DNA of 32,242 bases, taken from IMG/VR virus record IMGVR_UViG_3300010400_000235, positions 1 to 32,242 of that record. The stretch is one strand, 5' to 3'. Positions within the stretch are counted from its first letter, which is position 1. Each line of letters starts with the position of its first letter. Made by a program: the position numbers and the translations under genes. The notes under the pieces were generated by a model. The model was not told where the DNA came from, did not search any database, and worked only from the letters and a program-made list of their open reading frames with translations. The DNA is from a virus. Positions 1-32,242 of this stretch are shown in pieces.

Positions 1-124
1 AGCGCGAGCTGATGTCGATTTCGCTTCCCTTTTGCTATCCCCCCGTGTTAGTAACGAAGAACGTTCTTCGTTACTAACACGGGGGGATAGCAAAAGGGAA
101 GCGAAATCGACATCAGCTCGCGCT
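1..124. repeat. 124-base perfect palindrome at window edge
   Basis: Bases 1-62 are the exact reverse complement of 63-124, with no spacer; the centre is AACGTT at 60-65. It is followed by a short T run. A perfect unspaced palindrome at a sequence end can be a read-through of a covalently closed hairpin terminus, a real unresolved palindrome, or a fold-back artefact of amplification or assembly. The right edge of the window shows no matching structure. The pairing is directly visible; the cause is not. Confidence 0.95.
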
Positions 125-362
125 TTTTTCTGCGCGGCAACTCGGCTCGATTCGCGCGCGATTCTACAGCCATATTAGGCTGCGCTGTCATGCCTTCGTG
201 ACATGCCTTGTTTTTCGCTGTATTCGCTATGCGCGCATCGTGTTTTAGCGGCCTTTTCATATGCTGTTTTCCTCGGTGTTTATGCGAATCGAGGCTTTTT
301 CTCGATGCTTTCGCGTTTTCAAGCCTTTTCTCGCGCGACATCCCGAGCTGGGCGATAGCCCT
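125..362. other. AT-richer intergenic stretch, no convincing gene
   Basis: This stretch is clearly less GC-rich than the rest of the window and contains repeated TTTTCTCG-like words and a small inverted repeat (TGTCA at 186-190 with TGACA at 199-203). A leftward Lys/Arg-rich reading frame (ATG at 341, running into the palindrome) is open. Its third codon positions are not GC-enriched as in the phage genes, so I do not call it. If the palindrome is an artefact, this frame could be the start of a leftward gene cut by the contig end. Confidence 0.5.
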
Positions 363-524
363 GTCCCAACGTCCCAACCGTCCCAACCGTTTTCGATCTT
401 GTACAGAGGCACCCGTTTAGCTTCTTCCAATAAGGTTGGGGAGGTTGGGGAGGTTGGGACAACAGTATAAATCATGCCGGTTAGGCGTCTCAACCTGGTC
501 TCGCGAGGTTGGGACAGGTTGGGA
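363..524. repeat. Iteron-like cluster of GGTTGGGA elements
   Basis: Nine copies of an 8-9 base element occur here. GTCCCAAC (inverted form) lies at 363-370, 371-378 and 380-387. GGTTGGGG or GGTTGGGAC in direct form lies at 434-441, 443-450 and 452-460, spaced exactly 9 bases. A variant TCTCAACC is at 488-495, and direct copies are at 507-515 and 517-524. The arrangement of opposed clusters resembles iterons, operator arrays or terminase recognition sites. It sits about 290 bases upstream of a Fis-type HTH gene, whose product or another phage protein may bind it. Function is inference. Confidence 0.8.
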
Positions 525-780
525 TTCGCCTCGCTTCTGGCTTTTCCGGACCGGATTGAGCCATGGTTCTGCGAGGGTGGCGTCTGGTCCCTGCCGACGA
601 GCTCGGGTCCACCTGGCTCCGAATCCGGAAATCCGGACGCGCTACCGCTTCGGTCGCGGGGGTCCGGGGGGCTCGGCTTCGGTCGCCTCGGCCGCCTGGG
701 CGCCTCGCTGGTGCGCTTTCGGTCCGGGTGGCTGGGCTTGGGGCGCCCTGGGTCGGAAAACGCGTCCTGGGGGGCGGCTG
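525..780. other. GC-rich noncoding leader before first gene
   Basis: This stretch is very GC-rich with repeated short words (TCCGGA three times between 545 and 640; CTTCGGTCG near 650 and 673). Short open frames exist on both strands, but none has a ribosome site plus protein-like composition. Its position just upstream of a small DNA-binding protein and the terminase genes would suit a packaging (cos/pac) region. No defined cos site can be recognised. Confidence 0.4.
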
Positions 781-808
781 TTGACGTAAGGGTGGGGCGG
801 GGTGTAGC
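781..808 (+). promoter_or_regulatory. Sigma-70-like promoter for first operon
   Basis: TTGACG at 781-786 is followed after 16 bases by TGTAGC at 803-808. Only 8 bases separate this -10 from the ATG at 817, so the transcript would be leaderless or nearly so, and no Shine-Dalgarno lies in that gap. The -10 and start-codon context is repeated almost exactly at 26974-26994. Confidence 0.55.
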
Positions 809-816
809 GTGGCGCT

Positions 817-1008
817 ATGACACTGGCCGAAGTGGTGGAGGCGCACATTGCCTCGACGCTGACCGACCTTCGGGGGAACATGACCCAGTCGGCGATCGTG
901 CTCGGCATCAACCGTCGCACTCTGTACCGAAAGGTGCGCGGCTCGAAGTGGCTTCTGGAACTCGTTCAGCAGCACCGTCAGAACGCAAGGGAACCGAATG
1001 GCAAATAA
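817..1008 (+). CDS. Fis-family helix-turn-helix protein (possible small terminase or regulator)
   Basis: A 63-residue protein. Residues 22-41 (MTQSAIVLGINRRTLYRKVR) match the Fis/NtrC C-terminal HTH pattern, in which a conserved A-x-x-LGI turn is followed by RRTLYRK in the recognition helix. A short helical N-terminus could dimerise as in Fis. It is the first gene of the rightward structural operon, beside the GGTTGGGA cluster and ahead of the large terminase. It could therefore be the small terminase subunit, which in phages is usually a small HTH protein, or a transcriptional regulator of this region. The HTH is seen; the role is inferred. Start ATG is chosen because it lies 8 bases after a plausible -10. 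Confidence 0.75.
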   Translation: MTLAEVVEAHIASTLTDLRGNMTQSAIVLGINRRTLYRKVRGSKWLLELVQQHRQNAREPNGK

Positions 1009-1225
1009 ATCGACCGTGAAGCGCGTTTTTCTCATCGACGACGCGGCCGTCCGCATGTCGCAGGAGGCTGGTCTCCGGAAGGTCATGCCGTCGCCGGGCA
1101 ATCCGGATATCACGTACAAATTCGCGCTGCTCTCAACGGGATCGCTCGAAATCGAGGTGTCGGCACCGAACGGAAAGACGCGCCTGCTCCTGCCCTCGTC
1201 GGCATTCATGGCGGAACTGGGATGA
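998..1225 (+). CDS. Hypothetical small protein
   Basis: A 75-residue protein that overlaps the end of the HTH gene by 11 bases and ends in an ATGA overlap with the next gene, so all three are likely translated from one message. The sequence alternates charged and hydrophobic residues and ends in a beta-rich segment (YKFALLSTGSLEIEVSAPNG, near residues 46-65). No cysteine motif, signal peptide or membrane segment is visible. I do not recognise a family. Codon use is GC-rich at third positions like its neighbours, which supports it being real. Confidence 0.65.
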   Translation: MANKSTVKRVFLIDDAAVRMSQEAGLRKVMPSPGNPDITYKFALLSTGSLEIEVSAPNGKTRLLLPSSAFMAELG

Positions 1226-2025
1226 CGGACTGCATCCTGGCGATCCCGAACGCGGGCAATGTGTCAGCCGGTGTGATCGGCTCGGTGATGAACGCGAGCG
1301 CCGTGCGGAAGGTCGCGCTTCAGGTCGGCCGCCCGTGCTCGATCCTCACGCACGCGTTCAACCTGTCATGGTGCGACGCGCTGAACATGAAGCCGCGCCC
1401 GAAGTTCTTCGCGATGCATCACGCCGACATCAGCGCTGAGACGGGCTGGCTCGACAAGCTGATCGAGGAACTCGAGCGCGTTGACTGCGACGTGCTGTCC
1501 GCCGTGGTGCCCATCAAAGACATGCGCGGGCTTACGAGCACGATGATCCTCGACGTGGAGAACGCATCGTACCGGCGGATCACCATGCGGGAATTGGCCC
1601 CGCACTGTGAGACCTGCTCGGCGGCGATTCCGAGCGACAGGACGCACTGCTCTGCGTGTGACGAAGCGGGCGCACCGTGCACGGCCATCCCGCCCCTGCC
1701 CGTCAGCTTCCGCGCGCCCGAAGTGCCGTGGGCACCCGAGCGCGGCATTCTCGGAATCAACACCGGCCTTTGGGTGTGCAAGCTGGACGCGTGGGCGGAG
1801 TCGATTTGCTTTCACAACACCGAGCGCAACAAGCGCAACGCCGAGACAGGTGACATGGTTCCGATCGTCATGCCGGAAGACTGGAACTTCGGAATCGACC
1901 TGCACATGAAGGGCCTGAGCGTTTACGCGACGCGCGCGGCGAAGCTCCGCCACTTTGGCACGTTCGGATTCCCGAGCGATGAGACGTTCGGCACGGAAAC
2001 GGAGGACACGTGGCATCAGCTGTAG
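1222..2025 (+). CDS. GT-A-type glycosyltransferase-like protein with inserted zinc ribbon
   Basis: A 267-residue protein. The segment FFAMHHADISAETGWLDKLI (62-81) looks like the nucleotide-sugar and metal site of family-2-type glycosyltransferases, with HHAD in the place of DxD. It is followed by a Rossmann-like stretch (VLSAVVPIKD), an NTGLW block (180-184), and PEDWNFGID (218-226) resembling the acidic acceptor-site motif. Between the two halves lie Cys129, Cys132, Cys143 and Cys146 in a C-x2-C-x10-C-x2-C zinc-ribbon spacing. Such proteins occur beside terminase genes in many uncharacterised phages, where the substrate (virion, host surface or DNA) is unknown. The fold call is by motif; donor and acceptor are unknown. 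It starts with ATGA coupling to the gene before. Confidence 0.6.
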   Translation: MTDCILAIPNAGNVSAGVIGSVMNASAVRKVALQVGRPCSILTHAFNLSWCDALNMKPRPKFFAMHHADISAETGWLDKLIEELERVDCDVLSAVVPIKDMRGLTSTMILDVENASYRRITMRELAPHCETCSAAIPSDRTHCSACDEAGAPCTAIPPLPVSFRAPEVPWAPERGILGINTGLWVCKLDAWAESICFHNTERNKRNAETGDMVPIVMPEDWNFGIDLHMKGLSVYATRAAKLRHFGTFGFPSDETFGTETEDTWHQL

Positions 2026-2960
2026 ATGAGGAAGAGCCGCCGGACACCGTACCAGAGAACACGCGGCCGACAGACCCGAGCCCGCCGCCGTTTGGCGCTG
2101 ACATCTGCGCGTGCAAGCACTACCGCGCGTCGCATCACAACGGCGGCCCGTGCGCCACGCGGTGCGGGTGCGTCGCGTTCGCGCCGCGAAAAGACTCCGA
2201 CGATCCCGACGGTTCGGACATGCCGCCGGTGAGCGTCCCCGCCCACGTGGCCCCGAGTGGAGGAGAATCGGGGCAACCTCTTGTGGATCTCACCGAGACG
2301 ATCAAGCGTGGCGCTCTGAAGGTACAGACTGAGCCGCTGCCGACTGACGAGCCGATCATTAAGGCGATCCCCAAACTGAAAGGCGACGGCCATTGGCTCG
2401 ACTACGGCAAGGACACCGGGGCCAGACTTCGCGTGCGCGGCCTCGTGGATGAGAAAGAGCTGTTCCCACTCGTCGAGCCGGACGACCTGCCGCACGACCC
2501 GCGCGAAGTGGAGGAAGTGCACGCCGCTTCGCTCAAAGCGTTCCGCGAAGAGGACGACCGCGCGCTCGGAAAACTCTACGAGGACTTGCTCGATGACATC
2601 CACTCGAGCGACGCGGGCGAGAATGCGTTGATGTCGGAGCTCGCACGCGCGGCCGAGGAGTTGCAGGCGGCCATGACGGCGGAGCTGCGCGAGGTTGCGC
2701 GTGCGGAGAAGAACTGGGGCTGGAAGCACATACTGTCCGAGCACGGCATACGCATCCGAGCTCGCACTCCGCAAGGTGACTTTCTAGAGTGCCAAATCGA
2801 TCGGCGCGGGACGCAAGCGCTGGTCATGCAGGCGATCGAGGATCCCCGCGGCGCGGCGTCCGCTTGTGTGCGTGAAGCCAGGGAGCAGATCCACGCGGCC
2901 CGTGCGCGCATCCTGGTCGGCGGGTTCGTGCCGGTGGTGAACGAAGTGGGGCAGGCGTGA
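2010..2960 (+). CDS. Acidic protein with N-terminal Cys/His cluster
   Basis: A 316-residue protein starting at a GTG that overlaps the previous gene by 16 bases. Residues 1-30 are acidic and proline-rich. Residues 33-54 hold Cys33, Cys35, His37, His42/43, Cys48, Cys52 and Cys54, a compact pattern (CxCxH...H...C...CxC) that probably binds zinc. Residues about 160-240 are charged and helical (likely coiled coil), and the C-terminal third is mixed alpha/beta. The location just before terminase suggests a DNA-packaging or regulatory role, but I do not recognise the family. A later start at the ATG at 2220 is possible, but would drop the Cys cluster, which looks like a real domain. Confidence 0.6.
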   Translation: MASAVDEEEPPDTVPENTRPTDPSPPPFGADICACKHYRASHHNGGPCATRCGCVAFAPRKDSDDPDGSDMPPVSVPAHVAPSGGESGQPLVDLTETIKRGALKVQTEPLPTDEPIIKAIPKLKGDGHWLDYGKDTGARLRVRGLVDEKELFPLVEPDDLPHDPREVEEVHAASLKAFREEDDRALGKLYEDLLDDIHSSDAGENALMSELARAAEELQAAMTAELREVARAEKNWGWKHILSEHGIRIRARTPQGDFLECQIDRRGTQALVMQAIEDPRGAASACVREAREQIHAARARILVGGFVPVVNEVGQA

Positions 2961-3268
2961 CTGATTTTCAGTACGTACAACCCGAACCGTGGCATCCGCC
3001 GATGGTCTGGCCGCGCGCGATCCCTTGGATCCCGTCGATAGACAACGTCTCCAGTGTCCCGCTTCCGGATGATGCGGACTACTGGCGCGGCAGGGCAGCC
3101 ATGCTCCAAAGAAATCTGGATGCTGTGGTCAGGAGAAATTCCTCACTTGTCGAGCCGTCAGCTCTGAAGCTGTCACGCGATTCGCTGCGCAAATGGCAAG
3201 GCCTGGCACTCATCGGCGCATTCTGCAACGCGTTGCTATGGCTACAGGTCGCCATGCGCTGCCCCTGA
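2957..3268 (+). CDS. Small protein with C-terminal membrane segment
   Basis: A 103-residue protein beginning at a GTG in a GTGA overlap with the gene before. The N-terminal part is rich in Trp and Pro (EPWHPPMVWPRAIPWIP), the middle is charged, and residues about 80-100 (WQGLALIGAFCNALLWLQVA) form one hydrophobic segment long enough to cross a membrane. The stop codon shares one base with the terminase start (TGATG). The function is unknown; a membrane protein between packaging genes is unexpected. Confidence 0.6.
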   Translation: MTDFQYVQPEPWHPPMVWPRAIPWIPSIDNVSSVPLPDDADYWRGRAAMLQRNLDAVVRRNSSLVEPSALKLSRDSLRKWQGLALIGAFCNALLWLQVAMRCP

Positions 3269-4842
3269 TGCCCCGCGCCCCCGCAACGCCAGCCGTTCGC
3301 ACCGTCATTGACCGCGGACAGGTTCCGAGCACAGAGGAGCTGCTCACCTCGCCGGAGTACTACGGCCTGACGACGGCAACGCCCGTGCAGCGCGCAATCT
3401 GTCGCGCGGCGGACGGTCAGCCGCTCGGTGACTTGTGGAAGGACAAGCTGGTCAGGAAAGCGTTCGGCGGAAAGAGGCCGCCAGCGAAGCAGCCAGCGAC
3501 GATCGTGATCATCGCCGGGACGCGTGGGGCTAAATCGATGTTCGCGGCGTCCCGTGCTGTGCGCTCGGCGCTGACGTGCGATTTGGAAGGCCTAGTCGCT
3601 GGTGACCGCGTCCGTATCCCGTGCCTTGCGACCGGGAAGGAGACGGCCGGCTTCATTCACTCCCACGCGCTCGCGCTGATGAAGACGCCACGCCTTGCCC
3701 CGCTGCTCGTGGGCAAGCCACTGACCGCGAGCTTCGAGATTGGGAGGGAGGACGGTTTCGACATCGAGGTCAGCACGGTGGCGCTCTCCTCCCAGGGCAA
3801 CAACGTCGTGGGCTCGTGGCTCGGCGGAATCGTTTTCGACGAAGCGCCGCGCATGGGCTCGGAGACTTCGACCGTCCGGTCGCTCCGCGCGAGCAGGCAG
3901 GCCGCGGCAGACCGCGTGCTCCCGGGCGGCCAAGAGATGCTCGTCGGCTCACCCTACGCTCCGAACGGTGACGTTTACGAGCTCTGGCGGACGCGCTTCG
4001 GTCACCCCGACGAGGACGTGGTTGTGATCCAAGCGTCGGGACCGATGCTGAACCCGAAGCACTGGACGCCTGAGCTACTCGAGAAGCTGCGCGTGACCGA
4101 CCCGTTCACGTACGTCACGTCAGGCTTGGGGGAATTTGCCGACCCGGCCGACTCGATCATCCCGAGCAAGTCGATCGAGAACATGATGGGTGACGCGGAA
4201 GAGCGGAAGCCGCAACGCGACGCAGCGGGTGAGCTGAAGATCGAATACGTCGCGGCACTCGGGGCGGCGGAGCGCGGCAACTCGTGGATCCTCACCATCG
4301 TCGGCACGACCGGCAAGACGCCGAAGGGTTTGGCGACGTACGAGCAGGCCGTGTCGTTTCAGTGGGTGCCGGAAGTCGGGAAGCCGCTGGACACGACGGT
4401 CGTGCTACTCGAAGCGAAGGAAATCTGCGCTCGCTACGGCCTGGACCAAGCGTTCATCAACCAGCGTTTCGTGATGAGCTACCTGGAGACGGCCAACGCG
4501 ATCGACTTCGGATTGCTCGGCATCGACCTGGAGAGCGACGAGCGGATCGAGATGTGCGACAAGCTCCGGGATGCTATCGTCGAGGGGCGTCTTCACCTGA
4601 CGGCCAACCGCCAGCAGTACGCCGACCTGCAACACGTCCGGAAGGTGCCGACCGTGAACGGCATCGTGATTCAGTACCCGTCGAGCGGCGACTCGATGGC
4701 CTGCGACTTCGTCCAGCCGCTCGGGCTGTGCATCGTCTACGCGCCGGATCCGCCCACCGGGAGCCTATCGGCCGTCCCGAAAGTCCTCACAAATGATCAG
4801 CGGAACGTCCGCGCCCTTGACCATCTGACCAGGGGCGGGTGA
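3268..4842 (+). CDS. Terminase large subunit (packaging ATPase)
   Basis: The motor that pumps DNA into the capsid. From the ATG at 3268 (TGATG coupling) it is 524 residues; in-frame starts at 3193 and 3238 lie inside the upstream gene and are less likely. The ATPase half shows a Walker A-like AGTRGAKS (83-90), a Walker B with GGIVFDEAPR (Asp191-Glu192), and a coupling-type motif GSPYAPNGD near 227-235. The C-terminal half has the layout of an RNase H-like nuclease (YVAALGAAERGNSW, then RYGLDQAFINQ, then CDFVQP). In related terminases the first block usually reads A-x-D-P and the second TDQ. Here Gly332 and Asn398 occupy those positions and only the last Asp480 remains, so nuclease activity is uncertain. 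The portal follows two genes later, the classic order. Confidence 0.9.
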   Translation: MPRAPATPAVRTVIDRGQVPSTEELLTSPEYYGLTTATPVQRAICRAADGQPLGDLWKDKLVRKAFGGKRPPAKQPATIVIIAGTRGAKSMFAASRAVRSALTCDLEGLVAGDRVRIPCLATGKETAGFIHSHALALMKTPRLAPLLVGKPLTASFEIGREDGFDIEVSTVALSSQGNNVVGSWLGGIVFDEAPRMGSETSTVRSLRASRQAAADRVLPGGQEMLVGSPYAPNGDVYELWRTRFGHPDEDVVVIQASGPMLNPKHWTPELLEKLRVTDPFTYVTSGLGEFADPADSIIPSKSIENMMGDAEERKPQRDAAGELKIEYVAALGAAERGNSWILTIVGTTGKTPKGLATYEQAVSFQWVPEVGKPLDTTVVLLEAKEICARYGLDQAFINQRFVMSYLETANAIDFGLLGIDLESDERIEMCDKLRDAIVEGRLHLTANRQQYADLQHVRKVPTVNGIVIQYPSSGDSMACDFVQPLGLCIVYAPDPPTGSLSAVPKVLTNDQRNVRALDHLTRGG

Positions 4843-4845
4843 TAC
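4817..4845 (+). promoter_or_regulatory. Sigma-70-like promoter before portal gene pair
   Basis: TTGACC at 4817-4822, 17 bases, then TGATAC at 4840-4845, overlapping the end of the terminase gene. The GTG start of the next gene lies only 10 bases after the -10 element, so the message would have almost no leader. Spacing and both hexamers are close to consensus, making this one of the best promoter candidates in the window. Confidence 0.55.
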
Positions 4846-4855
4846 TTCATGGGTC

Positions 4856-5092
4856 GTGAGTGACACTCCCCCGAACGATGCCGCCGAGCTGGCCTTGGCG
4901 GTGCGTCTGAGAACTCTGCGCGATGCCGGAGTCGCGTTCGCCCGCTTCGACGCGGAAGGAAAGCTCGTCGTGGTCCGCTTCGGCGTGATCGACGGTGGGC
5001 TGCCGACTGAAGAGGCCGAGGAGAAGAAACCGAATCCTCTGCGCGAGGCGGCGCTGCGCCTTCAGCGTCCGCACGTGGCGAGTGAAGCGTGA
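4856..5092 (+). CDS. Hypothetical small protein preceding portal
   Basis: A 78-residue protein from a GTG start 10 bases after a promoter -10. The middle (GVAFARFDAEGKLVVVRFG) is predicted beta hairpin and the C-terminal third is charged and helical. It ends in a GTGA overlap with the portal gene, so portal translation is probably coupled to it. No known family is recognised. Small proteins at this position between terminase and portal are common in phages and mostly uncharacterised. Confidence 0.65.
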   Translation: MSDTPPNDAAELALAVRLRTLRDAGVAFARFDAEGKLVVVRFGVIDGGLPTEEAEEKKPNPLREAALRLQRPHVASEA

Positions 5093-7020
5093 CCGACTCG
5101 TGGTGGCTCCAAGAGACCGAGGACGAACTACACAGCACGGCGCTGGCGTTCGCTGACGATCTGTTCTCCCGCCAGTGGGCAGAGCGCCGCGCGCGAGCGA
5201 ATGACGGGCTGTTCCTCTACAACCCGACGGGGCGCCTGTCCCTCTCCGGCGGAACGAGCGACCCCCGCACGGTGACGGAGCTGATCCCACCGTACTTCAA
5301 CCTAATCCAAACGGTCTGCGACTGGTTCACCAGCATGATCGTGCGGAACAAGATCCGCCCGTACATCCTGACGGAAGCCGGAGACTCGCAACTCCAAGAG
5401 CAGGCCAAACAGGCGATGCTCTTCACGGAGGGCGTGATGCGCGAGGCTGGGATCTGGGACTCGCTCGGCATGCTGCGCGCTCAGGATGGCCACCTGTTCG
5501 AGGGCGGCGGCATCAAGTGGACGGCCGACGTGGAGAACTCGCGCATCGTCGCGTCACGCGTCCGCCCGTGGGAAGTGTTCGTGCCCGAGCGCGAGGGGCG
5601 GCTCGGAAACCCGCGGCAGTGGCTCCACCGCCAGAGCATCGACCGCGGGATCCTCGCGAGCATGTTCGAGGAAGGCAGCGAGGAGCGTGTCCGCATCGAG
5701 GCGGAGGAGCCGCTCAGCTACGACGCGGACGAAACCATCAGCGGTGACCGCTCGGACATGGTTGCCGTGCGCGAGCTCTGGCACCTGCCGAGCGGAGCTG
5801 TGGACCTCGACAACCCACTGAGCTTTGGCCTCGACGACAACGGCGAGCCGACCGACGAGGACCCGGGGCACGACGGAAAGCGCGTGATGATGCTGAAGAG
5901 CGGCATCCTCGTCAGCGAGCCCTGGCCGTTCCCGCGCACCAACATCAGCTGGTACCTGCCGCGCCGGGACCCGATCGGCGTCTGGTCGCGCTCGATTCCG
6001 GAGACGCTTGCGGGCGCTCAGCTTGAACTGCTCGACATCGGCGACAAGATCCAGCAGATCCTACGCCGGCATGCCGTGCCGCATCTGATCGTCTGGCGTC
6101 AGGCGCGGCTGAACCTCCAGAAGTTCACGAACGACACCGCGGCGATCCTCGAGAGCAACGTCCCTCCGCAACAGGCCGTGCATTACCTCGTGCCGCAATC
6201 GGTCCCGAGCGAGCTGCTGAACCGCGAGCAGCAGATCATCGCGTGGGGCAAGGCTCAGGCCGGCGTGACCGACATGGCGCTCACGGGCGAGAAGCCGAAG
6301 GGCGTAGACCACGCTCCCGGAATGGAGCACCTCAGCGAGACGACGATCGTCCGTCACACGTCGGCATACCAAGCGTTCGAGCATGCCCACGTCGAGGACG
6401 CCGAGATCATCATCGACGTGGCGCGCTTCCTCAAGATGAAGGGCGCTAACATGAGCGTCGTCTACGGCGAGGACAAGCGCATGCAGCGGGTGGAGCTGCA
6501 CAAGCTGAACCTCTCGCGCGACAAGTTCCACATCAAGGTGTTCCCCTCGAACTTCTTCCCACAGCTTCCGCAAGGGCGCGTCGCGATGGCGGAGAAGCTC
6601 ACCAGCATGGGCGCGTGGGCCGGGACGCCCGCGGCGAACAAGCTGCTCAAGCTCGTGGCTGGCGATGCGCCGGACATCGACGCCGAGGTCAGCGCGGACT
6701 CGGCCGAGGAGCGCAACATCGAGATGCGCCTGGCCAAGCTGCTGAAGGGCGCGACGGACGAAGAGGTCATGCCTCACCCGTACATGAACCTCGACGCGGC
6801 GAAGGCGACAACGCGCAAGTGGATCAACATGCTCGAGGCGGACGGGGAGGAAGAGAAGCGCGTGGAACGGATCCGCGACTTCTGGACGCTCTGCGACAAG
6901 GTCCAGAAGCAGACCGCTCCGCCGCCGCAAGTCATGCCGGTGGGTGGGGCGCCGGGTCCAGCACCGAGCGCGGGTGGGGTCCCGCCAGCGCCAGTCGCAG
7001 CCATGCCACCAGCAGCGTAA
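5089..7020 (+). CDS. Portal protein
   Basis: A 643-residue protein, the size expected for podovirus-type portals, which form the dodecameric DNA gate at one capsid vertex and bind the terminase. Supporting features are position directly downstream of terminase and upstream of scaffold and capsid, and an N-terminal helical region with LIPPYFNLIQTVCDWFTSMI (65-84), typical of the portal clip/wing start where a long helix follows a Y-F-x-x-I motif. There is an extended mixed alpha/beta middle, a late charged helical region (AEERNIEMRLAKLLKG), and a Pro/Ala/Gly-rich tail (about 612-643). No frame disruption is seen. The name rests on order, size and these patterns. Confidence 0.85.
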   Translation: MTDSWWLQETEDELHSTALAFADDLFSRQWAERRARANDGLFLYNPTGRLSLSGGTSDPRTVTELIPPYFNLIQTVCDWFTSMIVRNKIRPYILTEAGDSQLQEQAKQAMLFTEGVMREAGIWDSLGMLRAQDGHLFEGGGIKWTADVENSRIVASRVRPWEVFVPEREGRLGNPRQWLHRQSIDRGILASMFEEGSEERVRIEAEEPLSYDADETISGDRSDMVAVRELWHLPSGAVDLDNPLSFGLDDNGEPTDEDPGHDGKRVMMLKSGILVSEPWPFPRTNISWYLPRRDPIGVWSRSIPETLAGAQLELLDIGDKIQQILRRHAVPHLIVWRQARLNLQKFTNDTAAILESNVPPQQAVHYLVPQSVPSELLNREQQIIAWGKAQAGVTDMALTGEKPKGVDHAPGMEHLSETTIVRHTSAYQAFEHAHVEDAEIIIDVARFLKMKGANMSVVYGEDKRMQRVELHKLNLSRDKFHIKVFPSNFFPQLPQGRVAMAEKLTSMGAWAGTPAANKLLKLVAGDAPDIDAEVSADSAEERNIEMRLAKLLKGATDEEVMPHPYMNLDAAKATTRKWINMLEADGEEEKRVERIRDFWTLCDKVQKQTAPPPQVMPVGGAPGPAPSAGGVPPAPVAAMPPAA

Positions 7021-7032
7021 AGGGAAACACGA

Positions 7033-8286
7033 ATGGGAAGCACAGCAGCAGTCGCAGTCGAAACACCCGCCGCCGCGCCGGAGACCATCGCCGACGTTCT
7101 CGCGTCGCCTGACTTGGATCAGTTCCGCGACGCGTCGCCCGATGACAGCGACTCGGCCGATCCGATTCCGCCGCAACCGAAGGCGAAGCCGGCGAAGTCT
7201 GGCAAGCAAGCGAAGCCGGCAAAGCAGACGCTCAAGCAGGCGGCTGGGCCCGAGAACGAAAGCGACGCGGAGAACGACACGGAGGAGACTCCGGCGGACG
7301 GCGACGAGGACACGAAGCCGGACATCGAGAAGCCGAAGCTTCCCGACAACGAGGAAGCGGAGGAGGCTGCGTTCTCGGACGAAGCGCTCGCCACCCCCGA
7401 GGGTGTCGCTGCCGCGCGCGAGATTGTGAAGGCCGCGCGCGAGGCCGTCGAGAAGCGGACGCACGTTCTCGACCGCTACGACATGCGTTCCAAGAAGCGC
7501 ATGTCCGAGGCGCGCGAGCTCGTCGCGAACACGGAAGCTCGCTCGAAGCAGGTCGAAGGCGTGGCGATGTCGATCGCGCGCGACTTGCAGATCTTCCGCG
7601 AGCCGGGGACGACGGCGCGGGAGAAGCTCGGCGCACTGTCGCGCCTTGCTGGCGGGCGCCCGGGGCACGAGGTGATCGACGAGCTGACGGCCGGGATCCT
7701 CAGCGACGGGAAGCCACAGCCGGAGGAGAGCCCGCGCGTGCGGGACCTCGAGCGGAAGCTGCTCGAGCAAGAACAGCGGTGGGAGCAGTACCTACAGCAG
7801 CAGCAGGCGCAGCAGACCGAGGGCGAGAAGTCAGCCAAGCAGGCGCAGATCGCCCGCGTCTACCAGCAGATCCAGGAGGAGGCGGCCGACCCGGAGACGT
7901 ACCCGGAGATCGCGGCCGGCCTCGAAGAAGAGGACTGGACACCCGAGGAAGTCGCCCAATTGGTGGCCGGCCCCGACGGCATCATGGTGAAGCACCACAA
8001 GCGGACCGGTGAGCGACTTGACAAGTCCGAGGCTCTCCGGATACTTGAGGGACGCTTGGCCCGCCGTCGCGGCACAGTCGAGCGAGCTCCGCAAGGGGCG
8101 ATTGGTACCGGAGCCAAGAAGCCGGGTAGCCCGACGCGCGGCGTTGGAAGAGGCACGACGATCACACCGTCCGTCGCCGACCGCTCCGCAGGTTCAGTCC
8201 GAACCCTCGAAACTCGAGAAGAGCGTCTCGCCGACCTACAGCGTGACCCGGCCGCACTGAAGCAGCTGTTCCCAATGTTGGGTTGA
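7033..8286 (+). CDS. Capsid scaffolding-like protein
   Basis: A 417-residue protein with AAAGGG upstream of its ATG. Residues 1-120 are low-complexity, with alternating acidic and Lys/Pro/Ala stretches. Residues about 125-200 are charged helices, and residues about 235-290 form a Gln/Glu-rich coiled coil (LERKLLEQEQRWEQYLQQQQ). A basic region (RRRGTVERAP, GRGTT) follows, and the end LQRDPAALKQLFPMLG is helical. This composition and its place between portal and major capsid protein are characteristic of scaffolding proteins, which guide procapsid assembly through a basic or hydrophobic C-terminal coat-binding segment. No protease motif is seen. Confidence 0.75.
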   Translation: MGSTAAVAVETPAAAPETIADVLASPDLDQFRDASPDDSDSADPIPPQPKAKPAKSGKQAKPAKQTLKQAAGPENESDAENDTEETPADGDEDTKPDIEKPKLPDNEEAEEAAFSDEALATPEGVAAAREIVKAAREAVEKRTHVLDRYDMRSKKRMSEARELVANTEARSKQVEGVAMSIARDLQIFREPGTTAREKLGALSRLAGGRPGHEVIDELTAGILSDGKPQPEESPRVRDLERKLLEQEQRWEQYLQQQQAQQTEGEKSAKQAQIARVYQQIQEEAADPETYPEIAAGLEEEDWTPEEVAQLVAGPDGIMVKHHKRTGERLDKSEALRILEGRLARRRGTVERAPQGAIGTGAKKPGSPTRGVGRGTTITPSVADRSAGSVRTLETREERLADLQRDPAALKQLFPMLG

Positions 8287-8326
8287 GCGCTCAGGAGCGG
8301 CAGAGGCCGCTACCCGAGGCTCCCCA

Positions 8327-9571
8327 ATGGCAACAGCCGCAAGCAACACCGCAAACGTCAATCTCCTCCGCCGCCTGTTCGGAAACGAAATGGCGGACCT
8401 CACCTTCGGCGACGACCCGTACCTTCGCGGCGTCAAGAAGGTCACCACCGGATTCGGCGAGATCCGCTACGTCGTGGTCCGCATCGGGCAGACCGCGGGC
8501 GTCGGCGGCAGCATCGCCGTCGCGATCGCGAACCAGGCGCCGACCGCAGAGCGCCGCTTCTCCGTGACCGAGCGGACCATCTACGCCGTGTTCACGATGA
8601 AGGGCAGCTTCCTCCGCAAGGCGCGCGGGAAGCCGAATTCCCTCCTGACCGGCTACGAGTCGCAGGCGCGCAGCGCCATGTACGACTTCAAGAAGTTGCT
8701 GGAAAACCAGTCGTGGGCAGCGGGCGGCCGCGTCGGCACCATCAACGCGACGGTCACCGGCACAACCCTCACCTTCGCGAACGCGCGAGCGCTCATCGGT
8801 ATCAACCTGCTCGGCAAGTGGCTCACGTTCGCGAGCGACGACGGCACCGCGGCATCTCCGGCGGGAGAGCGTGGACTCGGCGGCGTGCCGTACCGCGTGC
8901 AAGTCACGGCGGTGGACATCGGCAACAACCGCGTCACGGTTTCCCCCTCGCTCACCACGGTGACGGGCCTCACGTCCGGCGACTCAGTGTTCATCGAGGG
9001 GTTCTATGCCCTGTCGATGATGGGCAAGCAGGCGTGGAACCCCATCACGGCGCCGGGCGGGTCTGACTCGTTCTTCGGCGTGAACCGCTCCGAGGCTGTC
9101 GAGCCGCTGAGCGGGTGGCGCGTCACCGGACAGGGCCTGTACGAGGCCACGGTGATCGAGGCGCTGACGTACGGCGAGCAGGCGACCGTCGATACCAAGA
9201 CGTGCTTCATGAACAAGCGCGACTGGGCGAAGATGGTCAACGAGATGGGCGTCCAGGCGTTCCGCGAGCCCGGAGGCAAGAAGACGGGCGGCGCGAAGGC
9301 GCTCGTGGTCGATGGCCCCGACGGCTCGTGCGCAATGACCGGCGTGAACCGCGTGCCCCAGGGCTACGCGTGGATCGGCGATCCGAGCAACGATGTGCTG
9401 CTGTCCGAGGGCGAGATCCCGCAGATCCTGAACGAGGACAAGGTGGGCCCGATGCGCATGCTGCCGACCGACGACGCGTACCAGAGCCGACTCGGCGGCG
9501 ACGCCAACTTCATGCCGGACGATTCCGCGGCGAAGCTCGGGCCCGGTGCCTGGGTGATCGTGTCGTGGTGA
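8327..9571 (+). CDS. Major capsid protein (HK97-like fold)
   Basis: A 414-residue protein in the position of the coat gene. An N-terminal arm (1-35) is followed by beta strands (FGEIRYVVVRIGQ), an extended loop, and a long helix (GYESQARSAMYDFKKLLENQ, 109-128) resembling the spine helix of HK97-fold coats. Residues about 138-230 are strongly beta (repeated T-V-T and V-T-V patterns) and likely form an inserted domain. The C-terminal third, with WAKMVNEMG and a terminal strand GAWVIVSW, fits the A-domain. It would be the most abundant virion protein. The 40-base gap before it carries CGAGG ahead of the ATG. Confidence 0.8.
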   Translation: MATAASNTANVNLLRRLFGNEMADLTFGDDPYLRGVKKVTTGFGEIRYVVVRIGQTAGVGGSIAVAIANQAPTAERRFSVTERTIYAVFTMKGSFLRKARGKPNSLLTGYESQARSAMYDFKKLLENQSWAAGGRVGTINATVTGTTLTFANARALIGINLLGKWLTFASDDGTAASPAGERGLGGVPYRVQVTAVDIGNNRVTVSPSLTTVTGLTSGDSVFIEGFYALSMMGKQAWNPITAPGGSDSFFGVNRSEAVEPLSGWRVTGQGLYEATVIEALTYGEQATVDTKTCFMNKRDWAKMVNEMGVQAFREPGGKKTGGAKALVVDGPDGSCAMTGVNRVPQGYAWIGDPSNDVLLSEGEIPQILNEDKVGPMRMLPTDDAYQSRLGGDANFMPDDSAAKLGPGAWVIVSW

Positions 9572-9600
9572 GCAACCTTCACTGAGGAAAGAATCAGACC

Positions 9601-10092
9601 ATGGCACTTCCCGACATCACCGAATCCAAGAAGAAGCTCAGCGGCCTGCTCGACTCCGCGACCATCAGCGGCGACGAGCTCGTCAATCGCATGCTCGAGA
9701 CGAACCACCAAGTTATCTTGGCGGCGGACGGCAACGCGGCTTCGGCCGTTTCGCAGACGCTCTGGTTCGTCAACGACAAGCCGTACCCCGTTTTCGTTTC
9801 GCGTGCGACGTTGCGTTGCGAAGCGAACGTGGCGGGTGACGCGACGAACATCGGAACGATCAACCTGGCGGCGGACGACGGCGCGGGCGGATCCAAGGTG
9901 AACTTCGCGACGATCAACACGCTCAACACGAACTACGTGGCCGGCGTGGGCCAGACGTTCACGATCACCCCGGCTTCGCAGGCTGGCGCGCTCGTGCCGG
10001 CTGGCGCGGGCGTCTACTACCAGCAAACGAAGGGCTCGTCCGGCGTGGCCTTCCCGCTTCGCGCGCTGACAGCCGTCGTGCGAAAGGGCTGA
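9601..10092 (+). CDS. Probable capsid decoration/head protein
   Basis: A 163-residue protein with a good ribosome site (GAGGAAAG, 13 bases upstream). The N-terminus is helical and charged (ITESKKKLSGLLDSA). The remainder is beta-rich with Asn, Thr and Ala repeats (TNIGTINLAADDG, FTITPASQAGALVPAGAGVY), a common pattern in decoration or head-fibre proteins. The gene directly follows the major capsid gene, where decoration proteins usually lie. There is no enzyme motif. The role is inferred from position and composition. Confidence 0.6.
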   Translation: MALPDITESKKKLSGLLDSATISGDELVNRMLETNHQVILAADGNAASAVSQTLWFVNDKPYPVFVSRATLRCEANVAGDATNIGTINLAADDGAGGSKVNFATINTLNTNYVAGVGQTFTITPASQAGALVPAGAGVYYQQTKGSSGVAFPLRALTAVVRKG

Positions 10093-10097
10093 TCCCA

Positions 10098-10505
10098 ATG
10101 AGCACGAAGGGCCTTCCGATCCACAAGCCGCGCATCGGCAACGGTGTCCGTGCGCGGCAGGTGGACATTTCGTTTCTGTTCAACTCGACATCGGATCCGA
10201 CCGACATCCGCGACCCGAATTCGGACATCGCGAGCGTGGTCTACTCCGCTACGAGCATCTATACGGTGACGTTCAATTATCCCGTGCAGAAGGTCTTGTC
10301 GATTCGCCCCACCGTGCAGCTCGCAAGCACGGCGGACATCGTCCCCCAGCTCGGGCCGTGCTCCTCGCTCGAGGGCACCACGACGGACTTTGCCATCGCG
10401 GTGAAGCTCATGACCGGCGCTTCCGCTGCGACCGCCCCGGCGGCCGACGCGGACAACCGCTGTCACCTGTCGTGCACGTTCGAGCTGTCCCCCAACGACG
10501 TGTGA
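10098..10505 (+). CDS. Hypothetical structural protein
   Basis: A 135-residue protein preceded by GAAAGGG inside the end of the previous gene. After a basic N-terminus, residues 22-135 are predicted beta-sandwich (IYTVTFNYPVQKVLSIRPTVQLA; CHLSCTFELSPNDV at the end). Three cysteines are present but not in a metal-binding pattern. It is cotranscribed with capsid and adaptor genes and is probably a virion component such as a second head decoration or head-tail protein. I do not recognise a named family. Confidence 0.55.
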   Translation: MSTKGLPIHKPRIGNGVRARQVDISFLFNSTSDPTDIRDPNSDIASVVYSATSIYTVTFNYPVQKVLSIRPTVQLASTADIVPQLGPCSSLEGTTTDFAIAVKLMTGASAATAPAADADNRCHLSCTFELSPNDV

Positions 10506-10514
10506 GGTATCCCC

Positions 10515-10727
10515 ATGGCTGGCATGCTTGAACTCCTGGCGAAACCGGGAGAGGACGAAGAGTCGGACGACGCGCCGCTTGACGACGCGAAGTCTCAGAA
10601 GGTGCGGGCCATGGGGCGGTTCCGTAAGGCCCTGAAGGCAGGCGACGATGCGGCGATGGCCGAAGCGTTCGCCGATGCTTTCAGGGCGTGCGAGATGTAC
10701 GAGGCAGACGAGTCCGAGGAGGAGTAA
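10515..10727 (+). CDS. Small acidic protein
   Basis: A 70-residue, strongly acidic protein (EDEESDDAPLDD near the start, EADESEEE at the end) with a central helical basic/Ala segment (KVRAMGRFRKALKAGDDAAMAEAFADAF). The GAGG ribosome site lies 7 bases before the ATG. The acidic tail overlaps the GAGGAGG that serves as ribosome site for the following TTG-start gene. The function is unknown; its place among head genes suggests an assembly factor or minor head protein. Confidence 0.55.
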   Translation: MAGMLELLAKPGEDEESDDAPLDDAKSQKVRAMGRFRKALKAGDDAAMAEAFADAFRACEMYEADESEEE

Positions 10728-10733
10728 TCCGCC

Positions 10734-11441
10734 TTGGCGCTCGTCAAGCTCTCTACCTTCCGCGAGCTGTCCCGCCTCTACTCCGACGAGCGGCCGGGCG
10801 GCGAGAACGCGTTCATCTCGGACGACGACGTGAACAAGCTCGTGAACTTGCAGCTGCGCGAGACGTACGACCTGCTGGTCCAAGCGCGCGGGCAGGAGTT
10901 CTTCGAGACGAAGGGCACGCTCACAACCACGGCGAACTCGGCGGACGTGAGCCTGCCCGCGACGTTCTACCAACTGCTGTCCCTCTACGTGCAGTGGAGC
11001 GCGACCGACTTGGAGCCGATCGAGGCGCTCGAGAGTATCGACGACCGGGCAGACTTCGCGAGTCACATCCCGTGGGGCCGCGACGTGATGAAGACGTTTC
11101 GGATCCGCGGAGCCGGCATCGAGCTGTTCCCGACGCCGACCGCGGAGACGACTCTCCAGATCCGCTACGTGCCGCGCTTCGAGGACTTGGTGGCCGATGA
11201 CGACGAATTCGACACGGTCAACGGAGGCGAGCGCATGATCGCGTACCGCGTCGCGGCGGACATGCTGACGATCGGGAAGAACTCGAACGTGAACGTAATG
11301 CAGCTGTACGCCGCCGAGCGCGAGCGCATCGAGCGCATCGCAGAGGACCGGGCGGCCGCGCACCCGGCGCGTATCCGTGACGTGCGCTACGGCGAGCAGA
11401 GGCGGCGCACCGCTTGGCGACGCTGGGGGACGTTCGGCTGA
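10734..11441 (+). CDS. Head-tail adaptor-like protein
   Basis: A 235-residue protein with a TTG start, chosen because GAGGAGG lies about 11 bases upstream and the frame begins there. The helical N-terminus (LVNLQLRETYDLLVQARGQEFF) is followed by a beta stretch with LPATFYQLLSLYVQW and a segment AETTLQIRYVPRFEDLVADDDEFD, typical of phage adaptor proteins that bind under the portal (P22 gp4 and DUF-type adaptors of podoviruses). The C-terminus is Arg-rich (RRRTAWRRWG), as expected for a portal- or DNA-contacting tail. It overlaps the tailspike start by one base (TGATG). Confidence 0.65.
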   Translation: MALVKLSTFRELSRLYSDERPGGENAFISDDDVNKLVNLQLRETYDLLVQARGQEFFETKGTLTTTANSADVSLPATFYQLLSLYVQWSATDLEPIEALESIDDRADFASHIPWGRDVMKTFRIRGAGIELFPTPTAETTLQIRYVPRFEDLVADDDEFDTVNGGERMIAYRVAADMLTIGKNSNVNVMQLYAAERERIERIAEDRAAAHPARIRDVRYGEQRRRTAWRRWGTFG

Positions 11442-13507
11442 TGGGAACCGTTGTCGTCAGCCGTGACCCGGCGCTCGTCCGCTACGTCACGACGCAGGCC
11501 GTCACCATTACCGTGAGCGTCTACAACGACTCGGACGTGCTGACAGATCCGAGCGGAGGGGTCGTCCTCACGGTCACGCATCCGGTGGGTGTGGACACGA
11601 CGCCGACGCTCACGCACGGTAGCACTGGCGTCTATACAGCAACCGTCACGCTCGACGCCGACGGGCGCTGGATCTTCCACGCTCAGAGTGCGGGTGACAT
11701 CGTAGCCGCCGAGCGCCTGACTCTGGCTGTCGAGGATACCGGCTCGAGTGGGTCGCTTGCGGATGAGGAGGTCTTGCTTGCTGACTTGGCGGCCGTATCC
11801 GGGTCGCTGATGGGCAAGGGCCCGAATGGGTGGGCAGCATTCGCTTCCGACGTTTTCCCGGTCGAGTTATTCGGCGCCGTCGGCAACGGAACGACCGACG
11901 ACACCGCGGCGATTGCGGCTGCCATCACGGCGGCCTCAGCCAGCGGTGGCGTCGTCAAGTTCGCTGCAAAGGAATACTGCTACACCGCCCTGACGATCTC
12001 ATCGAACAACGTCGTCCTCGAGGGCACGGGCGACATGGGCGACACCGGCACCGTGCTCAGCAAGACGAGCACAACCGGCGATGGTATCACCATCACCTCG
12101 CAGAATTCTGGTGTCCGCAATCTGATGCTGCGACAGAAGTCGGCTGGTGCCCCCGCCACCGCTGGCTACGCGATCAAGTACAACGGCTGCTTCTGCGGGT
12201 TCTACGAGAACCTGCGCATCGCCGACATGTACGATGGCGTGCGCGTCACCGGATGCTTCGAGTTTCGCGGGCAGGGCACGCTCTGGCTCCGTGGCATGTT
12301 CGGAACGGTCGGGCTCGATGTCGATGGTATTTCCGGCTTCGCCCAGCGCGTCATCGCCGACAACCCCTACCAGGCTGCCACCGAGGGGAAGTCGCACGCG
12401 GCACGGCAGACGAGCCACGCGTACGTCGTCGGCGACACGTACACGAACAACGGCATCATTTTCCAAGTCACCGGAGCGGGTACGAGCTCGAGTGGCGGCG
12501 GCCCGACGACAGTCCCCGGGACGACCGTCGCGAATGCCACCACCACGAACGTCACCGACGGCACTGCGACCGTCCGCTTCATCGGCCGCACGATCGACTG
12601 GATCAAGTGCGGATCGAGCGTCGGTGGCTTCACCGTCCAGACCTGCGCTGTCCTGAACGGCTACCGCGCGTTCCGGCAGACCGGCGGCAACTGGTTCTTC
12701 TTCAACCACTTGGAGTTCGACCACCAGTGGAAGGACGCGGTCTCACTCGAGGGTGGCAGCGGGTTCCGAGCGACGAACGTCTGGATCTCGAGCGTGTTCA
12801 CCGGCGAGGGCATCACCGTCGGCGCCGGCTACTCTGGCGACATGCACGTCATCGGCGGACGGCTCTTCGGCGGCGCCGGTAAGGCGATCCTGTTGCAGCC
12901 GGGTCCCGTGAACTGCCACTTCTCGAACCTCAATATCGGCACGTGGGCAGGCACGTTCGGCTTCTGCACGGGCGACGTTGCCGGCGTGGGCCCCAAGCAC
13001 TGGTCGCTCACGAATTCGCGCCTCGAAGGGTGCTCCTACGGGATTGCGATCCTCGCTGCCGATACCGATTACTTCGTCGTCACCGGCAACGATGTGCAGG
13101 GCAACAGCACGCAGGGAATCGTTGACGGGAGCACAGCCAAGAACAAGGTCATTCGCGACAATCCCGGGTATGACCCGGTCGTGCGGCTCACCGGGCAGAC
13201 TGCCAACATCGGCGCCACGAGCCTCTACACGGGCAACCCAAGCGCGGGTCTTTACGAGGTCGATTGCTACGTCGAGGTGACGACGGTCGGAACGACCGGA
13301 ACGCTCGTGCTCACCATCGGCTACACGGATGCGGTCGGCGCGACCTCGCAAGCGACCACCGGGATCAACATCACAGGCACGGGCCGCGCGAGTGGTAGAT
13401 TCCTCGTGAAGGTCCAGGGCGCCGCGAACATCACGTACGCAACGAGCGGCATCACGACGGCGGGAACGCTTGCCTACAACGTGTCGATCGACGCGCGGCG
13501 GAAGTAG
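11441..13507 (+). CDS. Tailspike with pectate-lyase-type beta-helix
   Basis: A 688-residue receptor-binding or depolymerising tail protein. Residues 1-105 resemble an Ig-like virion-anchoring domain. FGAVGNGTTDDTAAIAAAI (about 144-162) is the classic start of the Pectate_lyase_3 (P22-tailspike-like) beta-helix, and many short Gly/Asn/Val turns follow to about residue 570. A Ser/Thr/Gly-rich insert occurs near 330-380. The last about 100 residues (GQTANIGATSLYTG, TTGTLVLTIGYTDAVGA) form a beta-rich cap that is common and exchangeable among phage tail proteins. Catalytic residues cannot be assigned. The start is taken at the ATG sharing a base with the adaptor stop, not the upstream TTG at 11414. 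Confidence 0.85.
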   Translation: MGTVVVSRDPALVRYVTTQAVTITVSVYNDSDVLTDPSGGVVLTVTHPVGVDTTPTLTHGSTGVYTATVTLDADGRWIFHAQSAGDIVAAERLTLAVEDTGSSGSLADEEVLLADLAAVSGSLMGKGPNGWAAFASDVFPVELFGAVGNGTTDDTAAIAAAITAASASGGVVKFAAKEYCYTALTISSNNVVLEGTGDMGDTGTVLSKTSTTGDGITITSQNSGVRNLMLRQKSAGAPATAGYAIKYNGCFCGFYENLRIADMYDGVRVTGCFEFRGQGTLWLRGMFGTVGLDVDGISGFAQRVIADNPYQAATEGKSHAARQTSHAYVVGDTYTNNGIIFQVTGAGTSSSGGGPTTVPGTTVANATTTNVTDGTATVRFIGRTIDWIKCGSSVGGFTVQTCAVLNGYRAFRQTGGNWFFFNHLEFDHQWKDAVSLEGGSGFRATNVWISSVFTGEGITVGAGYSGDMHVIGGRLFGGAGKAILLQPGPVNCHFSNLNIGTWAGTFGFCTGDVAGVGPKHWSLTNSRLEGCSYGIAILAADTDYFVVTGNDVQGNSTQGIVDGSTAKNKVIRDNPGYDPVVRLTGQTANIGATSLYTGNPSAGLYEVDCYVEVTTVGTTGTLVLTIGYTDAVGATSQATTGINITGTGRASGRFLVKVQGAANITYATSGITTAGTLAYNVSIDARRK

Positions 13508-13508
13508 C

Positions 13509-13889
13509 ATGCTCCCCGAGCAAGCCCAATTCCGCGTCACCTCACCCGCGCAGCTAGTCGAGGACTTGCAGCGCGAGCACCGGGCGATCCGAGAGGAGTT
13601 TCGCCTTGCCGGGAAGTTCTTCCAGCCCGCACCGGGCGCCGTGTACCCGCGAGCGTCGTCTTACCAGGCGGCGCCGTGGGACATGATTGTCCTCGTCGCG
13701 AATTGCGTCGTGACGTTCCCCCAGCTAAATCCCGAGTCAGCCGGCGCCCTAGTGACGTTCATCCTTCGCGCCGGGACGCTCACGGCGAAGAGCGACACGG
13801 GGGCCAAGATCCAAAACGCGTCGAGCGAGAACTTCACCAGCGTGGGGCGAGTCGTCTACCAGTTCGACGGGTTGGACTGGTGGCGATGA
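13509..13889 (+). CDS. Small fibre-tip-like or tail-associated protein
   Basis: A 126-residue protein starting one base after the tailspike stop. Residues 1-40 are helical and charged. The rest is beta (IVLVANCVVTFPQLNPESAG, GALVTFILRAGTLTAKSDTG) and ends VVYQFDGLDWWR. This strand pattern with a terminal D-G-x-x-W-W is seen at trimeric fibre tips and in small tail proteins. An upstream in-frame ATG at 13470 lies inside the tailspike gene and is not preferred. It may be a tailspike partner, but that is inference from adjacency. Confidence 0.55.
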   Translation: MLPEQAQFRVTSPAQLVEDLQREHRAIREEFRLAGKFFQPAPGAVYPRASSYQAAPWDMIVLVANCVVTFPQLNPESAGALVTFILRAGTLTAKSDTGAKIQNASSENFTSVGRVVYQFDGLDWWR

Positions 13890-13901
13890 CGCACGCCGCG
13901 A

Positions 13902-13908
13902 TGAATAC
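13902..13908 (+). promoter_or_regulatory. Possible -10 element before nozzle gene
   Basis: TGAATAC lies 9 bases before the GTG at 13918 in a 28-base intergenic gap. The spacing to the start codon is like that of the better promoters at 803, 4840 and 26976. No convincing -35 is visible, so this is weak. Confidence 0.2.
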
Positions 13909-13917
13909 GGTGCGCCC

Positions 13918-16900
13918 GTGAGCAAGATCCAGATCCCTTTCACGGCCGGCATGCACGGGGAAATGGACCCGGCGATGCTGCCGCAGGGTGCGCTCACGAG
14001 CATCGAAAACGGTCGGCTGCCGCGTGAGGGAGCGATCGTCAAGGCGCGTGGCACGACGACGGGCGACGTTTCCGTCACCACAACTTCGGCTGCCATCGCC
14101 GCGCCCATCGAGGGCTTCGCTGAATTCGGCACGCGTGAATGGCTCGCCGCAAATGGAAGGGTCTACGCTCGGGGCCAGTCAAGCGGGGATGCGTGGCAAG
14201 AGGTCGGCCGCACGCCGCGCTACTTCCCGGTCCGGGAGCGGTGGGCGCAGTTCGACGACACGCGCACAACGCTCGCCAGCGCGGCTCGAGCAGCCTGCGC
14301 GACGACGGGCGGGTACCTCGCTCTAACGTGGGCATCGACGGACGGAAGTACGTACAACTCGTTTCTGCGCGTCATGCGCCCAACCGGCGAGTGTGTTGCG
14401 ACGCGCGTCGCCGGAAGTCGCTACTTCGCGCAGCTGATTGCGGTCGGATCCTATTTTATTTGGGCTTACAAGAAGTCGGACGACTCCGAAATATTCGCGC
14501 GACGCTACGACCCGGTCACCAACACGCTCGGCTCTGAAGTGTCGCTCGAGTCTGGGATCGTGACTACCTCGGACGCATTTCGCGTTGCTGTGCATAGCGC
14601 GACGCAATGGTTCTATTGGCGTCGCGACTCCGTCGGCTCCGTCGGCTGGCAGCTGCGTGGCATCGACGCGTCACTGACTCAGGCGGATAGCGGCAACACA
14701 CCTTGCGCGAATCAGGTCGTCACGCGAATTCAGTCGCTCAGTACGGCTGACGGCGTCTACATGGTCTATGCCGACGACACGGCGACGATCGGCGGGGATT
14801 GCTTTTGGGTGCTATTCGAGCCGGATATGTCTGCGGAGATTGCGGACGGTACGGTTCTATCCGGATCGGACGTGGCCGAGTTCGGCATCATCGACCGCGG
14901 CAACAATTCCGTTTTCATCGTGTGTGGTACGTACGGTACCGGATCGGAACACTCCGTCGCGGCGGCTGTCGTCACATCAGCCGGAAGCTACTCATCGTCG
15001 AGCACTGCTCTGCGCATGGTCAAGATGGTGTCGCACCCGTTCGCTGCGACCACCACGGAGATCCGCATGTGGGTGCGAGTGGACAACAGCGTCGATCCTA
15101 CCGCGAACGTCTATGCGCTCGCGACGTTGCAGATGGGCAGCTCGATCGTGATGCAGCCTGAGTTGCTGCCTGATTCACGTCCGCCAAATGGCTTCGTTGA
15201 GCCGACGGAAGTGCTCACTGTGGGCGACTCGCTTTTCTTCCTCGGAAGCGTGGTCGTGCGCACCGGTCTGCGTCAAGGGCCGTTCAGCGGCGGCGGAGCG
15301 TTCGTCCCTGGCGTCACCGAGACTGCACCCGCGCTTGTGTTCTACGAGTACGAGGCGGCTTCTGGTTTTCGCGCTTCGGATGCAGCGGGCGCCGGGTACT
15401 GCTTCGGCGGCAGCGGGCTCGTGCTCCCGAGCGACCGGGCTGGAGTCTCCTCCTACACCGTCACGAATCCGACTGGGGTGGAGGACGGCTTTATGCGGCG
15501 CCCCCAGTGCTCGATGGCGGCGACAGCTGGCGCGGGGCTGACGAGCGGCGCGCTGTATCAAGCGTTCGTCGTGTTCGAGCGCATCGACACGGACATTCGT
15601 CGCATCCGCTCGGCGCCTTCGTCGCTGCTAACGGCGACACCTTCAGGCGGCAACTTGCAGGTGACGATTTCTATCCTCGTGCACCCGCGCACGGAGGGTG
15701 AAATATCTTCCCTCACGCACGCGACGGCGGCGCACGTCTACATGACTGCCGCGAACGGCAGCATCTTCTACCGCGTCACGCCGGACGACGGGGCTCCGCC
15801 TGGAGTGTCCAACACCACTACATTCACGTACGTCCAGACGACCGAGCCGGCGACAACGAAAGAGTTGCTCTACACGCTCGGCAACGTGATCCCGAACGCC
15901 CCGGCCCCCGCGCACCGGCACGGTACGGTTGCAGCCGGTCGCGGGTGGGCGTTCGGGCTTTTCGATCCGCGGATCGTCGAATGCTCGAAACTCATGGTCC
16001 CGAACGAGCCGCTCACCTGGACGCGTCACCCGGCGTTCCGCACGTTCGCGCCGATTGACGTGACGTGCGGCGAGGAGATCGACGGTAGCATCGTCCTGCT
16101 CGGTCCCGGCGGCGTCGCCCTGATGCCGTCGAGCGGGCCAAACAACCAGGGCTCTCCCGCGCTCTCTGCCCCGGTCGTCGTGAGTCGCGTCGGGTGTGTC
16201 AACCCGTCGAGCCTGCTGCGCTGTCCTCAGGGGCTGCTCTACGAAGGTCAGCGCGGCCTCTACCTGATGCCACGCGGCGGCGGGGAACCCATCTACATGG
16301 GCGCCGGCATGATGAGCGAGATTGCGCACGTGAGCTCCGCCGCGCTCGTCACGGTTGCGCCCTCCGCGGACCGCCTGCCCCAGCTGCTCGCTGCGTTCGC
16401 CTACGAGGACATCTTCGCCGTGCGGAAGGTCGCTTACCTTGACCCGGAGTACCAGCGCTGGGTTGGGTTTGACGGGCGCGAGTGCTCGGTGCTCGGCACG
16501 TTCGGCGCGCAGCTCGTTTCGGACAACTCGGCAGGGACGCAAATCGTTTCAGACGCGACGACGCAAGCGACCGGGACGAATCTCGAGACGACGATCACGA
16601 CCGGGCATATCTACCCGTTCGGCCCGCTCGGTCACGGCACGGTCAGCAAGGTTCAGCTGCTCTTCACGGTGAAGCAGCTTGGCGTTCGGCTCTACTGCGC
16701 GACGAGCATCGACGGCGGGCCATTCGACACGGCACGCGAGCTGATCATCCCGGACTCGACCTCCGACGGACTGCCCCTCACGATCGGCCAGCTCCACGCG
16801 GTCGAGTGGTCGGTTCGTGCGGACCGCGGCGGGCGGGAGCTTTCGTCGATTCGGTTTCGCTTTTCGGACCGGGCAAACGTGGCCGGCGATGGCGTCGCGT

Positions 16901-16974
16901 GGCACGGCTGCGCGCTCGAGGGAAAAGCAATGGACGGGCTGCGGGCGCTCGCTCCCACCTTGAGGTCGGCCTAG
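13918..16974 (+). CDS. Large tail nozzle/stabilisation-like protein
   Basis: The longest gene, 1018 residues, GTG start. The N-terminus (FTAGMHGEMDPAMLPQGALT, then SIENGRLPREGAIVKARGT) resembles the opening of podovirus tail tube B/nozzle and DNA-stabilisation proteins, where a glycine-rich stretch, a list of parameters and a K-R-x-G-T motif begin a beta-propeller. The rest is beta-strand rich with repeated Y-V, W-x-x-R and G-x-V-Y patterns and no catalytic motif, consistent with a propeller plus platform. It sits between the tailspike pair and the internal proteins, where short-tailed phages place the nozzle. The name is inferred. Confidence 0.6.
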   Translation: MSKIQIPFTAGMHGEMDPAMLPQGALTSIENGRLPREGAIVKARGTTTGDVSVTTTSAAIAAPIEGFAEFGTREWLAANGRVYARGQSSGDAWQEVGRTPRYFPVRERWAQFDDTRTTLASAARAACATTGGYLALTWASTDGSTYNSFLRVMRPTGECVATRVAGSRYFAQLIAVGSYFIWAYKKSDDSEIFARRYDPVTNTLGSEVSLESGIVTTSDAFRVAVHSATQWFYWRRDSVGSVGWQLRGIDASLTQADSGNTPCANQVVTRIQSLSTADGVYMVYADDTATIGGDCFWVLFEPDMSAEIADGTVLSGSDVAEFGIIDRGNNSVFIVCGTYGTGSEHSVAAAVVTSAGSYSSSSTALRMVKMVSHPFAATTTEIRMWVRVDNSVDPTANVYALATLQMGSSIVMQPELLPDSRPPNGFVEPTEVLTVGDSLFFLGSVVVRTGLRQGPFSGGGAFVPGVTETAPALVFYEYEAASGFRASDAAGAGYCFGGSGLVLPSDRAGVSSYTVTNPTGVEDGFMRRPQCSMAATAGAGLTSGALYQAFVVFERIDTDIRRIRSAPSSLLTATPSGGNLQVTISILVHPRTEGEISSLTHATAAHVYMTAANGSIFYRVTPDDGAPPGVSNTTTFTYVQTTEPATTKELLYTLGNVIPNAPAPAHRHGTVAAGRGWAFGLFDPRIVECSKLMVPNEPLTWTRHPAFRTFAPIDVTCGEEIDGSIVLLGPGGVALMPSSGPNNQGSPALSAPVVVSRVGCVNPSSLLRCPQGLLYEGQRGLYLMPRGGGEPIYMGAGMMSEIAHVSSAALVTVAPSADRLPQLLAAFAYEDIFAVRKVAYLDPEYQRWVGFDGRECSVLGTFGAQLVSDNSAGTQIVSDATTQATGTNLETTITTGHIYPFGPLGHGTVSKVQLLFTVKQLGVRLYCATSIDGGPFDTARELIIPDSTSDGLPLTIGQLHAVEWSVRADRGGRELSSIRFRFSDRANVAGDGVAWHGCALEGKAMDGLRALAPTLRSA

Positions 16975-16988
16975 CGGCCTGATAGAAT
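16960..16988 (+). promoter_or_regulatory. Sigma-70-like promoter for internal-protein genes
   Basis: TTGAGG at 16960-16965, 17 bases, then TAGAAT at 16983-16988. The -35 lies in the last codons of the nozzle gene. The ATG of the next gene is 13 bases after the -10 with CGAGGT as a possible ribosome site between, so the leader is very short. Confidence 0.6.
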
Positions 16989-17001
16989 CACGAGGTAAGC
17001 C

Positions 17002-18279
17002 ATGGGCGACTGGTGGAATCCTTTCGACGACGAGCCGGGCGCTGGCTTCGGCGGAGCCATCGGCATCACGCATCCGGACAACCCGGCGGCGAAGCGTGGC
17101 CAGCCGCGCGCCGGCACCGGCCCGGACTACAACAACTATCTCCTCGGCGGATCGCCAGACTACCTGAATCAGCTTCAGGGCCAGGCGAACCAGATCACCG
17201 GGCAGGGGCAGACGCTTTCCAACATGGGAGGCAACGCCGTCCATCAGGGCCAGCAGTTCAATCAGCTGGCGGCAGGCATGCAGGGACGCGCCGGTGCGCA
17301 AGGCCCGAACGCGGCGACCTACGATCCGGCGATGTACAACGCGCTCCAATCGAATCAGGCGGGCGGCGCGAGTCAGTACGACTTGGCGCGGCAACTCCAA
17401 AGCGTCGCAGGCGGACCGCAAGGCCCGAGCGCCGCAACCGGACTCGAGGCGTACGCGGCGGCAGGCCCAGGTCCGTCGGCGGGACAGGCGACGCTTCAGC
17501 GCGGGACGAACGAAGCGCTGAACTCTCAGATCGCAATGGCGCGCAGCGGGAGCGGCTTCGGCGAATCGGCGAACGCGATGCAAGCGGCCCAGGGCAACGC
17601 CGCAAACATCATGGCATCCAACGCCAACAACGCAGGGATCCTCAGCGCTCAGGAGCAACAGGCGTTCAACCAGCAACGCCTCGGCGCGCTCCAAGGTGCC
17701 GGCAATATCCGTCAGGGTGAGAACGCGCAGTATCAGAACGCGCGGCTTCAAGCCTTGGGCCTCTCCGGTCAGCAACTGGAGGCTGGGCGCGGCGCGGACT
17801 TGGCGGCAGCGAATCTCTACTCGGGCCAAGGTCAGTTCAACGCGAACCTCGGCATGCAAAACGCGGAGCTGCGTCAGCGGCAGATGGCGCAGAACGATCA
17901 GGCCATGATGGATCTGTACGGCGCCGGCCTCACGTCGCAGGGACAGGGGTTCGACGCGACCGCATCGGGAATCGATCGCCAACTCGCTGCACAGGGCCTC
18001 GGGTTGCAGGGCGCCCAGGCGCAGCAAGCCGGAACGATGGGCTACGAATCCGACCTCACAGACATCTACGGCATCGACACGGGCGAGCACGACAAGACGC
18101 GCGAGCTGAACCAGAGCGCGGGGCAGGCGGGACTCGGCGCGGTGGGAGGGCTGCTCTCCTCCGCTGCGCCAGCTCTCGCCATGATGTCCGACCGTCGCGC
18201 AAAGAAGCGCATCAGGGAGATCTCTTTGGACGAGCACTACGCCGCGCTGGCTGACGGATTCCCGGGAGCGCCGCTATGA
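17002..18279 (+). CDS. Gln/Ala/Gly-rich internal virion protein with vestigial S74 motif
   Basis: A 425-residue protein. Residues 45-345 are rich in Gln, Ala, Gly and Asn (LQGQANQITGQGQTLSNMGG), a composition typical of internal or ejection proteins that leave the capsid with the DNA. Residues 372-393 are hydrophobic and Gly/Ala-rich. The C-terminus has SDRRAKKRIREI (396-407), matching the first motif of Peptidase_S74 intramolecular chaperone domains (S-D-x-R-x-K), but the protein stops 18 residues later, so the rest of the domain is absent. The next gene carries a complete version. It has its own promoter and an ATGA overlap with the following gene. Confidence 0.6.
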   Translation: MGDWWNPFDDEPGAGFGGAIGITHPDNPAAKRGQPRAGTGPDYNNYLLGGSPDYLNQLQGQANQITGQGQTLSNMGGNAVHQGQQFNQLAAGMQGRAGAQGPNAATYDPAMYNALQSNQAGGASQYDLARQLQSVAGGPQGPSAATGLEAYAAAGPGPSAGQATLQRGTNEALNSQIAMARSGSGFGESANAMQAAQGNAANIMASNANNAGILSAQEQQAFNQQRLGALQGAGNIRQGENAQYQNARLQALGLSGQQLEAGRGADLAAANLYSGQGQFNANLGMQNAELRQRQMAQNDQAMMDLYGAGLTSQGQGFDATASGIDRQLAAQGLGLQGAQAQQAGTMGYESDLTDIYGIDTGEHDKTRELNQSAGQAGLGAVGGLLSSAAPALAMMSDRRAKKRIREISLDEHYAALADGFPGAPL

Positions 18280-19136
18280 TGAGTCGAATGCCGATGGGCG
18301 GAATGAAGCCGGGTGGCATGAAGCCGATGGGCATGGGTGCCGGCCCGAAGCTGTCCGAAATGCCGATGTCGATGCCGATGAGCGGGCCAGCCCCGACGGG
18401 AGGCACGGGCGGAAACAACCAGCTCGGCTCACCTGCGTTCCAGGCAGGTCCGGGCGCCATGGGAAGCGGTGGCGGAGGTGCAGCGGCGTCGATGGGGGCT
18501 GGCAACGCGGCGAGCACGCAAAACTACATGCGGAACGCGGCGGACGCGCATCGCGCCAACGTCGAGCGGAGCCGGGCTGACACGTCGCGCGTCGCCGGGC
18601 AGTTCGGCATCGGTCCGCAAGCTGGCAGCGGCCCGCGCGGCGAAGGCATCGTGCCTGCGGTGAAGATGTCTCCGGGCGCCGGTGTGCAGCGGATGCCCAT
18701 GCCCCGTGGTGGACTCTCGATGCTCTCCGACGAGCGCTCGAAGCAGCGCATCAAGGAACTCGAGGACGTGAACGCGCAGTACCAGGCGGTTCTCGGCGGC
18801 GAACCCGCGACGGCCGGGGTGCTCGAGTCGGCCTACCAGCAACCGACCGCGAACACGTACGAGTACAAGAATCCCGGTGCGCCCGGTGCAGCGCCGGGGC
18901 GGCAGTCGGGGCCGATGGCTCAGGAACTCGAGGGGATCCCCGGCGTCGTGCGGCCCGGCCCGGACGGCATGAAGCGGGTTGACCCGGCCCGCCTCACCAT
19001 GACGAACGCGAGCCAAATCGGGAACCTCACACGCGCGCGCGAGCAGGACCGTGCCGAAATCGACGCGCTGAAGGCTCACCTCGACGCGCTCGGCATGCCG
19101 GACGAGAAGCTGAGCTACGCTTCTGGGATGCGATGA
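18276..19136 (+). CDS. Met/Gly-rich protein with C-terminal Peptidase_S74 chaperone domain
   Basis: A 286-residue protein. Residues 1-80 are Met, Gly and Pro repeats (MGGMKPGGMKPMGMGAG). Residues 151-262 have the S74 layout: SDERSKQRIKEL (151-162; Ser151-Asp152, Lys156), YEYKNPG (195-201), GPMAQELEG (212-220), RVDPARLTMTNASQIGNL and a terminal helix. S74 domains usually trimerise tail fibres or spikes and then cut themselves off at the Ser-Asp site. Here it is attached to a short low-complexity protein within the internal-protein block, not to the spike. ATGA overlaps link it to both neighbours. Self-cleavage is plausible, not shown. Confidence 0.7.
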   Translation: MMSRMPMGGMKPGGMKPMGMGAGPKLSEMPMSMPMSGPAPTGGTGGNNQLGSPAFQAGPGAMGSGGGGAAASMGAGNAASTQNYMRNAADAHRANVERSRADTSRVAGQFGIGPQAGSGPRGEGIVPAVKMSPGAGVQRMPMPRGGLSMLSDERSKQRIKELEDVNAQYQAVLGGEPATAGVLESAYQQPTANTYEYKNPGAPGAAPGRQSGPMAQELEGIPGVVRPGPDGMKRVDPARLTMTNASQIGNLTRAREQDRAEIDALKAHLDALGMPDEKLSYASGMR

Positions 19137-20929
19137 TCGGCACCTACCAACCCCATCCGGAAGGCGGCTTCGTCGTGCAACGCGCGGACGGCCTGCCGCC
19201 GCTCCGTACCGCGTTCGACGAGGAGCGGCTGCGCGGGATGGGGTACGCGCCGAAGCCGGGGCTCGACCCGAACGCCACGGCCGGCGTGACTCCGCCGCCG
19301 CGCCCGAACATGGCGACCGACGCCTACACCCCGATGCCGGGGATCCAGGGGCGGACGCCGACGGAGGAACGTGCGTTCCGAGCGTGGGCGCCGACCCCGG
19401 AGGCTCCGCCTCCCCAGCGCCAGCCCCCGCCGACGGACGCGGCCACGGCGCAAGCCTCGCGCGACCTCTTCGACCGCGCGAACGCGAAAGCTGGAGCCGG
19501 CGCGCAAGCCCGCGTAGAGCGCGACCCGAACGCCGCCAAGAAGCAGATCCGCGGCGGAGGCGACGTGCGCGACGACTTGCCCGACGCGCCCGAGCGTGGC
19601 GGCGGTGGGCCGACGCGTCAGGCGTCCTACTCGCCCGCACGCATCATCAAGGGTGGCGACGTGCGCGCGGCGTTCACGGTGGATAAGTCCGGAGTCAATC
19701 CCGAGGACTGGGCGCGCTTCGAGCAAGGCGAGGCGTCGGCACTCGAGCAGCGGAAGCAAGCGGCAACCGACCTAGCGGCGCAGAACGACGTGCGAGCTGG
19801 CGTCGAGTCGGCCGAAATGGAGTACCGCAACAACATCGAAGCGGCCGACCAAATCGAGGCGCAGCGTCGCGCCGACGCCATGGCGAAGGACTACGCCGCA
19901 CGGGCGAAGGCGATCGACGACGAGCGGAACGCGATCAACAATCTGAACACGAAGCCGGACAAGCTGTTCAACGGCAACGACTGGGGGAAGGCGCTCGCGG
20001 CCTTTTCCGTGCTAGCGGGCGGGCTCGTGCAAGGCCTCAAGGGCGGGAAGAACCCGGCGCTCGAGGCGCTGAACGACATCGCCGACCGGAGCGCGGCGGA
20101 GAAGCGCGCGGAGTATGATCGTCGCCGGGAAGGGCTCGCGGGCAAGGAAAGCGACTTCGCGCGCCTCGTGCAAATCTATGGCACGCCAGCGGCGGCTGAG
20201 TCGGAGCTGCGCGATCGAAAGCGTCTGCTCATGCAGCGGTGGGCTGAGAAGCGCGCACTCGACGCGGGGCGGGTGGACACGGCCGATCAACTCAAGATGC
20301 AGTTCTCCCAGTGGGACCAGGAGCGGATCGCCGGGCAGCTCGACCGTCAGCAGAAGCTTTCGGATCACGTGCGCGAGTCGTGGCAGCTCACGCCGGACCG
20401 TGTGATCGGTGGAGGGCCGAAGCCAGACGAAAAGGACGTTCAGGCGCTGGCGAAGGCGCGGGAGGCGGCCGGCATCGGCGAGGCGGAGGGACAGGCCGGC
20501 GCGGTGCGAGACCTGATTGCGGCGCTGCCCGAGGGTGAGTTGCCCACCGCCGAGTCGCGCAACGTTGCATCCCGTGCGGCACGCGGCCTCGTCGATTGGG
20601 CAGCCGGGGCCGGGACTGCCGAGCGGAGCTTCGATACCGAGGCAGAGCGCTCGGCTACGGCGAAGCTCGAACGGGCGAAAGCCGCGCTGCTTCACAAGCT
20701 GTCTGGCGCTGCCATCTCGCCGACGGAAATGGAACGGCTGCAACGCGGCCTGAACGAGCTGCGCTCCAAGCAGGGACTGCTTCGCTACAACCAGGAGCTC
20801 GACCGGACCATCGCGCGGCGCGATGCCGGCGTGAAAGCAGGGTTCCGCCCCGAAGTCGTCGAGACGTACGAGGAGCGCCAGCGTGCGCGCCAGCCGTCGT
20901 CTAGCAGTACGAACCGGAGGGCCGAGTAG
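19133..20929 (+). CDS. Internal virion/DNA-ejection-like protein
   Basis: A 598-residue protein. An N-terminal 150 residues of Pro/Ala-rich linkers is followed by long charged helices (EQRKQAATDLAAQNDVRAGV; AMAKDYAARAKAIDDERNAI), a Gly/Ala hydrophobic patch (ALAAFSVLAGGLVQGLKGG, near 285-303), and more coiled-coil-like helices. It lies between the S74 protein and a still larger internal-type protein, coupled to both (ATGA upstream; its TAG shares a base with the next GTG). Ejection proteins of short-tailed phages have this size, composition and position. No lytic transglycosylase motif is visible. Confidence 0.55.
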   Translation: MIGTYQPHPEGGFVVQRADGLPPLRTAFDEERLRGMGYAPKPGLDPNATAGVTPPPRPNMATDAYTPMPGIQGRTPTEERAFRAWAPTPEAPPPQRQPPPTDAATAQASRDLFDRANAKAGAGAQARVERDPNAAKKQIRGGGDVRDDLPDAPERGGGGPTRQASYSPARIIKGGDVRAAFTVDKSGVNPEDWARFEQGEASALEQRKQAATDLAAQNDVRAGVESAEMEYRNNIEAADQIEAQRRADAMAKDYAARAKAIDDERNAINNLNTKPDKLFNGNDWGKALAAFSVLAGGLVQGLKGGKNPALEALNDIADRSAAEKRAEYDRRREGLAGKESDFARLVQIYGTPAAAESELRDRKRLLMQRWAEKRALDAGRVDTADQLKMQFSQWDQERIAGQLDRQQKLSDHVRESWQLTPDRVIGGGPKPDEKDVQALAKAREAAGIGEAEGQAGAVRDLIAALPEGELPTAESRNVASRAARGLVDWAAGAGTAERSFDTEAERSATAKLERAKAALLHKLSGAAISPTEMERLQRGLNELRSKQGLLRYNQELDRTIARRDAGVKAGFRPEVVETYEERQRARQPSSSSTNRRAE

Positions 20930-23190
20930 TGGCCAAAGGCGTCGTCAAAGATGGCCGGGTGTTCATGCGCGACGCGCAGACGGGGGCGGCGTTCTCCGTG
21001 CCGGTGGATGAGGCCGCAACCGAGCTCGCGAACGGAGCCCGCTACGAGGCGCCGGAGGAATTCGAGCACCGGGCGGCGTCACGCGAGCGAGAGACGCTCG
21101 GGCAGCAGGCGTTGACGGCCGGAGAGGGCGCGCTCGAAACCGCGACGCTCGGTCTCGGCACCGCGGCCGCCACGGCGCTCGGCGGCGAGGAGTACCGCCA
21201 GGCAGCTCAGGAGCGCGCCGAATTCAACCCAACGGCCAGGGCGGCCGGCCAGGTGGTCGGCGCAATCGCCCCGGCGTTCATTCCCGGCGGTCAGTTCACG
21301 CCGGCTGGGCTTGTCGCGCGCGGCGGGCAAGCCGTCGAGCGGGCGGTCGGCGGCGGGCTGGCGCGCATCGGCATCGGCGGGGCTGAGTCAGGGCTGCTCT
21401 CCGCCGCGACGCAGCGCGCCATCGCCCTGGGCACTGCCGGGGCAGCCGAAGGCGCGGCGTACGGACTCGGGTCCAGCCTGGCCGAGTCCTCGCTGGACGG
21501 CACCGACTGGACGGCTGAGCGGGCGCTGCACGGCCTCGGAACGGGCGCCCTGTACGGGCTCGTAGGTGGGGCGGCGCTTGGCGCCGGCTCCGTCGTTGCG
21601 CAGCGCGGCGGGCGGAAGCTCCTTGACGCGATGGTGGGTGAGGGGAAGACGCTGAAGCAAGCCGCTCGGGACTTCGCCGATCGGCGACTCGTCTCCGCTG
21701 CGACCGACGACGCGAAGACCATCTCGCAGGTGACGCGCGGCGGGAAAGAGCCGGAGCGGCTGGGGGAAATCGCGGAGCGCCTACGGAATAGGGGGGCAAG
21801 CGAGCCGAAAGCCATCGCCCAAGCCGTTGCAGCCGAGATGCAGGACGCGGCGGCCGCAACGAAAGGCGTCGTCAAGTCGCTGGACGACGCGGGGATCCGT
21901 CCGAGCGGGCAGGGCATTTTCGACGACCTGGAGGAGCAGGCGGCCAAGCTTGAGTCGTCCGGGTTGCAGAGCGATCAGCGCCTGGCCGGGCGGCTCCGGC
22001 GCGAGCTGAACCCGCTGCGGAAGCGCCTCGAACTCCCGATGGGGGAGATTTCGGATCCGACCTTCGGCGAGGCGCACACCCTGGCGCAACGCCTCGAGAA
22101 GCTGTCCGGCGGGTGGAGTGACCAGAAGAAGAGCGCGGCGGCCGAGGCGGTGTCAGGCCTGGCTGAGTCGGTGGCGAAGCGGCTGGACGATGCCGCGCTG
22201 ACGGCTGGCGACGACGTGGCGGCCGCTTGGCAGAAGAGCCGGCGCGACCTGTCCGACTTCACGGCCATCCGAAGCACGCTGAAGAAAGAGGGACCGAAGG
22301 CGAGCGGCGCCGAGCTGACCGGCATCGGGAGCGCGCTCGCGTCGCTCGTGATGGGGAACGCCTCGCCGCAAGCGCTCGTTACCGGCCTCGTGACGGGCAC
22401 GGCCCACAAGCTTATCGCTGAGCGTGGGAGCCGTGCGCTCGGGTGGATCGCCGACCGTGTTGCCGGCCTCGAGCGCGCATCCACCGACTCAGCCCGAAGC
22501 CTCGCCGGCCTTCCCGTCGCAGCCGTCCGGGGTGAGACGGTCCGGGAGCTGTCTGGCGACCAGGCCGATCACTTCGAGTCGGTGCGGCAGGACATCCAAC
22601 AGGCATTCGAGGATCCGTCCTACATGGTCGCCAAGGTGCAAGCCGCGATCGGGCCGGCCGCGCTTGAACAGCCAGAAGTCGCCCAGGCCATGGGGAAGCG
22701 CATCGTTGGCGACTACCAGTATTTGCGGAGCCTCATCCCCCCACCGATCACCAGCCAGAGCGCGATGATTCAGCCGCAACGTGACGTGCCGAAGGTGCCG
22801 AAGGCGAAGCAGCGCGAACTCGTCTCGGCTGCTCAGGCGCTGCGCAATCCTGCCACGGTGATGAAGTCGCTCTCGGCTGGGAAAGTGGATTGGGCGGCGA
22901 TCGACGCGCTGAAAAAGCGGCGCCCCGAGCTTTGGGGAGACTTCCGGCTCAAGGTCGCGCTATCATGCGCGGAAGCTAGCGAGCTGATCCCGTACCAGCG
23001 GCGCGTGATGCTCGGAACCGTATTCGAGTTCCCGAGTGACCCGTCGATGATGCCCGGCGTCGTTCCTCCGATGCCCTCCGAGCCCGTTCCCTCCTCTGGT
23101 GGGGCACGAGGGGCGCCGGGCAACCTAGACACCGCTGGCACCCTCGGGACGCCGAGCGGAAACGCTATCCAATCGAGTGAGGCAGCATGA
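20929..23190 (+). CDS. Large internal virion/DNA-ejection protein with glycine-zipper region
   Basis: A 753-residue protein from a GTG. Residues about 60-260 are Ala/Gly-rich with repeated small-residue patterns (ALETATLGLGTAAATALGG; GTGALYGLVGGAALGAGSVV) that can insert into or span membranes, as expected of ejection proteins forming a trans-envelope channel. Residues 260-470 are charged helices. The region 620-700 has helical repeats with proline breaks, and the C-terminus is Pro/Ser/Gly-rich. No enzyme motif is recognised. ATGA overlap with the next gene. Confidence 0.6.
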   Translation: MAKGVVKDGRVFMRDAQTGAAFSVPVDEAATELANGARYEAPEEFEHRAASRERETLGQQALTAGEGALETATLGLGTAAATALGGEEYRQAAQERAEFNPTARAAGQVVGAIAPAFIPGGQFTPAGLVARGGQAVERAVGGGLARIGIGGAESGLLSAATQRAIALGTAGAAEGAAYGLGSSLAESSLDGTDWTAERALHGLGTGALYGLVGGAALGAGSVVAQRGGRKLLDAMVGEGKTLKQAARDFADRRLVSAATDDAKTISQVTRGGKEPERLGEIAERLRNRGASEPKAIAQAVAAEMQDAAAATKGVVKSLDDAGIRPSGQGIFDDLEEQAAKLESSGLQSDQRLAGRLRRELNPLRKRLELPMGEISDPTFGEAHTLAQRLEKLSGGWSDQKKSAAAEAVSGLAESVAKRLDDAALTAGDDVAAAWQKSRRDLSDFTAIRSTLKKEGPKASGAELTGIGSALASLVMGNASPQALVTGLVTGTAHKLIAERGSRALGWIADRVAGLERASTDSARSLAGLPVAAVRGETVRELSGDQADHFESVRQDIQQAFEDPSYMVAKVQAAIGPAALEQPEVAQAMGKRIVGDYQYLRSLIPPPITSQSAMIQPQRDVPKVPKAKQRELVSAAQALRNPATVMKSLSAGKVDWAAIDALKKRRPELWGDFRLKVALSCAEASELIPYQRRVMLGTVFEFPSDPSMMPGVVPPMPSEPVPSSGGARGAPGNLDTAGTLGTPSGNAIQSSEAA

Positions 23191-23618
23191 GCGGACCCAA
23201 CACAGCAAAATCCCTGGCGAGCGGAACGCCATTCGACGGCCGCGATGGCCTGGGCACAACGACCGCAGCGGTCGCTAACGACTTCGGCGTGCTGAAGTTC
23301 ACCGGCGGCGTAGCAGCGACGGAAACGACGCACTCGGCCAACGTGATTCCGGCGCACTGGGCGGGCCGCGAGGTCGGCCTCATCTGCACGGGCGGCGTCT
23401 GCTACTTCGCGTTCTCACTCAACTCGACTGCCGAGGTGGACCGAGCGGTGTCGGCCACTGCGGCAGGCGCAGCGGGCAAGGTCGGCGTGCCGCTACCGAA
23501 CTCGCTCAGCATCGAGACGCGCGCGCGCGTGCCGGACGCTCCCGCCGGTCAGCAAGTCTACTTCGTGCGCGAGTCCGACGCGACGAGCACGATCGTCTAC
23601 ATGCGGCTGCTGGCCTGA
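23187..23618 (+). CDS. Small beta-rich virion protein
   Basis: A 143-residue protein coupled by ATGA to the ejection-type gene. It is predicted mostly beta strands separated by Gly, Thr and Ser (FGVLKFTGGVAATETTHSAN; GREVGLICTGGVCYFAFSLN) and ends in a strand VYFVRESDATSTIVYMRLLA. It has two cysteines (LICTGGVCYF), possibly a disulfide. This pattern resembles small decoration, fibre or knob proteins. It is the first of four similar-sized small genes (23187-25025). No family is recognised. Confidence 0.5.
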   Translation: MSGPNTAKSLASGTPFDGRDGLGTTTAAVANDFGVLKFTGGVAATETTHSANVIPAHWAGREVGLICTGGVCYFAFSLNSTAEVDRAVSATAAGAAGKVGVPLPNSLSIETRARVPDAPAGQQVYFVRESDATSTIVYMRLLA

Positions 23619-24064
23619 TGAAATTGGAGATGGCGATGAAATCCGACGCAAAGAAACTCGGCCTACAGGTCCAGTGCATCGAAGTCCGCGCGAGCGAGAA
23701 CGGGCAAAACGTCTACTTGGCGATGTCGCCACCCGCCCCTCTCCCGGCGGTCGATGGCTACGGGAACCCCGTGGCGCACCCGCCTCCGCCCACCGCGACG
23801 ATGCGACTGTTCGTCACATCAGACGAGCGGCGCGACGCCATGACGAAGGCGAACGCGGTGAAGCTCGCGGCCAAGAAAGTCCGCCCGGAGCTGCTCGACG
23901 GTGACAGCGCCGTCGCGGCCTCGAAGGAAAAGAAGGCGATGACTCTCGAACTCGAGCGGCTCATCGGCATCGCGAACGACGCGCCCGAGTTCCGATTCAA
24001 GCACGGCAAGACGTACACCATCGTGATCACCGAGGCGGCAGGGTCGGAAGGAGCAGGCAAATGA
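23618..24064 (+). CDS. Hypothetical protein, possible minor virion or assembly protein
   Basis: A 148-residue protein whose ATG shares a base with the previous stop (TGATG). Beta strands at 16-35 and 60-67, a Pro-rich loop (HPPPPTATMRLFVTSD), then a long Lys/Glu/Ala helix (AVAASKEKKAMTLELERLIG) and a C-terminal strand (KTYTIVITEA). No catalytic or metal motif is present. Unlike its neighbours it has a substantial helical part, which could make it an assembly helper. ATGA overlap with the next gene. Confidence 0.5.
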   Translation: MKLEMAMKSDAKKLGLQVQCIEVRASENGQNVYLAMSPPAPLPAVDGYGNPVAHPPPPTATMRLFVTSDERRDAMTKANAVKLAAKKVRPELLDGDSAVAASKEKKAMTLELERLIGIANDAPEFRFKHGKTYTIVITEAAGSEGAGK

Positions 24065-24459
24065 GAACCGCGGTTGCACGACGCAACGAGATGCTGGACA
24101 CGTTCATCAACAACGCGAACAGCGGGCTCCTCAGGATCTACACCGGCACGCGGCCGACCGATGCGGACACGGCGTTGAGCGGCAACACGCTCCTGGCGAC
24201 ACTGACAATGAACGCCACGTCATTCGGCTCCGCGTCGTCCGGTGTGCTGACGGCCAACGCGATCACCTCGGATGCGTCGGCGGACGCAACGGGAACAGCC
24301 ACCTTCGCGCGACTCTGGGAATCGGACGGAACCACGCCGATCGGCGACTTCTCTTTGGGGACTAGCGGGACGGAAGTGATCGTCAACACCACGTCCGTCG
24401 TGACCGCCGCGGTCGTGTCCTGCTCGTCTTTCACCATCACCAACCCGGTGGGCACGTGA
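24061..24459 (+). CDS. Common phage beta-sandwich protein
   Basis: A 132-residue protein with a recognisable pattern found in many uncharacterised phage proteins. The N-terminus is MLDTFINNANSGLLRIYTGT, then PTDADTALSGNTLLATLTMN, GVLTANAITSD, ATGTATFARLWESDG, and the end VSCSSFTITNPVG. It is compact and Thr/Ala/Ser-rich, without cysteine pairs for metal. Such proteins are usually found among tail or decoration genes, and their role is not established. The two flanking overlaps are ATGA-type. Confidence 0.6.
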   Translation: MRTAVARRNEMLDTFINNANSGLLRIYTGTRPTDADTALSGNTLLATLTMNATSFGSASSGVLTANAITSDASADATGTATFARLWESDGTTPIGDFSLGTSGTEVIVNTTSVVTAAVVSCSSFTITNPVGT

Positions 24460-25025
24460 TTCCGTTTCCCGTCCTCTGCCTGGCGCGTCAGACGGCGGCG
24501 GGCACGCTGTTCAACACGTACACCACGGCGAAAACCGTCATCAATCAGACGGAACTCGTTACGCTCCCGCCAAACTACCTCACCGTGGGAGCGTCGTTCC
24601 GTGTACGCGTCAAGGGCGGACTCTCGAACATCGTCACCACGCCTGGGACCGTCACGTTTCAGCTCATGATGGGAACGATTGTCGCGTGGACGAGCGGGGC
24701 GATCCAGCTGAACGCGACGGCGCACACGTTGCTCCCGTTCTTCCTCGACCTGGACGTTCGTGTGGACACCATCGGCACGAGCACCACAGCCAAGCTCCTA
24801 GGCATGGCTGAACTCCACGGCCTAATGTTCACCAAGACGGCCGCGCAAACGGACGCCGTCAACACCGAGGGCGCATTCTCCGCGCCCGCTACGGCGCCAG
24901 CGGTCGGAACCGGCTTCGACTCCACGATCGCCAACATCCTGGACTTCTGGACCGGCTTCTCGATCTCGAACTCCGGCAACGGCATCCAGGTCTATCAGTA
25001 CACAGTCGAGCAGCTGAGCGGCTAA
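24456..25025 (+). CDS. Beta-rich virion protein, possible fibre or receptor-binding component
   Basis: A 189-residue protein with a GTG start (GTGA coupling). Almost entirely beta strands: FNTYTTAKTVINQTELVTLP, VGASFRVRVKGGLSNIV, TVTFQLMMGTIVAWTSGAIQ, LPFFLDLDVRVDTIG, and ending ISNSGNGIQVYQYTVEQLSG. A jelly-roll of this size is typical of fibre tips and virion knobs. It resembles uncharacterised phage structural proteins with the opening A-x-G-T-L-F-N. No catalytic motif is visible. Confidence 0.55.
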   Translation: MIPFPVLCLARQTAAGTLFNTYTTAKTVINQTELVTLPPNYLTVGASFRVRVKGGLSNIVTTPGTVTFQLMMGTIVAWTSGAIQLNATAHTLLPFFLDLDVRVDTIGTSTTAKLLGMAELHGLMFTKTAAQTDAVNTEGAFSAPATAPAVGTGFDSTIANILDFWTGFSISNSGNGIQVYQYTVEQLSG

Positions 25026-25031
25026 TGTCAC

Positions 25032-25322
25032 ATGGCGCAGCTGACCGGACCAGAGCGCGCGTTTCTCGATGCGAACGTCGAGGGTAGCGTAAGCCGGCTC
25101 CTATCGGACGCTGACCGCCAGCGGTACAAATCGCTGCGCGCGAAGGTTGAGCTCGACCAGCAGGTCTATGGGCGGCTCGTGGCAGCCGCGAATAGGGCGG
25201 AGCCTCCGGACCAAGCAGACGTAGCGCTACTCAAGGCAACGCCTGGCGTGTGCAACCGCGTTGCGGATTGGCTGCTAGCGGACATCGCCGCCGGCAGAAC
25301 AGCGGCGCTGGCGGGGCGCTAG
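25032..25322 (+). CDS. Hypothetical small helical protein
   Basis: A 96-residue, mostly helical protein (AQLTGPERAFLDANVEGSVS; LLSDADRQRYKSLRAKVELD). One cysteine, no membrane segment. It begins 7 bases after the previous stop; TAATGT just upstream could act as a weak -10, but has no -35 partner. Its stop is one base before the GTG of the repeat protein. No family is recognised. Confidence 0.5.
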   Translation: MAQLTGPERAFLDANVEGSVSRLLSDADRQRYKSLRAKVELDQQVYGRLVAAANRAEPPDQADVALLKATPGVCNRVADWLLADIAAGRTAALAGR

Positions 25323-25323
25323 C

Positions 25324-26967
25324 GTGGCAACGTTCCAAGCGGGCGTCCAGGCCGCAACCGATGTAAATCCGCTCGATGCGACGGGGACGGTAAGCTGGCT
25401 TGCGGGTGACGCGGGCGTCGTTTGGATCAAGAACGAGGGCGGCGACCGCACGGTCACCTCGTTCCAGAAATCGACGGGCAGCCCGGCGAACGCGTTCACG
25501 TTCCCAGCGGTGAGCGGGCAAACCAAGCTCGTCCACTCGAATACCGACCTCGTTGGGCATTTCGGCTATCTGCTGAACGCGAGCACGGATGCTTCATGCA
25601 CGATGCGGCTAACGCTGAACACGGCGGCGAGCTTCGTCAAGTTTCTGATGATCCAGTTTCGCCCAGCCGCGGGCGAGACGTTTGCTTTCGATGTCGCGAA
25701 GATCGGCGAGGCGGTAAGCGGCACCTCGATCTCATCCGGTAACGTAACTACGACGGGTGACACGGTCTCGGTGGGCAGCTTCGGCGAGTACACTGGCACC
25801 ACAACGAGTTCTGAACAAATCAACGGCGTCGCCGCGACCGAGCCGATGACGCCGCTCGCAGACGGAACCGTCTGGTATCGCATTATTACCGGCACGTTCA
25901 CCGGCGCAGCGACGGCCACGATCGGCAGCTCGTCCGAGTGGCTGTGCGGCGTCCTTTCGCTCAAGATCATCCGTTCGGCGATTGCGGCCACGTTCGATCC
26001 GAAGCCGGTGCGTGGACCGCGCGTCTTGGGCGAGCCGTTCGGCGTCGTCCCTGTGCTGCTCGGGCAGGGCATCCTCGTCAGCTCGACTGTCGCGGCGAAC
26101 CCGCTCACGGTCGCAGCGACTCAGGACGGGCTGACGGGTGCGGCGACGATGACGGTAGCCAACCCGATCACCGCGACCGTCGCCGGAAGCCAGAGCGGCC
26201 TGACGGGCGCGGCCACCGTCACGGAGACGATTCCCTCTACGGTCGCGGGTGTGCAGCCCGGCCTGACAGGCGCAGCAACCGTCACGATCGCCAACCCGAT
26301 CACCCTGGCGGCGGACGGTGTACTCCCGTCGCTCGTCGGCGCAGCATCCGTCTCCGAGGCGATCCCATCGACCGTTGCAGCCACGCAGGACGGGCTGACC
26401 GGTGCTGCCACCGTCAGCGTCGCCGGGCCGATCACCTCGACCGTTGCTGGTGAGCAGGACGGCCTGACGGCAGCGGCCAGCGTGGATATCTCACTTCTCG
26501 GAACGACCATGACGGTCGCTGGGGTGCAGCCGGGTCTGACCGGGGAGGCCGCCATGGTGGAAACGCTTCCGGCCACCGTCGCAGCGACGCAGGACGGCCT
26601 GACGGCGGCGGCAACCATGACCGAAACGATTCCAGCGACCGTTGCTGGCGTTCAGCCTGGACTCGTCGTGGCGGCTTCGGTGAACACTGCTTTCGAGCCG
26701 GTGACGGCTACGGTGGCGGCCACCCAAGCCGGCCTGACCGGCGCCGCAACGATGTCCGAAGCGCTGGGGATGAGTGTCGCGGCCACCCAGGACGCCCTGG
26801 TTGGCGCCGGCTCGGTCTCCTCGGCAGCGCCCATCACACTGGCAATCAACGCGACCCAGCCCGGCCTGGTGGGCAACGCGTCCGTCTCCTCTGACGTTGC
26901 CGGCGGGGGCGGCGGCGCTACTTCCCGCGGTCGGCGCCGGTCACGCTTCAAACCTGGATGGGCGTAG
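25324..26967 (+). CDS. Repeat protein with twelve 21-24 residue repeats
   Basis: A 547-residue protein from a GTG. Residues 1-215 look like a jelly-roll or carbohydrate-binding-type domain (FTFPAVSGQTKLVHSNTDLV; SCTMRLTLNTAASFVKFLMI; SSEWLCGVLSLKI). Residues 262-527 are twelve tandem repeats of 21-24 residues with core T-V-A-x-T-Q-x-G-L-T-G-A-A-T-V, most separated by E-T-I-P-S or A-N-P-I-T linkers. A basic tail (TSRGRRRSRFKPGWA) ends it. A beta-solenoid or extended fibre shaft would fit. It is the last large gene of the late operon, where accessory tail or surface proteins are placed. The repeats and domain order are seen; structure and role are inferred. Confidence 0.75.
   Translation: MATFQAGVQAATDVNPLDATGTVSWLAGDAGVVWIKNEGGDRTVTSFQKSTGSPANAFTFPAVSGQTKLVHSNTDLVGHFGYLLNASTDASCTMRLTLNTAASFVKFLMIQFRPAAGETFAFDVAKIGEAVSGTSISSGNVTTTGDTVSVGSFGEYTGTTTSSEQINGVAATEPMTPLADGTVWYRIITGTFTGAATATIGSSSEWLCGVLSLKIIRSAIAATFDPKPVRGPRVLGEPFGVVPVLLGQGILVSSTVAANPLTVAATQDGLTGAATMTVANPITATVAGSQSGLTGAATVTETIPSTVAGVQPGLTGAATVTIANPITLAADGVLPSLVGAASVSEAIPSTVAATQDGLTGAATVSVAGPITSTVAGEQDGLTAAASVDISLLGTTMTVAGVQPGLTGEAAMVETLPATVAATQDGLTAAATMTETIPATVAGVQPGLVVAASVNTAFEPVTATVAATQAGLTGAATMSEALGMSVAATQDALVGAGSVSSAAPITLAINATQPGLVGNASVSSDVAGGGGGATSRGRRRSRFKPGWA
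26107..26904 (+). repeat. Coding tandem repeats, 12 units of 63-72 bases
   Basis: DNA encoding the repeat region of the preceding gene. Units are 63, 69 or 72 bases with drifting sequence; the best-kept words encode ATQDGLTGAAT and AGVQPGLTG. Unit length differences are multiples of three, so selection keeps the frame. This is a protein repeat, not CRISPR or iterons. Confidence 0.9.
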
Positions 26968-26973
26968 CGTTTT

Positions 26974-26994
26974 GGTGTACCGTGGCGGGATGAC
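26974..26994 (+). promoter_or_regulatory. -10/start cassette matching the first promoter
   Basis: TGTACC at 26976-26981 lies 8 bases before the ATG at 26990. Bases 26974-26994 match 801-821 at 18 of 21 positions. No good -35 is visible upstream. The shared cassette suggests a second leaderless-type start, or a conserved recognition element. Confidence 0.45.
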
Positions 26995-27313
26995 TCGATT
27001 CTCACGGTTGGCGCTCGGCGGAGTGATCGCGGCGATGGTTGGCGGGGCGGCCGGCGGCGCCTGCTCTGGGGCGTCACAGCTACCGGCCGACGAGCGGGTG
27101 CGACTGGAGCTGATTGCGCTGCGCGTCGCGTGTGCCCGATGCCGAGAAGACGTGAGGTGTGCCGAGCAGCCCGAGCTGGACGCCGTCTGCGACGCGTTCA
27201 CCCCGCCACCTCCAGTCATCACGAGCGGTGACAGCGGTCCGCCGCTGGACGCTTGGAGCGGCCCGGGCGAGGGCAACGGCGTCCGGTCGCTCGGGGGAGC
27301 TCCGGGGCGGTGA
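26990..27313 (+). CDS. Putative secreted lipoprotein (lysis-type candidate)
   Basis: A 107-residue protein from the ATG after the -10 cassette. Signal-like N-terminus: Arg near the start, then LALGGVIAAMVGGAAGGAC, with Cys25 as a possible lipid-modified residue. The lipobox (G-G-A-C) is imperfect because position -3 is Gly. A Cys-rich middle (VACARCREDVRCAEQ) follows, then Pro/Gly/Ser-rich C-terminus (TPPPPVITSGDSGPP). Small outer-membrane lipoproteins next to a membrane protein occur in phage lysis (o-spanin-like) and superinfection exclusion, but neither is proven. An upstream start at 26774 would lie inside the repeat gene and is rejected. GTGA overlap with the next gene. Confidence 0.5.
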   Translation: MTRFSRLALGGVIAAMVGGAAGGACSGASQLPADERVRLELIALRVACARCREDVRCAEQPELDAVCDAFTPPPPVITSGDSGPPLDAWSGPGEGNGVRSLGGAPGR

Positions 27314-27495
27314 AGTCTCCGCGCGACATCGCCAGGGACCGTCGCGAACGGAACAGAGCGCGCGGGCTTTGCATCTGCGGCCGTCCACCACTGTCCGGCC
27401 GAAAGCAGTGCGCCAGTTGCCGCGCGTCGATGTACTGGGCCGGGCGGCGGTATCTCGCGTCACTGCGGGATGACTTGACAACCCGACCGGGTTAG
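27310..27495 (+). CDS. Small zinc-finger-like basic protein
   Basis: A 61-residue protein from GTG, coupled to the lipoprotein gene. It is Arg-rich (DIARDRRERNRARG), then CICGRPPLSGRKQCASCR gives Cys pairs (C-x-C...C-x2-C) with the spacing of a small zinc finger, followed by MYWAGRRYLA. Similar short R-rich C-x-C-G-x-P-P proteins are seen in phages as possible nucleic-acid binders. Its place in a late cluster of small genes is unusual; the function is unknown. Confidence 0.5.
   Translation: MKSPRDIARDRRERNRARGLCICGRPPLSGRKQCASCRASMYWAGRRYLASLRDDLTTRPG
27475..27493. promoter_or_regulatory. TTGACA beside a 14-base palindrome
   Basis: TTGACA at 27475-27480 is an exact -35 consensus and is immediately followed by AACCCG-AC-CGGGTT (27480-27493), a perfect short inverted repeat. 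No -10 occurs at 16-18 bases; the nearest, AATGAT at 27502, would need a 21-base spacer. It may be an operator or hairpin rather than a promoter. Confidence 0.25.
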
Positions 27496-27513
27496 TGGCC
27501 GAATGATCTTGAT

Positions 27514-27846
27514 TTGGCACACGTAGACGCCAGAGCCGCCGAAGCCCGCATGCTCCGCGCCGTGCGTGCCGCGCTGATGCCGTTCGACACGGACTTGGCA
27601 GACCTCGAGAAGCGGGCCAAGGCGCACGACGATCGAGCCAAAGCCCACGAGGAGAACGACGTGAACCGTTTCCTCCAGCTGCATCATGGTATGGCCGACC
27701 TGGAGCACCGACTCGAATTCGTGCTCAACATGATCACCCTGATGCGTGACGACATGCACGAGGGCTTCCAGCGACTCGGGGCGCGCATCGAGAAGAAAGA
27801 CCCGAACGAGGTCACGCCGCCGAGACGTGGGCGGAATGGCCGCTAG
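27514..27846 (+). CDS. Coiled-coil protein
   Basis: A 110-residue protein; TTG at 27514 is the longest start, and ATG at 27550 is an alternative that keeps the main helix. Residues 13-95 are a charged helix rich in Ala, Asp, Lys and His (DLADLEKRAKAHDDRAKAHE; LQLHHGMADLEHRLEFVLNM), which is typical of coiled coils. The C-terminus is basic (RRGRNGR). It has no membrane segment. It overlaps the following membrane-protein gene by 11 bases, so both could act together. Function unknown. Confidence 0.5.
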   Translation: MAHVDARAAEARMLRAVRAALMPFDTDLADLEKRAKAHDDRAKAHEENDVNRFLQLHHGMADLEHRLEFVLNMITLMRDDMHEGFQRLGARIEKKDPNEVTPPRRGRNGR

Positions 27847-28117
27847 CGATCGTCAACTCGAGCTCGAGAAGCTGAAGGTACGCGCCGAGCTGAAGTCCGC
27901 CGACCTTGAGGAGGACACGGGTCTCATCGAGCGGGAAGCCCTGTCCCGCGCGCCCAAGTCGTCCAGTCAGCCGCCGCGCGCCAAGTTCGTCCTGGCGCTA
28001 CTGAACGCGAAGCCGTCGTGGCAGATGGTGATCATCATCCTGGCGACGCTGGGCGCACTGTTCGGCGGCGGGTTGCTCAGACCGGCTTTTGACCATCTGA
28101 TGGGATGGGGGAAGTAG
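27836..28117 (+). CDS. Coiled-coil plus single-span membrane protein (holin-like candidate)
   Basis: A 93-residue protein. Residues 1-40 are charged and helical (LELEKLKVRAELKSADLEED). Residues about 67-86 (WQMVIIILATLGALFGGGLL) are one transmembrane segment, followed by a short tail. The order coiled coil then terminal span is like XhlA-type lysis-associated proteins and some small phage membrane proteins, so a lysis role is possible, but no endolysin is recognised nearby. An upstream in-frame start at 27746 lies inside the coiled-coil gene and is not preferred. It is the last rightward gene and runs 41 bases into the opposing operon. Confidence 0.5.
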   Translation: MAASDRQLELEKLKVRAELKSADLEEDTGLIEREALSRAPKSSSQPPRAKFVLALLNAKPSWQMVIIILATLGALFGGGLLRPAFDHLMGWGK

Positions 28118-28841
28118 CGCGCGACGCGCTAGCCTCCAGCTCCGCCACCCGCGCCCTGAGGTGGTCGCGTTCTTCTTCTGCCTCCTCGAGGTTTTGGCGC
28201 AGCCCATCGACGAGCAAGTTCAGGCGAGCGATCGTCTCCCCCGCCTCCTTCGCCGCCGGAGCGGGACGGTCGCCCAACCCGAGTTTGACCAAGTCCTCCC
28301 ATGATGTTGCGCCGGCTTCCCAGTTCTTCTTGACCTCTGCGTCACCGCACCCGTCGAGCAGGCAGGACAGCGCGTACTCACAACGCGGCGAGCAGTGGCG
28401 AACGTCTGTCCAGACGAAGTGCGGCGCGTCGCCGGTGACGGGTCCGCGGCAGTAGTTGCACGTGATCGCCGCCTCCTCCCCCGCCGGAGCGGGCTTGGCG
28501 GGTTGCTCTCCGGTTCGCTTCTTTGCGCAGTGCGGACACCACACCGTTTCCTCCGCCCACCCGCCGCCACATGACGCGCAGATATACCTCGGCTCTCCCA
28601 CTGGCGCGTCGCGGAGGGATTCGAGCACATAGACTGCGTGAGCGACGCCGCCACGAGTTGCGCCGTTTCCGCCATGAAACAGCAGGCGCTCGTGCTCTTT
28701 CTTGAGCGCCTCGATCGCCCTCTCGATCCCCCGCCGCTCGCCTGCTTTCTCGGCTTTCGCTATGGCTTCGCGCTCAGCTTTTTCGCGTTGCGCGCGTAGC
28801 AGGTTGGCGATCGGGTGTTCGTCGGTCGGCGGGGTGGTCAT
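28077..28841 (-). CDS. Two zinc-ribbon motifs plus coiled coil
   Basis: A 254-residue leftward protein, start ATG in an ATGA overlap with the gene before. Residues 10-55 are charged helix. CASCGGGWAEETVWCPHC (88-105) has C-x2-C-x10-C-x2-C spacing. Cys128, Cys131, Cys150 and Cys154 form a second C-x2-C-x18-C-x3-C site. Residues 200-238 are a leucine-zipper-like coiled coil (RLNLLVDGLRQNLEEAEEER). It is the last gene of the leftward operon and overlaps the rightward operon end. A nucleic-acid-binding or protein-bridging factor is plausible; no family is recognised. Confidence 0.6.
   Translation of the reverse strand: MTTPPTDEHPIANLLRAQREKAEREAIAKAEKAGERRGIERAIEALKKEHERLLFHGGNGATRGGVAHAVYVLESLRDAPVGEPRYICASCGGGWAEETVWCPHCAKKRTGEQPAKPAPAGEEAAITCNYCRGPVTGDAPHFVWTDVRHCSPRCEYALSCLLDGCGDAEVKKNWEAGATSWEDLVKLGLGDRPAPAAKEAGETIARLNLLVDGLRQNLEEAEEERDHLRARVAELEASASRATSPIPSDGQKPV
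28115..28131. terminator. GC hairpin at operon collision point (weak)
   Basis: TAGCGCG, loop CGA, then CGCGCTA forms a perfect 7-base stem that includes the stop codon of the last rightward gene. No T run follows on either strand, so it is not a canonical intrinsic terminator. It could slow polymerase or mark the boundary between opposing operons. Confidence 0.25.
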
Positions 28842-29038
28842 GGCCACGTACTCACCGTACGCCAGTTTGCCGTTGCGCTCGATGTGACAGCGACCGCGCC
28901 GCACACGTGACACCACATCACGTGCTTCTCACTTGTCTCGACTGTGCTCTCTGTGATGTCGAACGAGACGTGCTCGCCAGCGTGGTCGCACCGGCTCTGA
29001 GCCCATCGAACGATTCGTGAGAATATCCATTTCATCAT
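28838..29038 (-). CDS. Small zinc-ribbon protein
   Basis: A 66-residue protein with ATGA overlaps on both sides. A helical N-terminus (MMKWIFSRIVRWAQSR) is followed by CDHAGEHVSFDITE and WCHVCGAV, giving a C-x-H and C-x2-C pair arrangement that suggests one zinc ribbon. The short length and tight coupling suggest an adaptor or regulator. I do not recognise a named family. A longer frame starting upstream at 29161 lies inside the neighbouring gene and is rejected. Confidence 0.6.
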   Translation of the reverse strand: MMKWIFSRIVRWAQSRCDHAGEHVSFDITESTVETSEKHVMWCHVCGAVAVTSSATANWRTVSTWP

Positions 29039-29649
29039 TTGCAAAGCTCCTCGTACTTCCACTTGTATTCCTTCAGCTCCGCGTTCTCCCGCTCCAGCTC
29101 GGCGATGCGCTCGGACAGCGTGGCCCCGTTCCGCTTCGCCGCTTCCAGCGAGTCGCGCCAAAAGTCCACGTCGCGCTCCATCTCCTCGTTGCGCCGCCCG
29201 GCTAGTCCGAGGTCACTCTCAAGCTCGACGATGCGCTCTTTCTGTTTGCGAAAGAAGAACCACAAGTCGCGTTCGTTCTCCACGCCGCTCGTCGATTGCA
29301 CGTCGATGAAGGCGTCCAGACCTGACTCGAGCAGAGCAATCCGCTCCCTCGCCTTTCGCAACTCTCGCACCGACGCGTCCCACTCCCCGCGCAGAACATC
29401 CACCATGTTGAAGGCCGTCAGCGGCGTGTCTAGCTGCTCACCCAATGCCGAGCGCAGGTTCGCGCAAACCTCGGCTTCGCGCTGTTGAGCCTTGAGCAGC
29501 TCGGCGGCGGTGGATTCGGCGTCCAAGGTGTAGGCGAGCATTCGCGGGATGCCGGCCACGCAATCATCGTCCCAATGGACCATGCCGGATTGTTGCACCA
29601 GTCTGCGCATCTCCTCGTGCGTCGGCGTCGGCGGGTCAGGGGTCGTCAA
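29035..29649 (-). CDS. Long coiled-coil protein
   Basis: A 204-residue protein; a TTG start in a TTGA overlap with the gene upstream is chosen. Residues 1-45 are mixed. Most of 45-204 is a charged helix with heptad-like spacing (LLKAQQREAEVCANLRSALG; RELRKARERIALLESGLDAF; LSERIAELERENAELKEYKW). It ends with ELCK and overlaps the start of the next gene. No enzymatic motif. A scaffold or oligomerising partner for the small zinc proteins around it is possible. Confidence 0.55.
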   Translation of the reverse strand: MTTPDPPTPTHEEMRRLVQQSGMVHWDDDCVAGIPRMLAYTLDAESTAAELLKAQQREAEVCANLRSALGEQLDTPLTAFNMVDVLRGEWDASVRELRKARERIALLESGLDAFIDVQSTSGVENERDLWFFFRKQKERIVELESDLGLAGRRNEEMERDVDFWRDSLEAAKRNGATLSERIAELERENAELKEYKWKYEELCK

Positions 29650-29870
29650 GATGGCTTCTCCTCGAACGTGAGACCGGTCCAGCGCAGGCCGGTTTGGTCG
29701 CCGATGCGCATGAGCATCTCCTCGCGCTCGGCTGGTGTCATGCGCGCGTTGCGAGCCTTGAGCCGCTCGGGTACGGGCATGGTTCCGTTGCACTCGGGAC
29801 ACGCGGCCTTGTCGGAACACGGGCACGCACCGAGCGGGCCTTCGATGCGAGGCTGGTCAGGGGTCGGCAT
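29646..29870 (-). CDS. Small Cys-cluster protein
   Basis: A 74-residue protein. The start is uncertain: ATG at 29870 has GGAG 9 bases upstream, while 29876 is an in-frame alternative. CPCSDKAACPEC near residues 15-26 forms a C-x-C...C-x2-C cluster, probably zinc. The remainder is helical (MTPAEREEMLMRIGD). It overlaps the previous gene by 14 bases and the next by 4. Function unknown. Confidence 0.5.
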   Translation of the reverse strand: MPTPDQPRIEGPLGACPCSDKAACPECNGTMPVPERLKARNARMTPAEREEMLMRIGDQTGLRWTGLTFEEKPS

Positions 29871-30486
29871 CTTCATTCTCTCCGTGCACCGGGCAAGGCG
29901 AGTCGCCCTCTTCCCAGTGGCATTTGCAGCCAATCGTTCGCTCCACGTCCGGGTCTGCGAACGCCGGGGCTGGCGAGAGGGCGGCGAGCATGTCTTGCCC
30001 GAACGCGACGATGGCGTTTTCCTGGTGCGAGTCGGCTCCTTTGTCGCGGGACTTTCGCAGCGCCGCGCCCAGTGCCGCCTCTATCTCCTTGCGCGTGAAC
30101 GACGGCGGCTGCCGATGAGCAATCCGCAACTGGTCAACATCGAAATCCCACTCGGAACGATCGCGTTCATCCTCCAGGCCGACGGTTGCCCCGGGGCCCT
30201 TGCCGCACCACTTCACGATGCCAGCGACGCGCGGCTTACCGTTCGGTAGCGACTCGACGTAGTCACCAGTTTTGAAGAGTGGCTGAGCATCCGCCGGGGC
30301 GGGCGAGAGGGGGACGTACTCAAGAATTCGTTCGCGACACCACGAGTTCACGGTCATGCGGTATGGCGCCTGCCAGTCCGTAGCTGGGCCACGGTCCAAC
30401 GTGCTCATAACTCGCGTTTCGATCCACTCACCCGGAGCGTCTGCGCCACGGGCATACTGCTCGACACGAACGAAAACAGGTGTCAC
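29857..30486 (-). CDS. SH3-barrel-like protein with Cys/His tail
   Basis: A 209-residue protein from a GTG in a GTGA overlap. The central segment TGDYVESLPNGKPRVAGIVK with WDFDVDQLRI looks like an SH3-like or KOW-type barrel. A helix follows (FTRKEIEAALGAALRKSRDK). The C-terminus CKCHWEEGDSPCPVHG is a possible zinc site (C-x-C-H...C-x2-H). Two Pro/Ala linkers (LSPAPA) occur. A nucleic-acid or protein interaction role is possible; no family is recognised. Confidence 0.55.
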   Translation of the reverse strand: MTPVFVRVEQYARGADAPGEWIETRVMSTLDRGPATDWQAPYRMTVNSWCRERILEYVPLSPAPADAQPLFKTGDYVESLPNGKPRVAGIVKWCGKGPGATVGLEDERDRSEWDFDVDQLRIAHRQPPSFTRKEIEAALGAALRKSRDKGADSHQENAIVAFGQDMLAALSPAPAFADPDVERTIGCKCHWEEGDSPCPVHGENEDADP

Positions 30487-30842
30487 TTCCGCCTCCCGCC
30501 CGCGCGCTTCTTCGGGGGCGTGACGGCTTTCGGGACCCGGCCGTCCGCCACGATCAATTCGAGCGCGTCGTGTAGCCGCTTGTTTTCGTACGCGCCACGG
30601 GCCAGCGGGGTTAGGCGCTGCTCCAGGTACGCGGCCACCTCAGCGCTCGTCGAGAGCGCGGCAATGAACGATGCACAGCTCACGGCGATGCTGTGCACCA
30701 TGCGAGGGCCGTATTCCGCGGACTCCTTGTCGCGCATGCGCTGGAGTTCTGTCCCGACCGCTCTCATTGATTTTTCGTGATTGCTGGTCGTGTGCTTCGT
30801 TGAGCTGCAGTGCCAGCATGGGGCGAAGGGCGAGCTGCTCAT
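30483..30842 (-). CDS. Small protein with N-terminal CWHC motif
   Basis: A 119-residue protein, start ATG in an ATGA overlap. SPFAPCWHCSSTKHTTSNH (residues 4-22) has a Cys pair and two His that could bind one metal. Residues 25-100 are helical (ASFIAALSTSAEVAAYLEQR). The C-terminus is very basic (PPKKRAGGRRK), suggesting nucleic-acid contact. Function unknown. Confidence 0.55.
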   Translation of the reverse strand: MSSSPFAPCWHCSSTKHTTSNHEKSMRAVGTELQRMRDKESAEYGPRMVHSIAVSCASFIAALSTSAEVAAYLEQRLTPLARGAYENKRLHDALELIVADGRVPKAVTPPKKRAGGRRK

Positions 30843-31123
30843 CGCCCGCCCGCCCCCTCGCTCGGCGCGTCGAGATTCGTGTCGTCGCTGCACGCCTCAA
30901 AGAACTCGGTGACAGCATTCATCGCGTGTTCGGTCGTCCACCATTCGCGATCGTGCTCACGAAGCCTGTTGCGCAACGGCTCTTGCTCTATGGTGACCGG
31001 ATGCTGCGCTTCCTGCTTGTGAAAGTAGTGGCGCAGCGCCGCGAGAACGCTACGGGCGGAGTCGCGCTCTTTCTCCGCCACGGTTGCCCGGGACTTCCAG
31101 TGTTCTAGGTCGAATTCGCTCAC
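30839..31123 (-). CDS. Hypothetical helical protein
   Basis: A 94-residue protein from a GTG in a GTGA overlap with the large upstream gene. Mostly charged helix (LEHWKSRATVAEKERDSARS; LRNRLREHDREWWTTEHAMN). One cysteine, no metal site. It resembles short accessory proteins common in phage leftward operons. No family is recognised. Confidence 0.5.
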   Translation of the reverse strand: MSEFDLEHWKSRATVAEKERDSARSVLAALRHYFHKQEAQHPVTIEQEPLRNRLREHDREWWTTEHAMNAVTEFFEACSDDTNLDAPSEGAGGR

Positions 31124-32242
31124 GGCTCACAACTCTCCGCGTCGAGGTACGCGTCTTCGGGGAATGCCTTCGGGTGTGATGCCTTGCTAGGCAACGGCGC
31201 CGACAGCTGAGCCAGCGCCTGATGATGCTTGCTCGGCATCGCAGCCTTCAGCCTCGCAGCGTCACGCGACGGGATGGCCTTCTCGCGCTGCTCGTCGAGG
31301 TAGGCGCGGTCGAGGAAGCCGGAGGGGTCGAGCTTGGGATTCTCGGCTGGATAGAACGTGTTGTGTGCCGGCCCTTCGTTCATCGGCGGCGGCCTGAACA
31401 CTGGCGTAACTTGCTCCCCACCGGCCGTGGCTGGCGGAAGGGGGACGGTGGTCCAGTCGATGTCGGCCAGTTCGACCTGACAGCCGTGCGGCGGCAACGT
31501 CTCGCGGTCTGGCGCGATTCGCTCGAATTTGCCAGAGATGTCCCACTTTTCGTGCCCACGAATCCAGCCGCCGCGGTTCGTCGCCGGTGACAGAAGTCGG
31601 AACCGGTACGTGTTTTCGGTCGCTCGATTGACGGACCACTCGGTACCCGCCGGCAACGTCTCCGGCAGCACATCAGGCTGCGTCCCGTAGAACCGAGCCT
31701 CTCCCGCCCGTGCCGCTTCAGTCGGGGCGCGGCGGATGAGGCGGAGGGACTCGGGCGCGCAAAGGATTCCGCAGATTTCCACGCAACCCGTGTGCTCACC
31801 CATCGTGACGCCAGTGCGCACGACTCGCCCAGCCGAGCGATAGACCTCGGCTTCCGCGCTGCCCAGTCGGTGCCACGTCAGAACGTTTATGCCGCTTGCC
31901 TCGTCACCCGCCGCGAACACGTGCGCCGGCTCGGGAGGGGGCGGCGGTTGGATGGGGACGGTGTCCCAATTCACGTCTTCCGGCTCGAATCCACCAGTGG
32001 CCGTGGATGTGCACTCATCACCGCTCAGGCCGCTGCGGTATCGCCGGGAGCAGCCGTAGCGTGGGGATCCGCCGTAAACATAGCTCAGCATCAGAGGCTC
32101 GAGAGCCACGTACCCATCGCCTAGGGCTGTCCCCGCCGGCAACGTCTCCGGCAGCACATCAGGCTGCGTCCCGTAGAACCGAGCCTCTCCCGCCCGTGCC
32201 GCTTCAGTCGGGGCGCGGCGGATGAGGCGGAGCGAGGACAGC
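31120..32242 (-). CDS. Partial protein with duplicated modules (5' end outside window)
   Basis: At least 373 residues; the frame stays open to the right edge, so the start is missing. Two copies of a module are visible: an identical stretch beginning LRLIRRAPTEAARAGEARFY and continuing through TQPDVLPETLPAG, each followed by a diverged region and then a W-D/T-T-V-P block (NWDTVPIQPPPPP; DWTTVPLPPATAG). The identical part is a 101-base exact DNA repeat (31646-31746 and 32132-32232). The N-terminal visible copy contains Cys-rich text (GCSRRYRSGLSGDEC). The C-terminal 90 residues are charged and helical. Function unknown. Confidence 0.6.
   Translation of the reverse strand, partial: LSSLRLIRRAPTEAARAGEARFYGTQPDVLPETLPAGTALGDGYVALEPLMLSYVYGGSPRYGCSRRYRSGLSGDECTSTATGGFEPEDVNWDTVPIQPPPPPEPAHVFAAGDEASGINVLTWHRLGSAEAEVYRSAGRVVRTGVTMGEHTGCVEICGILCAPESLRLIRRAPTEAARAGEARFYGTQPDVLPETLPAGTEWSVNRATENTYRFRLLSPATNRGGWIRGHEKWDISGKFERIAPDRETLPPHGCQVELADIDWTTVPLPPATAGGEQVTPVFRPPPMNEGPAHNTFYPAENPKLDPSGFLDRAYLDEQREKAIPSRDAARLKAAMPSKHHQALAQLSAPLPSKASHPKAFPEDAYLDAESCEP
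31646..31746. repeat. 101-base exact direct repeat, copy 1
   Basis: Identical to 32132-32232, 486 bases (162 codons) apart, so in frame within the leftward gene. Exact identity within otherwise diverged modules points to recent duplication, gene conversion or strong recombination, or to an assembly effect, since copy 2 ends only 10 bases from the window edge. Confidence 0.95.
32132..32232. repeat. 101-base exact direct repeat, copy 2
   Basis: Second copy of the repeat at 31646-31746. It stops 10 bases before the window ends, a common place for a short-read contig to break. Confidence 0.95.

Follow-up and report, generated by a model that had tools for sequence, protein, structure and literature searches.

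The 32,242-base window analysed here, which is the entire IMG/VR virus record IMGVR_UViG_3300010400_000235, is filled at its right end (28077-32242) by eight consecutive minus-strand ORFs, g1 to g8. On balance, we consider them to be the promoter-distal, interchangeable accessory cassette of a leftward early-type operon, whose proteins would act separately. We lean towards this reading because a relative carries a non-homologous leftward operon in the matching place. The operon, its coupling signals, its enrichment in cysteine and the matching operon position in this apparently complete relative were observed directly; an early, host-directed role is plausible by analogy, given the position in the relative and the precedent of the exo-xis region in phage lambda. 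This assigns a place and a plausible role to eight genes from a little-known phage group that are ordinary in kind and orphan in content. The comparison further suggests that members of this group retain a leftward operon behind their lysis genes and swap its content wholesale, e.g., recombination enzymes in one member and zinc-site/coiled-coil orphans in another. Host-directed phage proteins have earlier been found in such cassettes, e.g., Orf73 of lambda (PMC9239242).

Organization of the leftward operon

The features of the region, in the order of leftward transcription, are the following.

31120..32242, minus strand: g1, 5′-incomplete, at least 373 aa, repeat-containing and proline-rich, without a clear zinc site
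32129..32235: copy 2 of a 107-nt direct repeat, within g1, 98% identical to copy 1 and 486 nt away from it
31643..31749: copy 1 of the 107-nt direct repeat, within g1
30839..31123, minus strand: g2, 94 aa, GTG start in a GTGA overlap, possible short coiled coil
30483..30842, minus strand: g3, 119 aa, ATG start in an ATGA overlap, CWHC-x4-H-x4-H motif
29857..30486, minus strand: g4, 209 aa, GTG start in a GTGA overlap, CKCH...CPVH at the C-terminus
29646..29870, minus strand: g5, 74 aa, overlapping g4 by 14 nt, CPC...CPEC motif
29035..29649, minus strand: g6, 204 aa, TTG start in a TTGA overlap, C-terminal coiled coil
28838..29038, minus strand: g7, 66 aa, ATG start in an ATGA overlap, CDH...CHVC motif
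28077..28841, minus strand: g8, 254 aa, ATG start in an ATGA overlap, CASC...CPHC and CNYC...CSPRC motifs
27833..28117, plus strand: convergent gene whose product has one hydrophobic, membrane-like segment (by eye), overlapping the 3′ end of g8 by 41 nt

The preliminary description had eight genes joined mostly by NTGA overlaps in a coupled leftward operon. All eight ORFs are in place, with stops, in order, at 31120, 30839, 30483, 29857, 29646, 29035, 28838 and 28077; g1 is nevertheless incomplete at its 5′ end, since the record stops at 32242. Six of the seven junctions (g1/g2, g2/g3, g3/g4, g5/g6, g6/g7 and g7/g8) are 4-nt NTGA overlaps, reading GTGA, ATGA, GTGA, TTGA, ATGA and ATGA in this order, and the g4/g5 overlap measures 14 nt, or 20 nt with an earlier ATG. 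Such 4-nt junctions are found at only 6 of the 25 junctions that we counted ourselves among the rightward genes in the contig gene list (Fisher P = 0.006). A purine run resembling a Shine-Dalgarno sequence lies upstream of every start (by eye). When all six frames were scored with codon usage derived from the long structural genes, the own frame came out best for all eight genes, and GC at the third codon position ranges from 0.70 to 0.82. Spurious ORFs were considered and rejected, given how uniformly the genes show coding signal and coupling. One co-transcribed and translationally coupled unit, as proposed, is supported by these overlaps and coding signals together with the position of the relative's operon. 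No sigma-70-like promoter was found in 27000-32242, and the promoter of the operon is expected outside the window; Rfam and tRNA scans were empty.

The flanks of the two repeat copies in g1 diverge and copy 2 is therefore not simply cut by the contig end; the pattern suggests module shuffling inside the gene. The parts of g1 between the repeats share only a DxxWxTVPxPP-like motif. At the other end of the cassette, the convergent gene is holin-like by position and anatomy, and its product shows a weak similarity (z = 3.4) to its positional counterpart in the relative.

Cysteine/histidine motifs and coiled coils

Paired Cys/His motifs occur in five of the eight proteins (g3, g4, g5, g7 and g8), confirming the initial count of at least five. 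Cysteine makes up 2.6% of g1-g8 and 0.65% of 21 late proteins, a four-fold enrichment (P = 2e-9), and a CxxC, CxC or CxxH knuckle is present in five of the eight proteins versus one of the 21 late proteins (P = 0.003). The arrangement of the motifs is only mildly better than in shuffled sequences for single proteins (P 0.03-0.2), with a pooled P of 0.006. Several of the eight proteins are likely candidates for zinc binding at four Cys/His ligands.

The claim of three or more coiled coils is borderline. With a heptad-pattern score, which in addition credits charged residues at positions other than a/d and was devised after seeing the result of a cruder hydrophobic-moment test, g6 and g8 are strong coiled coils (0/400 shuffles), whereas g2 and g3 are weaker (P about 0.01). 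The earlier hydrophobic-moment test gave P = 0.003 for g8, 0.03 for g2 and 0.28 for g6. In g8, an N-terminal helix is followed by two Cys pairs-of-pairs and then by the C-terminal coiled coil. AlphaFold models of g8 (pLDDT 54, with low confidence at the Cys sites) and g4 (pLDDT 39) did not reach the quality needed to search for similar folds.

Homology searches

As the preliminary description had it, none of the eight proteins matches a known phage function: no match at threshold was obtained in Pfam, PHROGs, NCBIfam or PADLOC, nor by tblastn of all eight against 50,697 phage records. Scans of 2.9 million viral contigs with g8, g4, g1 and a concatenate of g3, g7, g2 and g6 revealed no relative; these pattern-based scans detect close relatives only and could miss distant homologues, and the search for g5 homologues covered the phage records only. 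One of these contig scans returned a matching stretch without a distinct locus, presumably the window's own record. A search for the same gene order elsewhere, suggested at the outset, found no conserved order in the viral contigs or in the 50,697 phage records. We found no paralogy among g1-g8. The PADLOC profiles of anti-phage defence gave nothing beyond weak matches to coiled coils or matches of low score (13-14 bits), and family profiles would miss orphan anti-defence proteins.

Several candidate similarities were discarded. The match of the g1 repeat to an NCBIfam head-tail joining protein covers 27 residues and scores 22 bits, below the 25-bit cut-off. No stretch of g8 passes alone in its phmmer matches to PRDM9 zinc fingers, which we took as composition, and the weak Pfam matches of g6 to ATG16 and CENP-F were taken as generic coiled coil. 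Between g1 and a 101-aa protein of a distant relative (G003, see below) there is a marginal, proline-rich similarity, with E = 0.04 in a tiny database and z = 6.8 among about 600 pairs, which was not accepted as homology.

Related phages and their leftward arms

The source phage is very divergent, its terminase, portal and capsid all being strongly diverged in sequence. Its portal reaches PHROG 156 at 4e-5, the capsid has no match among the phage records, and alignments of capsid and portal against genome contigs found nothing. The group is almost absent from databases, and we know of no cultured member. Four relatives were recovered in IMG/VR, two through the capsid (IMGVR_UViG_3300045977_000165 and 3300045940_000101; 63%) and two through the portal (portal 40-45%).

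The first of them, IMGVR_UViG_3300045977_000165 (loci L003/L004/L005; hereafter the reference relative), has a capsid 63% and a portal 53% identical to those of the window. Both ends of its 40,198 bases consist of the same 127 bases, and this exact terminal repeat is consistent with a circular assembly and with a genome that is apparently complete at about 40,071 bases (about 40.07 kb). A leftward operon lies at 12392-15744, after endolysin- and holin-like genes (named by eye from their anatomy), and its genes, read in the direction of transcription, specify a protein of 112 aa, a zinc-ribbon-like protein of 73 aa, a further protein of 101 aa, a fusion of PD-(D/E)XK and AAA_24, a DUF669 single-stranded DNA-binding protein (SSB) and a 98-aa protein. 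In phage HK620, the DUF669 protein adjoining Sak4 is an SSB (PMC5928155), and the AAA_24 beside DUF669 in the reference relative resembles this Sak4-SSB recombination pair (PMC5928155). Beyond the operon, a divergent, rightward gene for a Cro/YdaS-like HTH protein is followed by integrase and DnaB genes, which are rightward too.

The operons of the window and of the reference relative share the strand, the place after presumed lysis genes, the convergence on these genes and the overlapping of their own genes. They differ in length (at least 4.2 kb in the window, about 3.35 kb in the relative) and have no homologous gene, as tblastn of g1-g8 against the relative's operon gave no match, so that the shared position is the only link between them. 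Recombination enzymes are recognizable in the relative's operon and absent from the visible part of the window's; in particular, no AAA_24 ATPase next to a DUF669 SSB, the mark of the Sak4/DUF669 pair, was matched among g1-g8. The coiled-coil/membrane genes preceding the relative's operon have a layout like that of window positions 27514-28117, similar in kind but not clearly homologous.

In G003, a second, more distant relative, a leftward gene pair faces a divergent HTH gene upstream of replication genes, and a leftward arm with exchangeable content thus seems to recur in the phage group. A leftward gene of G003 (L011:2-889, minus strand), at the contig edge, ends in a long array of GTATAG-type amino-acid repeats. 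A small gene of G003/G004 is comparable to the cassette genes: it lies in a variable block, before the terminase, within this same group of phages, and its short product (101 aa, CDAC...CVVC) has Cys pairs and a coiled-coil-like stretch. It differs from g1-g8 in place and strand, and its product is the one with the marginal similarity to g1 described above.

Comparison with the exo-xis region of lambda

The exo-xis region of lambda (orf61, orf63, orf60a, orf73, ea22 and ea8.5) consists of small genes, mostly without a known family, that are driven from pL, are among the earliest transcribed and are dispensable (PMC10834534, PMC8614690, PMC9239242). Ea22 is a coiled-coil tetramer, Ea8.5 a homeodomain/zinc-finger protein and Orf73 a C4-zinc regulator that binds RNA polymerase (PMC10834534, PMC8614690, PMC9239242) and reprograms host transcription (PMC9239242). 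The region is an accessory part of the early operon near recombination genes (PMC10834534, PMC8614690).

Like exo-xis, g1-g8 form a leftward cluster of small genes, mostly without a known family, that mixes zinc-site and coiled-coil proteins. The genes of the window cluster are coupled, recombination genes linked to a leftward operon appear only in the reference relative, the cluster adjoins lysis genes, and its promoter side lies outside the contig. Sequence homology is lacking: no homologue of orf60a, orf61, orf63, orf73 or ea22 was found among g1-g8 in Pfam, PHROGs and NCBIfam or by tblastn of the 50,697 phage records. There is likewise no protein of the TraR/DksA type to which Orf73 belongs, as the zf-dskA_traR profile (Pfam, NCBIfam) matches none of the eight and no DxxDxA was seen by eye near the start of g3, g4, g5, g7 or g8. 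By analogy, g1-g8 resemble exo-xis in layout and style, rather than being members of it.

Possible functions of g1-g8

As an accessory cassette, g1-g8 would converge on the late and lysis genes, would be expressed early in infection and would have their proteins made together through translational coupling. These proteins would most likely act separately as small, presumably zinc-binding or coiled-coil adaptors that may contact host proteins of transcription, replication or stress responses, in a way comparable to the exo-xis products. Several points count against this interpretation: g1-g8 have no homologue in the relative's operon, no sigma-70-like promoter was seen in 27000-32242, the late-side neighbours are not clearly homologous between the two phages, and the operon's promoter-proximal part, along with any genes for recombination, falls outside the contig. 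One could also imagine that g1-g8 are themselves a highly diverged DNA recombination/replication operon equivalent to that of the reference relative, with g4 or g8 binding nucleic acid. Place and strand do match the relative's PDDEXK-Sak4/DUF669 operon, and a DNA-binding role would be in keeping with the zinc-ribbon-like character of g7 and g8, but the ATPase, nuclease and SSB families have no match in g1-g8, gene sizes and order do not correspond, and tblastn detected nothing shared, which leaves this explanation unlikely, though worth keeping in mind. We give less credit still to the idea that g1-g8 chiefly control the choice between lysis and lysogeny in a temperate phage, with effects like those of Ea22/Orf63. 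The integrase and Cro-like HTH genes beside the leftward operon of the apparently complete relative, as well as the activity of the lambda exo-xis genes, point in this direction; against it, no integrase or repressor was seen in the gene list of the window, which does not cover the corresponding part of the genome, and the exo-xis proteins have no homology to g1-g8.

The preliminary description had imagined the eight products as one zinc/coiled-coil complex for host takeover, transcription control or anti-defence. The strong co-translation signals, the grouping of several zinc-site-like proteins and the coiled coils of g6 and g8 would fit such an assembly, but phage genes of unrelated function commonly overlap this tightly, the eight proteins show no paralogy, and neither a homologue nor a conserved order was encountered in the phage records or, within the sensitivity of the scans, in the 2.9 million viral contigs. 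A single eight-protein complex is unsupported, nothing that we found pointing for or against it, and we regard it as improbable; its stronger form, a new multi-subunit zinc-site/coiled-coil complex that reprograms the host through RNA polymerase or replication, appears more improbable again.

Other features of the contig

The first 124 nt of the contig (1-124) form a perfect palindrome, with two 62-nt arms and no loop, and a T run comes next. A fold-back artefact of assembly or library preparation, or else a natural hairpin-type DNA end, may explain the palindrome, which is not present at the ends of the relatives examined. A late protein of 547 aa (25324-26967) contains about a dozen degenerate VAxTQxGLTGAATV-type repeats and then a Gly/Arg-rich tail. 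Finally, positions 817-1008 encode a small Fis-type HTH protein (HTH_8, 2e-7) that resembles, by eye, the product of a 59-aa gene of G003/G004 (L011:4112-4291).
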